In this document: positions 1-54,289 of the stretch, one piece after another
How positions within the stretch are numbered: the first letter of the stretch is position 1
How the letters are laid out: the number at the start of each line of letters is the position of its first letter
Assembly (NCBI GenBank): GCA_021804655.1
Contig: JAJZHE010000002.1
Coordinates: 1-54,289, forward strand
Length of the DNA stretch: 54,289 nt
Reading direction: 5' to 3'
Source of the DNA: Acidobacteriota bacterium
Lineage (GTDB): Bacteria; Acidobacteriota; Terriglobia; Terriglobales; Acidobacteriaceae
Notes under the pieces: generated by a model
Databases searched by the model: none
What the model was told of the DNA's origin: nothing
Seen by the model: only the letters and a program-made list of their open reading frames with translations
Translations under genes and position numbers: made by a program

Positions 1-554
1 GCGTTGCGCAGGTGTCCGACGTGCGCGGCCTTGTTGGGGTTGATGCTGGTGTGTTCGACCAGAATGTGTCGGCCGTTCTCTGCGGGCGCAGGCTGAGTCT
101 CCACAGCAATGGCATGAGCCAGCCGAGCGCGCTCCAGGCGCACGTTGATATATCCGGCTCCGGCGGCTTCCAACGCAGCAAAACCTGTCTCCGGCGGCAG
201 CGCGGCACGCAGCTTCTCCGCCAGCTCGGCGGCGATCATCCGCGGCGCTTTGCGCAGAGTGCGCGCCAGCTCAAAGGCCACTGGAAGCGCAAACTCGCCC
301 ATGCTCAGCTCCGGCGGCTGCTCCAGCACGACCTCGGCGATTTCAATCTCCCAGGTGGCCTTCAATATGCGCCGTACGGCTGTTGTCAATTGCTGCTGCA
401 CTTCACGATACACGCGGGCCTCTTCCTCAATTCGCAGGATCAATCGATGGGTTTCAGTCCCTTTGATTTTACCGGCAGCCGCTGCCAGCCCGCTGTCTTT
501 TGCCGCAGCGTCTGTCGCAGAGTCTGCCGTTCCAGTGGAGTCGGCATTGTGCAA
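1..554 (-). CDS. argS: Arginyl-tRNA synthetase, partial (N-terminal part, runs off the left edge)
   Basis: Own minus-strand translation gives ...EIEIAEVVLEQPPELSMGEFALPVAFELARTLRKAPRMIAAELAEKLRAALPPETGFAALEAAGAGYINVRLERARLAHAIAVETQPAPAENGRHILVEHTSINPNKAAHVGHLRN, the ArgS N-terminal domain and HIGH-type motif. Non-ATG start (TTG at 554 or 443); not in the ORF track. Confidence 0.9.
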   Translation of the reverse strand, partial: MHNADSTGTADSATDAAAKDSGLAAAAGKIKGTETHRLILRIEEEARVYREVQQQLTTAVRRILKATWEIEIAEVVLEQPPELSMGEFALPVAFELARTLRKAPRMIAAELAEKLRAALPPETGFAALEAAGAGYINVRLERARLAHAIAVETQPAPAENGRHILVEHTSINPNKAAHVGHLRN

Positions 555-616
555 GGCTCATTTAAGATGAAAGTCAGAGAGCTTTTCACGTTGATCCATC
601 GGAAGTTGTCCCGGAT

Positions 617-2665
617 ATGAAGGAAAGACCCGCAACTCAGCCAGAACGTTTTTACATCACCACGCCGATCTACTACGTGAACGCGCGCCCTCACCTGGGC
701 CACGCGTATTCGACGATTGTCTGCGATGCGATCGCGCGCAGCAAACGAGCACAGGGCATCGAGACGTGGTTCCTGACCGGAACCGACGAGCATGGGCAGA
801 AGATCGAGCGCTCCGCCGAGCAGGCCGGGCGCACTCCCGCCGAGTTTGCGGCTGCCATCTCCGGGGAGTTTCGCGCTCTCTGGTCGCGGCTGAACCTGAC
901 CAACGACGACTTCATCCGCACCACGGAAGAGCGCCACAAGCGCGGCGTGCAGAAGCTCTTTGCCGAGCTGCGCGACCGTGGATTCATCTACAAAGGCTCG
1001 TATAGCGGCCAGTATTGCGTCTCCGACGAACTCTATGTGGACGCGCCGCCGGGGTCGCCGTGTCCTGACTGTGGCCGCCCCACAGAAACGGTGAGCGAAG
1101 AGAATTATTTCTTCAAGCTCTCGGCCTTTGAGCGTCGTCTGTTGGAGTATTACGAGGCGCATCCGGAGTTCATTCAGCCCGAGGCGCGGCGCAACGAAGT
1201 CATCGCCTTTGTGCGCGGTGGCCTGAAGGATCTCTCCGTCAGCCGCACCAGTTTTCGCTGGGGCATTCCGGTGCCGGGCGACGAGAAGCATGTTATCTAT
1301 GTGTGGATGGACGCGCTGGCCAACTACATCACAGCGCTTGGCTACGGCTCCGACGATCCCGCCGACCAGGAGCGTTTCCGGCGCTTCTGGCCCGCCGATA
1401 TGCACCTGATCGGCAAGGAGATCAGCCGCTTCCATTGCGTCTACTGGCCGGCCTTTCTGATGGCCGCCGGCCTGCCGCTGCCGAAGTCGGTGGTGGCCAA
1501 CGGCTGGCTGCTCTTTGACAAGAGCAAGATGTCCAAGTCGATCGGCAATATTGTGCGCGCGGAGACCGTGGCCGAGGTGCTGGGGGCCGATGCTCTGCGC
1601 TATTTTCTGCTGCGCGAGATCACCTTTGGCCAGGATGGAAACTTCACCTTTGAGTCGCTGGTGCAGCGCTACAACGGCGACCTGGCCAACGGCTACGGCA
1701 ACCTGGTCAGCCGTGTTGTGGCCATGATGCATCGCTACTTTGACGGCAAAGTGCCCGAGGCAATGGAAGCAGGCGATGCCGAGCGCGCGTTGCAGGCGGC
1801 GGCAGAGTCCGTGATGGCCAGCTATCCGGCGCAGTTTGAGGCGCGCGATTTTTCCCGCGCGCTGGAGACGCTGTGGGGACTGGTGGCAGCCATTGACGGC
1901 TATCTGACCGCAGCCGCGCCGTGGAAGAAGCCGCCGGAGCGTTCCGAGGACGATCATCGTCCGTTGCAGGCTCGCGTGCTGGGTTGTGCGGCGGAGGCGA
2001 TTCGCGTGGTGACGGCGCTGGCCTGGCCCATCTTGCCGGAGTCTGCCGCGAAAGTGTGGCGACAGCTTGGGCTGGGCGACCTGGAGCAGGCGGCGCAAAC
2101 CGGAAAACTGAAGACAATCGAGTGGGGCGGACTTCGGCCAGGAACGATCTTTGCTGAACCCGCGGCGCTTTTTCCCCGCGCAGAGAAGGATGCGATCGAA
2201 CGTATGTTGAACCTTGAAAACGAGAACAATCTGAGTGCCGTGGCCGCCGTCAGCCAGACATCTGCGGAATCCGCGGCCGTCCCCCATGCACCTGCAAAGA
2301 CCGCCGATGCCACGGTTGCAGCCGAGCCGGAGAAGGCCAAAATCACCATCGAAGATTTTGCCAGGGTGGAACTGCGCGTGGCGCAGGTGCTGGTGGCTGA
2401 GCGCGTGCCGAAGTCGGACAAGCTGCTGCGCCTGGAGGTGGATCTGGGCGATGAAAAACGGCAGATTCTGGCCGGCATTGCGCAGCACTATGAGCCGGAA
2501 AAACTCATTGGCCGCAAGGTGGTGATCGTGGCCAATCTGGCCCCGCGCAAGATGCGTGGACTGGAGTCGAACGGCATGATCGTCGCCGCCTCGGTTGGCG
2601 ATGAGGGTGCGCCGGTTCTGGCGGGGTTTCTGGAGGATGTTCCGGTGGGAGCGCGCCTCAAGTGA
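617..2665 (+). CDS. metG: Methionyl-tRNA synthetase with C-terminal tRNA-binding (EMAP-like) domain
   Basis: FYITTPIYYVNARPHLGHAYSTI, KMSKSIGN signature, C-terminal RVELRVAQVLVAERVPKSDKLLRLEVDLG domain. Confidence 0.97.
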   Translation: MKERPATQPERFYITTPIYYVNARPHLGHAYSTIVCDAIARSKRAQGIETWFLTGTDEHGQKIERSAEQAGRTPAEFAAAISGEFRALWSRLNLTNDDFIRTTEERHKRGVQKLFAELRDRGFIYKGSYSGQYCVSDELYVDAPPGSPCPDCGRPTETVSEENYFFKLSAFERRLLEYYEAHPEFIQPEARRNEVIAFVRGGLKDLSVSRTSFRWGIPVPGDEKHVIYVWMDALANYITALGYGSDDPADQERFRRFWPADMHLIGKEISRFHCVYWPAFLMAAGLPLPKSVVANGWLLFDKSKMSKSIGNIVRAETVAEVLGADALRYFLLREITFGQDGNFTFESLVQRYNGDLANGYGNLVSRVVAMMHRYFDGKVPEAMEAGDAERALQAAAESVMASYPAQFEARDFSRALETLWGLVAAIDGYLTAAAPWKKPPERSEDDHRPLQARVLGCAAEAIRVVTALAWPILPESAAKVWRQLGLGDLEQAAQTGKLKTIEWGGLRPGTIFAEPAALFPRAEKDAIERMLNLENENNLSAVAAVSQTSAESAAVPHAPAKTADATVAAEPEKAKITIEDFARVELRVAQVLVAERVPKSDKLLRLEVDLGDEKRQILAGIAQHYEPEKLIGRKVVIVANLAPRKMRGLESNGMIVAASVGDEGAPVLAGFLEDVPVGARLK

Positions 2666-2705
2666 TGGTTCCTTGCGGTCGAGCGGTGCAAAAAGGCGGA
2701 CTGAC

Positions 2706-3533
2706 GTGCTGATCGACTCCCATGCTCATCTCGACAGCTCGCGCTACACCGATGACCTGGAGCCGGTGCTGCGGCGTGCTGCCGAAGCAGGCGTCACCGG
2801 CGTGCTGGCCATCGGAATCGGCGAAGGGCCGTCGGAGATGCATCAGGCGCGCGATATCGTTCGCCGCTTTCAGGGCGTCTCCGGCATTCCGGCGCTTTGG
2901 GCGAGCGCTGGAATTTATCCGCATGCGACGCATCTTGCGGACGCCGACGCGCTCGTCGCTCTGGAGGCTCTGCTGGCCGAGCCGGAGGTGATTGCCTGCG
3001 GCGAAATCGGTCTGGACTATTATCACGACGGCACGCCGCATGACGTGCAGTCGCGCGTATTTATCCAGCAGATGGAGATTGCGGCACAGCGCAAGCGTCC
3101 GATTCTGATTCACTGCCGACCCTCAGAAGACGACGATGCCTGCTGGCGCGATCTGCTGGATTTGCTGGGTAAACACTGGGCGGGAACGAATCTCGGCGGC
3201 ATTCTGCACTGCTTCTCCAGCACGCTCGATCACGCTCGCCAGGCGATGGAGATGGGCTTCCGGATCAGTTTTGCCGGGCAGATCACCTATCCCAAACTCC
3301 AGCCGTTGCGCGAGGTTGCGGCAAAGCTTCCTCTGGAAGCGCTGCTGGTGGAAACGGACGCGCCATATCTTGCTCCCGTGCCGCTGCGCGGGCAGCGGAA
3401 TGAGCCTGCGCATGTTGCGTACACGGCCGCTGAACTGGGCCGGATTCATGGCTGCACAGCGGAAGAAATCGGGCAGATCACCGCGAAAAACTTTGCCCGA
3501 TTATTCGATTGGCCGCTTGCCGTGGGAGACTAG
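2706..3533 (+). CDS. tatD: TatD family metal-dependent hydrolase
   Basis: (V/M)LIDSHAHLDSSRY start (GTG 2706), GEIGLDYY, HCRPSEDD, HCFSS, LVETDAPYLAP motifs. Confidence 0.93.
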   Translation: MLIDSHAHLDSSRYTDDLEPVLRRAAEAGVTGVLAIGIGEGPSEMHQARDIVRRFQGVSGIPALWASAGIYPHATHLADADALVALEALLAEPEVIACGEIGLDYYHDGTPHDVQSRVFIQQMEIAAQRKRPILIHCRPSEDDDACWRDLLDLLGKHWAGTNLGGILHCFSSTLDHARQAMEMGFRISFAGQITYPKLQPLREVAAKLPLEALLVETDAPYLAPVPLRGQRNEPAHVAYTAAELGRIHGCTAEEIGQITAKNFARLFDWPLAVGD

Positions 3534-3584
3534 GAAAGACAGCAGAATCGCCATCCAGGCGACTGTACGGGGGACCGCAACGCG

Positions 3585-4085
3585 ATGGCACAGGATAATT
3601 CATTTGATATTGTGAGCAAGGTGGAGATTCAGGAGGTCCGGAACGCGATCGACCAGGCGCTGAAGGAGATCAAGGCGCGGTTTGACCTCAAGGACTCACG
3701 TTCGGAGGTTACGCTGGAAGGCAATGATTCGATTCAGCTTGCCTCAGCGGACGAGTACAAGCTGGACGCTGTGAAAGAAATCCTGGGCCAGAAGCTGGTC
3801 AAGCGCGGCGTCTCGCTGAAAAATCTGACTTACGGCAAGCTGGAAGAGGCGATGGGCAAAAGCGTACGGCAGAAAATTACGCTCCAGCAAGGCATTCCTT
3901 CGGACAAGGCCAAAGAGATTGTGCGCGTCGTCAAGGACTCCAAAGTGAAGGTTCAGGCGGCGATTCAGGGCGATGTGGTGCGCGTCAGCGGCAAGGATCG
4001 CGATGCTCTCCAGTCCGCCATTGCGCTTTTGCGTGGTAAAGATTTTGGGCTGGATTTGCAGTTCACGAACTATCGTACAAATTAA
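3585..4085 (+). CDS. yajQ: YajQ family nucleotide-binding protein
   Basis: MAQDNSFDIVSKVEIQEVRNAIDQALKEIKARFDLKDS is the characteristic YajQ/DUF520 start. Confidence 0.94.
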   Translation: MAQDNSFDIVSKVEIQEVRNAIDQALKEIKARFDLKDSRSEVTLEGNDSIQLASADEYKLDAVKEILGQKLVKRGVSLKNLTYGKLEEAMGKSVRQKITLQQGIPSDKAKEIVRVVKDSKVKVQAAIQGDVVRVSGKDRDALQSAIALLRGKDFGLDLQFTNYRTN

Positions 4086-4136
4086 ACCGGTTCACTTTGG
4101 TACGAGGCATTCTTGCTCGTCGCATACTAAAGCTGG

Positions 4137-5165
4137 ATGGTACGGTTAAAGTACTCAAGAACAGGACCGGGAGCTTTGAGCACACTGGCGATTACAACAG
4201 CGCGTGAAGTCTTCGATCTGCTGCGAGAGGATCTCGAAGCCATCGAGCGCGAGCTTGGCCGCGATGCGATTTCCAGCGTATCGACGATCACCGAGATTGC
4301 GCAATATCTTCGCGAGGGTGGCGGAAAACGCATTCGCCCGACACTGCTGCTGCTGGCGGCGCGCTCGCTCGGCTACTCCGCGCGGGGCATGATTCGCCTG
4401 GGCGCGGTGGTTGAACTGGTGCACACCGCGACGCTGGTGCATGACGACATCATCGATGCTGCGGACATGCGGCGGGGACGGCCCTCGGCGAATACGACCT
4501 GGGGCAACGAAAAGTGCGTGCTGGCGGGCGATTGGCTCTACATGCAGGCTTTTCACATTGCTCTGGAAGAGCGTAATTTCAAGATTCTCGACCTGCTCAT
4601 CAGCCTGACGCAGCAGATGGTGGAGGGCGAACTGCTCCAGATCGAGAAGCTGGGCCGATCCATCGACGAGTCCGAGTATTACGACCTGATCTATCGCAAA
4701 ACCGCCTGTCTTTTCTCGGTTTCCATGCAGCTTGGCGCCTGCCTGGCGGACGCCGATCCCATGCAGGATGATGCTCTGGCGCAATATGGCCGCGCTGTTG
4801 GACTGGCCTTTCAGATCGTGGATGACGTGCTGGACCTGACGGCGACCGAGGAGGTGCTGGGCAAGCCAGTGGCCAGCGATCTGCGGGAAGGCAAGACAAC
4901 TTTGCCGGTGATTCACGCGCTGGCCAACGGCACGGTCGATGAGCAGCTTGCCATTCAACGGGTGCTGGAAGACGGCGGCTTTGTGCACACGACGCCGGAA
5001 CAGATTCAGCAGATTCTGCACCGTAATGGCTCCGTGGATTATGCCATCGCGGCGGCGCATCGTTTTGCGGAGCAGGCACGAAGCGCGCTGGCGGTTCTGG
5101 AAGACAGCGAATTCAAGCGCGCCTTGCTGACGCTGCCCGATCTGGTCATTGCGCGCGACCACTAA
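4137..5165 (+). CDS. Polyprenyl (octaprenyl/heptaprenyl-type) diphosphate synthase; exact start uncertain
   Basis: LVHDDIIDAADMRRGRP and FQIVDDVLDLT aspartate-rich motifs. Confidence 0.93.
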   Translation: MVRLKYSRTGPGALSTLAITTAREVFDLLREDLEAIERELGRDAISSVSTITEIAQYLREGGGKRIRPTLLLLAARSLGYSARGMIRLGAVVELVHTATLVHDDIIDAADMRRGRPSANTTWGNEKCVLAGDWLYMQAFHIALEERNFKILDLLISLTQQMVEGELLQIEKLGRSIDESEYYDLIYRKTACLFSVSMQLGACLADADPMQDDALAQYGRAVGLAFQIVDDVLDLTATEEVLGKPVASDLREGKTTLPVIHALANGTVDEQLAIQRVLEDGGFVHTTPEQIQQILHRNGSVDYAIAAAHRFAEQARSALAVLEDSEFKRALLTLPDLVIARDH

Positions 5166-5878
5166 GTGTTTGGTCCCATGAGCGGAATGACGGACCGGTG
5201 CTGCTGTTCTTTTCTCTGGAGTGCTTCCGATTGCAGCAGCCTGCGGCGGCGCAAAGTGGCAATCACTGCCTCTACCTTGAAGTCGAGCGCATCGCTTCCA
5301 TCGATGGTCAGGTCCATCAACTCTGCCAGTGGTCGGACAAACGCCAGCCCGCAGGGGCGAACGGTGCTGTCATACTGCTGGCGCACGGAGTCCGGGGTTC
5401 GACCGCGCTCCTCCACATCGCGCCGCAGTCGGCGGTCAAAACAGAGGCTGTCCGGCGCATCGACATAAACGCTGAAGTGAAAAAGCGGACGGACGGAAGC
5501 GTAGGACCAGGCAAACAATCCCTCGGCCAGGATGACCCCGCGCGGCTGGATCGTCTCCGTCTGTCCGAGGACGCGGCTGTGCGTGGCGAAGTCGTAGATG
5601 GGGCGCTCGATGGCCTGGCCACGCGCGAGAACCGACAAGTGCCGGGTTAGCAACTCCGCCTCCAGCATCGCCGGGTCGTCGAAATTTGTCGCCGCGCGTT
5701 GCTCCGGGGGCAGGTGGCTCAGGTCGCGGTAGTAGTGATCGAGCGGAAAATGGAGGCCATCCAGCGCGCGCGCCAGTTCCCGGCAAAGCGTCGTCTTCCC
5801 GGAGCCGGAAGCGCCAGTCAGCGCGATCATCAGAGGCTGCTGCAAGGTTCCGAGGGTTGCGAGAGCAGGCTGCGTCAC
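5162..5878 (-). CDS. udk: Uridine kinase-like P-loop kinase
   Basis: IALTGASGSGKTTLCRELARAL Walker A; DHYYRDLSHLPPEQRAATNFDDP as in Udk. Confidence 0.85.
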   Translation of the reverse strand: MTQPALATLGTLQQPLMIALTGASGSGKTTLCRELARALDGLHFPLDHYYRDLSHLPPEQRAATNFDDPAMLEAELLTRHLSVLARGQAIERPIYDFATHSRVLGQTETIQPRGVILAEGLFAWSYASVRPLFHFSVYVDAPDSLCFDRRLRRDVEERGRTPDSVRQQYDSTVRPCGLAFVRPLAELMDLTIDGSDALDFKVEAVIATLRRRRLLQSEALQRKEQQHRSVIPLMGPNT

Positions 5879-6756
5879 TGCCGTCCCTCATGTGCAGCGT
5901 CCGTCGGCGCTTCGATTGCCGGAAGCAGAGCCGCAATCAATCGCGCCAGTTGATCCTCAACGCGCCTGCCTGCTTCAAAGACCTCTTCGTGGCTGAGCGG
6001 AGTTGCGCCCAGGCCGGCGGCCAGGTTGGTGACGCACGACAGCGCCAGGACGCGCATGCCCATGTGTCGCGCCACAATCGTCTCCGGCACGGTTGACATG
6101 CCGACCATATCCGCACCCAGCCGCTGGAAGGCGCGAATCTCGGCTGGCGTTTCAAAGCTGGGACCGCTGACGGCCAGATAGACGCCCTCGTCCAGGCGCA
6201 GAGCCTGCTCCCGCGCGATGTGCTGAGTCAGCGCGCGTAGTTGCGGATCGTAGGCTGCGGTCATATCGAAGAATCGCAATCCCGCGCCCGGCTTCGTTCC
6301 AAACCGCGGCTCGTTCGGGCCAACCAGCGGGTTGAACCCAAGCAGGTTGATGTGGTCGGCGATCAGCATCAGTTGTCCCACCGCAAGCCCAGGACGGATG
6401 CCACCGGCTGCATTGGTCAGGATCAGCGTTTCCACGCCCAACTGACCCAGCACGCGCACTGGAAACGTAACCTGCTGTGGCGTGTAGCCTTCATAGAAAT
6501 GCACGCGTCCCTGCATGACTGCGACAGAAGTCTCGTTCACCTGCCCCAGCACCATCTCTCCGGAGTGCCCGGCAACGGTGGATTGCGGAAAATGCGGAAT
6601 GGCGGAGTAGGGAATTCGCACCGCGTTCTGCACCATGTTGGCGGTGGCTCCCAGGCCGGACCCCAGCACGATGCCGATGCGCGGAGATAGGCCGGGATGG
6701 CTCTCGTGGAGAAACTTGGCGGCTTCGCAAGCCTGCTCAAAAACCGAGGTCTTCAT
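5875..6756 (-). CDS. Purine-nucleoside phosphorylase (trimeric type)
   Basis: IGIVLGSGLG, VMQGRVHFYEGY, LTNAAGGI, GADMVGMSTVPETI motifs; ATGA overlap with udk. Confidence 0.93.
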   Translation of the reverse strand: MKTSVFEQACEAAKFLHESHPGLSPRIGIVLGSGLGATANMVQNAVRIPYSAIPHFPQSTVAGHSGEMVLGQVNETSVAVMQGRVHFYEGYTPQQVTFPVRVLGQLGVETLILTNAAGGIRPGLAVGQLMLIADHINLLGFNPLVGPNEPRFGTKPGAGLRFFDMTAAYDPQLRALTQHIAREQALRLDEGVYLAVSGPSFETPAEIRAFQRLGADMVGMSTVPETIVARHMGMRVLALSCVTNLAAGLGATPLSHEEVFEAGRRVEDQLARLIAALLPAIEAPTDAAHEGRQ

Positions 6757-6798
6757 TGCATGTACTTTACAGGATCGAGCCGTCCTGACCCAGCGTGT

Positions 6799-8628
6799 TC
6801 AGAGCACCCGCAGCACCAGAATGGTTTCATCGTCAAAGCGGTCTTTGCCACCCTGGAAGCGCGCCACGTCGGCAAAGATTGCGTCGGCAATTTCAATGGC
6901 CGGAAGATTACGGTGACTGCACAGAAAGCCCGTCAGGCGCTCGGTTCCATACATCTCGCCCTGTGCGTTTTCCGCATCGGTAATGCCGTCGGAGACAAAG
7001 ACGAAAGCGTCGCCGGGCTGGGTTGCGACGGTGAATTCTTCATACGAAACATCGCCGAACATTCCCAGCGGAAATCCTTCCGCGCGCAGCGCCGTTACCT
7101 CGCCGCCGCGGCAGAAGATGGGAGGAATCGCGCCGGCGTTGGCCACCTGCAAGGTGCGGTTCTCATCGTTCCACAGGGCAAAGAGCATCGTGACGTACTG
7201 CGACTCCAGCTTCCGCTCCTGCAGCGCGTCGTTCAGGTGCGCCAGCATCTGTCCGGGCGAAAACTGCTGATTGGTCGCCGACCGCATGATGCCGCTGACG
7301 AGCGCGGCAAAGAGCGCTGCCGGTGCAGCTTTTCCGCTGACATCGCCCAGTACGATCGCCGAGTGATTGGCATCGTACTCCAGAAAATCGTAAAGATCGC
7401 CGCCGATCGAGCGCGCGGGCAGAAAACGCGCTGCAAGCTCTGCATTCCGATGCTGTGGACACTTCGCCGGCAACAGACGCAACTGCACTTCGCGCGCCAT
7501 CTGCAGGTCGCGTTCCAGTTGCTGCTCATGACGCAACACCTGCTGATAGAGCCGCGCGTTTTCAATGGCGATGGCGATCTGCGCCGCCAGCGTGGTCAGG
7601 GTTCGCTCGTGTCGCTCCTGAAAAAAACCGGCACGCACGTGCTCCAGGTCCAGCACGCCGATGACGCGATTTTTGTAAAACAGCGGGATCACCATCTCCG
7701 AGCGTGTCTCGGGATTGATCAAGTGGTAGCGCGGATCTTTGTGGACGTCGGGTACGTTGATCGGTCGCCATTCACGAATGGCAGCGCCGACGAGTCCGGC
7801 GTCGAGCGGCAGCCACTGGCCCGGCAGCGCCGTCTGTCCAAATCGCCACCGATAGCGTGTGACCAACCTCTGTCTGCGCTCGTCGATCAGCATGATGGAA
7901 AACATCTGGTAGTCGATGAGCCTGCGCAGCAACAGGCCAATCCGTTCAAAGAGTTTGTCCAGATCGAGAATCGAAGTGAGTTCGACGGAGATTTCATTCA
8001 GAACTTCGAGCGTCTGCGTCTGTCGCGTGACCCGGGAATAGAGACGAGCATTCTGGATTGCCTGTGCGATGCGTGAAGCGGTCAGAGTGAGCAGTTGCAG
8101 GTGTTCGGTGCGAAAGAAATTCCGCTCCTCGCTTTCAATATCCAGCACGCCGATGACGCGATTCTTGTTGACCAGTGGGACGGTCAACTCCGAGCGCACG
8201 CATTCGTTTGCCGGAATATAGCCTTCCACCTGCGACACATCGTTGATGAGCATCGCCTGCCGACTCCTGGCCACCTGACCAACCACGCCTTCGCCGACGC
8301 GAATGCGCAGCCGTTCAATCTCCGGGGTGTGGCCGATCTGAAAGCGCATGCGCAGTTCCTGTGACGACTCATCGAGCAGCAGAATTGCGAAGATGCGAAA
8401 GGGAACGACGCGGCGGATCAACTCGGCTGCGCGATTGAGCAGCGTGCGCAGGTCGAGCGTGGTGTTCAGTGTCTCCGTCAACTCCAGCAGAAAGGCGATA
8501 TCCCGCGCTTCCGTGGTGGCAAATTTTCCTCCGGATGGAAAAGCGCTCACCGCTGATGGCTGAGCGGAGGGGGATTCGATCCCTGCCTGTTCGTGCAGCA
8601 TCTGCGGATTTTCGCCGGGGTCGGACAT
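6799..8628 (-). CDS. Tandem GAF domain / SpoIIE-type PP2C serine phosphatase (RsbU-like)
   Basis: Two GAF-like segments (LRIRVGEGVVGQVARSRQAMLINDVS; LDAGLVGAAIREWRPINVPDV) then SIGGDLYDF, LGDVSGKA, FVSDGITDA, DDETILVLR. Track ORF is longer; MSDPGENPQ start at 8628 preferred. Confidence 0.92.
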   Translation of the reverse strand: MSDPGENPQMLHEQAGIESPSAQPSAVSAFPSGGKFATTEARDIAFLLELTETLNTTLDLRTLLNRAAELIRRVVPFRIFAILLLDESSQELRMRFQIGHTPEIERLRIRVGEGVVGQVARSRQAMLINDVSQVEGYIPANECVRSELTVPLVNKNRVIGVLDIESEERNFFRTEHLQLLTLTASRIAQAIQNARLYSRVTRQTQTLEVLNEISVELTSILDLDKLFERIGLLLRRLIDYQMFSIMLIDERRQRLVTRYRWRFGQTALPGQWLPLDAGLVGAAIREWRPINVPDVHKDPRYHLINPETRSEMVIPLFYKNRVIGVLDLEHVRAGFFQERHERTLTTLAAQIAIAIENARLYQQVLRHEQQLERDLQMAREVQLRLLPAKCPQHRNAELAARFLPARSIGGDLYDFLEYDANHSAIVLGDVSGKAAPAALFAALVSGIMRSATNQQFSPGQMLAHLNDALQERKLESQYVTMLFALWNDENRTLQVANAGAIPPIFCRGGEVTALRAEGFPLGMFGDVSYEEFTVATQPGDAFVFVSDGITDAENAQGEMYGTERLTGFLCSHRNLPAIEIADAIFADVARFQGGKDRFDDETILVLRVL

Positions 8629-8696
8629 TCTGGATGATTGTAGAGCAGAGGACGCGCCGTTGTTTCGCTGACTCGAAACCGTCGCGATCTGGACAG

Positions 8697-9452
8697 CTAC
8701 TCGGCTCCCAGTTCGCGCACGATGCTGACAGAGGCGGAGGCTCCAATGCGGCTTGCGCCTGCTTCCAGCATGAGGCGCGCGTCGGCCAGGCTGCGGATGC
8801 CGCCGGAGGCTTTGACGCCGCACTGCCCGCCGGCAACGCCGCGCAGCAGGCCGACGTCGGCAACGGTGGCGCCGCCGCTGGAAAATCCTGTGGAGGTCTT
8901 CAGAAAATCCGCACCGCTTTCCACGATGATCTCCGATGCACGCAGTTTTTCTTCTACCGTCAGCAGGCAAGTCTCCAGGATCACTTTGAGCACGGCCTGT
9001 CGCTCATGCACAACCTCGGCAACACCGCGGATGGTGCGGGCAACGGCTTTGAAGTCGCCGGACTTCAGTTGGCCGATGGCGAGCACCATGTCCACATCCC
9101 GCGCGCCCAGTCTGGTGAGCGCAAGCGCTTCCTGCCGCAGCGTGGAGGGCAGGGAAGCGCCCAGCGGAAATCCAATGACAACGCCCACGGAGATGCCCGT
9201 GCCCGCCAGCAACGATGCTGCGGTTGAAACCCAGACAGGATTCACCATCGCGCACGTAAAGCGGTAGCGAATGGCCTCGTCGCAGAGATTTTCCACCTGT
9301 GCGCGGGTTGCATCCGGCTTCAACAGCGTGTGGTCGATGACCTCCGCCAGACGCTGCCAACTGGAAAGATGTTGCGCGGCAAAGGCGGCTGCGTCATACG
9401 GCGGACGCTTCAACTCGTCGTCCGGCGTCTCGTACTCGTTGTCAGGGATCAT
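8697..9452 (-). CDS. deoC: Deoxyribose-phosphate aldolase
   Basis: VIDHTLLKPDAT, VGVVIGFPLGAS, LKVILETCLLT, FLKTSTGFSSGGAT, VKASGGIR motifs. Confidence 0.96.
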   Translation of the reverse strand: MIPDNEYETPDDELKRPPYDAAAFAAQHLSSWQRLAEVIDHTLLKPDATRAQVENLCDEAIRYRFTCAMVNPVWVSTAASLLAGTGISVGVVIGFPLGASLPSTLRQEALALTRLGARDVDMVLAIGQLKSGDFKAVARTIRGVAEVVHERQAVLKVILETCLLTVEEKLRASEIIVESGADFLKTSTGFSSGGATVADVGLLRGVAGGQCGVKASGGIRSLADARLMLEAGASRIGASASVSIVRELGAE

Positions 9453-9506
9453 TTTTGCCCGCTCCTTGGTGGCTGATTCTGCTGATTGCCTATGTCGCCG
9501 ATGTTC

Positions 9507-10046
9507 TTATGACGCTTCCTCGGGCATCAGGCAGATGTCGGGCAGATTGCGATAGCGCTCGGCAAAATCCATGCCGAAGCCGATGACGAAAAGATTGGGA
9601 ATGGAGAAGCCGACATAATCCGCTTCGATCGGCTCCAGTCGCCGCGACGGCTTGTCCAGCAGGGTGGCGATGCGCAGGCTTTTCGGATGGTGCTGGAGAA
9701 AGATCTTGCGCAGATAGGTCAGTGTGATCCCGGTGTCCAGAATATCCTCGACCACCAGAACGTGTTTGCCCTCGATCGGCTCGTCCAGGTCTTTGATGAG
9801 CTTGACGGCGCCCGAGGTGCGATTGCTTTTTCCGTAGCTGGAGACGGCGACAAAGTCGAAGGTCGCGTCCACATCGACCGCGCGCGCCAGATCGGCCAGA
9901 AAAGGAGCAGCGCCTTTCAGAACGCCGATCATGACGAGTTTTTCGCCTGCCAGATCGCGCGTGATCTGCGCGCCCAACTCCTGAATCCGCGCCGCAATCT
10001 GCTCACGCGTGAAGAGAATTTCCAGTCCGTGTTTGTCTGTTGCCAT
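9507..10046 (-). CDS. hpt: Hypoxanthine phosphoribosyltransferase
   Basis: VMIGVLKGAAPFLADL, HVLVVEDILDTGITL (PRPP motif), YVGFSIPNLFVIGFGMDFAERYRNLP. Confidence 0.95.
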   Translation of the reverse strand: MATDKHGLEILFTREQIAARIQELGAQITRDLAGEKLVMIGVLKGAAPFLADLARAVDVDATFDFVAVSSYGKSNRTSGAVKLIKDLDEPIEGKHVLVVEDILDTGITLTYLRKIFLQHHPKSLRIATLLDKPSRRLEPIEADYVGFSIPNLFVIGFGMDFAERYRNLPDICLMPEEAS

Positions 10047-10139
10047 GCGAATCAGTATCGCCTTTCGCGGGCATCGCCGCCAAATCGTACGCGTGCCAAT
10101 TTCGCCTCATCCACCTGCCGCCGTCTATACTTGCTGAGT

Positions 10140-10979
10140 ATGCTGCCGTATCTGCACATCGGATTTCACTTTGCTTTCCACCTTGGCGGACATTTCTTCC
10201 GCGTGGGTCCGTGGGATATTCCCACCTTTGGGCTGATGCTGTGGGTGGCGACCGTGAGCGGTGCGATGGTGCTCCATCTCAGTTTTCGCCGCGCGCACAT
10301 TCTGGATCGCCAGGGCGAGCCAGCCGATGCCGTGGGCATTGTGGCCATGGCCGTGGTCGCCGGCATCGTCGGAGCCAAGCTTTGGCACGTCCTCGATACG
10401 CCTGCCGATTTCCGCGCCGCGGGCTGGTCGGTGCTTTGGGCTACGGGTGGATTCGCCTGGTTTGGCGGACTGGTCGGAGGCATTCTTGCGCTGATCGTGC
10501 AGGGGCGCTCCGTTGGATTGTCCGCGCTGAAGACGCTCGATCTTGCCTCGCCGGCTGCGGCGGTCGGTTACGCCATCGGTCGCATCGGCTGCCTGACCAG
10601 CGGTGACGGCGATTACGGCATTGCCAGTCATCTTCCCTGGGCCATGGCCTTCCCCAATGGACTCGATCCCACGCCGCCTGGAGTGCGCGTCCACCCCACG
10701 CCACTCTATGAGTGCATTGTTGGACTGCTGATTGCCGCATGGCTGTGGAAGCGCTCCGCGCAGCAACTGCACCGCGTGGGCACGGGTGCGGTCGTGGGAG
10801 AGTATCTCGTCCTGACCGGCATCGCGCGTTTTCTGGTGGAGTTCATCCGCATCAATCCGCACATTTTGTGGGGACTGTCGAATGCGCAACTGGCCAGCAT
10901 AGGCTCGACGATTGTCGGAGTATTGCTGATGTTGCGAGCGCGTCCGGTTCATTCCAGGCAGGCATCCGCCACAGCCTGA
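10140..10979 (+). CDS. lgt: Prolipoprotein diacylglyceryl transferase
   Basis: GGFAWFGGLVGGIL, AVGYAIGRIGCLTSGDGDYG, HPTPLYE motifs; start MLPYLHIGFHF at 10140 rather than track start 9687. Confidence 0.93.
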   Translation: MLPYLHIGFHFAFHLGGHFFRVGPWDIPTFGLMLWVATVSGAMVLHLSFRRAHILDRQGEPADAVGIVAMAVVAGIVGAKLWHVLDTPADFRAAGWSVLWATGGFAWFGGLVGGILALIVQGRSVGLSALKTLDLASPAAAVGYAIGRIGCLTSGDGDYGIASHLPWAMAFPNGLDPTPPGVRVHPTPLYECIVGLLIAAWLWKRSAQQLHRVGTGAVVGEYLVLTGIARFLVEFIRINPHILWGLSNAQLASIGSTIVGVLLMLRARPVHSRQASATA

Positions 10980-10989
10980 GCTGCGTTGC

Positions 10990-12060
10990 TTAAAGCGCTG
11001 TTGGCTCGTTCGTCCAGTCGCACTCCACCCAGCGTTGCGCGCGTGCGCTCTCTTCTGCCATCTCCAGAATGCGCGCCACGCGCCAGGCCTCCAGCGCCGT
11101 CACCGGCGGCGCGGCAATGCCCAGCAGCGCATCGCGCACTCCGGCGTAATAGAGCCGATAATCGCCTGCAACCGTGGCGATGGATTGCTTGCGGACTTCG
11201 CCGTTGCGCTCGACCGCGAGCACACCCCATGCGGACTCTGCTTCCACGCCCAGGTCGTTGGTCACCTTCGATCCATTGGCGCGCAGCCGTTCTTCCTGCG
11301 GGTCCAGCCCCCACTTCACAAAATCGCCTTTGTTTCCGCGTGCGCGATAACGCGGGCGCGGCTGAGCCGACAAGCAGTTGGCCGAGGCCGTGGCAACCAG
11401 TCCTGGGTAGTGCATGTGCACGGTGAAGCTGTCCACGGCGCGGGCGTTTGCGCGCTCGGCGAGCACCTCGGCGCTGACCGCCTCCGGCAGGCCAAAGAGC
11501 TGCACGATCTGATCCACCAGATGCGTGCCCAGATCAAGCAGAGTTCCCGTGCCCGCTCCGCCGGCATCGCGCCAGACTTCGGGCTTCGGCGTCGGACGCC
11601 AGCGGTCAAACGTCGATTCAAAATGAACCACGTTGCCCAGCGCCTGCTCCCGCAGCAATCCGCGCAGCGTCATGAAATCACCGTCAAAGCGACGGTTGTG
11701 ATACGGAATCAGCTTGCGCCCGTTTGCACGCGCCGCGGCCATCATGGCTGCAATTTCTTCGCTGGAGTTGCCAACGGGCTTGTCCACCACCACATGGCGA
11801 CCCGCAGCCAGCGCCTGTTTCGCCAGCGAAGCGTGAGCGTGATTCGGCGTTGCGATCACGATCAGCTCCAGCGACTTGTCTTCGAGCATGGCCTCCAGCG
11901 AAGAACAGGTGCGAATTCCCGGATAGCGCGTCTCGGCCTCACGCCTGCTGCGCTCCACAACCGCTGCCAGCTCCAGCCCATCGACGGCATCGATCATCGG
12001 CGCGTGAAACACCTGCCCCGCCAGTCCAAAACCCACCACTCCCGCTCGAATTGCCGCCAT
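10990..12060 (-). CDS. Gfo/Idh/MocA family oxidoreductase
   Basis: VGFGLAGQVFHAPMI Rossmann start, VDKPVGNSSEE, YHNRRFDGDF. Confidence 0.93.
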   Translation of the reverse strand: MAAIRAGVVGFGLAGQVFHAPMIDAVDGLELAAVVERSRREAETRYPGIRTCSSLEAMLEDKSLELIVIATPNHAHASLAKQALAAGRHVVVDKPVGNSSEEIAAMMAAARANGRKLIPYHNRRFDGDFMTLRGLLREQALGNVVHFESTFDRWRPTPKPEVWRDAGGAGTGTLLDLGTHLVDQIVQLFGLPEAVSAEVLAERANARAVDSFTVHMHYPGLVATASANCLSAQPRPRYRARGNKGDFVKWGLDPQEERLRANGSKVTNDLGVEAESAWGVLAVERNGEVRKQSIATVAGDYRLYYAGVRDALLGIAAPPVTALEAWRVARILEMAEESARAQRWVECDWTNEPTAL

Positions 12061-12264
12061 GCGTCCCGCCCCCCTTCTGCTTCCAATCGTTTCGCCTTGA
12101 GTGTACCAAGCGCGGCCTGAAGCGAGTGCGCGTATATTCCTGCTCGAAATTCATTTTGACGCATGAGTTATCCTGACCATGAACGACCAAGATCATCGCA
12201 GATGAAGGCTCGATCGTGGCTAAGTTTTTTCTTCGGTCAATATGTAATCCCGGAAATGTGCGCC

Positions 12265-12290
12265 TGTGACAGTGATCACACCTGATGTGA
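12265..12290. promoter_or_regulatory. CRP-type operator TGTGACAGTGATCACA with an additional half-site (TGTGA at 12286-12290)
   Basis: Exact TGTGA-N6-TCACA at 12265-12280, followed by a third TGTGA half-site in CCTGATGTGACA. Confidence 0.7.
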
Positions 12291-12302
12291 CAGCGGTGTT
12301 TT

Positions 12303-12308
12303 TATACT
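12303..12308 (+). promoter_or_regulatory. Candidate -10 element (TATACT) downstream of the CRP-type site
   Basis: GTTTTTATACTCAATTC; would place the operator near -42 (class II-like geometry). Confidence 0.45.
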
Positions 12309-12469
12309 CAATTCAATGGTGAAGTCGCTCTGCTCATTCCGGTGTTCGGGTCTGCGTTCAGGTCTGCGGTCGGTTTGAACGGTGTATTCTTCAACGTGCG
12401 AACGAGGTCAGGATTTGATTCCTTCAACGATAGAATTGCGTGGTTTTCCGCGCAGAGATGGAGAATGCA

Positions 12470-13789
12470 ATGAGGTGGTCACTCAAAGAATGGATCGTAC
12501 TGGCGGCACTGCTTTTCGCCTTGCCGTATGCACAGGCCGTCCCCAGCTTTGCCCGTCAGACGGGACTTTCCTGCAATGTCTGCCACACCAATCCACCGGA
12601 GCTGACTCCCTTCGGACGCAAGTTCAAGCTGCAGGGCTACGTCCTCACCGATATGACGGCAAAGGACAAGATTGGCAACACACGCGACCTGCTGCTTTCC
12701 AAATACATTCCGCTCTCCGCGATGATCGAGCTTTCCAATACCTCAATCCAGTCCACACAGCCCGGATCGCAGAATAACTCCGCTGGATTTCCGCAGCAGC
12801 TCAGCCTCTTTCTCGCAGGAGCCTTCGCCTCACACTTTGGCGGACTGGCGCAGATCACCTACACCCATGCGGACGATCACTTCGGCATGGACAATACCGA
12901 CCTGCGCTATGCCAACCAGGGAAAACTCGCGGGCAAGGACTGGCAATACGGCATCACAGCCAATAACAATCCTGGCGTCGAAGATATCTGGAACAGCACG
13001 CCTACCTGGGGGTTTCCGTGGATATCCACCGGCGCCGGGGTCGGCTCGCTGGCTTCGCCCGTGATTCAGAATCTGGGTCAGGACGTTGCCGGGGTCGGCG
13101 GCTATGGCATGTGGGATGACCACCTTTACGGCGATCTTTCCATCTATCGCTCTGAACATGCCGGCGCTCCTGTTCCGGTGACTGGAACGGGACAGGCGTA
13201 CAACATCAGCGGCGTTGCTCCCTATTGGCGTATGGCCTGGCAGCAGAACTTCGGCAACAACTACCTGGAGGTCGGCAGCTATGGAATGTATATGAAGTCA
13301 TTCCCCAATGCGATCTCCGGCCCGGAGGACGAGTATCTCGATCCATCGTTTGACTTCCAGTACGAGCGGCCTTTTGGCGCCAATCTGCTGGATGCGCACG
13401 GCACCTGGATTCACGAGAGTTCGACGCTGAATGCAACCTTCGCCTCCGGAGGTGCAAGCACCGCGGATAATCATCTGAATACGCTGAAGCTGGACAGCAC
13501 CTTCCACTGGCGCAGCCGCTATGCTCTGACCGGCGCGCTCTTTCAGACGACGGGAAACTCCGATGCGCTGCTCTACGCGCCAGCCGCGGTCACGGGCAGC
13601 AACAATGGCAATCCCGACACGGCCGGTTACATTGCCCAGTTCAGTTACTGGCCGGTGCAGAATATCGACCTCACGGCGGCCTATACGGGCTATACCAAAT
13701 TCAACGGCGCCAGCAGCAACTATGACGGAGCCAATCGCAATGCTTCCGATAACAACACAGTTTACGTTGCACTCTGGCTCAATTTCTAA
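12470..13789 (+). CDS. Monoheme cytochrome-porin fusion, Cyc2-like outer-membrane protein
   Basis: Signal peptide MRWSLKEWIVLAALLFALPYAQA, then VPSFARQTGLSCNVCHTNPPELTPFGRKFKLQGYVL with a single CXXCH, then a long aromatic/Gly-rich beta-barrel-like region ending in VALWLNF. Confidence 0.7.
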   Translation: MRWSLKEWIVLAALLFALPYAQAVPSFARQTGLSCNVCHTNPPELTPFGRKFKLQGYVLTDMTAKDKIGNTRDLLLSKYIPLSAMIELSNTSIQSTQPGSQNNSAGFPQQLSLFLAGAFASHFGGLAQITYTHADDHFGMDNTDLRYANQGKLAGKDWQYGITANNNPGVEDIWNSTPTWGFPWISTGAGVGSLASPVIQNLGQDVAGVGGYGMWDDHLYGDLSIYRSEHAGAPVPVTGTGQAYNISGVAPYWRMAWQQNFGNNYLEVGSYGMYMKSFPNAISGPEDEYLDPSFDFQYERPFGANLLDAHGTWIHESSTLNATFASGGASTADNHLNTLKLDSTFHWRSRYALTGALFQTTGNSDALLYAPAAVTGSNNGNPDTAGYIAQFSYWPVQNIDLTAAYTGYTKFNGASSNYDGANRNASDNNTVYVALWLNF

Positions 13790-13816
13790 GCTCAATTCTT
13801 CCTCAAGGAGGTCCCA

Positions 13817-14374
13817 ATGCAGGAGAACGCAAACATCCCGGTTTCATCCTCGACAAGCGAGGTGATTGTCATCAACCGTCGTTCATTCATGGGCGCGCTG
13901 CTGGGCATCGGCACTGCGGCCATGGGAGCGTTGCTGGCCGTACCGGTACTGCGGTATGTGCTGTACCCGCTCTATGCTCGCGCCACAGGCTCGGGCTGGT
14001 CAGAGGTGGGCGCAGTCAGCGATTTTGCCACAGCGCAGGCCCCCATCCGCAAGACCATCACCTTCACGCAGCGCGATGGCTGGCGCGAGGTTGTCAGTTC
14101 ACAATCGGTCTATGTGCATCGCGAAGAAAACGGTGATCTGCGCGTTCTCTCGGCCATTTGTCCGCACCTGGGATGCAGCGTCTCCTGGCAGCAGGGGCAG
14201 GATGAGTTTGTCTGCCCTTGCCACGGAGGCCGCTTCAAGCCCAACGGAACGCACGTCTATGGACCGCCGCCGCGCGGGATGGATGAGCTGCCCTCACGCG
14301 TGGATAATGGAAAACTTCAGGTGCACTTTGAGTACTTCCGCTCCAATGTGCCGAACAAGGAAAGACTGAGCTAG
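13817..14374 (+). CDS. Rieske 2Fe-2S protein (bc-complex iron-sulfur subunit)
   Basis: N-terminal TM with RRSFMGALLGIGTAAMG; CPHLGCSV ... CPCHGGRF cluster-binding motifs; RBS AAGGAGG upstream. Confidence 0.95.
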   Translation: MQENANIPVSSSTSEVIVINRRSFMGALLGIGTAAMGALLAVPVLRYVLYPLYARATGSGWSEVGAVSDFATAQAPIRKTITFTQRDGWREVVSSQSVYVHREENGDLRVLSAICPHLGCSVSWQQGQDEFVCPCHGGRFKPNGTHVYGPPPRGMDELPSRVDNGKLQVHFEYFRSNVPNKERLS

Positions 14375-14402
14375 CGACTGAGCTTGAGCAGAAGGGGAAA
14401 TC

Positions 14403-17081
14403 GTGGAAAACGAAAAAAAGACCAGTAATTCCTCCGAGTCTTCCGGTTCCGCACACGGAAAACTCTTCCGCTGGCTCGATCGTCGAGCCGACCTCGACAA
14501 GCTGATGAAGGAGTCCTTGAACGAACCGGTGCCGGGCGGCGCACGACTTGCCTATGTCTTCGGTTCCGGACTGCTTTTCATCTTCATCTCGCAGATCATC
14601 ACCGGCATCTGCCTCGCGCTGTACTATGTGCCCTCGGCAGAGACCGCGCACACCAGCGTGGCCTATATCACCAAGCAGGTTGCCGCCGGTGCATTCCTGC
14701 GCAGCCTTCACTACTACGGCTCCAGCGCGATGATTATCGTGCTGGTCCTTCATTTTCTCCAGACATTTCTTTACGGTTCTTACAAGGGCCGTCGCGAGTT
14801 GCTCTGGCTCTCCGGAGCCACGCTCTCGCTTTTTGTTCTGGGCATGGGCTTCACCGGCTATCTGCTGCCGTGGGATCAGAAAGCCTACTTCGCCACCGCG
14901 GTGGGAACCAATATCGTCGGTGAAGTGCCGCTGATTGGCAACTGGCTCACCCGGCTGCTGCGCGGCGGAGACACCATCGGCACGCTGACGCTCTCCCGCT
15001 TTTACGTCGCACATGTTTTCCTGATTCCCGGCATGATTTTTCTCTTCATCGCCTCGCATATTTTTCTTTTCCGCAAGGCCGGTGCCGCTGGTCCCATGAA
15101 CGAAGACCCGGTTGAGCCGAAGATGCCAGCCGAGTACTTTTATCCGAAACAGGTCATCATGGACATGGCCTTTTCGCTGCTGCTGATGGTTGGCCTCGGC
15201 TTCCTGGCTTACTTCCATCCAGTTGGACTGGGACCGATTGCAAATCCGGCGGATACGCACTTCCTGCCTCGTCCGGAGTGGTATTACCTGCCCATGTTCG
15301 AGTGGCTCAAGTTCTGGGAGGGGCCAAAGGTCGTCTTTGCCGTTGTGGTCGTCCCCGGTTTGCTTGCCGCCGGATTTTTCCTGTTGCCGTTTCTCGATCG
15401 CGGCTTTGAGCGCAGACCCTGGCGCAGGCCGATCCCGTTGCTTGCCGTCGCCATCGTGATGGTCGGCATTGTATATCTGGGCATGCGCAGCGAGATGGAC
15501 GATCGCAGCGACCCCACCACTGCCGCGCAGCTCAAGCTGCAGGAGCAGCAGGAAAAGGCGTACTCCGCAGCCCCATTTCAGCCCTATATCGAGTCTCCCG
15601 GAGGCACAGGCCCATCCGCTTTGCCTAGTGGACCGGTCAGCCCGCTGGTTGCCCAGGGACGCGGCATCTTCCAGGAGCATGGCTGCTCCGGCTGTCACGG
15701 AGATGTGGGTCTGGGCGGTGTCGTCGGACCCAATTTGACCGGAATCACGACCAAATTTCCGGAAGCGCAACTGATCGATCTGCTGCATCATCCGAATGCG
15801 CAGATGCGCGCCGGCAACATGCCTTCCGTGGATATCGCTCCCGATCAGATGAAGGCGCTGCTGGCCTATCTGGCCGTTATCGGAACTCCGTCAGCCAATG
15901 TTCAGGCATCGTACATCACCAATGCTGCGCAAGCCCCATCCTCATCTGGACAGGGAACGAACGGCGGTTCGGCCGCCTCAATGGCTGGACCCGCGGCTGC
16001 GTCATCTGAGGCAGCTCCAGCCAGTCCGTCCACTGAAGCGGTAGCCGGTGCTCAGGTATATCTGGAGCATGGCTGCATCGGATGCCACGGTGCAAACGGC
16101 GTCGGCGGTCGCGCTCCTGCGTTGGCTCCGCTGGTTGCATCGCTCGGAGACGTGCAGTTGATCGCGCTCGTTCAGCACCCCAATGCCAAAATGACCAAAG
16201 GCGGCATGCCTCCGTTCTTTGGCAGCCCGGACCAGTTGCATCAGCTTGTGGCTTATCTCCGCTCGCTGAAGGCTCCTTCGCCTGGAGCAGCTCCGCAGCC
16301 TGCGCCGCAGCAGCAATCGATTGTGCGCTATCCGGACATGGGCACATCCTCTGGCGCTGCTTCGCCACAGACAAATGCTGAGGCAACTGCCCAGACGAAG
16401 CCGGCAGCGATGAGCAGCACAACGGGTGCGGCCATGCCCGGTCAGCAATACTTCCAGGATCTTGGTTGCGTGGCCTGTCATGGGCCAAGTGGTCAGGGAA
16501 CGCGTTTTGCGCCCTCGCTGATTGGCGTTGGCGAGAAGTTTCCCGGCGATAAACTGCCATATCTGCTGCACCACATGACGCCGAAGATGCGCGCCGCCGG
16601 GATGCCGCAGATCATGTTGCCGGAGGCGCAATTCAACGAGCTGATCGCCTATGTACGCAGCCTGAAACCGGTCACGACTACGACGGCCATGGCAGCAGCA
16701 GGCTCATCCACGTCGGCTGCTCCTTCCGCTTCGTTGCAGCAAGGAAATCCAGGAACAGTGTCAGCCAACAATGCTCCTCCCGCGGCACCCAAATGGCAGG
16801 TGTCGCAACTGTCGCCGCTGGCGCTGCAAGGAAGAAAAATCTTCGAACGGAATCGTTGCGAAACCTGCCACGGCATCGATGGTTTGCATGGAACGGTTGC
16901 TGCGCCACCGCTTGCTGGAACGGCATCGCTGCTGCCTGCTGACAGTCTGGAGAGTCTGCTGCGGCACCACACCACGCGCATGCAGCAGGGAGGCATGCCG
17001 CTCACCAATATGAACCCGCCGGACATGCGTGCCCTGGTCACGTATATCCGCGCCTTGCCGGCAAGCGAGGCAGCGCAATAA
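14403..17081 (+). CDS. Cytochrome b (full-length) fused to four tandem cytochrome c domains
   Basis: Heme-ligand His pairs (SLHYYGSSAMIIVLVLH; VAHVFLIPGMIFLFIASH), PEWY motif, then CSGCH (15684), CIGCH (16074), CVACH (16467), CETCH (16857), each followed by a GMP/NMP Met-ligand-like motif. Confidence 0.95.
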   Translation: MENEKKTSNSSESSGSAHGKLFRWLDRRADLDKLMKESLNEPVPGGARLAYVFGSGLLFIFISQIITGICLALYYVPSAETAHTSVAYITKQVAAGAFLRSLHYYGSSAMIIVLVLHFLQTFLYGSYKGRRELLWLSGATLSLFVLGMGFTGYLLPWDQKAYFATAVGTNIVGEVPLIGNWLTRLLRGGDTIGTLTLSRFYVAHVFLIPGMIFLFIASHIFLFRKAGAAGPMNEDPVEPKMPAEYFYPKQVIMDMAFSLLLMVGLGFLAYFHPVGLGPIANPADTHFLPRPEWYYLPMFEWLKFWEGPKVVFAVVVVPGLLAAGFFLLPFLDRGFERRPWRRPIPLLAVAIVMVGIVYLGMRSEMDDRSDPTTAAQLKLQEQQEKAYSAAPFQPYIESPGGTGPSALPSGPVSPLVAQGRGIFQEHGCSGCHGDVGLGGVVGPNLTGITTKFPEAQLIDLLHHPNAQMRAGNMPSVDIAPDQMKALLAYLAVIGTPSANVQASYITNAAQAPSSSGQGTNGGSAASMAGPAAASSEAAPASPSTEAVAGAQVYLEHGCIGCHGANGVGGRAPALAPLVASLGDVQLIALVQHPNAKMTKGGMPPFFGSPDQLHQLVAYLRSLKAPSPGAAPQPAPQQQSIVRYPDMGTSSGAASPQTNAEATAQTKPAAMSSTTGAAMPGQQYFQDLGCVACHGPSGQGTRFAPSLIGVGEKFPGDKLPYLLHHMTPKMRAAGMPQIMLPEAQFNELIAYVRSLKPVTTTTAMAAAGSSTSAAPSASLQQGNPGTVSANNAPPAAPKWQVSQLSPLALQGRKIFERNRCETCHGIDGLHGTVAAPPLAGTASLLPADSLESLLRHHTTRMQQGGMPLTNMNPPDMRALVTYIRALPASEAAQ

Positions 17082-17120
17082 ACCGGACGCATTCTGAGCC
17101 GAGCGCTCGGATTGAACCCG

Positions 17121-17156
17121 CTGGCGGAAGAGTTTGCGCTCTTCCGCCAGTTTTTT
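17121..17156 (+). terminator. Intrinsic terminator of the cytochrome operon
   Basis: Perfect 12-bp stem CTGGCGGAAGAG-TTTGCG-CTCTTCCGCCAG followed by TTTTTT. Confidence 0.92.
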
Positions 17157-17167
17157 GTCGCAGGATG

Positions 17168-17731
17168 TCAGGAGTTCGCAGGGACTGGAGCCGTCTTCGG
17201 TGCCACATTGCTGAAGGCTTCAAACTCCGCGACGATGCGTTGCATGGCGCGTTCGAATGCCTTGTCGCGATTCTTGTGGAAGAGAGCGAAATCGATCGGT
17301 TGAATCATCGACCAGATGGGAATGTCGCTGCGCCGGTCGATCACGGTCGCGCGCAGGCAGGGCTGGCTCATAGAGTTGTCGCCGCCGTTGTAGCCGAAGA
17401 TGGAGCGGCTGGAGGTTTTGATCTCGACGACGAGATCGGCCTGGTCGGGTTGCGCGACAAGTCGATATGCCCCGCTTGCTTTGAGTGCGTTGTAGAACTC
17501 CGCGTATGCGCGCGAAGAGTCGCCGGTGAACGTGTAGGAAAAGCGCGCAATATCGGAGCTTCCGTTTGCGATGAAGATGGCGCCGGGATGCGCAAGCTCC
17601 GGCGGAATGGGGCCGTCTTTCTGTACATCGTAGTTCGATGTTGAGTGTTGAGCCTGAGCGGAGAGATTCGGCGTAAAAAGACTGAGCAGAGAAGCGGACA
17701 ACAACAAGGCAAACCCAAGGGTGCGTTTCAT
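17168..17731 (-). CDS. Exported protein of unknown function
   Basis: MKRTLGFALLLSASLLSLFTPNLSAQAQ signal peptide; the larger 17168-18592 track ORF is overextended. Confidence 0.75.
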   Translation of the reverse strand: MKRTLGFALLLSASLLSLFTPNLSAQAQHSTSNYDVQKDGPIPPELAHPGAIFIANGSSDIARFSYTFTGDSSRAYAEFYNALKASGAYRLVAQPDQADLVVEIKTSSRSIFGYNGGDNSMSQPCLRATVIDRRSDIPIWSMIQPIDFALFHKNRDKAFERAMQRIVAEFEAFSNVAPKTAPVPANS

Positions 17732-17857
17732 CGGGATCGTTCCTTTCCTGAAGACGAACTTCTGCTGCATGCAGACCCTGGTGCGGCAGTGAAGTTGTGC
17801 GAGAACGGCAGAGAAACCCTGCGCGGATGCCTCCGGGTTGGTATTGTGTTCAAAGCG

Positions 17858-18796
17858 ATGAAATCCATCTTCACACGTTTGCTGAGCGCTCTGCCTGTGG
17901 TGTGGCTGGTGGTCTCGCTTGTTTTTTTGCTCATTCATCTGGTCCCCGGCGATCCGGTGCAGCAGATGCTGGGCGACAGCGCGACCGCGGCGGATCTGGC
18001 GCGCCTGCGCCATCAGTATGGACTCGATCAGCCGCTCTGGGCGCAGTATCTTCACTACTGGCGCAATGTTCTGCATGGCAACTTCGGCCAGTCCATGCGC
18101 CTGCACGATTCGGTCCTGCACCTGATCCTCACGCGCTACCCATACACGCTTGCGCTTACCTTCTGCGCACTCGCGGTGGCCGTTCTGCTGGCCGTTCCCG
18201 CCGGAGTGCTGGCCGCGGTTCGTCGCGGCGGCTTCGTCGATCAGACCATTGGCCTGATCAGCCTCACCGGCCTCTCTGTGCCTGCCTTTGCGCTGGCTCC
18301 GCTGCTCATTCTTCTGTTTTCCATTCACCTTGGCTGGCTGCCTGTCTCCGGCGCCGGCGACGGCAGTTTGTGGCTTCCGCAGAACTGGCCATATCTCATT
18401 CTGCCGTCCTTTGGCATGGGCGCATCGCTGGCGGCGATTCTTACACGCGTCGTCCGTTCGTCGATGTTGGAGGAACTGAACCAGGACTACGTGCGCACGG
18501 CGCGCGCCAAGGGCTTGAGCGAGCGCAGAGTCGTCTATGGCCACGCGCTGCGCAATGCGCTGGTGCCGGTGGTCACCGTGCTTGGCCTGCAATTTGGCGC
18601 GCTGCTGGCCGGGGCGATTGTGACGGAAACCATCTTCAGTTGGCCGGGATTGGGTCGGCTGGTGGTCGCGGCGATCTCGGCGCGCGACTATGCGCTGGTG
18701 CAGGGTTCGCTGCTGTGCATCGGACTGAGTTATGTCGCCGTGAATCTGCTGACGGACATCGCCTATCGCTGGATGGATCCGCGCATGCGGAGCTGA
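17858..18796 (+). CDS. dppB: ABC transporter permease, DppB/OppB type
   Basis: VVSLVFLLIHLVPGDPVQQMLGDSAT; C-terminal DYVRTARAKGLSERRVVYGHALRNALVPVVTVLGLQFGALLAGAIVTETIFSWPGLG. Confidence 0.88.
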   Translation: MKSIFTRLLSALPVVWLVVSLVFLLIHLVPGDPVQQMLGDSATAADLARLRHQYGLDQPLWAQYLHYWRNVLHGNFGQSMRLHDSVLHLILTRYPYTLALTFCALAVAVLLAVPAGVLAAVRRGGFVDQTIGLISLTGLSVPAFALAPLLILLFSIHLGWLPVSGAGDGSLWLPQNWPYLILPSFGMGASLAAILTRVVRSSMLEELNQDYVRTARAKGLSERRVVYGHALRNALVPVVTVLGLQFGALLAGAIVTETIFSWPGLGRLVVAAISARDYALVQGSLLCIGLSYVAVNLLTDIAYRWMDPRMRS

Positions 18797-18903
18797 TGAG
18801 CCGTGCTGCGAGCGATGCCGCGCATGAGATTCCGCGTGGCGATTCAGACGGCGGATTCACCGGTCTGCTCCTGCATGGTCTGCTCCTGCATGGTCTGTTC
18901 TAG
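18796..18903 (+). pseudogene. 35-codon ORF, possible truncated DppC N-terminus
   Basis: ATG overlaps the dppB stop (TGATGAG), encodes MSRAASDAAHEIPRGDSDGGFTGLLLHGLLLHGLF then stop inside a 15-bp repeat array. No direct homology visible. Confidence 0.3.
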
Positions 18904-20187
18904 CATGGCCTGTTCCAGCATGGCCTGTTCCAGCACGGCCAGTGTCAGCAGCAGTACGCGCTTCAGACCCAGCGTGCGATTCACTCCGCTGTACCACTCG
19001 GCGCGTGTATGCGCCGCGCCGCCGTCGCCGCCTGCTCCCATCGACAGCGCGGGAACCCCCAGCGCCAGAGGCAAGTTCGCGTCGGTCGATCCGAGCCGAA
19101 GATCGGTGCGAAGATGCAGATGGCGATCGACGGCGCGCAATGTCTCCATCAGGACTGAGGTCTGCGGCAGGCTGCCGGTTGGTCGGTCGCCAATCTTCTG
19201 AATCAGCATACGCAAAGGCTCAAACGTGCATCCCCGACGCTGTGCGGCGAGTTTAGCAGCGGCGTTGGCCGTCTCCACAGCGTCCTCCACCGCACGATGC
19301 AGAGCCACCTCCAGCCGCACCAACTCCGCTGTTTCAGTCGAGCGAAAGTCAACGGAAGCTGTCGCCGACTCCGGGATGCTGTTCACGCTGGTTCCACCGC
19401 TGATGGTGCCCAGGTTGAAGGTTGTTCGCGTCTGTTCGTCGAGCGCTGCTGCCTGCTCCAGACGCCTCATCGCATCGCACAGAGCCAGAATCGGATTGAC
19501 TGTGCCCGCGTCAGTAAAGCTGTGTCCACCGGGACCGGAGATGCGCACCTGAAATCGCCTGCTGCCCAGGGCATGTGTCACGGCTGACTCAGATCCGGCG
19601 CCATCCAGCACAATGTGGCTCACAATACGCTCACGAAAGGCGGCATATTGGTAGATATGACGGATGCCGCGCAGGTCGCCTTCCCCTTCTTCGCCCACAT
19701 TGCCTGCAACCCAGAGCGCAGCCTTCGGTTCAATGCCGGCCACGCGCATGGCCTGAACAACGGCCAGCATTCCAATCACACCGGCTCCGTTGTCACACGC
19801 TCCAGGAGCCTCCAGCCGATCCTCGCGCATCACCGGTTCCAACTGCGTCTCGATAGGGAAGACCGTGTCCAGATGCGCAGATAGAAGGACGACTCCGCTC
19901 TCTGTCCGTTCTGGCGAAGGAAACCGCGCCAGCACATTGCCTGCCGCATCGATGGAAATTTCTTCCATCCCCATCGCGGCAAAGCGCTCGGCCGTCCACG
20001 CCGCGCGCGCAGCCTCACCGAAGGGCGGCGCTGGAATCGCGACCAGCTCTGCCTGCTGGTGCAGCAGTTGCTGGTTCTGCAGGTGCAGCCAGTGAAAGGC
20101 TTCATGGACGGCGCGCTGCTCGGCCAGCGCCGTCACGCGTGCGAAGGCAGAGCTGGTGCCGCGCCGCATCCGCGATGGACGAATCAT
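18844..20187 (-). CDS. M20-family metallopeptidase
   Basis: VVLLSAHLDTVFP, GACDNGAGVIGMLAVVQAM, VGEEGEGDLRG, SGPGGHSFTDAGTVNPI. C-terminal pentapeptide repeat MLEQA/MLEQT/MQEQT. Confidence 0.88.
   Translation of the reverse strand: MIRPSRMRRGTSSAFARVTALAEQRAVHEAFHWLHLQNQQLLHQQAELVAIPAPPFGEAARAAWTAERFAAMGMEEISIDAAGNVLARFPSPERTESGVVLLSAHLDTVFPIETQLEPVMREDRLEAPGACDNGAGVIGMLAVVQAMRVAGIEPKAALWVAGNVGEEGEGDLRGIRHIYQYAAFRERIVSHIVLDGAGSESAVTHALGSRRFQVRISGPGGHSFTDAGTVNPILALCDAMRRLEQAAALDEQTRTTFNLGTISGGTSVNSIPESATASVDFRSTETAELVRLEVALHRAVEDAVETANAAAKLAAQRRGCTFEPLRMLIQKIGDRPTGSLPQTSVLMETLRAVDRHLHLRTDLRLGSTDANLPLALGVPALSMGAGGDGGAAHTRAEWYSGVNRTLGLKRVLLLTLAVLEQAMLEQAMLEQTMQEQTMQEQTGESAV
18862..18936. repeat. 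15-bp tandem repeat, 5 units
   Basis: GGTCTGCTCCTGCAT x2, GGTCTGTTCTAGCAT, GGCCTGTTCCAGCAT, GGCCTGTTCCAGCAC. Confidence 0.95.
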
Positions 20188-21005
20188 TGTCCACGCTCCG
20201 TCCCGGTCTCGCTTGCCGGCTCGTCGTATTCCACAGAATGCAGAAACAGCCCGCAGGCCGGCGCCGTGGGACCGGCAGCCGCGCGCGACTGCGCAGCCAC
20301 AATTCCCGCCATGGCATCGGCGGCAAACTGCCCGCGCCCAATCTCCAGCATCGTTCCCACCAGGTTGCGCACCATGTGATGCAGAAATCCACTTCCGCGC
20401 ACGCGATAGACGAGCAGCTCTGAGGATTCGGCAGTCCACTCGCTGGAAAAGATGCGGCGTATCGTGCTTGCAGGTGCGCAGGCATCCTCCTGCTCGCGCA
20501 GCCGCAGGTCCGAGCGCAGTTCGGGATCATTAGCCGCAAAGGAGCGGAAATCCTGCTCGCCCACGACACTTTGCGCCGCAGACTGCATCGCGTCCAGCGC
20601 AAGCGGCCAGCGGCAGGCGTGCACATAGCGGGCAAGAAACGGCGAACAGAGTGTGCCGCGAAAGATGCGGTATTCGTAGGTCTTGGCGCGTGCCGAGTGG
20701 CGCGCATGAAAGGATGCGTCGGCGTGATGAGCAGCCAACACGCGAATCGATGAGGGCAAGATGCGATTCAAGGCACGCTTCAGATTGTCCTCTGGAATCG
20801 AGCTGGCAAGCGGGAAACTGGCCACCTGGCCCAGCGCATGCACTCCGGCATCGGTTCGCCCTGAGCCTTGCGGCAGCGGCGTCTCGCCGACGATCCGTCC
20901 CAGCGCCTGCTGCAGCTCACCCTGCACCGTCCGAAGTCCGGGCTGCACCTGCCAGCCGTAGTACTCCGTGCCGTCGTAGGTCAGTGTCAGTTTCCAGTTC
21001 TGCAT
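20184..21005 (-). CDS. truA: tRNA pseudouridine(38-40) synthase
   Basis: LTLTYDGTEYYGWQVQP, GSGRTDAGVHALGQVASF, FLHHMVRNLVGTML; start MQNWKLTLTYDG at 21005. Confidence 0.95.
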   Translation of the reverse strand: MQNWKLTLTYDGTEYYGWQVQPGLRTVQGELQQALGRIVGETPLPQGSGRTDAGVHALGQVASFPLASSIPEDNLKRALNRILPSSIRVLAAHHADASFHARHSARAKTYEYRIFRGTLCSPFLARYVHACRWPLALDAMQSAAQSVVGEQDFRSFAANDPELRSDLRLREQEDACAPASTIRRIFSSEWTAESSELLVYRVRGSGFLHHMVRNLVGTMLEIGRGQFAADAMAGIVAAQSRAAAGPTAPACGLFLHSVEYDEPASETGTERGQ

Positions 21006-21342
21006 CGTGTTCCTGAAGGCAGTCTTTTCGTTGCCTGGTTGCGCGTCTCCAATTCCGTTATCGAGGACAGGTTTCTCCGGCTGACTCTTTGATTCTATGA
21101 TGAGGGTATCGGCGATCAAGGAAAGCGCTGAGCGCTGGATGTTTTCGCAAGGGAACGAATCGGCGCTCTGGCGCGTATAGCGTGGAAAGGGATTGCAAGA
21201 GATTCATCGCGGGCGCTTCAAGGCCGTCGACAGAATCAGAAATTGCGTCCATACAGGCAGTTGGCGCGTCTCATGGAAAGCGATCCGGCGTTGGCGCCAC
21301 AAAGTGTCAGTACGAATTGCCCAACAAAATGGGGAGAAGTGC

Positions 21343-23493
21343 ATGGATTGGTTGAAATTGAATCGAGTTTCCGCGCGAACCGGCCAGAGCGGCGCGTCAC
21401 GTACATCGCAGATCTACACAAAGAAAAGTGGCTCTCGCCTGCGGGTCACAGCCGTGGCGCTGCTGAGCCTGACGACGGCGATGCCGCCGAGTCTCTTTGC
21501 GCAGAATACAAAGCCGACGTCGGGAGACAAAATCTATAGCGATCTGCCGACTGCGCCGGCGCCTGCGCCGACGATTCCGCTTTTTCTGCGCAGCACCGGG
21601 GTCAACTACGGCAAGGCGCGGACCTTCTGGAACGATCTGCCGGGGCTGTATGCGCCGGTGCACGCGCCGCGGGCGAGCTTTATGAACTCTGTCCGGCTGG
21701 GCGACCTGATCAAGAACGGCAAGATTTATCTGAGCTTGAGTGACGCGCTGTCGCTGGCGCTGGAAAACAACTACGATCTGGCGATTGCGCGCTACAACCT
21801 GGACATCGCTGACACGGATATCCTGCGTGCTCGCGCCGGTGCGGTGCTGCTGGGCGCGCCGTCGGCGCTGGTCACCAATACGCTGGGCGGCGCTTCGCAG
21901 ACGCTGACGGCCACCGGCGGCGGGCCAGGCGGCAGCGCAGCCAGCGCGGCTACAGGCTTTGGCGGCATCTCGCAGTCGGCCGACGGCGCAGGTCCGCTGC
22001 CGGAGGCGAATATCGACCCGACCGTGACGACGACGGTGCAGCTTGAGCGCGCCAATCAGCCGCAGTCCAACATCCTGTTTTCCGATGGCAAAACCTCGCT
22101 GAATCAAAACACGGACCAGTACAACTTTGGATATAACCAGGGCTTCTTCTGGGGATCGCAGCTCCAGGTGACGGAGACCAACTCCCGCGTCACTTCGGAT
22201 AACCCATTCTTCCCATACAGCCCGCTGCTTACCTCGGTTTTCAAAGCGCAGCTCACGCAACATCTGCTGCAGGGCGCAGGCTGGTGGGTCAACCGTCGCC
22301 TGATTCAGGAATCGGTCTATGACCGTCGCCTCTCGGACTCCGGCTTTCGGCAGCAGGTGCTTTACACCGTCAATCAGGTGGAGAATATTTACTGGGCTGT
22401 GGTCGGCGCGTATCAGGATCTCCAGTCGAAGGAGCGCGCACTGCAGCAGAGTACGCAGGTTGCCTCCGACGACCGCAAGCAGCTTGCGATTGGCACGATG
22501 GCGCCGCTGGATGTGATCACCGCCGACTCCGCCGTAGCCACCGACAAGCAGGCGCTCATCACAGCGCAAAGCAATCTCGAATACCAGCAGTTGATTCTCA
22601 AGCAGGCGGTTGCCCGCAATCTCAATGATCCTGCCCTGACCAATGCGCAGATCATTCCGACGGATCGCGTGGACCTCACTCCGCTTCCGGAGGAGGCGCA
22701 GAGCGTGGATGATCTGGTGCAGACGGCATTCAGGCGTCGTCCTGAGCTGGAGCAGGCAACGCTTTCGCTGAAGAAGGATCAGATCACCCTGCGTGGCGCG
22801 CGCAATGGACTCCTTCCGCTGGTCGATGCGTATGCGTTTTACGGTTCAAGCGCACTCGGCGGTTCGCAAAGCCCGAATTGCAGTCTGGGATTTGGTCCAG
22901 GCGCGGCAACTTGTCCTCCCGGCACGTTTCCAACGATCCATACCACAACGACGCTCAATAACCTCTTCAACAGTTCCGCATCGGATAAAGGCGTCGGCTT
23001 CAACGTAACGATTCCGCTGGGCAACCGCGTGGCGCAGGCGCAGCAGTCGCGCGCGCAACTCGAATATCGCCAGGCGCAGCTTCGTCTGGAGCAGCTCTAC
23101 ACCCAGATTCGGATGCAGATCGTCAACCAGAAGTTTGCACTGGTCAACGATCGCGCAGCGGTCCAGGCGGCCGAAGCGACGCAGGTTCTCGACTCAGAGA
23201 GTCTGGACGACGAGCAGAAGAAGCTGAAACTGGGAGCTTCGACAACTGCGCTGGTCCTGCAACAGGTACGCAACCTGGCCACGGCGGAGGATAACCTGAC
23301 CGATGCGCGAGTGGTTTACGCCCGCGACCGGGCGGAGCTTTTCCAGTTGCTTGCCACAACGCTGGAGCACTACGGCATCAACATGCAGGATGCAACGACC
23401 GGCAACGTGGGCGCGCAGCCGCTGGTTCCGGGCCTGCGTCCGGCAAAGCCAAGCAAAGAGCCGACGCTGCCCTCGCCGGGTGGAATGCAGTAA
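21343..23493 (+). CDS. TolC-like outer-membrane efflux protein
   Basis: Signal-like N-terminus; LSLSDALSLALENNYDLAIARYNLDIADTDILRARAG and two OEP-type coiled-coil halves. Confidence 0.85.
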   Translation: MDWLKLNRVSARTGQSGASRTSQIYTKKSGSRLRVTAVALLSLTTAMPPSLFAQNTKPTSGDKIYSDLPTAPAPAPTIPLFLRSTGVNYGKARTFWNDLPGLYAPVHAPRASFMNSVRLGDLIKNGKIYLSLSDALSLALENNYDLAIARYNLDIADTDILRARAGAVLLGAPSALVTNTLGGASQTLTATGGGPGGSAASAATGFGGISQSADGAGPLPEANIDPTVTTTVQLERANQPQSNILFSDGKTSLNQNTDQYNFGYNQGFFWGSQLQVTETNSRVTSDNPFFPYSPLLTSVFKAQLTQHLLQGAGWWVNRRLIQESVYDRRLSDSGFRQQVLYTVNQVENIYWAVVGAYQDLQSKERALQQSTQVASDDRKQLAIGTMAPLDVITADSAVATDKQALITAQSNLEYQQLILKQAVARNLNDPALTNAQIIPTDRVDLTPLPEEAQSVDDLVQTAFRRRPELEQATLSLKKDQITLRGARNGLLPLVDAYAFYGSSALGGSQSPNCSLGFGPGAATCPPGTFPTIHTTTTLNNLFNSSASDKGVGFNVTIPLGNRVAQAQQSRAQLEYRQAQLRLEQLYTQIRMQIVNQKFALVNDRAAVQAAEATQVLDSESLDDEQKKLKLGASTTALVLQQVRNLATAEDNLTDARVVYARDRAELFQLLATTLEHYGINMQDATTGNVGAQPLVPGLRPAKPSKEPTLPSPGGMQ

Positions 23494-23518
23494 CCGTCTG
23501 ACTTCGCTGCAAGAACAG

Positions 23519-23551
23519 ATGCCCGCGCCGATCATCGGTGCGGGCATTTTG
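23519..23551 (+). terminator. Candidate intrinsic terminator after the efflux gene
   Basis: ATGCCCGCGCCGATCATCGGTGCGGGCAT hairpin followed by TTTT. Confidence 0.6.
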
Positions 23552-23574
23552 CTGCGGAAGGATTGCGATCTGGC

Positions 23575-23619
23575 GATTCAGTGCTCGCAGATTCAGTGCT
23601 CGCAGAATCAGCGCTCGGC
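23575..23619. repeat. 15-bp tandem repeat, 3 units, overlapping the aroA stop codon
   Basis: GATTCAGTGCTCGCA x2 then GAATCAGCGCTCGGC. Confidence 0.95.
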
Positions 23620-24921
23620 GACGAAGTTCAGCATCTCAAAGAACTCCGGGAAGCTGATCGCCGCCGACTCCGAGCCGCGAATCAGCGTCTCTCCGCTGGC
23701 GCGCAGCGCGGCCACGCTGAAGGCCATGGCGATGCGATGGTCGCCGCCGGCGTCGATGATCGCTCCGTGCAGCGACTGCCCGCCGGGAACATCCAGTCCG
23801 TCTTCATGCTCGGTGACCTCGGCTCCCATGGCGCGCAGATTGGCGACCGTGAGCGCAATGCGGTCCGACTCCTTGACGCGCAACTCCTTCGCGTCGCGGA
23901 TGCGGATGCCGCCGCGAGAGTAGGGCGCGATGGCGGCCAGCACCGGCAGCTCGTCGATCAACTGCGCGGCGAGCGAGCCGCTGATCTCGGTTGTGCCGAT
24001 GCCCTCGACTGGCGCTGTAATCTGCACCGTCCCAACAAGCTCGGCGTTCTGCTCCTCCAGATGGAGGACGGCAATCTGCGCGCCAAAGGCAGTCAACGCG
24101 TCGAGCAGAGTGGCGCGCGTCGGGTTGAGACCGAGGCCGTCGATGAGCAACTGCGAGCCAGGAAACAACGCCGCTGCGCAGAGGAAAAACGCTGCGGAAG
24201 AGATGTCTCCGGGAACGGTGGCTTCCATGGCGGAGAGCGACTGCGGGCCGGTAACGGAGACGGCGTTCAAGCCGTTTTCCATGCTGCGCTCGATGCGTGC
24301 GCCGAAGGCGCGCAGTGCCAGTTCGCTGTGGTCGCGCGTGCGGATGGCTTCGCGGACGATGGTTGTGCCCGCTGTTTGCAGACCGGCAAGCAGGATCGAG
24401 GTCTTCACCTGTGCGCTGGGTACGGGCGTGGTGAAGTCGATGGGTCGCAAGGCTCCGCCGCGCAGGGTGAGCGGGGCGTGGCCGTCGGTGAGCGTGAGCG
24501 CGGCACCCATCTCGGTGAGCGGCTTGCGGATGCGCTCCATCGGGCGGCGCGAGAGTGACTCGTCGCCGATGAGCGTGAACTCGCCGGGCTGCGCGGCCAG
24601 CAGGCCGGAGAGCATACGCATGGTGGAGCCGGAGTTGCCGCAATCGAGCGGCGCGGCGGGCTGGCGCACCTGACCGCCGACGCCAGTGATCTCGACCGTG
24701 CCGTCTTCGAGACGGCTGACGCTGGCTCCAAGCTGCGTCATGCAGGCCAGCGTCGAGGCGCAGTCGGCTCCGGTGGAAAAGTTCTGAAAGCGCGAGACGC
24801 CGCGGGCAAAGGCGGCAAGCATGCCGTAGCGATGGCTGATGGATTTGTCGCCGGGCAGGCGGATGGAGCCAAAGATGTTCTGGGCGGGGCGAATCAGGCG
24901 TTCTGCGGTAGCAGTGTTCAC
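23608..24921 (-). CDS. aroA: 3-phosphoshikimate 1-carboxyvinyltransferase (EPSP synthase)
   Basis: GSIRLPGDKSISHRYGMLAA, DCGNSGSTMRMLSGLLAAQPG, RIRDAKELRVKESDRI; likely GTG start (VNTATAERL) at 24921, upstream ATG at 24981 possible. Confidence 0.95.
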   Translation of the reverse strand: MNTATAERLIRPAQNIFGSIRLPGDKSISHRYGMLAAFARGVSRFQNFSTGADCASTLACMTQLGASVSRLEDGTVEITGVGGQVRQPAAPLDCGNSGSTMRMLSGLLAAQPGEFTLIGDESLSRRPMERIRKPLTEMGAALTLTDGHAPLTLRGGALRPIDFTTPVPSAQVKTSILLAGLQTAGTTIVREAIRTRDHSELALRAFGARIERSMENGLNAVSVTGPQSLSAMEATVPGDISSAAFFLCAAALFPGSQLLIDGLGLNPTRATLLDALTAFGAQIAVLHLEEQNAELVGTVQITAPVEGIGTTEISGSLAAQLIDELPVLAAIAPYSRGGIRIRDAKELRVKESDRIALTVANLRAMGAEVTEHEDGLDVPGGQSLHGAIIDAGGDHRIAMAFSVAALRASGETLIRGSESAAISFPEFFEMLNFVAER

Positions 24922-24927
24922 GAAAAC

Positions 24928-24957
24928 TCCACGAGCATAGATTCCACGAGCATAGAT
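24928..24957. repeat. 15-bp tandem duplication just upstream of aroA
   Basis: TCCACGAGCATAGAT x2, identical. Confidence 0.95.
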
Positions 24958-24977
24958 ATGGTCCAGTGTACCGAATG

Positions 24978-25110
24978 CCATTGCATGGAGCAGCCGCGCG
25001 CTTAGCGCGCCCCGGACGTTGGCTGCGCTCCCGACGGTCGAGGAGGCGCGGTGGTGGAGGACGCTGGTGAAGAGCAAAAGGCAGATTCCCGCAGGAAGGC
25101 GAACAAGAGA
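24978..25110 (+). repeat. Dispersed intergenic repeat, copy A
   Basis: CCATTGCATGGAGCAGCCGCGCGCTTAGCGCGCC...GGACGTTGGCTGCGCTCCCGACGGTCG...GCAGATTCCCGCAGGAAGGCGAACAAGAG. Confidence 0.85.
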
Positions 25111-25137
25111 GCCGTTGCATGCAGCGTGCGCGCGGCC

Positions 25138-25647
25138 CTACATGGTGAAAGCCATCGTCACGGAAAACCGGGAAATTCCTTGACGCTGAAAGGCAGCCTG
25201 CGCTATCGTGCGGTTACTGACGCCGGTCGTGGTCAGCCTCTCGTTCGCCTGCTGATGCACGAGGATTGCAAGGTATCCATTTCTCCAGGTCATGTGCGGG
25301 GTCACGCTCACCGTGCCAATGTAAGTCATTTTGCCCTGGAAAATCTCGTCGAAAGGATACCCCTCTCCCATGCAAGTGCGATTGATCCCCCCCCAGCAAG
25401 TTTGTAGCCATTCTTTGCCTGGCTGGCCTTTGCCTGCGTTGCCCGCGCGCAGCAAACGCAATCTGCGCCGCAGGACGATGCATCTGCCAGAGTTGCCTGG
25501 CATAAAACCATGAAGAAAACCCCACTCCCAAAGCACGGATGCTTCACCGTGAAGTACCCCAGCACGCAATGGCAGGAGCGCCATGCACCACTGCGCCGAT
25601 CGCGCGCGGCGCAGCAATCCCGTACACAACCCGCGGCAACGCGACAA
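25138..25647 (-). pseudogene. Possible degraded exported/outer-membrane protein ORF containing a C8/G8 homopolymer
   Basis: C-terminal half reads protein-like (GYPFDEIFQGKMTYIGTVSVTPHMTWRNGYLAILVHQQANERLTTTG...); N-terminal half does not; C8 tract at 25387-25394 between them. Confidence 0.3.
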
Positions 25648-25783
25648 GTACCACGCGCCCGATCATCCGGGGCGAGATAAGCGTTCTCTATGACGCAACA
25701 CTGGAGGACGGCACAATCGGAGCCTCAATGACAGATGACTCGCTGGAAGGTTGTTGGAGTCGCAAAACATTGGAGGAAGCGAG

Positions 25784-26425
25784 ATGAAAATCCCATTGCT
25801 TCGGTGCTTACTTCTGGGGTTTGCTTTTGCAACGATGAACTTCGCAGTTGCACAGACGGATGTTGGCCTCAGTGTGTACGGAGCCTTCAATGGCATTGCC
25901 AGAACCACAGTCGACTCCTACGGGGATGAATATTTACGCCCTGCCAACGCTGCGGGAGGAATGCTGGAATTCCGTCACATTCACAGTCCATGGGTTGGCT
26001 TCGAAGCGACCTATTCACTCAATCGCGCCAACCAGCGCTATGTGTACGCAATTTTCGGACCCACATCAACTTCAGGATATGGGACCGGCTTTTATTCCTT
26101 ATCTGCGTATGCTCATGAATTCACCGGCGACTGGATCGTCTCCAACCACCTCACAAAGTCGGTGCTTCTCTTTGCTCTTGCCGGCGCCGGTGTCCAGATC
26201 ACAGCGCCCTCCAGCAGCCCGAGCGGTTCGCAGACCGCGACATCGTCAACTCCGAGTTACATCTACGGCTTCGGAGCCGACTGGCAGATGCTCCGACACA
26301 TCGGCCTGCGTGCCCAGTATCGCGGAGATATCCATAAGGCGCCGCAGATCGACACGCAACTGAATTCTCCTAACTCATTCATCCATACCGCCGAGCCGAT
26401 GGTGGGAGTCTATTACCGATTTTGA
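25784..26425 (+). CDS. Small outer-membrane beta-barrel protein, paralog 1
   Basis: MKIPLLRCLLLGFAFATMNFAVAQ signal peptide; MLEFRHIHSPWVGFEATYSLNRANQRYVY; C-terminal YYRF. Confidence 0.8.
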   Translation: MKIPLLRCLLLGFAFATMNFAVAQTDVGLSVYGAFNGIARTTVDSYGDEYLRPANAAGGMLEFRHIHSPWVGFEATYSLNRANQRYVYAIFGPTSTSGYGTGFYSLSAYAHEFTGDWIVSNHLTKSVLLFALAGAGVQITAPSSSPSGSQTATSSTPSYIYGFGADWQMLRHIGLRAQYRGDIHKAPQIDTQLNSPNSFIHTAEPMVGVYYRF

Positions 26426-26448
26426 AGGCGATGTGCAGGGAGGGAACG

Positions 26449-27198
26449 ATGCAGAGAAAGAGATGGGTTGCGTTGGGGTTGATTGCGCTGGTCGGGCTGG
26501 GCGGGGCAGTTGTAATGGCGCAGACGGGCAGGCAGACCCGGACGGAGACGCCGACCGGACGTGAGACCGACATCGGCCTGAGCGGTTTCGGGGCGTTTAC
26601 TGGAGCAACCGCAAGCCTCAACAACGGCGATGAATCGCAGCGCGCAACCAGCTCCGGCGGCGGCATGCTGGAGTTTCGCCACATCCGCAATGCGTTCGTC
26701 GGTTTTGAAGGCACGTATTCCCTCCAGCGGGCCAACCAGGTCTACACTTTCACTGGAGCGTTTCCGGTCATCCCCGTCGGCACAGGGCCAGCATCGCCCG
26801 GCGCTCCAGTTCAGACCTCCGTCTCGGCCATGACCCACGAACTTACCGGCGACTGGGTTGTCTCCAGCCGCCTCACAAAGTCCCTCCGTTTCTTCGCCCT
26901 TGCCGGAGTCGGCGTTCGGATCACGGTGCCGACGAACAGTCCGAGCGGTTCGCAGACCACAACATCGTCAACTCCGAGTTACATCTACGGCTTTGGAGCC
27001 GACTGGGAGTTCCTGCGCCACATCGGACTGCGTGCCCAATATCGCGGCGACATTCACAGGATGCCTGCGGTTGCCAGCGCGCTGGTTCTGCCGTACTCGA
27101 CAAGTCCGGTACTACCTGGTGCTCCCACCCCGCTCAGTTCCCCCAGCTCTTTTGAGCACGATGCCGAGCCGATGATCGGGTTGTATTACCGATTCTGA
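26449..27198 (+). CDS. Small outer-membrane beta-barrel protein, paralog 2
   Basis: MLEFRHIRNAFVGFEGTYSLQRANQVYTF and SPSGSQTTTSSTPSYIYGFGADWEFLRHIGLRAQYRGDIH parallel the preceding gene; RBS GGGAGG upstream of ATG 26449. Confidence 0.8.
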   Translation: MQRKRWVALGLIALVGLGGAVVMAQTGRQTRTETPTGRETDIGLSGFGAFTGATASLNNGDESQRATSSGGGMLEFRHIRNAFVGFEGTYSLQRANQVYTFTGAFPVIPVGTGPASPGAPVQTSVSAMTHELTGDWVVSSRLTKSLRFFALAGVGVRITVPTNSPSGSQTTTSSTPSYIYGFGADWEFLRHIGLRAQYRGDIHRMPAVASALVLPYSTSPVLPGAPTPLSSPSSFEHDAEPMIGLYYRF

Positions 27199-27227
27199 CA
27201 CCCTGGCATGGAACACCCTGGCATGTA
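27198..27227. repeat. 15-bp tandem duplication at the stop codon of OMP paralog 2
   Basis: ACACCCTGGCATGGA / ACACCCTGGCATGTA. Confidence 0.95.
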
Positions 27228-27363
27228 GAAGCTGGGCATGGTGCAGGCGCGCGCTTTGCGCGTCATGGACGTTGGCTGCGCTCTCGACGGTCGCGGGGGC
27301 ATAGTCGTGGAGGTCGCTGGCGAGACGCATGGGCAGATTCCCGGCGGGAAGGCCAAACAAGAG
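27228..27363 (+). repeat. Dispersed intergenic repeat, copy B
   Basis: GGCATGGTGCAGGCGCGCGCTTTGCGCGTCATGGACGTTGGCTGCGCTCTCGACGGTCG...GGCAGATTCCCGGCGGGAAGGCCAAACAAGAG. Confidence 0.85.
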
Positions 27364-27379
27364 GAACAAGGGCAACGGT

Positions 27380-27913
27380 TTAAGCCAGATTTCCTGGCGA
27401 TTGGGGATCGCTGTTGGGGATCGGATCGCGGTCGGGCAGGAGGGTGTCCAGGAAGAGCAGGCAGGCTCCGACGACGATGGCCGAGTCGGCCAGATTGAAG
27501 TCGGGCCAGTGGTAGCGGAAGATGTGAATCTCGATGAAGTCGATGACCGAGGCGTAGCGGAGGCGATCCCAGGCGTTGCCGAGCGCGCCGCCGAGGATCA
27601 TGGCCAGCGAGAGCGTCGTGAGCGTGAAGCGGCGGCTGAGCCGAACGAGGACGACGAGGATGGCCAGCGAAGCAACCAGCGAAAAGCCAACCAGCGCCCA
27701 GCGGACGCGCTGCGGAGTGGCCGTGTCGGCAAAGAGCGAAAAGGCTGCGCCCTCGTTGAAGACGTGTGTGATGCGGAAGAAGCGCGGGATGAGCACGATG
27801 GCGTGGCCAACGGCGATGTGGGCGCGGACCCATTCCTTGGAAGCGCGGTCGAGGACGAGGACGGCAAGCGAGGTGAGCAAGAGCCAGGGCAGGCGGGATT
27901 TTGAGGCGTTCAC
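27380..27913 (-). CDS. lspA: Lipoprotein signal peptidase
   Basis: LDRASKEWVR, THVFNEGAAFSLF, MILGGALGNAWDRLRYASVIDFI, FNLADSAIVVG; GTG start overlapping the ileS stop. Confidence 0.94.
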   Translation of the reverse strand: MNASKSRLPWLLLTSLAVLVLDRASKEWVRAHIAVGHAIVLIPRFFRITHVFNEGAAFSLFADTATPQRVRWALVGFSLVASLAILVVLVRLSRRFTLTTLSLAMILGGALGNAWDRLRYASVIDFIEIHIFRYHWPDFNLADSAIVVGACLLFLDTLLPDRDPIPNSDPQSPGNLA

Positions 27914-30879
27914 TGTGCGGACTCCTGAGGGATGGCGGGCTGGATGTTCGGCTGAATGTTCATGGCGCGGAGCGCGTCCTGGCAACGGTCACAGACACCT
28001 TCCCAGGCTCCATAAGCGCTGACAGAAGGCATGAAGTTCCAGCAGCGGTTACAGCGGGAACCGGTTGCAGGCAATACGGTTACGCGAAATTCTTGGCCAG
28101 AAGCGACCGTGACACGGGAGACGTTGAGGATCTCCTTGAGGTCGGCGGCGTATTTCTGGAGCAGGGCGAGCGCATGGTCGCTGGCAAAAATTTCCAATTC
28201 TGCTTCAAGAGATTTACCGATCTCTTTGTTTTTACGTGAGTTTTCGAGCGCGATCAAGGCCGCGTCGCGGAGTTCGAGCAGAGTTTTCCACTCGGCGAGG
28301 ACGGGAGTCGGATCGTCGGGAAAGATGCTGGTTGGAGAGGGGAAACGTGCGAGGTGAACGCTGGCTTCGCGGCTGGGGACGGCGGGAAGGTAGCTCCAGA
28401 CCTCTTCGGTGGTGAAGCTGAGGATGGGCGCGAGCAGGTGGACGAGCGTTTCTGTAATCTGCCAGAGAGCGGTCTGTGCGGAGCGGCGCGCGGGTGAGGT
28501 CGGCGCGAAGGTGTACATGCGGTCCTTGAGCGCGTCGAGGTAGAAGGCGGAGAGATCGGCGATGGCGAACTCGTTGACTGCGTGATAGATGCGGTGAAAC
28601 TCGAAAGTACTGTACCAACTAAGGACGCGCTCGGTCAGGTCTCGTGTGCGAGCCAGCATGTAGCGGTCGAGCGGGAGCATTTCAGCGACGGGAACGCAGT
28701 GAATGGCAGGATCGAAGCCGTGGAGATTGCCGAGCAGGAAGCGGAAGGTGTTGCGCAGCTTGCGGTAGATCTCCGAGCAGCGCTGCATGAGGTTGTCACT
28801 CGCGGCCATGTCTTCGCGGAAATCGACGGAGGCGATCCAGAGGCGGACGATCTCGGCACCCATTTTCTCAGCGACCGCGACGGGATCGACGCCGTTGCCG
28901 AGGGATTTGGACATCGCGCGGCCCTGTTCGTCAAGGGTCCAGCCGGCGGTGGCGACGTGGGAGTACGGCGCGCGGTTGCGCAGGGCGACCGAGGCCAGCA
29001 GCGAGGAGTGGAACCAGCCACGATGCTGGTCGCCGCCTTCCAGATACAGCACCGTGCGGTCTGTCCGGTTGTAAAGGTCGCGCAGGTCGGGGTCGGATTC
29101 GGCAACGGCATGCCAGCTCGATCCGGAGTCGAACCAGACGTCGAGGATGTCGGTTTCCTTGCGAAATTCGGTGTGTCCGCAGTGGGCGCAACGGGTTTCC
29201 GCGGGGATGAGGTCGCTGACGGCGACGGCGTGCCAGGCTTCGGCCCCCTGCTGCTCAAAGAGGCCGATGATGCTGCGGTTGAGCGGGCTGCCCTGGATGC
29301 GCTGGCCTTCGAGTGGCTGATTGCAGGCAGTGCAGAGCAGAACGGCGATGGGCACGCCCCAGATGCGCTGGCGGGAGATGCACCAGTCGGGCCGGGTGGC
29401 GATCATGTTGGTGATGCGTTCTTTGCCCCAGGCCGGATCCCAGATGACGCGATCGATCTCTTCGATGGTGCGCTGGCGGAAGGTGGGGGTGCTGCCGTCG
29501 GCACGGGTGACCGGGGTTTCGAGGCCGATGAACCACTGCTCGGTGGCGCGGAAGATGACGGGTTTGTGGCAGCGCCAGCAGTGGGGATAGGAGTGGTGGA
29601 TATCCTGCTGGGCGAGGAGCGCGCCGCGCTGGCGGAGCAGGTCGATGATGAGCGGGTTGGCGGCGAAGACTTTTTTGCCGTCGAAGGCGGGTAGCTCGGC
29701 TTCGGGCCAGAGGGCGCGATCGAAGTGGAGGACGCCGGCGTTGTCCACGCGGCAGGTGGGATCGAGGCCATAGCGGACGCCGGTGTAGAAGTCGTCGGCA
29801 CCGTGGGAGGGCGCGGTGTGGACGGCTCCGGTGCCCTGATCGGCGGTGACGTAGTCGGCGAGAACGCCGAGGACGGAGCGATTCAGGAACGGATGCTGGA
29901 ATGTCGCGTGTTCAAGTGATGATCCAATAAATCGAGAAATCTCATTGAATTCTTGAAGCTTGCACGATTCTTTGACCTGCTCGGCGAGCGCGACGGCGAC
30001 GATGTAGACGGGGCCGTCCGGCTCAGGTGCGGCGAGGGCGACATATTCAAAGGTGGGCTGGAAGGCGACGGCAAGCGAGGCGGGCAGCGTCCAGGGGGTG
30101 GTGGTCCAGATGATGGTGAAGACCTGGCGGCCGGCGAGCGCGGGGCTGAGGGATTCAGGCGCGGAGGTGAGCGCGTAGCGGACGTAGACCGAGGGGCTGG
30201 TGTGCATCTCGTACTCGATCTCGGCATCGGCGAGAGCAGTGCGGTCGTGGATGCACCAGTAGACGGGCTTGAGGCCGCGGTAGACGAATCCGCCTTCAAG
30301 GAAGCCATAGAAGGTTTCGAGCGTGCGGGCCTCGTAGTCGCGGGACATGGTGGTGTAGGGAGATTTCCAGCGTCCGAAGCAGCCGAGGCGAACGAACTGG
30401 GAGGTCTGAAGATCGACGTAGCGCTGGGCGTAGGCGCGGCAGGCAGCGAGGACGTCGGCAGGGGGCATTTCGAGCTTTTTGCGGCCAAGCTGCTCATCGA
30501 CCTTGATCTCGATGGGCAGGCCGTGGCAATCGAAGCCGGGGACGTAGGGGGCGTTGAAGCCGGCCATGGTTTTGGATTTGACGACGAAGTCCTTGAGTCC
30601 CTTGTTGAGAGCGTGGCCGAGGTGAAGCGGTCCGTTGGCGTAGGGAGGGCCGTCGTGGAGCAGATAGGTGGGCCGGGGATTGCCGTTGACCGGCTGAGCG
30701 GCGGCTTCTCGGAGCTTTCCGTAGAGGTCGATCTCGTCCCACAGGGCGAGCTGCAGCGGCTCGCGCTGAGGCAGGTTGGCCTTCATGGGAAAGTCGGTCC
30801 TGGGGAGGGTGAGCGTAGACTTGAGTTCACGCGCTGCGGAGTCGGGCTGGAGATCGGGCTGGAGATTGGATGATTGCAT
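27910..30879 (-). CDS. ileS: Isoleucyl-tRNA synthetase
   Basis: HDGPPYANGPLHLGHALNK (HIGH), GRAMSKSLGNGV (KMSKS), C-terminal CNRCW...CDRC zinc motif; start MQSSNLQPDL at 30879. Confidence 0.97.
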   Translation of the reverse strand: MQSSNLQPDLQPDSAARELKSTLTLPRTDFPMKANLPQREPLQLALWDEIDLYGKLREAAAQPVNGNPRPTYLLHDGPPYANGPLHLGHALNKGLKDFVVKSKTMAGFNAPYVPGFDCHGLPIEIKVDEQLGRKKLEMPPADVLAACRAYAQRYVDLQTSQFVRLGCFGRWKSPYTTMSRDYEARTLETFYGFLEGGFVYRGLKPVYWCIHDRTALADAEIEYEMHTSPSVYVRYALTSAPESLSPALAGRQVFTIIWTTTPWTLPASLAVAFQPTFEYVALAAPEPDGPVYIVAVALAEQVKESCKLQEFNEISRFIGSSLEHATFQHPFLNRSVLGVLADYVTADQGTGAVHTAPSHGADDFYTGVRYGLDPTCRVDNAGVLHFDRALWPEAELPAFDGKKVFAANPLIIDLLRQRGALLAQQDIHHSYPHCWRCHKPVIFRATEQWFIGLETPVTRADGSTPTFRQRTIEEIDRVIWDPAWGKERITNMIATRPDWCISRQRIWGVPIAVLLCTACNQPLEGQRIQGSPLNRSIIGLFEQQGAEAWHAVAVSDLIPAETRCAHCGHTEFRKETDILDVWFDSGSSWHAVAESDPDLRDLYNRTDRTVLYLEGGDQHRGWFHSSLLASVALRNRAPYSHVATAGWTLDEQGRAMSKSLGNGVDPVAVAEKMGAEIVRLWIASVDFREDMAASDNLMQRCSEIYRKLRNTFRFLLGNLHGFDPAIHCVPVAEMLPLDRYMLARTRDLTERVLSWYSTFEFHRIYHAVNEFAIADLSAFYLDALKDRMYTFAPTSPARRSAQTALWQITETLVHLLAPILSFTTEEVWSYLPAVPSREASVHLARFPSPTSIFPDDPTPVLAEWKTLLELRDAALIALENSRKNKEIGKSLEAELEIFASDHALALLQKYAADLKEILNVSRVTVASGQEFRVTVLPATGSRCNRCWNFMPSVSAYGAWEGVCDRCQDALRAMNIQPNIQPAIPQESAQ
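27938..27961. repeat. 12-bp tandem duplication in the ileS 3' end
   Basis: GGCTGGATGTTC / GGCTGAATGTTC, encoding NIQP NIQP. Confidence 0.9.
30844..30867. repeat. 12-bp tandem duplication in the ileS 5' end
   Basis: GGGCTGGAGATC / GGGCTGGAGATT, encoding NLQP DLQP. Confidence 0.9.
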
Positions 30880-31034
30880 AATGTCGAAATTCCAGTGTAA
30901 ATCGGCAGTCGTGGAAAAATCAGATGACTTGAGGGTCTTCGTTTCGTCTATTGTGAAGAGAGATGAATGGCGGGGGACGATTTTAGCCTGGATCCGGAGT
31001 CGCCAGCGGGCCTTGGATTGAGGATAATAAAGAA

Positions 31035-32147
31035 ATGGGCTGTGCGGCGGCGCAGTGGAAATCTGAACAGGTGTTCGCGCGCTTTCCCCAGACCGCGGAC
31101 AAGATGGAAACGATGACGAACGACGTGATGAATCCACCGGAAGAAGAGCTGGCAGAGCCTGTGATTGAGGCTGCGCCAGTCGGCGCGGAGAGCGATGGCC
31201 TGGAAGCGCTGACGGGGAAAGCGTTCCAGCAAAAGAGTCTTTTTGCCGAGTTGTACGAGAACATCTACGACGCGCTGTTTCCGCCGAAGTTGCCGCCGCT
31301 GGAGCTGACCAGCAAGCCTGTGCCGGTGAAAGACCCGATGGCGACGGAACGGAATCCTGTTTCGTATGCGATCTCGGTCGCGATCAACGTTGGCATCATT
31401 CTGTTTTTTCTGTTTGCGTTTCGACACCAGATCGTGAAGGCGCTTCCGCCGAAGCTGGTGAACCTGGGAAATATCGATATTCCCGCCTGGAAGCCGGTGA
31501 CGCCTAAAGGCAGTGCGATTGGCGGCGGTGGCGGTGGCGGAGACCACGATCTGGTGAATCCGATCAAGGGACGACTGCCGAAGATTGAGAAGAATCCGAT
31601 TGTGACACCACAGGTGATTCGCAACGATCATCCGAAGCTGGCCATCGAGCCAGCGGTGAATGTGCAGCAGAATATCAAGCTGCCGGATAATCCAATGCTG
31701 CCGAATGTGGGCCTGCTGAACTCGACGAACAATGTAGTGCTCTCGAATGGGCAGGGCGCGCACGGGGGAATGGGTTCGGGATCGGGCGGGGGACTCGGCA
31801 GCGGCAGCGGCAATGGAGTGGGGCCTGGCGCGGGCGGAAATGTTGGCGGCGGAGTGTATCAGGTGGGCAACGGAGTGACGGCTCCGGTGGCGACATATCA
31901 GCCGGAGGCGGAGTTCTCAGAGGAAGCGCGGCGCGCCAAGTATGAGGGCACAGTGTTGATCGGGCTGATTGTGGACGCGCAAGGCAAGCCGCAGAATGTG
32001 CATGTGGTGCGTTCGCTGGGCATGGGCCTGGATGAAAAGGCGCTGGAAGCGGTGCGTCAGTATCGTTTCAAGCCGGCCTTCAACAGGGCGCTGGGCAAGC
32101 CGGTGCCGGTGATGGTCAATATCGAGGTCAACTTCCGCCTCTTCTGA
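31035..32147 (+). CDS. TonB-family energy-transduction protein
   Basis: Single TM (SYAISVAINVGIILFFLFAFR), Gly/Ser-rich linker, C-terminal TonB domain (YQPEAEFSEEARRAKYEGTVLIGLIVDAQGKPQNVHVVRSLGMGLDEKALEAVRQYRFKPA). Confidence 0.92.
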   Translation: MGCAAAQWKSEQVFARFPQTADKMETMTNDVMNPPEEELAEPVIEAAPVGAESDGLEALTGKAFQQKSLFAELYENIYDALFPPKLPPLELTSKPVPVKDPMATERNPVSYAISVAINVGIILFFLFAFRHQIVKALPPKLVNLGNIDIPAWKPVTPKGSAIGGGGGGGDHDLVNPIKGRLPKIEKNPIVTPQVIRNDHPKLAIEPAVNVQQNIKLPDNPMLPNVGLLNSTNNVVLSNGQGAHGGMGSGSGGGLGSGSGNGVGPGAGGNVGGGVYQVGNGVTAPVATYQPEAEFSEEARRAKYEGTVLIGLIVDAQGKPQNVHVVRSLGMGLDEKALEAVRQYRFKPAFNRALGKPVPVMVNIEVNFRLF

Positions 32148-32340
32148 CCATTGCATGGAGCAGCCGCGCGCTTTGCGCGCCTCGTGGAGGTTGTTGCCGC
32201 TTCCGTTGGTCGCGGGGTGCTTCTGCTGAGGGTGCTGACGAAAGCAGAAGCAGATTCCCTTCGGGAAGGTCAACAAGAAAAGCAACGGCAAGAGCAAGGG
32301 CAAAAGCAACAGCAGATTCCCGTCGGGAAGGCAGACAGGT
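32148..32340 (+). repeat. Dispersed intergenic repeat, copy C, with a duplicated 3' module and internal 12-bp repeats
   Basis: CCATTGCATGGAGCAGCCGCGCGCTTTGCGCGCC immediately after the TonB-family stop; two GCAGATTCCC(T/G)TCGGGAAGG modules; AGCAACGGCAAG/AGCAAGGGCAAA/AGCAACAGCAGA. Confidence 0.85.
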
Positions 32341-32386
32341 GAGCTGGGATGGTGCGTCACGCGCTCAGTTGCGCCTGGCAGCGTCT

Positions 32387-33274
32387 TCAGCCGAGGACGA
32401 CGATCGGCTGGAAGAGCGTTCCGGCGATGCGGCGGGCGATAGCGACGAGTTCGTGGGGTCCGTTGAAGACCTTGACCAGTGAAGCAAGCGAAAACTCAGG
32501 CAGATTGATCTGAGCGCCGTTACGCAGGCGTCCAAGTGTGACCTCGTCGGCGGTGACGGCGGGAAACTCAGGCAGAATGTCGCGCGGGTGAAGGCTGATG
32601 CGAGCGAGGGCGGCTGGACCGTCGGATGCGGCGGCGAGGGCTTCGAGCGAGGCGAGCGTGTGCGCGTGGTCGAGCGTGAAGGCTCCGGCCTGGGTGCGGC
32701 GTAAAGCAGCCAGATGAGCGCCTGTGCCGAGGCGTTGGCCGAGATCGTGCGCGATGGAGCGGATGTAGCCGCCGGCGCTGACGGTGATGGTGAAGCTGGC
32801 GCAGCCGTCGGCGAAGGAATCGAGTTCGAAACGGGAGACGTGGATGGGAACGGGTTGGAGATCGACGGATTTTCCCTGGCGCGCAAGCTGGTGAGCGGGG
32901 GTGCCGGCGATTTTCTTGGCCGAGTAAGCGGGCGGCATCTGGAGGATATCGCCGCAAAAATGCGTGGCGGCGGCAAGAAGTTCTGCGCGCGTGAAGGTGA
33001 CAGGCAGCACTGGTGTGGTGGCTGCTCCATCGGCGTCGAAGGTGTCGGTGGCGAAGCCGAAGCGGATGGAGCCGGTGTAGGTTTTTTCCGCGGTAGAGAA
33101 GAACTGAGCCAGGCGCGTGAATCGCCCGAGGAGCACGGGCAGGACGCCGGTGGCCATGGGATCAAGCGTGCCGAGGTGGCCGATGGAGCGCTCGCCGGTG
33201 AGGCGGCGCAGGCGGTGGATCGCGTCATGCGAGGTGATGCCGGATGGTTTGTCGAGGATGAGAAGACCGTTCAC
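32387..33274 (-). CDS. truB: tRNA pseudouridine(55) synthase
   Basis: MNGLLILDKPSGITSHDAIHRLRRLTGERSIGHLGTLDPMATGVLPVLLG. Confidence 0.96.
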   Translation of the reverse strand: MNGLLILDKPSGITSHDAIHRLRRLTGERSIGHLGTLDPMATGVLPVLLGRFTRLAQFFSTAEKTYTGSIRFGFATDTFDADGAATTPVLPVTFTRAELLAAATHFCGDILQMPPAYSAKKIAGTPAHQLARQGKSVDLQPVPIHVSRFELDSFADGCASFTITVSAGGYIRSIAHDLGQRLGTGAHLAALRRTQAGAFTLDHAHTLASLEALAAASDGPAALARISLHPRDILPEFPAVTADEVTLGRLRNGAQINLPEFSLASLVKVFNGPHELVAIARRIAGTLFQPIVVLG

Positions 33275-33399
33275 TTTACTACTTTATCGTTGAGGGCAAG
33301 GGGGTGGCGGCCGGTGTTGGGAAGCTGGGCTGGTTTGGGCGTAAAATTCAAAGCGCTGCGGGAAGCGTGTGTGGAGAGCGGCGGAAATGAGGGTGAGTG

Positions 33400-33969
33400 A
33401 TGAAGTGGAATCGTGTGGCGGTGTTGGCGGTGGCGACGGTTGGAATGGTGAGCGGGATGGGTTTGGCGCCACGGCTGGAGGCGCAGACCCAGATGACAGC
33501 GTCGATGAGCGTGCAGTCGGTGGAGGCAGCCGACGCAGGCAGGCTGGGGCAGAAATTTGTGGCGCTGGCGGGCGCGATGACAGGCAAATATGACTGGCGA
33601 CCGGGGCCGGGCGTGCGTTCGGTGGCCGATGTCTTCAACTTGATGTTGCGCGAGAACGGGATGCTGACGCGCGTGCTGACGGGCGAGCCGATGCAACCCG
33701 ATGCGAAGCAGGGCGCGAAGATGATGCCGATCAGCGATCCGGCGAAGATGCAGGATGCGCTGCGCGCCAGCTATGACGCGCTGCAGAAGACAATCGGCGG
33801 GATGACGGACAGCCAGATGCAGGAGCAGGTGAAGATGTTTGGCAGGGAGATGACCAAGCAGAATGCGCTGCTGATGCTGCTCTCCGACCAGCATGAGCAT
33901 CTGGGCCAGTCGATTGCGTATGCACGGACCAATGGCGTGGTGCCGCCGTGGTCGAAGCCGCGAAGCTGA
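33400..33969 (+). CDS. Exported DinB-superfamily protein
   Basis: Signal peptide MKWNRVAVLAVATVGMVSGMGLAPRLEAQ; DinB-like four-helix sequence ending DQHEHLGQSIAYARTNGVVPPWSK. Confidence 0.78.
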   Translation: MKWNRVAVLAVATVGMVSGMGLAPRLEAQTQMTASMSVQSVEAADAGRLGQKFVALAGAMTGKYDWRPGPGVRSVADVFNLMLRENGMLTRVLTGEPMQPDAKQGAKMMPISDPAKMQDALRASYDALQKTIGGMTDSQMQEQVKMFGREMTKQNALLMLLSDQHEHLGQSIAYARTNGVVPPWSKPRS

Positions 33970-34243
33970 GCTGGAGGACGGAAAAGCGAGCCGGGCCTGG
34001 GTCGTGCGATGAAAACGGTCGCGCGACGGTCCCGTCTGGAATCCGATGGATGGAGATGCAAGTCAGCGGACGGAGTCGAGAGAGATTCTCTTTCTGAAAG
34101 CCGATTTGCATTTCATCGGAATGCGTGGAACTGGCAGTGTGCGCAGGCGGGTCTGTGCCTTTATGATGAAAAGAGAACTCGCGTTTTCGACGACCTGAAA
34201 TCCGCAGAGAAAAACTTTGGCTGGCGAACGGAAAAACACACGC

Positions 34244-35842
34244 ATGAAGATGTTGTCGAACCGGAAATCATTCGTATTTGTTGTTGTGTTTGCAATGGTT
34301 GCATGGGGCAGCGCGTGGGGACAGACGACGCAGCAGGGTCCGGCGCTTTTAAACTCTGATTTTGCCAATGCGACGGGAATTGCCGTGGATGCGCGTGGCG
34401 ATTTGTTCATTGCTGATGCAGGGTCCGGGCAGGTGGACGAGATTGAAGCTGGAACGGGCGGTGCGGCTGCGGGAGCGGTGAGCGCAAGCTCGACGATGGT
34501 GACGGTGGGGTCTGGATTTACCAAGCCAACGGGTGTGGCAGCGGACGCATCTGGCGATGTTTTTGTGGCGGACGCGGGCGCGGCCAAGGTGTTTGAGATT
34601 GAAGCTGGGACGGGCGGTGCTGCGGCGGGAACGGTGAACTCCGGCTCGATGGTGGTCGCGGTCGGATCGGGGCTGAAACAGCCGAATGCCGTGGCCGTGG
34701 ATGGACATGGCGATGTCTTTGTCGCGGACCTGGGAAGCGATGCTGTTTTTGAGATTGAAGCCGGGACGGGCGGAGCGGCTGCTGGAATGGTGAACTCCGG
34801 CTCGACGACGGTCGCGGTGGGGTCGGGATTTTCTCAGCCGGCGGGCGTGGCTGTCGATGTCAGCGGGAATGTCTATGTGGGCGACACGGGCAACAAAAAA
34901 GTCTTTGAGATTGAAGCTGGGACAGGCGGCGCGTCAACCGGAATGGTGACGAGCGGGTCCACGGTGACGGCGATCAGCACGGGGTTCACGACACCGACAG
35001 GTGTAGCTGTGGATGTGAGCGGGGATGTTTTTTTTGTGACGCCGGTGCCGGGGAATGTGTATGAGATTCTGGCGGGGACCGGTGGCGCAGCAGCCGGGAC
35101 GGTGACGGCAAGTTCAAGCGAAGTGACGCTGGGCAACTGGTCCGCGGAGCCGTTTGCGGTAGCGGTGAATACGACAGGGGATGTATTCGTGGTGGCGTCG
35201 GATGCGGTGTGGCATGAGCGCGCCAACTCCACCAGCGGCTCGACGCCGGTGGGCAACTTTACGCTGACGGTGAATCAAGGGACCAGTACAGTGAGCGTGG
35301 CGCAGGGTGCGAGCGTGACGGTTCCGTTCAGCGTGACCTCGACGAGCGGCTTTACGGGCATGGTGGCGATGAGCTGTACGTCGCCAGCGGGATATACCTG
35401 CGCGTTCACTCCGACAGCGGTTTCGCTGACGACGGGCGCGACACAGACAGGATCGATTACGGTGACGCCGTCGGCATCCTCCACGGCAACGATGGCCGGG
35501 ACGATGGCGGGCAAGTCCGGTGGATTGGGCGCACTGCAACTGGCTTCGTTGCTGTGGATGCCGGGATTGCTGTTGGGTGGATTGGCGTTCCGCCGGAAGC
35601 TGTCGACGACGATGCGCGCGACCATGCGCATGGTGGGAGTTGGCTTGTTGCTTCTGAGCGGCGCGGGGGCTATCTCTGGATGCAGTTACCCGAACATCAA
35701 CATTCCCACAAAGACGACGAGCTTCCAGGCGACGGTGATGGTGACGGCAACCGGAGGCACGGTGCAGCAGAACTTCCCGCTGTATCTTCAGGTGCAACTG
35801 GCGACGCCAATCATTGGCAATCGCACGGGTACAGGCAACTGA
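34244..35842 (+). CDS. NHL-repeat exported protein with Ig-like and C-terminal TM segments
   Basis: Five 52-aa repeats GVAVDxxGDVFVADxGxxxVFEIEAGTGGAAAG; VTVPFSVTSTSGFTGMVAMSC Ig-like; C-terminal hydrophobic segments. Confidence 0.82.
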   Translation: MKMLSNRKSFVFVVVFAMVAWGSAWGQTTQQGPALLNSDFANATGIAVDARGDLFIADAGSGQVDEIEAGTGGAAAGAVSASSTMVTVGSGFTKPTGVAADASGDVFVADAGAAKVFEIEAGTGGAAAGTVNSGSMVVAVGSGLKQPNAVAVDGHGDVFVADLGSDAVFEIEAGTGGAAAGMVNSGSTTVAVGSGFSQPAGVAVDVSGNVYVGDTGNKKVFEIEAGTGGASTGMVTSGSTVTAISTGFTTPTGVAVDVSGDVFFVTPVPGNVYEILAGTGGAAAGTVTASSSEVTLGNWSAEPFAVAVNTTGDVFVVASDAVWHERANSTSGSTPVGNFTLTVNQGTSTVSVAQGASVTVPFSVTSTSGFTGMVAMSCTSPAGYTCAFTPTAVSLTTGATQTGSITVTPSASSTATMAGTMAGKSGGLGALQLASLLWMPGLLLGGLAFRRKLSTTMRATMRMVGVGLLLLSGAGAISGCSYPNINIPTKTTSFQATVMVTATGGTVQQNFPLYLQVQLATPIIGNRTGTGN

Positions 35843-35878
35843 GGCGGAGAGCAAAGAAAAGGGATGGGGCAAAAATGA

Positions 35879-35908
35879 ATCGCGCGACAGAAGCTGTCGC
35901 GCGATTTT
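35879..35908. terminator. Intrinsic terminator between convergent genes
   Basis: ATCGCGCGACAG-AAG-CTGTCGCGCGAT followed by TTT on + and flanked by a T-run (ATTCATTTTTG) on -. Confidence 0.88.
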
Positions 35909-35935
35909 GCGTTGCTGCCCGCAGGCGGGATGGAA

Positions 35936-36577
35936 TTACAGCGTAGCGCCGCCGGACTGGCGGATGAGCGAGAGAAATTCAGCGCGCGTCTGCTGCTCGC
36001 GATAACAGCCGACCATGGTGGAGGTGACGGTGGTGGACTGCTGCTTTTCGACGCCGCGCATCATCATGCACATGTGACGCGCCTCAATGACGACACCGAC
36101 GCCGCGCGGTTCGATGGCCTCCTGAATGGCGTCGGCGATCTGGCGGGTGAGCCGCTCCTGCACCTGAAGACGCCGTGCGAAGACTTCGACGAGGCGGGGA
36201 ATTTTGCTGAGTCCGATGACCTTGCCGTTGGGGATGTATGCGACGTGGACACGACCGAAAAACGGCAGCATGTGGTGCTCGCACAGTGAAAACATCTCGA
36301 CATCCTTCACGATGACCATCTCGTCGTAATCGACATCGAAGAGTGCGCCGCGCAGAATCTGTGTAGGGTTCTGCGTGTAGCCCTTGGTGAGAAAGCTCAT
36401 GGATTTTTCCACGCGCTGGGGAGTGGCGAGCAGACCATCGCGATTCGGGTCTTCGTGCATGCGCGCGATCAGTTCGCGATAGAGTTCCTGCGTGGAGACG
36501 CCTGCAAGCGAAATCTGCTCCGGCTCCAGTGTGGAGATGGAGCGCGGCGATTTGGGAACGACGACTGCGTGAGCCAT
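35936..36577 (-). CDS. folE: GTP cyclohydrolase I
   Basis: [56 protein letters not shown]. Confidence 0.97.
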
Positions 36578-36641
36578 GATTGCTCTCCTGAGCCAGTGGC
36601 GAAAAATCGCAAGCCAACGACTGCGTGGTTAAAGCCTGGGC

Positions 36642-37076
36642 CTAAGCTGCGTGCAAGGCGGAGGCTGGGCTGATTTCAGAGTACTCGAAGAAGTTATTTT
36701 CTGTTTCTTCGACACGGACAGAGTGAAGCAAAACGGGTGCCAGTGCAGGCTTGAGCAGGTGAAAGATTTCACAGCATAGATTCTCTGTGGTGGAGGTCTG
36801 CGCTGCGAAGATCGGGTCGTAATTGAGGTTCTGGTGATCGAAGCGGTCAAGGATCGACGCATGCACGGCGGCATCGAGCGTAGCCATGTTGAGGACCATG
36901 CCGGTGGCCGGATCGACGGGGCCGCAGACGGTGACCTGAAGGATGTAGTTGTGGCCGTGGCCATGAGGATTGTTGCATTTGCCGAAGGCGGCGCGATTCT
37001 GCTCCGCGGAGAGATGGTCCACGTGGAGGCGATGGCTGGCGCTGAAGGTGTAGCGCCGGGAAAAGTGAGCAATCAA
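36642..37076 (-). CDS. 6-pyruvoyl-tetrahydropterin synthase/QueD family protein (paralog 2)
   Basis: IAHFSRRYTFSASHRL, FGKCNNPHGHGHNY, DHQNLN, TTENLCCEI, VRVEET; TTG start overlapping the upstream stop. Confidence 0.88.
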   Translation of the reverse strand: MIAHFSRRYTFSASHRLHVDHLSAEQNRAAFGKCNNPHGHGHNYILQVTVCGPVDPATGMVLNMATLDAAVHASILDRFDHQNLNYDPIFAAQTSTTENLCCEIFHLLKPALAPVLLHSVRVEETENNFFEYSEISPASALHAA

Positions 37077-37492
37077 GCCAGGCCTCCTCTGAATTCGGCA
37101 AAGATCTCCGGGGTTTCGTAAACACGCACGGAGGTGAGACGCGCGGAAGATGCGGATGGGATGGCTGGTGCGAGTCGATTCCAGATGGCGATGGCGATGT
37201 TTTCCGTAGTGGGAATGGTGTGAGCGAATTCGGGAACTTCCAGGTTGAGGTGGCGATGGTCGTAGACATCGAGAACTTCGTGTTCGATGAGGTCTTTCAG
37301 CCATTTGAGATCGACGATGAAACCGGTGACGGCATCGACGGAGCCGGAGACGGTGACTTCCAGGGTGTAATTGTGGCCGTGTCCGGCGCGGTTGGCGCAT
37401 TTGCCGAAGACAGCAAGATTCTGCTCCGGGGACCAGTCGGGGTTCCAGTAATAGTGCGAAGCGGAGAAGGTGGCGCGCCGTGTGATTTGCAT
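37073..37492 (-). CDS. 6-pyruvoyl-tetrahydropterin synthase/QueD family protein (paralog 1)
   Basis: MQITRRATFSASHYY, FGKCANRAGHGHNY, YDHRHLN, TTENIAIAIW, VRVYETPE. Confidence 0.92.
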   Translation of the reverse strand: MQITRRATFSASHYYWNPDWSPEQNLAVFGKCANRAGHGHNYTLEVTVSGSVDAVTGFIVDLKWLKDLIEHEVLDVYDHRHLNLEVPEFAHTIPTTENIAIAIWNRLAPAIPSASSARLTSVRVYETPEIFAEFRGGLA

Positions 37493-37609
37493 ATCTGATT
37501 CCTAAGCTCGAATTCTAGGATGCTGGAGTGGGGTTGAGGTTTCGTGATTTGAAGAAAAGAATCGACGAGATCAACAATCGGGAAACGTTTTGTGCTTTTG
37601 GGAGAAGTG

Positions 37610-38686
37610 TCAGGTGGGATAGGTGCGGCCTTTCCAGGAGACGCTGTGGCGGACGCGGTGCAGAAACCAGCTTCGTGTGAGGATGGAGGCAAAGAGCGGC
37701 AGAGCGAGCGGAGAGAGTGCGCAGTCGAAGACAGAGAAATGAGATTTGGCGACGCGAGCGTAAAAGCGCCAGAGAGTGCGCAGATCGAGCAGCGCGATGA
37801 GGAAGCCGGCCGTGAACCAGGGAACGCCGCGGATGGCAGAGTGCCAGTAAAGCGCGGCGAGAATGGGCAGCAGGAGAAGCAGGACGAGATCGAGGACGCG
37901 CCAGGCGGCGAGCGTGAGGCAGTTGCCGAAGAGCAGTGCCAGATTCTTGGTCCAGCCCTCGATCATCGCAGCGTTGGTGCGGTACATGCGCGTGGCGAGG
38001 GCGTCGGGCGCAGTACGGAAGCGCAGGCCGAGTTTTCGGCGTTTGATGATCGACGCTAGTTCGACGTCTTCCAGGATGGAGCTGCGCACGGCTGCGTGAC
38101 CGCCGATTTCACGATAGGCAGTGGCGCGAAAGAGCATGAACTGTCCGTTGGCGGCGGCCAGACGCAGGGCGGGATCGGAGACTTTGGCGGGCGGATAGGC
38201 CAGCGCAAGTTCCGCGAAGACCAGCGGCATGAGCGCGCGCTGGGCAAGGCCGGAGACGAGCTGGTGTGGGGAATAGGAGAGCAGGCCGACGGAGTGCTTT
38301 TCGGCTTCATGGAGTGCGCGGCGCAGGCTGCCCGGCTGGTGCACGGTGTCAGCGTCGGTGAAAAGCAGCCATTCTCCGCGTGCGCGCTGGGCTGCGGAGT
38401 GGCAGGCGTTGGCTTTACCAGTCCAGCCGGTGGGCAGCGGGTCAACATCAAGCAGAGTGACGCCGGGGATGGATTGGGCGATCGAGCGCGTCGCATCGGT
38501 GGAGCCGTCATCGACGAGGAGCAGCTCCCAATCGACGCCGAGAGCGAAGATGGATTCGGACTGGCCGACGAGCGAGTGGAGACAGGCGGCGATGCAGTCG
38601 GCTTCATTGCGCGCGGGAACGATGACGGAGAGCAGACAGGGGGATGTCAGGGTCTCAGTCGGTGTGAGGATGCGCTCCGTGCTCAT
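37610..38686 (-). CDS. Family 2 glycosyltransferase, membrane-associated
   Basis: LSVIVPARNEADCIAACL, LLVDDGSTDATR, FTDADTVHQPGSL, ILEDVELA, C-terminal TM segments. Confidence 0.87.
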   Translation of the reverse strand: MSTERILTPTETLTSPCLLSVIVPARNEADCIAACLHSLVGQSESIFALGVDWELLLVDDGSTDATRSIAQSIPGVTLLDVDPLPTGWTGKANACHSAAQRARGEWLLFTDADTVHQPGSLRRALHEAEKHSVGLLSYSPHQLVSGLAQRALMPLVFAELALAYPPAKVSDPALRLAAANGQFMLFRATAYREIGGHAAVRSSILEDVELASIIKRRKLGLRFRTAPDALATRMYRTNAAMIEGWTKNLALLFGNCLTLAAWRVLDLVLLLLLPILAALYWHSAIRGVPWFTAGFLIALLDLRTLWRFYARVAKSHFSVFDCALSPLALPLFASILTRSWFLHRVRHSVSWKGRTYPT

Positions 38687-38729
38687 GGATTCGTATTATA
38701 GGGAGGTGAAGCTGAGATGGAGTGAGCCT

Positions 38730-39251
38730 ATGTGGTTGTTGGCCCGGAGATGGAGCGTTGTCCGGATGTCCTGTGCGGTCTGGATGCTGTGCGTGGCCGG
38801 GATGTTGGCGGGCTGCGATCGTGGGAACCATCCTTCGCAGCCGGGAACCGCAGCGCCGGATTTTACGGTGGCGGACGGGACGACGCGCGTGCATCTGGCG
38901 GACGATCGCGGCCAAGTGGTGCTGCTGAATTTCTGGGCGAGTTGGTGCGCGCCGTGCGTGGCAGAGATTCCGTCGCTGGAGCAGTTGCACCATCGTGATC
39001 CGAAGCTGGTGATTCTGGCCGTGAGCGTGGATGACGACGAGAACGCGTATCGGCAATTTGTGAAGGATCATCAGATGGACCTGCAGACGGTATGGGATCC
39101 GAAGGAGATTGCAGCGTCGAAGTACCACTCGGAGATGTGGCCGGAGACGTATGCAATTGACAGACAGGGGCGGATTCGGCGGAAGTTTGTGGGGGCGACG
39201 GACTGGACGAGTCCTGAGGTTGTGGATTACCTGAAGATGCTGGAACACTGA
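38730..39251 (+). CDS. TlpA/ResA-like thioredoxin-fold lipoprotein
   Basis: Lipobox-like LCVAGMLAGC; LLNFWASWCAPCVAEIPSLEQL. Confidence 0.9.
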   Translation: MWLLARRWSVVRMSCAVWMLCVAGMLAGCDRGNHPSQPGTAAPDFTVADGTTRVHLADDRGQVVLLNFWASWCAPCVAEIPSLEQLHHRDPKLVILAVSVDDDENAYRQFVKDHQMDLQTVWDPKEIAASKYHSEMWPETYAIDRQGRIRRKFVGATDWTSPEVVDYLKMLEH

Positions 39252-39312
39252 GCCGAAAGCGGAACCACAAAGTGGAATGGGCAGAGCGGTGGGAAGTTGC
39301 TATGATCGAGCT

Positions 39313-39573
39313 ATGACGACGGTCGATGTGGAGTACCGCTTTGAGGGCGAGCCGGGCGCGGCGGTGGCGATGGCGCTGGCCAGCGCAAAGGAGGTCTACG
39401 GAATTCGTAGGCTGAATGTGAATCGCGCGGAGCGGACAGTGCGCGTGGAGTATGACGCGACGCGGCTGAATGCTGCGACCGTGGCCGGACTGCTGAAAGG
39501 TGCGGGATTGCAGATTGTGGAAGAAGTAGCGCTGATTCCCGAGCAGCCCGAAGCAACCGCAGCCGCGCAGTAA
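39313..39573 (+). CDS. Small HMA-fold-like protein without a CXXC motif
   Basis: MTTVDVEYRFEGEPGAAVAMALASAKEVYGIRRLNVNRAERTVRVEYDATRLNAATVAGLLKGAGLQI: HMA-like spacing, no Cys. Confidence 0.55.
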   Translation: MTTVDVEYRFEGEPGAAVAMALASAKEVYGIRRLNVNRAERTVRVEYDATRLNAATVAGLLKGAGLQIVEEVALIPEQPEATAAAQ

Positions 39574-39652
39574 GCCAGGTCGCAGACAAGATCGCGTGCG
39601 GTTGATCGAGCGCTGGAATCCTGTTATTCTGCAAAAGTTACATTCGTTTTGT

Positions 39653-39729
39653 GCGCCCATAGCTCAGCTGGATAGAGCGATTGACTACGAATCAATAGGT
39701 CGGGAGTTCGAATCTCTCTGGGCGCACCA
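39653..39729 (+). tRNA. tRNA-Arg (anticodon ACG), CCA encoded
   Basis: GCGCCCATAGCTCAGCTGGATAGAGCGATTGACTACGAATCAATAGGTCGGGAGTTCGAATCTCTCTGGGCGCACCA; full cloverleaf, anticodon loop CTACGAA. Confidence 0.97.
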
Positions 39730-39753
39730 TAGAAAGCTGAAAAACGGAACGAG

Positions 39754-39775
39754 CCGCCTGGGATGGGCGGTTTTT
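39754..39775 (+). terminator. Intrinsic terminator after tRNA-Arg
   Basis: CCGCCTGGGATGGGCGG followed by TTTTT. Confidence 0.8.
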
Positions 39776-39809
39776 GATTTTGTGGCAGAAACAGCGTGAA
39801 AAGCGCCCA

Positions 39810-40874
39810 TTATTTGTATTCGATCAGAGTGCGGCGGCGCGCAAGCAAGCGGTCGCTGAACCAGGTGAGCTGGCCGAGCAGAAGCGGAATCTGCTGGAAC
39901 TGCGAGTGGATGCCGTAGAAAAACAGCGTGAGGCGCGATGCGCTGCGATGGCGATAGCGCCAGGCGGAGCGCATGCAGACGGCTGCGAAGAGCGCAAGCC
40001 AAAGAGCCGAGATCGTCGCAGCCCGGATGGGATGGTGCTGGAAGGCAGACCATGTCGCGCCAGCAAAGGCGATGGCCAGCGTGAGCAGCCAGAAGGAGCC
40101 GCGCAGAAGGTTGCGGCGGGAGTCGCCGAACCAGAATCGCTCGGGCGTGTGTCGGAAGCGCTCAGCGACATCGGCATAGGCGTAGCCGGAGCGGCGCATA
40201 CGCGCCCAGTACTGCGAGAAATAGAGAATGCCAAGGTCGTGGGTGGTCATCAGGCGGTTGAGCTGAAGGTGACGCCAGCCGAGTGACTGCATGCGATGAG
40301 ACAACTCAGGATCTTCGCCGGCAATGAGGGTGTCGTCGTAGCCACCTGAGGCTTGAAGCGCGGTGACGCGAATGAGTGCGTCGCCGCCAAAATGAGCGTT
40401 CTGGTGCGGGTCCTGGAGCCAGTCGAGGGCCAGGAGAGCGGTATAAATCGACTGCTGCGGGTTGGATTCGATGCGCAGGCCGAAGACGGTGGCAATGGCA
40501 GGATCCGGGACGGCTTGAGCGAAGGCGGCGGATAGGAAATCGGGATCGAGCGCGGTGTCGCCATCGAGGAACATGATCCAGTCGACGGGGTGAAGTTCGA
40601 GTGCGGCATGCCAGCCGATGTTGCGTCCGCGTGCTGCGGTCCATGGGCCGGTGGGCAGAGCGATGACATGAGCACCGAGCGAGCGGGCGAGTTCCAGACT
40701 GTTGTCGGAGGAGTTGGAATCGACGTAGATGGTGACCACAGGATGGATATTCGGAGGCAGCGCGAGGGATTGGACCGAATGCAGACAAGTGCGCAGGCGC
40801 TCACCTTCGTTGCGTCCGATGATGACGACGGCGAGACGCTGCGGGGGTGAGGGATTGCCGGTGGCCTCATACAT
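39810..40874 (-). CDS. Family 2 glycosyltransferase
   Basis: LAVVIIGRNEGERLRTCLHSV, IYVDSNSSDNSLELA, IMFLDGDTALDPDFL. Confidence 0.88.
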   Translation of the reverse strand: MYEATGNPSPPQRLAVVIIGRNEGERLRTCLHSVQSLALPPNIHPVVTIYVDSNSSDNSLELARSLGAHVIALPTGPWTAARGRNIGWHAALELHPVDWIMFLDGDTALDPDFLSAAFAQAVPDPAIATVFGLRIESNPQQSIYTALLALDWLQDPHQNAHFGGDALIRVTALQASGGYDDTLIAGEDPELSHRMQSLGWRHLQLNRLMTTHDLGILYFSQYWARMRRSGYAYADVAERFRHTPERFWFGDSRRNLLRGSFWLLTLAIAFAGATWSAFQHHPIRAATISALWLALFAAVCMRSAWRYRHRSASRLTLFFYGIHSQFQQIPLLLGQLTWFSDRLLARRRTLIEYK

Positions 40875-40958
40875 GGACGATATGTTGGACTCCGAAACAA
40901 TGGCGATGGGTATAGCTGACGTGAGTATAAATTTCCGTTCAGTTGCGCAAGGCTATGT

Positions 40959-42005
40959 TTACCAGGGATGGGGTGGACTGATGCGTCCGCCGTGGGTATC
41001 GCGCCAGGCCTGACGCATGAGCGCGATGAGTTGGAGTGCGTGATGGGCGCGGGTGCGCCGCTGGGGGCTGCTGCTCCAGCGGTTGCGCAGCCAGCGAAGG
41101 CCGTAGATGGCCAACTCCAATGCCGCGGCTCCCCAGACCTGAAAACTGTGCCACTTGCGGTAGTAGAGCAGAGTGCTGCGCATGCGCCAGAGAACAACCT
41201 GATGGCTGGGGGGCGCGTCCTGTCTGGAGTTGATGGAAGTCGCGCTTTCGCCACCGATGTGGACGACGGAGTATTCGGGCGAGTAAACGACATGCCAGCC
41301 GTGACGTATGGCGCGTTTGCAGAGATCGACCTCTTCGACGTAGAGAAAGAAACGCTCATCGAAGAGACCGATCTCTTCCAGCAAAAGTCGGCGGATGAGC
41401 ATGAAGGCGCCGGGAATCCAGTCCACGCGAACTGGGCGACAAGCGCCTTCCCACTTGCGATCGAGGCCGCCGAATCTGCGTCCCCAGGAGCGGTTGTGCG
41501 GGAAAAGATGAGGCAAGCCGAGCATGACGCAGGCGTCGCGCCAGAGGGTGTGAAAACGACGCGCCGAGGGCTGGCGGGAGCCGTCGCGGCTGACCTGTGC
41601 GATGCCCAGAATGCCGATGTATGGATTGGCTTCCATGTCCTGGAGCAGGTTGGAGAGGACAGGGTTTTCAAGAAAAGCGTCGGAGTTGAGCAGCAGAAGA
41701 TATTGCCCGCGCGAGGTGAGCAGCGCGAGATTGTTGGCTCCGCCAAAGCCAAGATTGACCGGGCTGCGAAGCAGATGGACGTTGGGGAAAAAACGTTCGA
41801 CCATCTCCGCGGAGCCGTCGGAGGAGTTGTTGTCGATGACGAGAATTTCAGAGGTGAATCCGAAGTTGGCGATGCGTTGCAACTCGGCCTGCGTACGCTC
41901 CAGACAGTAGCGCAGCGTCTCGCGTGTGTTGAAGGAGACAATGACGACTGAGACGGTGAGTGGCGGCTGCTGAAGCGGAGAAAGCGCGGGCGCGGAATTA
42001 CGCAT
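40959..42005 (-). CDS. Family 2 glycosyltransferase (rhamnosyltransferase-like)
   Basis: VSVVIVSFNTRETLRYCLE, ILVIDNNSSDGSAEMVE, LLLLNSDAFLENPVLSNLL, FDERFFLYVEEVDLCKRAIRHGWHVVYSPEYSVVHIGG; ATG 42005 preferred. Confidence 0.9.
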   Translation of the reverse strand: MRNSAPALSPLQQPPLTVSVVIVSFNTRETLRYCLERTQAELQRIANFGFTSEILVIDNNSSDGSAEMVERFFPNVHLLRSPVNLGFGGANNLALLTSRGQYLLLLNSDAFLENPVLSNLLQDMEANPYIGILGIAQVSRDGSRQPSARRFHTLWRDACVMLGLPHLFPHNRSWGRRFGGLDRKWEGACRPVRVDWIPGAFMLIRRLLLEEIGLFDERFFLYVEEVDLCKRAIRHGWHVVYSPEYSVVHIGGESATSINSRQDAPPSHQVVLWRMRSTLLYYRKWHSFQVWGAAALELAIYGLRWLRNRWSSSPQRRTRAHHALQLIALMRQAWRDTHGGRISPPHPW

Positions 42006-43296
42006 GGGACGCAAACTCCGGTGAGGCAGCGGCACAGAGCGCATGGAGATGCTCGGCGAGCAGATCGAGGTTGCGTTCGAGATTGTATTGTTCGGCGATG
42101 GTCTGGTGAGCGGATTCGGCCAGGCGGCGATGGAGCGCTTGGTCGTGGAGCAGTTGCTGCATGGCGGCGGTGAGCGCGGAGACGTTGCCAGCGGGGACAA
42201 GCAGGCCGTTTTCGCCGGAGTGGATCAGCTCCGGAATGCCGGCGATGAAGGTGGAGATGCACGGAACGCCGAGCGCCATCGCTTCCATGAGCGCGACGGG
42301 AAGTCCTTCGGCAAAACTGGCGAGGACGAAGAGGTGTGCGCGGGCGACGCGGTCCAGCGTGGAGGCGTGATTGAGCGCGCCGGTCCACTCCACTTGAGCG
42401 GCGATGCCGAGCGATGAGGCGAGCGCGTGAAGCGCTTCGCGGTCAGGGCCGTCGCCGATAAAGACCAGGCGCAGTCGCTCGCTCTGCGGCGGAAGCGCGG
42501 CAAAGGCTTGAAGCAGAATACGCTGGCCTTTGGCGGAGACGAGTCGGCCGGTGCAGAGGATTTCCAACGGACGTGATGGCAGGCTGCGCGGCTGGGCAAG
42601 TAGTTCAGGCTGGACGCCGAGGCGGATGACGAAGGTTTTGGTTTCGGCTTCGGGCGCAATGCGCAGAATCTGGCTGCGTGTGAAGTCGCTGATGGCAAAG
42701 ATGCGGTCCACGGCGAGAATTTTTTCGCGCAGCCAGGCCGATGCTTGATCGTGGAATTCTCCTGGCCCGTGAAGCGTGAGCGACCAGGGAAAACGCCATG
42801 CGCTCGCGGCCAGCAACGCCACGCTGGAGACCGGTCCGCCGAAGTGGACGTGCAGGTGCGTGAGGCTGTTGCGGCGCATCCATCGACCCAGCAGAAGCGC
42901 CTCTGCCAGATAAGCCAGCCGCAGAGACCATGCAATCGAGGAACGCGGCATGGTGGCGGCGGCGCGGAGACCGCGGAAAACGACAATGGGATGGGTGAGC
43001 AGCGCGGCGAATACGGAAGCGATTCTGCTGAGCCATGCAGCGGAGGTGCGCGGCGGCTGGAGATAAAAGGTGGCGGAGGATTCCTGCTGCTCTTCGTCAG
43101 GAAGCTGTGCAAAGGGGCGATCTGGAGGGTTGATGGAAGCGGTGTGAATCTGGAATCCACGCGCGCGGAGAGCGACGATTTCGCGCAGGAAAAAAGTGTG
43201 GGAGATGGCGGGATAAACGCTGAGCAGATAAGCCAGACGCGGAGAAGAAGCAGAAGACGTGCGTGAATCCGAAAGCAGCGAAGAGCGGTCGATCAA
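41998..43296 (-). CDS. Family 4 glycosyltransferase
   Basis: RLAYLLSVYPAISHTFFLREI, HVHFGGP, ILCTGRLVSAKGQRILLQAFA, FIGDGPDREAL, PVALMEAMALGVPCISTFIAGIPELI; TTG start 43296 likely. Confidence 0.9.
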   Translation of the reverse strand: MIDRSSLLSDSRTSSASSPRLAYLLSVYPAISHTFFLREIVALRARGFQIHTASINPPDRPFAQLPDEEQQESSATFYLQPPRTSAAWLSRIASVFAALLTHPIVVFRGLRAAATMPRSSIAWSLRLAYLAEALLLGRWMRRNSLTHLHVHFGGPVSSVALLAASAWRFPWSLTLHGPGEFHDQASAWLREKILAVDRIFAISDFTRSQILRIAPEAETKTFVIRLGVQPELLAQPRSLPSRPLEILCTGRLVSAKGQRILLQAFAALPPQSERLRLVFIGDGPDREALHALASSLGIAAQVEWTGALNHASTLDRVARAHLFVLASFAEGLPVALMEAMALGVPCISTFIAGIPELIHSGENGLLVPAGNVSALTAAMQQLLHDQALHRRLAESAHQTIAEQYNLERNLDLLAEHLHALCAAASPEFASHA

Positions 43297-43356
43297 AGTG
43301 TGGTCAGTATAATATGCCTTCGAGTGCGTGGGGCGGCAAAGCAGAGATGAGGCAGA

Positions 43357-45735
43357 ATGCAGGGTGAGAACAGGAAGCGCGGTGTGAAGACGATAGGGAC
43401 GATGCTGGCGGCTTGCGCGGCGATTCTGGCTGCGATGGCCTGTGGGAGCAGCAGTGGAACAAAAGCGGCAGGTGGCGTGACGCGCGTACAGATGACCGAG
43501 GATGTAATTGAGCCGCATGTAACGCGGCCGGGAATCAACCTGGGCGAGCAGAATTTTTACGATTCGGGGCAGATGCTGCGCAATCTGGTGGGTCGGAATC
43601 CGGGGTTTGAAGGGATGGAATTTCGCTCGGTGGTGCACTGTGATCGCGAGCAGGATGTCTGTACGGAGACGATCGGCGGCGTACAGTGGCCGACGGGATT
43701 CTGGGACGGCGGCATCTATGAAGCGATGGTGCGAAGGCAGCCGGGCGCGACAGATGTCTTTGTACCTGCGGCAGCGAACGGACGGATCGGGCAGAGTATG
43801 CCGACTGCGGATGGCTTTCGCGTGGAGCCGACCAGCGGCAGTGCGGCGATGGAGCCGGGCGAGTGGGTCAGGTTGAGCAAGGATTTTCCCGGTGATCCGG
43901 CAGCGGGATGGTGGACGAGCCTCCATGGTGGAGCGCGGCTGAGCGCGGAGCGCGGGGATCTTTCGCCGGAGACCGAGGGACGGCAGGCGCTGCGCGTGGA
44001 AGCGGCGATGGCGGGACAAAGTGCGGAGGTTTCGTCGTACTTCGACTCAACGGACGGTCGCCGATTTTTGCAATTTCACGGGGAGTATCTGTTGCGTTTT
44101 CGTGCGAAGCCGCTGGCGGGCGCGGCAAGCCTGCATGTCGAGGTGGGACGCATGGGGCAGCCGGATTTTTTTGCGCAGGAGATCGCGCTGCGCAGCGGAT
44201 GGCAGGACTACGAGTACCGGTTTGCAGCAAAGGACGCGGGCCAGGCGGGAACGGCGAAGCTGAGTTTCACAATTGCTGGAGCGAGCGTGCTGCTGGACGA
44301 TGTTTCGTTGGAAGCGGTGCAGAATCCTGCTGTGCAGAACCCGACGGCGTTTCGCGATGAGGTGGTGGAGACGCTGCGCGCGCTGCATCCGGGCGTGCTG
44401 CGGCTGATGGCGGGCGAGCAACTGGGCGCATCGATGCAGACGCTGCTGGAGCCGCGCATGGCCCGAGAGCGTGTGGGATATTCGGTGTGGAAGGTAAGCG
44501 AAGAAGACGTGGCTGTGGGCGTGCCGGAGTTTCTGGAGTTGTGCCGTGCCGTGGGAGCCGAACCGTGGATTGTGATTCCGCTGAGCACCGACGAGCAGGA
44601 GGTAAAACTGCTCGCTGAGTATCTGGCAGGCGACAACGCGAGCAAGGGTGGGAAGCTGCGCGTTGCCGAGGGCCAGGCGGTTCCGTGGACAAACGTCTTT
44701 CCGCGCATTCATCTGGAACTGGGCAATGAGGCGTGGAACAGCATCTTTCATGGGGAGTCGATGGAAGATGCCGGCGCGTATGGAGCGCAGGCGGAGCGGG
44801 TGTTTGCGGCGTTTCGGCGTCAGGCGAGCGCATACTCCGGTGCGGATCGATTTGACCTGGTGGTGAATGGGCAGGCTGGCGTGCAGTCGCTGCCGGAGGC
44901 GCAGGACGCACTGGCGCTGAACGCGAGCGGCGTGGCGGATACGCTGGCGATTGCGCCCTACATGATGCATACGGTGGACAAGGGCGCGACCGATGCGGAA
45001 TTGTTTGACCCGCTGCTGGCCGAGCCGGAGTACTTTTCGACGAATGGCATGCTGGCTGCGGCGCGACGCGCAGCGGGCGGAAAACGCCTGGCAGTCTATG
45101 AGGTGAATCTGCACGCGACCGAAGGCGCGGCAAGCCAGGCGGCGCTGGATCGGCTGACGCCGTCTGCGGCCGGAGGCATCGCGGTGACGGACCTGATGCT
45201 GCGCATGAAGCGGGATCAGGGTGTGCGCGATGCGATGGTCTTCGGCCTGCCGCAGTACGAATTTCGCCGCAACGATGGCAAGCAGGTGCGGCTGTGGGGC
45301 GCTGTGGTAGATATGGGGCCGACGATGCGACGCAGACCATTGTTTCTGGCCGAGGAGATGCTGAATGAGGCAATCGCGGGCGATATGGTGCGCGTGACAA
45401 CGAGCGGAGCTGATCCGCGACACGCTGTGGCACCGGGCAACGACGGCGTGATGATGGCGTCGGCGCACGATCTGGATTTTTTCGGCTTCAGGAGCCGGGA
45501 TGGGCAGCACCTTCATCGCATTCTGGTGGCATATAACCTTTCACGGACGGTACCTCATGTCGTGCAACTGGAAGGCGTTGCGCGAGGAGCGATGATCCGG
45601 TGGAGTCGGCTTGGCGGCGATCCGGCGGCTTCCAATGAAGATTCTGAGCAGGTGAAGGCAGAGCATGGCGAGAATTCCGTGGAAAGCTTCAGCCTGCCAC
45701 CCTGCTCAATGACAGTGTTGAAGTGGGAGGAGTAA
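43357..45735 (+). CDS. Lipoprotein with a GH51/arabinofuranosidase-like domain and a CBM-like insert
   Basis: Lipobox-like ILAAMACGSSSG; YEYRFAAKDAGQAGTAKLSFTIAGASVLLDDVSLEAV; RIHLELGNEAWN catalytic-type NE motif. Confidence 0.65.
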   Translation: MQGENRKRGVKTIGTMLAACAAILAAMACGSSSGTKAAGGVTRVQMTEDVIEPHVTRPGINLGEQNFYDSGQMLRNLVGRNPGFEGMEFRSVVHCDREQDVCTETIGGVQWPTGFWDGGIYEAMVRRQPGATDVFVPAAANGRIGQSMPTADGFRVEPTSGSAAMEPGEWVRLSKDFPGDPAAGWWTSLHGGARLSAERGDLSPETEGRQALRVEAAMAGQSAEVSSYFDSTDGRRFLQFHGEYLLRFRAKPLAGAASLHVEVGRMGQPDFFAQEIALRSGWQDYEYRFAAKDAGQAGTAKLSFTIAGASVLLDDVSLEAVQNPAVQNPTAFRDEVVETLRALHPGVLRLMAGEQLGASMQTLLEPRMARERVGYSVWKVSEEDVAVGVPEFLELCRAVGAEPWIVIPLSTDEQEVKLLAEYLAGDNASKGGKLRVAEGQAVPWTNVFPRIHLELGNEAWNSIFHGESMEDAGAYGAQAERVFAAFRRQASAYSGADRFDLVVNGQAGVQSLPEAQDALALNASGVADTLAIAPYMMHTVDKGATDAELFDPLLAEPEYFSTNGMLAAARRAAGGKRLAVYEVNLHATEGAASQAALDRLTPSAAGGIAVTDLMLRMKRDQGVRDAMVFGLPQYEFRRNDGKQVRLWGAVVDMGPTMRRRPLFLAEEMLNEAIAGDMVRVTTSGADPRHAVAPGNDGVMMASAHDLDFFGFRSRDGQHLHRILVAYNLSRTVPHVVQLEGVARGAMIRWSRLGGDPAASNEDSEQVKAEHGENSVESFSLPPCSMTVLKWEE

Positions 45736-45769
45736 CTCCACCTCCTTGCTGGACGAGTTACCTGAACAC

Positions 45770-45984
45770 CCAAAAGTAACTTATAAAAAGTTACCAAAGT
45801 GGCATGCCGAACAAACGACAAATGAATTTTGCCTCTGCGGCAAAAGAAAAATTGCACTATTTTCCAATAAATCGAGAAAATACAGAGGTTGCATCGTTTA
45901 TCGAAGCGAGTGCAGCGTGCGCTCCGAGCCGAACTCAGGGCGATAAATTTCAAAAAAGTAACCTTTGAAAAGAAACTAAAGTGG
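45770..45984. repeat. AT-rich intergenic segment bounded by two degenerate ~34-bp direct repeats
   Basis: CCAAAAGTAACTTATAAAAAGTTACCAAAGTGGC (45770-45803) and CAAAAAAGTAACCTTTGAAAAGAAACTAAAGTGGC (45951-45984ff). Confidence 0.6.
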
Positions 45985-46193
45985 CCGTCCGGAGAACCTA
46001 AAGAGTGATTCGCTTCGCACTTAACTGTCATTGTTTTCAATTAGATTCAAAGCTAGGCTAGCAACATCGAAGAACGTCCTGGTGACTGACCTGCTCGGGG
46101 AAGCATGGAAACAGGCAGAAAAATCCAGAATACGACGTTCGGATTCCAGCCGTGGCTTGTTGACTCCGCGAGGCTGAGAACAAAAGAGGCAGG

Positions 46194-47318
46194 ATGAAGC
46201 ATTCAGTTTCCGTGATGGGATTGCCACTGGCACCGGTAACGCTTGGGGAAGCGGTGAACCGGATCGACGCGATGATTGAAAGCGGCGAAACGCATCAGGT
46301 GGCGACGGCGAATCTGGATTTCTGGCTGAACAGCACGCGCGACGAGCATCTGCATCGGATTCTGGCGGGTTGCGAGATGGTGCTGGCTGACGGGATGCCG
46401 CTCGTGTGGGCTTCGCGCATGCTGGGGGATGCGCTGCCGGAGCGCGTGACGGGCGTGGACCTGGTGCCGCAGTTGATGGCAATGAGCGCGCGCAAGGGTT
46501 ATCGCGTTTTTCTGCTGGGTGGTCGCGAAGGAGTGGCGGAGCGTGCCGCAGAGATGTTTGAGCGCCAGTTCCCGGGCGTGCATATCTGCGGAATTTTTGC
46601 TTCTCCGGTGGCGTCTCTGGATGAGATGGACAACAGCGAGATGGTGGAGCGCGTGAAGGCTGCCAAGCCGGATCTGTTGCTGGTGAGCTTTGGAAATCCA
46701 AAGCAGGAGAAGTGGATATGGATGAACAAAAAGCGTATGGGGGTGCCGGTTTCCATTGGTATTGGCGGGAGTCTGGACATGCTGCTGGGCGATTTGAATC
46801 GTGCGCCACGGTGGATGCAGAAGACGGGTCTGGAGTGGGCGATGCGCCTGGCGCAGGAGCCGAAGCGTCTGGGGCCTCGCTACGCGCGGGACTTTGTGGG
46901 ATTGGTGACGAAGCTGCCACTGGCGTTGCTGGGTCGGCTGACCCAGGGCAAGGCGACCGAATCCGTGACGTGCCGACTGCAGGAGTCCGAAGAGGCCTTG
47001 CACTTGCATATTCAAGGGGATTTTGACGCTTCGCTGGCACAGGCGGTGGACGCGACCGTGGATCGCGCAGTCGAAGAAGGCAAGATGGTTTGCCTGCACA
47101 TGGGCGAGGTGAACCGGATGACGGCTGCGGGAGCGGGCCTGATGCTGGATTGCCGCAGGCGGCTGTATGATGCGGGTCTGGTCGTGAATGTGGTTGAGAT
47201 GACGCTTCGGCTGCGGACGCTGATGTATCAATGGGGTCTCAGCTCACTGTTTGGCACGCACGTTATGGTAAGCCGCATGCCTGCGCGGACACAGCCGGTT
47301 TGGGGCACAATGAAATAA
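46194..47318 (+). CDS. WecG/TagA/CpsF-family glycosyltransferase fused to a C-terminal STAS-like domain
   Basis: TANLDFWLNSTRD, ADGMPLVWASRMLG, VFLLGGREGVAERAA, LLVSFGNPKQEKWIW, GIGGSLDMLLGDLNRAPRWMQKTGLEW; then LHLHIQGDFDASLAQAVDATVDRAVEEGKMVCLHMGEVNRMTAAGAGLMLDCRRRLYDAG. Confidence 0.88.
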   Translation: MKHSVSVMGLPLAPVTLGEAVNRIDAMIESGETHQVATANLDFWLNSTRDEHLHRILAGCEMVLADGMPLVWASRMLGDALPERVTGVDLVPQLMAMSARKGYRVFLLGGREGVAERAAEMFERQFPGVHICGIFASPVASLDEMDNSEMVERVKAAKPDLLLVSFGNPKQEKWIWMNKKRMGVPVSIGIGGSLDMLLGDLNRAPRWMQKTGLEWAMRLAQEPKRLGPRYARDFVGLVTKLPLALLGRLTQGKATESVTCRLQESEEALHLHIQGDFDASLAQAVDATVDRAVEEGKMVCLHMGEVNRMTAAGAGLMLDCRRRLYDAGLVVNVVEMTLRLRTLMYQWGLSSLFGTHVMVSRMPARTQPVWGTMK

Positions 47319-47375
47319 ACCGCTCTGGGGCTGGTTTGTCGGGCAGCCCGGCTTGCGGGAGGGACGAGGCAGGCC

Positions 47376-48770
47376 GTGCACCTGAGCGAGACGATTCTGT
47401 TTGTGCCGGCGATCATCGCCGCAGCGGTGGTGTTGGTTGGCGGGGCGCGGCGCGGGTTTCTCTGGGTTTATCTGCCGACGCTGCTGCTGCTTCCCATGTA
47501 CTTCCAACTGCGTTTTCCTCATCTGCCGCCAATTTCATTTGTGGACATGGCCCTGCTGCCGGTGGCGGCGGCATTGATGATCGAGGGGTTGCCGGGATGG
47601 CGACTGCGCGCCATGGACGCACTCGTGATCGCGTTCGTGCTCTCCTGTGGATACTCCGAAGCCAGCGGCGGAACCATCCTGGATGGCGGTTTGCAGGTAT
47701 ATACCAACCTGATTGCGGTTGCGATTCCATACATGATGGGGCGGCAACTGATGGAGCCGCGCAAAGGTGCCAGGGAATCGGTTGCATGGCGGGCGCAGTT
47801 TGTGCGGATGTTTCTGGGATTGCTGACACTGGACGCAGCGATCGGGGTCTACGATTTCCTGAGTGGCAAGTCGAGCAGTCAGCGGATGTGGAAGGTGTTT
47901 TTCCCGGATCAGGTGGTGGAGTGGCCGGAGCAGATGCGATGGGGGTTCGGACGCATTCAGGGACCGTTTTCACAGGCGATTCTGGCGGGCATGATCTTCA
48001 CCATCGGGATTGCGTATTGCATGTGGATGCAACGCGCGGATCGAAGCTGGGGCAGGCGGCCGCTGACGACGACGTTGCGTCTGCGATGGCGCCATGTGGC
48101 GTTGGCGATGATGATTGCCGGACTGCTGATGACGCAGTCGCGTGGGCCGTGGATCGGAGCTTTGATCCTGTTTGCGATTCTTTGGCTGCCGCTGGCGAGT
48201 TCGTTTCGTCAGGCACTGGTGCTGGTGCTGCTGTTGTCGGCAGTGGGCGGCGTGGGAGCCTATCTCTATGGAAAGAAATATACGGCGGGAAGCCGCGAAC
48301 ATGCGCAGACTGTGGAGCAGGAAGACGCGATCTATCGGCGTGAGCTGATTGGGAATTACATGCCGTTGGTGCTGGAAAAACCACTGACGGGGTGGGGCGT
48401 TTCGTTTTATCCGTCCGTACGCGGACAGAAATCGATCGACAATGAATATCTGTTTCTGGCCGTAATTCAGGGAGTGCCAGGGCTGCTTTTGTTTGTGCTG
48501 ATGAGCCTGGGAAGCTGCGTGCGGGTCATCCGCCTGTTGCCGTATGCCGAGCGCGCCGATGACCGCTTTCTGTTGTATGCGCACCTGGCCGTGGTGGTGA
48601 GCCTTCTGGTGACGATGACGACGGTGTATCTGGGGCAGCAGGTGGAGCCGTTGTACTTTCTGGTGCTGGGATGGATGCAGGCGATGGACAGAGATCGGCT
48701 TGCGGTGAATTCAGAGTGGAGCAGGAAGCAGTTGCAGCGCAGGCAGTGGCTTGCGAGCGTGATGAGCTGA
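47376..48770 (+). CDS. O-antigen ligase/Wzy-like polymerase
   Basis: Multiple TM segments; MTQSRGPWIGALILFAIL and GWGVSFYPSVRGQKSIDNEYL. Confidence 0.8.
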   Translation: MHLSETILFVPAIIAAAVVLVGGARRGFLWVYLPTLLLLPMYFQLRFPHLPPISFVDMALLPVAAALMIEGLPGWRLRAMDALVIAFVLSCGYSEASGGTILDGGLQVYTNLIAVAIPYMMGRQLMEPRKGARESVAWRAQFVRMFLGLLTLDAAIGVYDFLSGKSSSQRMWKVFFPDQVVEWPEQMRWGFGRIQGPFSQAILAGMIFTIGIAYCMWMQRADRSWGRRPLTTTLRLRWRHVALAMMIAGLLMTQSRGPWIGALILFAILWLPLASSFRQALVLVLLLSAVGGVGAYLYGKKYTAGSREHAQTVEQEDAIYRRELIGNYMPLVLEKPLTGWGVSFYPSVRGQKSIDNEYLFLAVIQGVPGLLLFVLMSLGSCVRVIRLLPYAERADDRFLLYAHLAVVVSLLVTMTTVYLGQQVEPLYFLVLGWMQAMDRDRLAVNSEWSRKQLQRRQWLASVMS

Positions 48771-48776
48771 AAAACG

Positions 48777-50009
48777 ATGCTGACGACACTGTGGAAACTG
48801 GCGGCAGGACTGGTGTGCGGGCTGAGCCTGCCGCTCTTTGCCGATCTGGCGATTGTCTTGCTGGGCAATGCGGTAGCCACGCTGCGCAGGCCGCCGCGAG
48901 GAGTTGCCAATCGGCAGTGGAATGGTCTGCTGGGCGTCGTGATTCCGGCGCACAACGAGGCGAAGATGATTGCGCGGACGGTGAAGTCGGTGGAGACCTC
49001 CGCCGATGCTGCGGTGCAGGGCTGCGATGGAAGCAGGCGCGCTGTGATGACAGTGGTGGCGCACAACTGCACCGATGGCACGGTGGAGTCGGCTCGTGAA
49101 GCAGGCGCAGAAGTGGTCGAGTTGCGAGACGACGGACGGGATGGAAAATCTGCGGCTCTGCGCGCGGGATTTGCTCATGCGCGCGGCTTCGGTTGTGATG
49201 CGATTGCTGTGATCGACGCGGATTCGATGGTGAACCTGAATTTTGTGGCAGCGATGGAATCGGCTTTGGCGTCTGGAAGCGAGGTGTTGCAATGTCGGTA
49301 TGAACAGACGGCATGCGATGGCGTGCCGGTCAGCGATGGGCAGCGGATGCGCATGCTGGCGTTTCGCGGGATGAATGTGGTGCGCGGGCGAGGACGCGCT
49401 GCGCTGGGATGGTCGAGTGGCATCTTTGGCAATGGATTTGTGTTGCGCCTTGCGCTGTTGGAGCGTGTGCCATACGAAGCACGGAGCATTGCCGAAGATT
49501 TGGAATATCACGCGGAACTGGTGGCGCAGGGCGGTGTGGTGCGCTGGGTGGATGCGGCGCGTGTGACGGCTGCGCTGGCTGATACGAAGGCGGCGCAGGA
49601 CAGCCAGGAAACGCGTTGGGAGGGTGGCAGGCTGCGCGTGGCGCGGACGGCTGGACCTCGGCTTCTGGGTGCTGCGTTGCGTGGAAATCTGCGAGCTGGC
49701 GAAGCGCTGCTGGCGGTGCTGAGCCTGCCATTTTCACTTGGCGTGGCGATGGCGCTGGTGAGCGTTGCGCTGCCCGTGGTGTGGAGTCGGGAATATGGGC
49801 TGGTGTGTATAGGAATCAGTGCGCTCTATGTGGCCGCAGCGGCGCAGATGGGTGAAGAACCAGCGAGAGAATGGCGTGCGTTGCGCGCGGCTCCGGCTTT
49901 GGCGCTGCGCAAACTGATGCTGGTGCCGAGGATTGTGGCGCAGGCAGGCAGACGCGCGGTGTGGGTGAGAACGGGACGGGAAAGCGCGGATGAAGGCAAG
50001 AAGGAATGA
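48777..50009 (+). CDS. Family 2 glycosyltransferase, membrane-anchored
   Basis: LGVVIPAHNEAKMIARTVKSV, VAHNCTDGTVESAREAGAEVV, AIAVIDADSMVNLNF. Confidence 0.87.
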   Translation: MLTTLWKLAAGLVCGLSLPLFADLAIVLLGNAVATLRRPPRGVANRQWNGLLGVVIPAHNEAKMIARTVKSVETSADAAVQGCDGSRRAVMTVVAHNCTDGTVESAREAGAEVVELRDDGRDGKSAALRAGFAHARGFGCDAIAVIDADSMVNLNFVAAMESALASGSEVLQCRYEQTACDGVPVSDGQRMRMLAFRGMNVVRGRGRAALGWSSGIFGNGFVLRLALLERVPYEARSIAEDLEYHAELVAQGGVVRWVDAARVTAALADTKAAQDSQETRWEGGRLRVARTAGPRLLGAALRGNLRAGEALLAVLSLPFSLGVAMALVSVALPVVWSREYGLVCIGISALYVAAAAQMGEEPAREWRALRAAPALALRKLMLVPRIVAQAGRRAVWVRTGRESADEGKKE

Positions 50010-51640
50010 TGGACGCTGAGCAGCAGACGAAGACAGAAAGCGCGCAGCCGGAAATAGAACGGCGCGAGCCTCCGCGGCTGCGAAAAAATGTGGTGACAAC
50101 GATCGGCGCGCGTGCGCTCTATATGATCACGCGCGTGGGCATTCCTCCATTTGTGCTGGCGCGGATCGGGCTGGAAGCGTACGGGCTGTGGACGACGATC
50201 TTCCTGCTGGTCTCCTATCTGGGGCTTTCGACTCTGGGAATCTCCAACGTCTACATCAAGTACGTGGCGGAGTATCACGCGCGGCGCGAGTACGACAAAG
50301 CGAATACGCTGCTTTCGACGGGGTTGTCGATCACCGTGCCGTTGTGTTCGGCGCTGTATGCGGCGATCTGGCTGGGATGGGGATGGGTGGCGAAGCTGCT
50401 GCATCTGCCGGCGTCGCACGCTGCGGACGGCAAGGAAGCTGTGCTGATTGTGGTGGGAATTTTCCTGGCATCGATCTCGCTGAATGTCTTTTCCGACACG
50501 CTGAACGGCATGCAGCAGATTGCGGCGAATCAGTACTTCTGGACGGCGGGATTTCTGGCCGAGTTTGTGCTGATTGTTGTGCTGGTGGGCGGTGGTCGCG
50601 GGATTCGTGGACTGGCGGAGGCCTATCTGGCGCGGACCGTGATCGAGGATGGGCTGAAGATGTGGTGGGCGTGGCGAAAGCTGCCGTGGCTGCATCTGTC
50701 TCCGCGGCTGGCGCGGCGCGCGGCGCTGAAGACGGTGATCCATTTTGGCGGCCTGGTGCAGTTCCAGAGCCTGCTGACGACGATGATCAACTCGATTGAG
50801 CGCATGCTGGCGTTGCTGCTGGTGAATGTGAGCGCGGCGGGGTTGATGGATTTTGCCAAGAAGTGGCCGCAGTCGTTTTCCAGCATTCCGATGGCGTTTT
50901 TTGCGGCATTTCTGCCTGCTGCGTCGCACCTGGAGGCGTCTTCGGATGCGGGGACGAAGCAGAAGAACCTGAGCGATTTCTATCTGCGCGGTGCGCGTTA
51001 TTCCAACCTGTGCACGGCCTATTTCTGCTCGATGATGGCGCTGTGGACGTATCCGATCCTGCACGTGTGGCTGGGGGCGAAGATGCCGATGCCCGGCGTG
51101 CTGACGATGTTGTTTTTTGCTTTCAGCGTTTCGATGCAATTCCACATGCTCACGGGTCCGGGAACGTCGATCCTGCGCGGGATGGGGATGGTGTGGGAAG
51201 AATTTTACTACTCAGTTCCCAACCTCATTTTTCTTGCCGTCACGGTGCCTCTTTCCTATCTATACTTTGAAGCATGGACGACACTAGGAATCGGTGTGGC
51301 AGTTGCAGCGGCCACAATTTGTTCGGCGTGCGTCCTGATGGTGCGCGTGATCTTTGTGCTGCGTGTGAGTGCTGGCGCGTATGTGAAGCAGGTGCTGCTG
51401 CCAGGGTGCGTGCCGTATGCGTCGGCAGCGCTGCTGGCGTGGCCGGTGTGGTGGACGACGGTGCGGCTGGGTCGTTGGACGGGCGCTGGAGTGGTGTTGG
51501 CGGCGGGCGCGCTGCATGGCGCAATCATGATGGCGCTGCTGTATGGAAGCGCGCTGAACGCTCAGGAAAAGCAGCAGGTGAGCCGGATTCCGACGCTTGT
51601 CGGCAGATGGCTGCAAAGCGCGCGGACGGCGGCGCAGTGA
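50006..51640 (+). CDS. Wzx/flippase-like polysaccharide transporter
   Basis: Polytopic membrane protein beginning VVTTIGARALYMITRVGIPPFVLARIGLEAYGLWTTIFLLVSYLGLSTLGISNVYIKYV; ATGA overlap with preceding gene. Confidence 0.85.
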   Translation: MMDAEQQTKTESAQPEIERREPPRLRKNVVTTIGARALYMITRVGIPPFVLARIGLEAYGLWTTIFLLVSYLGLSTLGISNVYIKYVAEYHARREYDKANTLLSTGLSITVPLCSALYAAIWLGWGWVAKLLHLPASHAADGKEAVLIVVGIFLASISLNVFSDTLNGMQQIAANQYFWTAGFLAEFVLIVVLVGGGRGIRGLAEAYLARTVIEDGLKMWWAWRKLPWLHLSPRLARRAALKTVIHFGGLVQFQSLLTTMINSIERMLALLLVNVSAAGLMDFAKKWPQSFSSIPMAFFAAFLPAASHLEASSDAGTKQKNLSDFYLRGARYSNLCTAYFCSMMALWTYPILHVWLGAKMPMPGVLTMLFFAFSVSMQFHMLTGPGTSILRGMGMVWEEFYYSVPNLIFLAVTVPLSYLYFEAWTTLGIGVAVAAATICSACVLMVRVIFVLRVSAGAYVKQVLLPGCVPYASAALLAWPVWWTTVRLGRWTGAGVVLAAGALHGAIMMALLYGSALNAQEKQQVSRIPTLVGRWLQSARTAAQ

Positions 51641-52677
51641 TCGCTCAACTCGTCCTGGAGTTTCATCAAACATTGAGAAGAGTGCTGCTGCTGTGTGTGG
51701 CGATCACGGGAATAGCGGCAGGCGCGCAGCAGACAAGCGTAAAAATGCTGCCAGCGGACTCCGGCAAGTTGACCGTGAGCGAAGAGCCGACGGTGGATGC
51801 GCTGCTGAGTGCGTTTGAAGCGGGGCCGGAAGACGAATATCGGCTGGGTGCAGGCGATGATCTGGAGATCGACGTGGCGGGCAGGCCGGAGCTGGCGCGC
51901 AAGGAGACGGTAGGTCCGGATGGCCGGATCACGTTGTCGTTGCCCGGTGAGATCAAGGTGGAGGGACTGACCAGGCGCGAGGCCGAGGCGGCAATTGAAT
52001 CGGCGTTGCGGCGCTATTATGTGGAGCCGTCGGTCTCGATTACGGTGGCGCGCTATGCGTCGAACCGAGTGCTGCTGCTGGGCGCTGTGCAGCATCCAGG
52101 CGAGGTGACGTTTGTTGGACAGCCGACGCTGCTGGCAGCGCTGGCCGGTGGTGGAACGCTGACGGCTGGCAGCAATAACGCAATCAACAAGACGCAGGAT
52201 TTGCCGGAGCGCTGCGAGGTTTTTCGCGGCGGCGACCGGATGGTGTGGGTGAATGTGAAGAAGCTGGTGGAGACGGGCAACAGCCTCGCAGATCTGCGTC
52301 TGAAGCGCGGAGATGTGGTCTTCGTGCCGAGTCCCGATCAGCGCTACGTAACAGTGCTGGGGCAGGTCGCGCATCCCGGCGCGATTCCCGTGACGGACGA
52401 GTCAACGATTGCTGAAGTGGTTGCGCTTGCGGGCGGACTGACGCCGGCGGCGGGCGGAAATCCGAAGCTGCACCTCTTCGATCCGGTGACGAAGACGCAG
52501 CAGGCGGTCGCATTCAAAGACCTGAAGCGTGCTACAAAGCGGCAGTTGCCGACGCTGCACGAAGGCAGCATTCTGTTTGTGCCGGAGAGCGGTGTGGCCA
52601 AGATCGGCTATGTGCTGCAGCAGTTCGGTGGAATCACGGACCTGGGAACACTGGTATTTCTGACCTATCATCCATGA
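51607..52677 (+). CDS. Polysaccharide export (Wza-like, SLBB) protein
   Basis: EYRLGAGDDLEIDVAGRPELARKETVGPDGRITLSLPGEIKVEGLTRREAEAAIESALRRYYVEPSVSITVARYASNRVLLLGAVQHPGEV; overextended in the track. Confidence 0.92.
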   Translation: MAAKRADGGAVIAQLVLEFHQTLRRVLLLCVAITGIAAGAQQTSVKMLPADSGKLTVSEEPTVDALLSAFEAGPEDEYRLGAGDDLEIDVAGRPELARKETVGPDGRITLSLPGEIKVEGLTRREAEAAIESALRRYYVEPSVSITVARYASNRVLLLGAVQHPGEVTFVGQPTLLAALAGGGTLTAGSNNAINKTQDLPERCEVFRGGDRMVWVNVKKLVETGNSLADLRLKRGDVVFVPSPDQRYVTVLGQVAHPGAIPVTDESTIAEVVALAGGLTPAAGGNPKLHLFDPVTKTQQAVAFKDLKRATKRQLPTLHEGSILFVPESGVAKIGYVLQQFGGITDLGTLVFLTYHP

Positions 52678-54289
52678 CGGAAACGCGCGCGAAATCGACG
52701 GAGCCAGACTCAGCACGAGGAGTTGGCGGCGTCATCTCTGGCGTGGAACTGAATCGTATGCCTGAGGGTGAGCAGCCACTGATTCGGTTGCATCTGCGGC
52801 GTGCATTGCGCATGCGCGGGCGCTGGGTAACGGGGTTTGCGATTGCCGGATCTCTGCTGGCAGTGGCGTTTGTGCTGCATCGCAGGCCGATCTATTCAGC
52901 CACGGCGATGGTGTACGTTCCGCCTTCGCCGCAGCGGATTCTGCCCAATGGAATTCCCAACTGGCCGTATGATTCTCCAACGTATGAGATGCATATTCAA
53001 CAGCAGATCAACACATTTACGCGTGAGGATGTGCTGGCTGGAGCGCTGGCACGACTACGCGGAACGGGATGGCAGCGCGCCGGGGAAAACGATCAGTTGG
53101 CCGAGCGGCGGCTGGTCCATTCCTTTGTGGCGACCCGGGACGGAAACAGCTATCAGATTGCCGTGAAGGCACAGGCATCGACGGCGGAACTGGCTGCGAG
53201 GATGGCCAATGCCGTGGCTGCGAGCTATCTGGAGAATCAACGGCGGCAGGAAGAGTTTGGAGCGACGACGCGCATCAAACTGCTGCAGGACGAGCAGAAA
53301 CGCGTGCAGACACTGTTGGCCAGCGACCGGCAGGAACTGGAAGGAGTGAATCGACAGCTTGGAGTCGGCGCTATTACTCCGAGCACGCCGGACCCTTATG
53401 ACCAGGAGGTTTCCGACCTGAGGACGGAGCTGGCCAAGGCGCGCAGCGCGCACGACCTGGCGGCGGCGCAGTTGCTCTCCTCAGAGAGCGGCGCGTATAT
53501 CGGCGACACGGAGAATCAGGCGCAAAACGATCCGGGACTGATCAGTCTGAAGACGGGGTTGTATCAGAGACGCAGCGCGCTGATCGCGCAGATGGCCGGG
53601 TTGACTCTGCATCATCCGCTCTATAAACAGGACACGATCGAGCTGCAGCAACTGGACAAAGCTATCGACGATGTGACGCAGAAGCTGGAGGCGGCAGCGC
53701 GCGAGCGAATTGGGAAGAAGCTGGACGGAGAGGTGAAGACGACCGAAGACGAGGTGGAAAAACTGAGCGCAGAACTGGCGCGGGCGACGGTTGCGGCTGG
53801 CGATTCGACGCAGTATCTGCAACAGGCAAATGGGTTGAGCGCGGAGATTGACCGACTGCAGAAACGTTACGGAATGATTGACGAGCAGATGCACGACCAG
53901 ATGCTGCAACATGAGGCACCCAACGGCATTCACATTGCTGCGGAGGCAATCGTGCCGATCAAGCCCGATGCCTCGAAGACGCTGCTGGAGGCAGTGGCGG
54001 GCATTGTTCTCTTTGGGATGATGGGCTTGTGCGTGGCCATCGTGAGGAATCGGCTGGACCCGCTGATTTATGTGGCTGGCGATGTGGAAGAGGTCACTGG
54101 AGCAAAAGCGCTTGCAGTCGTGCCGGATGCAGCAGAGGTTTCCGCGCGGTACCGTGAGCAGACGCTGCTGCGTGTGGTGGCGGCTCTGGAAGATGCGCGC
54201 AGGAAACACGGCGCTCAGCGCTATCTGTTGCTGGGCGTTGCGCAGGAGACGATGGTTCAGGAAGTTTTCGAGCTTCTGAAACAGTGCCA
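52674..54289 (+). CDS. Wzz/GumC-type chain-length determinant, partial (runs off right edge)
   Basis: Own translation: MTETRAKSTEPD...PLIRLHLRRALRMRGRWVTGFAIAGSLLAVAFVLHRRPIYSATAMVYVPPSPQ... coiled-coil ...IVPIKPDASKTLLEAVAGIVLFGMMGLCVAIVRNRLDPLIYVAGDVEEVTGAKALAVVPDA. Open to the window end; absent from the track. Confidence 0.88.
   Translation, partial: MTETRAKSTEPDSARGVGGVISGVELNRMPEGEQPLIRLHLRRALRMRGRWVTGFAIAGSLLAVAFVLHRRPIYSATAMVYVPPSPQRILPNGIPNWPYDSPTYEMHIQQQINTFTREDVLAGALARLRGTGWQRAGENDQLAERRLVHSFVATRDGNSYQIAVKAQASTAELAARMANAVAASYLENQRRQEEFGATTRIKLLQDEQKRVQTLLASDRQELEGVNRQLGVGAITPSTPDPYDQEVSDLRTELAKARSAHDLAAAQLLSSESGAYIGDTENQAQNDPGLISLKTGLYQRRSALIAQMAGLTLHHPLYKQDTIELQQLDKAIDDVTQKLEAAARERIGKKLDGEVKTTEDEVEKLSAELARATVAAGDSTQYLQQANGLSAEIDRLQKRYGMIDEQMHDQMLQHEAPNGIHIAAEAIVPIKPDASKTLLEAVAGIVLFGMMGLCVAIVRNRLDPLIYVAGDVEEVTGAKALAVVPDAAEVSARYREQTLLRVVAALEDARRKHGAQRYLLLGVAQETMVQEVFELLKQC

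Follow-up and report, generated by a model that had tools for sequence, protein, structure and literature searches.

An acidobacterial three-gene unit that may couple a Cyc2-like cytochrome-porin to the menaquinone pool

We analyzed a 54,289-nucleotide stretch of DNA from a member of the Acidobacteriaceae (the window) and conclude from genomics that three adjacent genes probably form a dedicated bridge by which electrons pass between the menaquinone pool and the outside of the cell. Menaquinone is the quinone of this bacterial group. The genes encode a predicted Cyc2-like cytochrome-porin (gene 1), a Rieske protein (gene 2), and a cytochrome b with a C-terminal tetraheme c arm (gene 3).

Organization of the operon and its predicted products

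The three ORFs are intact and lie on the plus strand, as do the features of their products given below. They occupy positions 12470-13789 (gene 1, 439 aa), 13817-14374 (gene 2, 185 aa) and 14403-17081 (gene 3, 892 aa, GTG start), with plausible ribosome-binding sites and with gaps of 27 bp (genes 1/2) and 28 bp (genes 2/3) between them. These results confirm the three co-directional genes with short gaps described in the earlier note, and also the terminator that it placed at the end of the unit. This intrinsic terminator (17120-17151, plus strand) consists of a 14-bp stem with a 4-nt loop, followed by a T run. A convergent gene on the minus strand lies just past it, at 17168, and the terminator may therefore serve both transcription units. 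The single candidate promoter claimed upstream of the unit was not recovered: a consensus scan of the plus strand upstream of gene 1 yielded no sigma-70-like promoter, and other promoter types could still be present.

By its motif, length and predicted fold, gene 1 is a secreted Cyc2-like fused monoheme cytochrome-porin. Cyc2 proteins are recognized by the sequence AXPXFAR[Q/K][T/Y], one CXXCH, a PXL motif, and a length of >365 aa (Keffer et al., 2021, PMC8406198). In the gene 1 sequence (AVPSFARQTGLSCNVCH), the first of these motifs stands just before the single CXXCH and PXL follows about 4 residues past it (CH-TNP-PEL), the whole string reading AVPSFARQT-GLS-CNVCH-TNP-PEL; the 439 aa of the product compare with a Cyc2 length of at least 365 aa. 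A Sec-type signal peptide comprising residues 1-23 (12470-12538; ...PYAQA / VPSF) was read by eye from the sequence. The single heme c site, CNVCH, occupies residues 35-39 (12572-12586). Its two Cys and its His are invariant across the family alignment. The AXPXFAR[Q/K][T/Y]-type motif is present in 117 of 126 family rows. The C-terminal residue is Phe, and 124 of the 126 family members have an aromatic end. The barrel that was to be sought by structure prediction did emerge: in the AF2 model (pTM 0.73, pLDDT 72), residues 83-438 (12716-13783) form a predicted 16-strand outer-membrane beta-barrel, the strand number of Cyc2, and no soluble fold was seen. Foldseek with this model returned OmpF/OmpC/OmpU-type 16-strand porins as the best PDB folds (E about 1e-8). 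The heme segment, which would plug the barrel in a Cyc2 protein, is modelled with low confidence (pLDDT <50 at residues 17-34 and 41-44). No family match to gene 1 was obtained in Pfam and NCBIfam, and no relative among the PDB sequences, using either the sequence or a profile.

Gene 2 encodes a Rieske 2Fe-2S protein (PF00355, E 4e-13) with one N-terminal membrane anchor. Its cluster-binding segment CPHLGC...CPCHGGRF (14159-14230) bears the bc1/b6f Rieske signature CxHxGC...CxCH. The segment has a Phe where high-potential Rieske proteins have a Tyr, which, by analogy with known Rieske mutants, suggests a lower potential.

The cytochrome b domain of gene 3 (14460-15497) contains the equivalents of b6 and subunit IV in a single chain, as judged from PF00033, PF00032 and the b6 alignment (Cytochrome_B N, E 6e-48; C, E 7e-7). 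It is a diheme cytochrome b with the four His residues (pairs 103/117 and 204/219) and the PEWY quinol-oxidation-site motif (15273-15284) of bc1/b6f cytochromes, the latter being retained in almost all relatives. The b6 residue Cys35 (heme ci) aligns with Val52 of gene 3, in which this feature of canonical b6f complexes is missing. The tandem c domains reported for this gene are confirmed and number four, both by Pfam (four Cytochrom_C stretches) and by the CxxCH count. They span 15636-15884 (CSGCH at 15684-15698), 16014-16292 (CIGCH at 16074-16088), 16416-16682 (CVACH at 16467-16481) and 16812-17078 (CETCH at 16857-16871), the motifs starting at residues 428, 558, 689 and 819. All are of class I, with the His ligand of CxxCH followed by a Met-Pro motif, and they are spaced about 130 residues apart by linkers rich in Ala, Ser, Pro and Gln. 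Among the three gene products, Pfam detected no domain of cytochrome f, and in the host genome, which is 87% complete, there was no match to cytochrome c1 (PF02167).

Conservation of the unit and exchange of the outer-membrane conduit

In the tree, gene 1 falls in a clade of 47 rows with a support of 100. The order porin-Rieske-cytochrome b/multiheme is kept in all 44 members with enough flanking DNA, while in the remaining three the unit is cut by contig ends and is not evaluable. Linkage of the porin to bc genes in relatives, which had been put forward as a check, therefore holds in 44 of 44 evaluable clade members, and it occurs in other branches as well; such recurrence is far beyond chance. 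No description of this operon was found in the literature searched, which included few subscription journals. Elsewhere in the gene 1 family, the neighbours are cupredoxins, octaheme bc complexes, a HiPIP or small c cytochromes. Members occur widely, including on proteobacterial plasmids, where they lie next to small c cytochromes. The 'bc_octa' label of L128 was based on a distant cytochrome b and is probably mistaken.

Closely related Rieske-cytochrome b operons without gene 1 are preceded by an MtrA-like decaheme and an MtrB-like barrel in genomes G024, G028, G036, G060, G001, G003, G102, G114 and G068, where the Rieske-cytochrome b subfamily shows 54-62% identity. The decaheme is an MtrA homolog (6R2Q chain A, E 1e-36). 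The model of the large barrel, of low confidence (pLDDT 52), best matches MtrB (6R2Q chain B) in a fold search, from which alone the MtrB link comes, as a profile search against the PDB gave no match. In G077, the bc operon is flanked by genes for a decaheme and for an MtrB/PioB protein recognized by PF11854, and in G122 a Cyc2-like porin, Rieske protein, cytochrome b, decaheme and barrel are encoded in one operon-like row. The MtrAB-like pair of G122 escapes the PF11854 model. At the Pfam level, an MtrB/PioB barrel (PF11854) is present in none of the 17 carriers, host genome included. By hand count across 150 genomes, an outer-membrane electron conduit lies next to 33 of the 37 evaluable copies of the bc subfamily; four related operons (in G031, G103, G013 and G009) are conduit-free and count against a strict rule. 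Because an MtrAB-like conduit replaces gene 1 beside one bc subfamily, the coupling of outer-membrane electron exchange to the quinone pool, as suggested in the earlier note, gains independent support, in addition to that from the conserved linkage and the predicted porin.

Proposed mechanism and direction of electron flow

In the proposed mechanism, quinol would be oxidized at the Qo site of the gene 3 cytochrome b, and one electron would pass to the Rieske centre and then hop along the flexible four-heme arm. The arm would cross the periplasm, an idea drawn from the domain count and the linkers, and would dock directly on the porin heme, at the inner opening of the barrel, making a separate soluble carrier unnecessary. 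The porin heme would then exchange electrons with a small soluble couple entering the pore; at low pH, Fe3+/Fe2+ is the likeliest candidate. In the outward mode, ferric iron would be respired when oxygen is short, with the Q cycle conserving energy. The second bc complex of the host is a distinct gene set adjoining a caa3-type oxidase, which would leave the tetraheme-arm complex spare for another task.

We think that the net flow is probably more often outward than inward, although the parts are reversible. We lean towards outward flow, in which quinol would reduce ferric iron, rather than Fe(II) uptake, because no RuBisCO was found in 14 of the 17 carriers tested or in the cultivated Acidipila rosea, and because acidophilic Acidobacteriaceae isolates reduce ferric minerals. 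No mechanism for this reduction was found in the literature searched. For Acidithiobacillus ferrooxidans, an outward model from quinol through bc1, c cytochromes and Cyc2 to Fe3+ has been published (PMC7735108; PMC8790237). The lack of RuBisCO in most carriers tested weakens the case for reverse bc flow in CO2 fixation and makes the outward direction at least as likely; it is compatible with mixotrophic Fe(II) oxidation or another route of CO2 fixation, and the host genome is only 87% complete. Reverse operation of the bc complex and iron as the substrate are not supported as facts.

It is possible, though on balance unlikely, that gene 1 is an iron oxidase, with electrons from Fe(II) entering through the porin heme to the c arm; the bc complex would then run in reverse and reduce menaquinone for NADH, or the arm would feed the oxidase, by analogy with petI of At. 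ferrooxidans. Such inward flow is consistent with the Cyc2 motif and fold of gene 1, with the oxidation of iron by Cyc2 of Mariprofundus PV-1 and At. ferrooxidans (PMC8406198), and with the cupredoxin, HiPIP and MtrAB/PioAB-like partners found across the gene 1 family. The host likewise has two bc complexes, as does At. ferrooxidans (PMC7735108), and a COX1-type oxidase is encoded in all 17 carriers. However, the operon has no oxidase gene, at low pH the reduction of menaquinone by Fe(II) is a steeply uphill reaction, and the scarcity of RuBisCO makes the need for reverse flow unclear.

We consider it distinctly improbable that the heme-bearing porin has an iron-unrelated role, for instance in exchange with soluble redox partners such as humics, or in redox-gated uptake, beside a second respiratory bc complex serving the porin or a periplasmic enzyme. 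The wide spread of the family, including its plasmid-borne members, and the uncertain function of many distant (Cluster 3) Cyc2 homologs (Keffer et al., PMC8406198) would fit such a role, but the exchange for MtrAB-like conduits points to extracellular electron transfer, and the only specific role with a precedent among such porins is the oxidation or reduction of metals. A second quinol:cytochrome c reductase of the ordinary kind, with fused c domains that feed only an oxidase and a porin gene next door by chance, would account for the full set of bc parts and the ubiquity of oxidases among the carriers. Given the conserved linkage, this explanation is strongly disfavoured, and the conduit swap and the separate housekeeping bc beside the oxidase leave it very little probability.

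We prefer the bridge linking menaquinone to the exterior, and tentatively extend it to a possible acidobacterial class of bc complexes dedicated to extracellular electron transfer. Complexes of this class would reach across the periplasm to a Cyc2-like porin by a covalently tethered four-heme (sometimes five-heme) arm, and would use a Q cycle in the outward respiration of ferric iron; the conduit would be modular, with Cyc2-like and MtrAB-like forms interchanged beside one bc subfamily. If the bridge is correct, it supplies a specific candidate mechanism by which acidophilic Acidobacteriaceae could exchange electrons with iron, and Cyc2-like genes would be an unsafe marker of iron oxidation. 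The hypothesis is testable in the cultivated strain Acidipila rosea DSM 103428, which carries the unit intact.

Comparison with known systems

Gene 1 resembles Cyc2 of Mariprofundus PV-1 and At. ferrooxidans in its N-terminal single-heme motif (...CXXCH...PXL), its length and its predicted 16-strand porin, but differs in forming a single unit with genes for a Rieske protein and a cytochrome b. The rus and petI/petII systems of At. ferrooxidans also join an outer-membrane Cyc2 to bc complexes, with two of these per cell and both directions proposed (PMC8790237, PMC7735108). They use separate soluble carriers (rusticyanin, Cyc1, CycA), cytochrome c1 and separate operons, whereas the window has a single operon that encodes a tethered arm of four hemes but lacks c1.

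MtrAB, MtoAB and PioAB are likewise outer-membrane electron conduits, and homologs of them replace gene 1 beside the same bc subfamily; their two-protein design, a decaheme in a 26-strand barrel, is unlike gene 1 and is absent from the host genome at the Pfam level (PF11854). CbcL/MtoC/MtrH and ImcH, which serve extracellular electron transfer at the inner membrane, similarly combine multiheme c with a membrane quinone protein through which a conduit is connected to the pool (PMC6295460). The b domain of CbcL is HydC/FdnI-like and comes without a Rieske protein, whereas the unit described here has a true Rieske/cytochrome b, complete with the Qo motif. With bc1/b6f complexes the unit shares the Rieske protein, the diheme cytochrome b with PEWY, and a 14-residue His spacing as in b6, but it lacks cytochromes c1 and f and the b6-type heme ci Cys, and its c part is a fused four-repeat arm. 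Known iron oxidizers link Cyc2 to the bc complex through soluble carriers whose genes lie elsewhere. Here, a single operon holds the outer-membrane and quinone ends together with a fused linker of several hemes, and the outer end is exchangeable for an MtrAB-like conduit.

The porin-Rieske-cytochrome b unit

The three genes proposed in the earlier note are all present on the plus strand: a Cyc2-like cytochrome-porin (gene 1, 12470-13789), a Rieske protein (gene 2, 13817-14374) and a cytochrome b with c-type domains (gene 3, 14403-17081), the latter two identities being borne out by domain search. The genes are separated by 27 and 28 bp, and a ribosome-binding-site-like sequence precedes each of them. 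The strong terminator of that reading was recovered as a hairpin at 17120-17151, though it lies between the unit and a convergent gene, and a consensus scan of the plus strand recovered no promoter, leaving the proposed one unsupported. Elsewhere in the window, two long plus-strand ORFs (43357-45735, 792 aa; 50006-51640, 544 aa) had no Pfam match at 1e-5.

Gene 1 carries a putative Sec-type signal peptide, located by eye, with VPSFARQTGLSCNVCHTNPPELTPFGRKFKLQGY as the mature N-terminus. Its sequence has the motifs and length of Cyc2-like proteins as defined by Keffer et al. (PMC8406198), namely AXPXFAR[Q/K][T/Y] upstream of CXXCH, PXL downstream and at least 365 aa; their definition also calls for a 16-strand porin. 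The 16-strand barrel suggested earlier was also predicted by AlphaFold2 from an alignment with 20 relatives (mean pLDDT 72, pTM 0.73); the heme segment, a possible plug of this barrel, has pLDDT below 50. In a Foldseek search of the PDB, the top matches of this model were the 16-strand porins Omp-Pst2, OmpU, OmpF and OmpC (E about 1e-8; query TM 0.43-0.50, target TM about 0.55-0.62). Outer-membrane barrels usually end in an aromatic residue, as do 124 of 126 gene-1 family rows.

Conservation of the unit

Gene-1 homologs were sought in 150 genomes of the order, with 40 neighborhoods and then 80 named loci being read. In a maximum-likelihood tree, the window gene 1 falls inside a 47-row clade (support 100), in which the three-gene order is kept, with 4-5 hemes on the cytochrome b, in 44 rows, the remaining three being interrupted by contig ends; the conservation that the earlier note proposed to check is thus found. 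A cultivated carrier is Acidipila rosea DSM 103428 (L094). Outside the clade, members of the family adjoin either a plastocyanin-type cupredoxin or this cytochrome b in a monoheme version (L048, L052, L054, L066, L112, L118, L125, L150). At L053, L062, L126, L129, L136 and L143 the neighbor is instead a split bc complex that has an octaheme subunit together with an Ig-domain cytochrome. The split arrangement, which also occurs at L063 and L064, comprises cytochrome b6/subunit IV, a membrane-anchored octaheme c and a monoheme Ig-domain cytochrome.

Homologs on proteobacterial plasmids (30-41% identity) have HiPIP and/or small c cytochromes as neighbors. The same cassette of a gene-1 homolog and a monoheme c is found on related plasmids (L152, L153; CP084173.1 and NC_009469.1) of two species, Acidithiobacillus ferrooxidans YQ-N3 and Acidiphilium cryptum JF-5, which suggests that it is mobile between acidophiles. 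On a Caballeronia sp. SBC1 plasmid (L151), a homolog with 41% identity stands in a row with a diheme cytochrome and HiPIP, an arrangement that calls to mind the carriers of iron oxidation.

The bc complex and its probable outer-membrane partners

The cytochrome b part of gene 3 is closest to cytochrome b6 (PDB 2zt9, E 5e-46), with equivalents of b6 and subunit IV fused in a single chain. Its His pairs are 103/117 and 204/219, the second having 14 residues between as in b6, and PEWY is at residue 291; in contrast, the Cys that holds heme ci in b6 aligns to Val52. The C-terminal 480 residues form four class-I c domains (mutual identity 35-43%) that repeat every 130-131 residues, with heme sites at residues 428, 558, 689 and 819; the linkers between the domains are 41-43 residues long and 69-81% Ala/Pro/Ser/Gln/Gly/Thr. 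Relatives keep the four c hemes, or have five (L046, L108, L109, L138), and a Met-Pro motif follows 212 of the 220 hemes scored, consistent with His/Met-ligated, high-potential hemes. In gene 2, as in nearly all relatives read, Phe occupies the position of the hydrogen-bonding Tyr of high-potential Rieske proteins. By analogy with known Rieske mutants, the Phe predicts a lower potential, which would suit menaquinol. The ordinary respiratory bc complex of the same genome is another one (G000:C32, 37% identical), adjoining COX1 and a COX2-cytochrome c fusion.

Searching with gene 3, we obtained 39 subfamily copies at 54% identity or more and tallied their neighborhoods by hand. A gene-1 family member adjoins 22 copies; the neighbor of one further copy (G136:C14) is a porin-like protein that is more distant and carries a related motif, AIPAYARRY...CYACH. 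At ten copies (G024, G028, G036, G060, G001, G003, G102, G114, G068 and, in divergent orientation, G077) a decaheme and a large barrel stand in the place of gene 1; four copies (G031, G103, G013, G009) have neither. With one copy at a contig end (G019) and one apparently broken (G134:C100) left out, an outer-membrane conduit lies beside 33 of 37 evaluable copies. The decaheme was matched to 6R2Q chain A, the MtrA subunit of the Mtr complex (E 1e-36), and MtrB (6R2Q chain B) is the clear top fold match of the low-confidence barrel model (TM 0.56/0.63); in G077, PF11854 identifies the barrel outright as an MtrB/PioB protein. In G122 (L043/L101), porin, Rieske, tetraheme cytochrome b, decaheme and barrel are consecutive on the same strand. 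The bc complex stays while two structurally different conduits interchange beside it, for which the best explanation is that it serves both as a shared partner in the inner membrane.

Some monoheme cytochrome b matches (G103:C5, G114:C4, G036:C1, G134:C100) contain stops in the aligned range, mostly near the gene end, and the G134:C100 copy is apparently broken. Another type of bc unit, made up of a Rieske, a 428-aa cytochrome b and a hexaheme c (L158-L161 in G136:C14, G108:C70, G078:C98 and G122:C11), is found close to small c cytochromes and to Cyc2-like porins that are more distant and carry AIPA[FY]AR[RK][YF]...CxxCH; this is a second porin-bc association, apparently an independent one. 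At L181 and L182 (G012, G022), a Rieske and a 361-aa cytochrome b accompany a nine-heme cytochrome with faint MtrA similarity.

Proposed electron transfer and its direction

From the established architecture, linkage and fold predictions of the unit, we infer that the tetraheme arm would contact the heme of the porin, standing in for c1 plus soluble carriers. Cytochrome c1 was not found in the window's genome by domain search. In the monoheme relatives, the conduit and Rieske genes often flank a gene for a small c cytochrome; the tetraheme clade lacks this gene, which fits a carrier function fused into cytochrome b.

Electrons could pass inward, from Fe(II) to the quinone pool, for which Cyc2 as an iron oxidase is the precedent, or outward, from quinol to ferric iron. 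COX1-type oxidases are present in 17 of 17 carriers; RuBisCO was not found in 14 of the 17, nor in Acidipila rosea. Because the tested carriers mostly lack RuBisCO, we rank outward flow, as a judgement, somewhat above inward flow.

The individual parts of the unit are already known. In the literature searched, which was limited in coverage, we found no description of their fixed operon, of the tethered arm or of the conduit exchange. Outward flow has a counterpart in the At. ferrooxidans model, which runs from quinol through bc1, c4, Cyc1/rusticyanin and Cyc2 to Fe3+ (PMC7735108; PMC8790237), and ferric iron is reduced under low oxygen by Acidicapsa ferrireducens, Acidicapsa acidiphila and Acidobacterium capsulatum (PMC8790237).

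Follow-up and report, generated by a model that had tools for sequence, protein, structure and literature searches.

By what route do electrons travel through the periplasm that separates the inner membrane from the outer-membrane cytochrome Cyc2, a step on which little is known except in a few model iron oxidisers? A locus of an Acidobacteriota bacterium, contained in the 54,289-nucleotide stretch of DNA analysed here (hereafter, the window), raises this question with a candidate carrier that is physically attached to its electron-transfer partner and encoded in the same operon. A first-pass annotation of this DNA described a cytochrome b fused to four cytochrome c domains. That general picture was confirmed as far as the architecture of the fusion is concerned, but it had overlooked the adjoining Cyc2-family and Rieske genes, which are decisive for the likely role. 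Judged from sequence, these neighbours point to an envelope-spanning extracellular-electron system and not to a general bc complex. We consider it probable (about 0.7) that the three genes together form a trans-envelope redox conduit between the quinone pool and Cyc2, operating in either direction.

A single intact gene for a cytochrome b with four c domains

The open reading frame (ORF) at 14403-17081 starts with GTG and runs without an internal stop as a single intact gene, with its b and c parts sharing one continuous frame of 892 residues, the arrangement that defines a b-c fusion. The gene and its parts are as follows.

14403..17081, + strand: cytochrome b - (cytochrome c)4 fusion protein, 892 aa (ORF, Pfam, His/PEWY alignment)
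14463..15584, + strand: cytochrome b part, residues 21-394 (bis-His H103/H117 and H204/H219, PEWY)
15642..15902, + strand: c domain 1, CSGCH 428, Met473 (Pfam, predicted model, motif)
15903..16031, + strand: disordered linker 1, 43 aa (pLDDT under 50 at 505-539; 20% identity among homologues)
16032..16280, + strand: c domain 2, CIGCH 558, Met602 (Pfam, predicted model, motif)
16281..16433, + strand: disordered linker 2, 51 aa (pLDDT under 50 at 626-676)
16434..16673, + strand: c domain 3, CVACH 689, Met734 (Pfam, predicted model, motif)
16674..16799, + strand: disordered linker 3, 42 aa (pLDDT under 50 at 758-796)
16800..17066, + strand: c domain 4, CETCH 819, Met865 (Pfam, predicted model, motif)

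The initial description of a complete cytochrome b with His offsets of 14 and 15 residues and a PEWY motif was upheld both by Pfam (Cytochrome_B, 6e-48; Cytochrom_B_C, 7e-7; together with Cytochrom_C, 5.5e-39, in four stretches) and by an alignment of 19 homologues, across which neither H103/H117 (14 residues apart) nor H204/H219 (15 residues apart) varies. The Qo motif, PEWY, occupies residues 291-294 and is replaced by PDWY in the f2 relatives L042 and L043. As in bc complexes, four heme-ligating His residues lie in helices B and D, and the halves corresponding to b6 and subunit IV are both contained in one ORF rather than split as in cytochrome b6f. A heme cn of the b6f kind was considered and ruled out, as an Ile aligns with Cys35 of b6. 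The possibility that a frameshift or an assembly error had joined separate genes, named in the annotation as one thing that would refute its reading, is negligible, the same architecture being intact in dozens of independent assemblies, including that of Acidipila rosea DSM 103428.

Each of the four c domains combines a CXXCH motif with a Met-Pro ligand candidate, one per domain (428/473, 558/602, 689/734 and 819/865), exactly as had been claimed. The resulting count of putative c hemes goes beyond the one or two of b-c fusions, with four CXXCH motifs here and five in L093, L098, L100 and L103. Across homologues, Met-Pro is found in 175 of 184 c domains, and the other nine retain the Met. The linkers, earlier described as flexible and rich in Pro, Ala, Ser and Gln, indeed consist to 79% of P/A/S/T/G/Q (an Ala/Pro/Ser-type composition) and are predicted to be disordered. 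In the predicted model of the fusion, the four c domains fold (pLDDT mostly 63-88) and the linkers remain disordered (pLDDT 24-35 in most blocks); the full model, built from only 19 sequences, has a pTM of 0.28 with a poor cytochrome b part, probably as a consequence of this small number of sequences, and therefore no heme distances were taken from it. Identity among homologues amounts to 20% in the linkers vs. 53-65% in the c domains, while the heme-to-heme spacing is steady (127±5, 136±7 and 125±6 aa). Such a preservation of spacing alongside drifting linker sequence is as expected if the length of a leash matters and its sequence does not.

Cyc2-family and Rieske genes in the same operon

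The fusion is the third and last of a row of genes transcribed in the same direction, preceded by a Cyc2-family gene and a Rieske gene and followed, 38 bases after its stop codon, by a terminator-like hairpin.

12470..13789, + strand: Cyc2-family outer-membrane cytochrome-porin, 439 aa from ATG 12470 (motif, porin model, C-terminal Phe)
13817..14374, + strand: Rieske [2Fe-2S] subunit (Pfam Rieske 4e-13; CPHLGC...CPCHG)
17120..17151, + strand: intrinsic-terminator-like hairpin that closes the operon (14-pair stem, then T run)

Published criteria for the identification of Cyc2 (PMC8406198) comprise the motif AXPXFAR[Q/K][T/Y] a short distance ahead of a single CXXCH, a PXL motif behind this CXXCH, and at least 365 aa in length. 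The 439-residue product of the first gene (whose longest ORF begins at GTG 12440) contains AVPSFARQT-x3-CNVCH-x3-PEL, in which the stretch AVPSFARQTGLSCNVCH provides the part leading to the single CXXCH and CH-TNP-PEL the part that follows; among 39 homologues, the strict N-terminal motif recurs in 34 and PXL in all 39. An AlphaFold2 model of this protein (pLDDT 71.5) shows a porin barrel of about 16 strands, for which OmpC/OmpF are the best structural matches in the PDB (Z about 20); no match was obtained among Pfam or NCBIfam models and no sequence relative in the PDB. Going by the published criteria and the predicted barrel, the product of 12470-13789 is classified as a Cyc2-family cytochrome-porin.

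The second gene supplies the Rieske [2Fe-2S] subunit that belongs to a bc complex. In nearly all multi-domain homologous loci it immediately precedes the cytochrome b gene, and the order Cyc2-Rieske-fusion is kept in almost all of them. No separate gene for a cytochrome c1 or f is present in the operon, the c domains being fused to b instead, and there are no oxidase genes within it.

Distribution of the fusion and of its companion genes

A search for relatives revealed the complete fusion in several members of the same genus and in one further genus of the family. A scan of 84,980 species genomes yielded 80 loci with cytochromes b 59-97% identical; the complete frames, including the window copy, comprise 36 with four c domains, 4 with five, 1 with two and 28 with one, so that four is the number in 36/41 complete multi-domain loci. 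Nearly all multi-domain loci come from Acidobacteriota MAGs; one comes from the isolate A. rosea DSM 103428 (L070), whose operon is intact. Open frames of at least 865 aa occur in 8 of the 299 Terriglobia genomes sampled, all of them in the window's own family. The architecture is thus uncommon. Loci L093, L098, L100 and L103 constitute a clade with five c domains. The one-domain version was also seen in L105, L109, L113, L115, L125 and L130, in records named Kapabacterium, Bacteroidota, Ignavibacteria and Spartobacteria, a spread of phylum names that suggests either transfer between phyla or binning errors.

One-domain and multi-domain loci differ in the genes that accompany them. A separate monoheme cytochrome c gene lies upstream in 22 of 25 one-domain loci (those with enough upstream sequence to be counted) vs. 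0 of 49 multi-domain loci (Fisher p 6e-16), and Cyc2 lies directly upstream in 47/49 multi-domain loci (Fisher p 1e-9 for the contrast with one-domain loci), with p values that ignore kinship and with only 2-3 independent transitions on the tree, too few for significance. In L098, one of the two exceptions, Cyc2 is located just downstream instead. In the cytochrome b tree, all multi-domain proteins fall within one supported set of 52 rows. The two-domain L091 and the one-domain L099 group with the four-domain L097 (support 99); both lack an operon Cyc2, their genomes holding only a remote Cyc2-like gene, and the contrasts that they provide for Cyc2 run in the same direction as the overall count. 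The proposal that a tethered wire replaces both c1 and a soluble carrier is thus given genomic support by the lack of a c1 gene in the operon and of a separate c gene in multi-domain loci, but the independent evolutionary events behind this pattern are few, and electron transfer along the chain is putative.

Many one-domain loci have a Cyc2 or a decaheme gene in their neighbourhood, so that a single Rieske/b family may have two alternative partners for electron transfer at the outer membrane. Ten-heme cytochrome genes were noted near single-c relatives of the cytochrome b in L044 (4942-5995), L045 (3608-4604), L107, L109, L118 and L126.

Age of the c domain duplications

The annotation had recommended distinguishing recent from old duplication by comparing the four domains, and a domain tree pointed to mostly old events with some recent copies. 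In this tree of 110 single c domains, based on an alignment of only 92 columns that leaves the deep forks weak, domains cluster mostly by position across species: D1 with D1, D3 of four-domain proteins with D4 of five-domain proteins, and D4 of four with D5 of five. The 13 groups need 15 changes, compared to a minimum of 12 and to 79 in shuffles. The extra domain of five-domain proteins groups with D2 (in L100, D3 is nearly identical to D2), and in L094, D3 is a recent copy of the protein's own D2. Overall, the c chain goes back mainly to old duplications, with some recent turnover now and then, and is made up of domains of distinct identity.

These separate old lineages rule out recent tandem duplication as the general origin, with L094 and L100 as exceptions. 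A derivation of domains 2-4 from a neighbouring soluble cytochrome gene was not supported either, the soluble c proteins being placed on a long branch (in a tree of few columns). A conserved pI gradient along the chain was rejected as a sign of direction, since the five-domain clade shows the reverse of the gradient seen in the four-domain clade.

The same data bear on the idea that the extra domains are a redox capacitor, or a product of copy-number drift, with no specific reach or direction. The recent copies in L094 and L100 indicate that domain number is somewhat free; however, D1-D4 each form an old lineage of their own that is conserved throughout the clade, and four domains prevail among complete multi-domain loci (36/41), leaving this explanation very unlikely.

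Other respiratory and carbon-fixation genes

The same genome contains, at locus L049, a conventional bc-caa3 operon with a CuA-c subunit II, oxidase subunits I and III, a diheme cytochrome c, a Rieske protein and a cytochrome b-single c fusion, all of them named by sequence features except subunit I, which was assigned by a family model. A heme-copper oxidase subunit I was found in 14/14 genomes tested. Beside the bc-caa3 operon (L049, 4561-6042), a 493-aa ORF looks by eye like another outer-membrane beta-barrel.

An oxidase in every genome checked speaks for a reading in which the c chain serves oxygen respiration as an extended anchored cytochrome c, with electrons passing from quinol via Rieske/b and c1-c4 to caa3 and with Cyc2 as a neighbour that has a separate input, as do the membrane-anchored cytochromes c that link bc1 to oxidases in other bacteria (PMC7876108). 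Nevertheless, we regard this role as improbable, since a complete bc-caa3 operon, including a diheme c, is already present in the genome and the fusion is accompanied by Cyc2 and not by oxidase genes.

RuBisCO was found in none of the 13 genomes searched, with control genomes giving the expected outcome; the absence from the window's own MAG, which is 87% complete, would be weak if taken alone.

A candidate conduit and its direction

Several lines of evidence support the reading of the three genes as a conduit between the quinone pool and Cyc2: (i) the compact Cyc2-Rieske-fusion row ending in a terminator-like hairpin; (ii) the presence of Cyc2 upstream (47/49) combined with the lack of a separate monoheme c (0/49); (iii) the lack of an operon Cyc2 in L091 and L099, which are nested among multi-domain lineages; (iv) the occurrence of this cytochrome b family near decaheme genes in other Acidobacteriota; (v) folded c domains, disordered linkers and a kept heme spacing; and (vi) a separate bc-caa3 operon that covers the oxygen branch. 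In such a conduit, cytochrome b and Rieske would, by virtue of their family membership, exchange electrons with the inner-membrane quinone pool, and c domain 1 would take the place of cytochrome c1. Domains 2-4, on their 42-51-residue linkers, may act as a leashed carrier chain that swings across the periplasm and docks on the periplasmic side of Cyc2, so that no diffusing carrier would be needed. The least certain step is the net flow, most likely outward, which would lead from an organic substrate to quinol, Rieske/b, c1-c4, Cyc2 and extracellular Fe(III), with proton translocation via a Q cycle. What the analysis establishes directly is the gene content, the motifs, the predicted folds, their conservation and the lack of a separate carrier gene in the operon; that the domains carry heme, that a complex forms, that the chain docks on Cyc2 and which way the electrons run are inferred.

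A net outward flow to extracellular Fe(III) is our tentative preference, held at somewhat below even odds; a little more tentative still is the complete proposal that a single polypeptide carries electrons from the quinone pool to the outer-membrane Cyc2, enabling carrier-free extracellular iron respiration in acidophilic Acidobacteria. Outward flow is favoured because the operon has no oxidase branch, because no RuBisCO was detected in these organisms, and because cultured relatives reduce Fe(III) and a ferric reductase role of Cyc2 has been put forward. Indeed, Fe(III) reduction was described for cultured Acidobacterium (A. capsulatum) and Acidicapsa strains, and the ferric reductase role was proposed for At. 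ferrooxidans (PMC8790237). On the other hand, those Cyc2 proteins that have been assayed act as oxidases of Fe(II), and what the divergent Cluster 3 Cyc2 do is uncertain (PMC8406198), both of which count against outward flow. The dependence of the observed co-occurrence on 2-3 independent transitions also counts against it.

The same conduit could run in reverse, with Cyc2 oxidising extracellular Fe(II), the c chain conducting electrons inward and Rieske/b reducing quinone uphill by using proton-motive force. Assays have shown Cyc2 of three lineages to oxidise Fe(II) (PMC8406198), and At. ferrooxidans, which has two bc1 complexes, runs Fe(II) electrons uphill through bc1 (PMC8790237); this genome, too, has a second bc complex, in its bc-caa3 operon. 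However, the operon has no counterpart to the oxidase branch through which Fe(II) oxidisers pass most of their electrons (cox genes in the case of the rus operon; PMC10654088), RuBisCO was not found in 13 genomes, and the cultured relatives are described as Fe(III) reducers. We consider inward flow less likely than outward flow, though it is the main rival.

The variation of domain number among close relatives makes the question testable by shortening the chain. If true, the conduit would provide a candidate mechanism by which Acidobacteria cycle iron in peat and acid mine drainage.

Comparison with known systems

Periplasmic cytochromes of the Geobacter GSU1996 type contain 12 hemes in triheme c7-type domains and are soluble and not fused to cytochrome b; the present chain resembles them in its repeated cytochrome units, as a putative molecular wire. 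A closer parallel in subunit composition, the Kuenenia pair Kuste3096-3097, has a cytochrome b fused to a diheme c subunit (PMC12954380) and shares with our locus the presence of b and a c1-equivalent in one chain as well as a Rieske partner; our locus differs in its four or five monoheme domains, each folded separately, in the long disordered linkers that join them and in the Cyc2 gene of its operon. The neighbouring cytochrome-porin resembles Cyc2 of At. ferrooxidans and Mariprofundus and Cyt572 of Leptospirillum in its defining motif, single heme, length and predicted porin barrel. In the rus operon, cyc2 is combined with soluble carriers and oxidase genes (PMC10654088), whereas here it is combined with a Rieske/cytochrome b pair. 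The petI/petII bc1 complexes of At. ferrooxidans (PMC8790237, PMC10654088) offer a likeness in the form of a second bc complex linked to iron metabolism; in that organism, however, c1 and CycA (a c4 carrier) are each a protein of their own, while here the carriers are covalently attached.

Among the nearest relatives, the single-c loci L104-L133 (Acidobacteriota, Ignavibacteriota and others) have a cytochrome b about 59-66% identical with a fused c, many of them with Cyc2 or decaheme genes nearby, but they differ in having one c domain plus a separate monoheme cytochrome gene (in 22/25 loci). Overall, a cytochrome b fused to a diheme c is known already, as is Cyc2, and for the combination of four or five tethered monoheme domains with a Cyc2 operon, no description was found in the open-access literature searched (most subscription journals being outside the scope of this search).

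A palindrome upstream of cyc2 and the composition of the window

The region upstream of the operon contains one further element.

12265..12280, no strand: CRP/FNR-type palindrome TGTGACAGTGATCACA (perfect TGTGA-N6-TCACA, upstream of operon)

This is the sole perfect match to TGTGA-N6-TCACA in the window, a motif that resembles the sites of CRP/FNR-family regulators. A perfect palindrome is found upstream of cyc2 in 23 other homologous loci, where 23/23 fit TGTGAYNNNNRTCACA, and its density reaches 0.84/kb upstream of cyc2 vs. 0.011/kb elsewhere in the same 1.1 Mb (about 75-fold). No copy lies around the four bc-caa3 regions that were examined (L049-L051 and L053). Further copies were noticed immediately preceding the decaheme gene of L107 and, in L098, upstream of the Rieske gene. 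As to the window at large, the GC skew, near zero before, rises abruptly at about 28 kb to about 0.2-0.27 and remains high until shortly before the window end (28000-54289).
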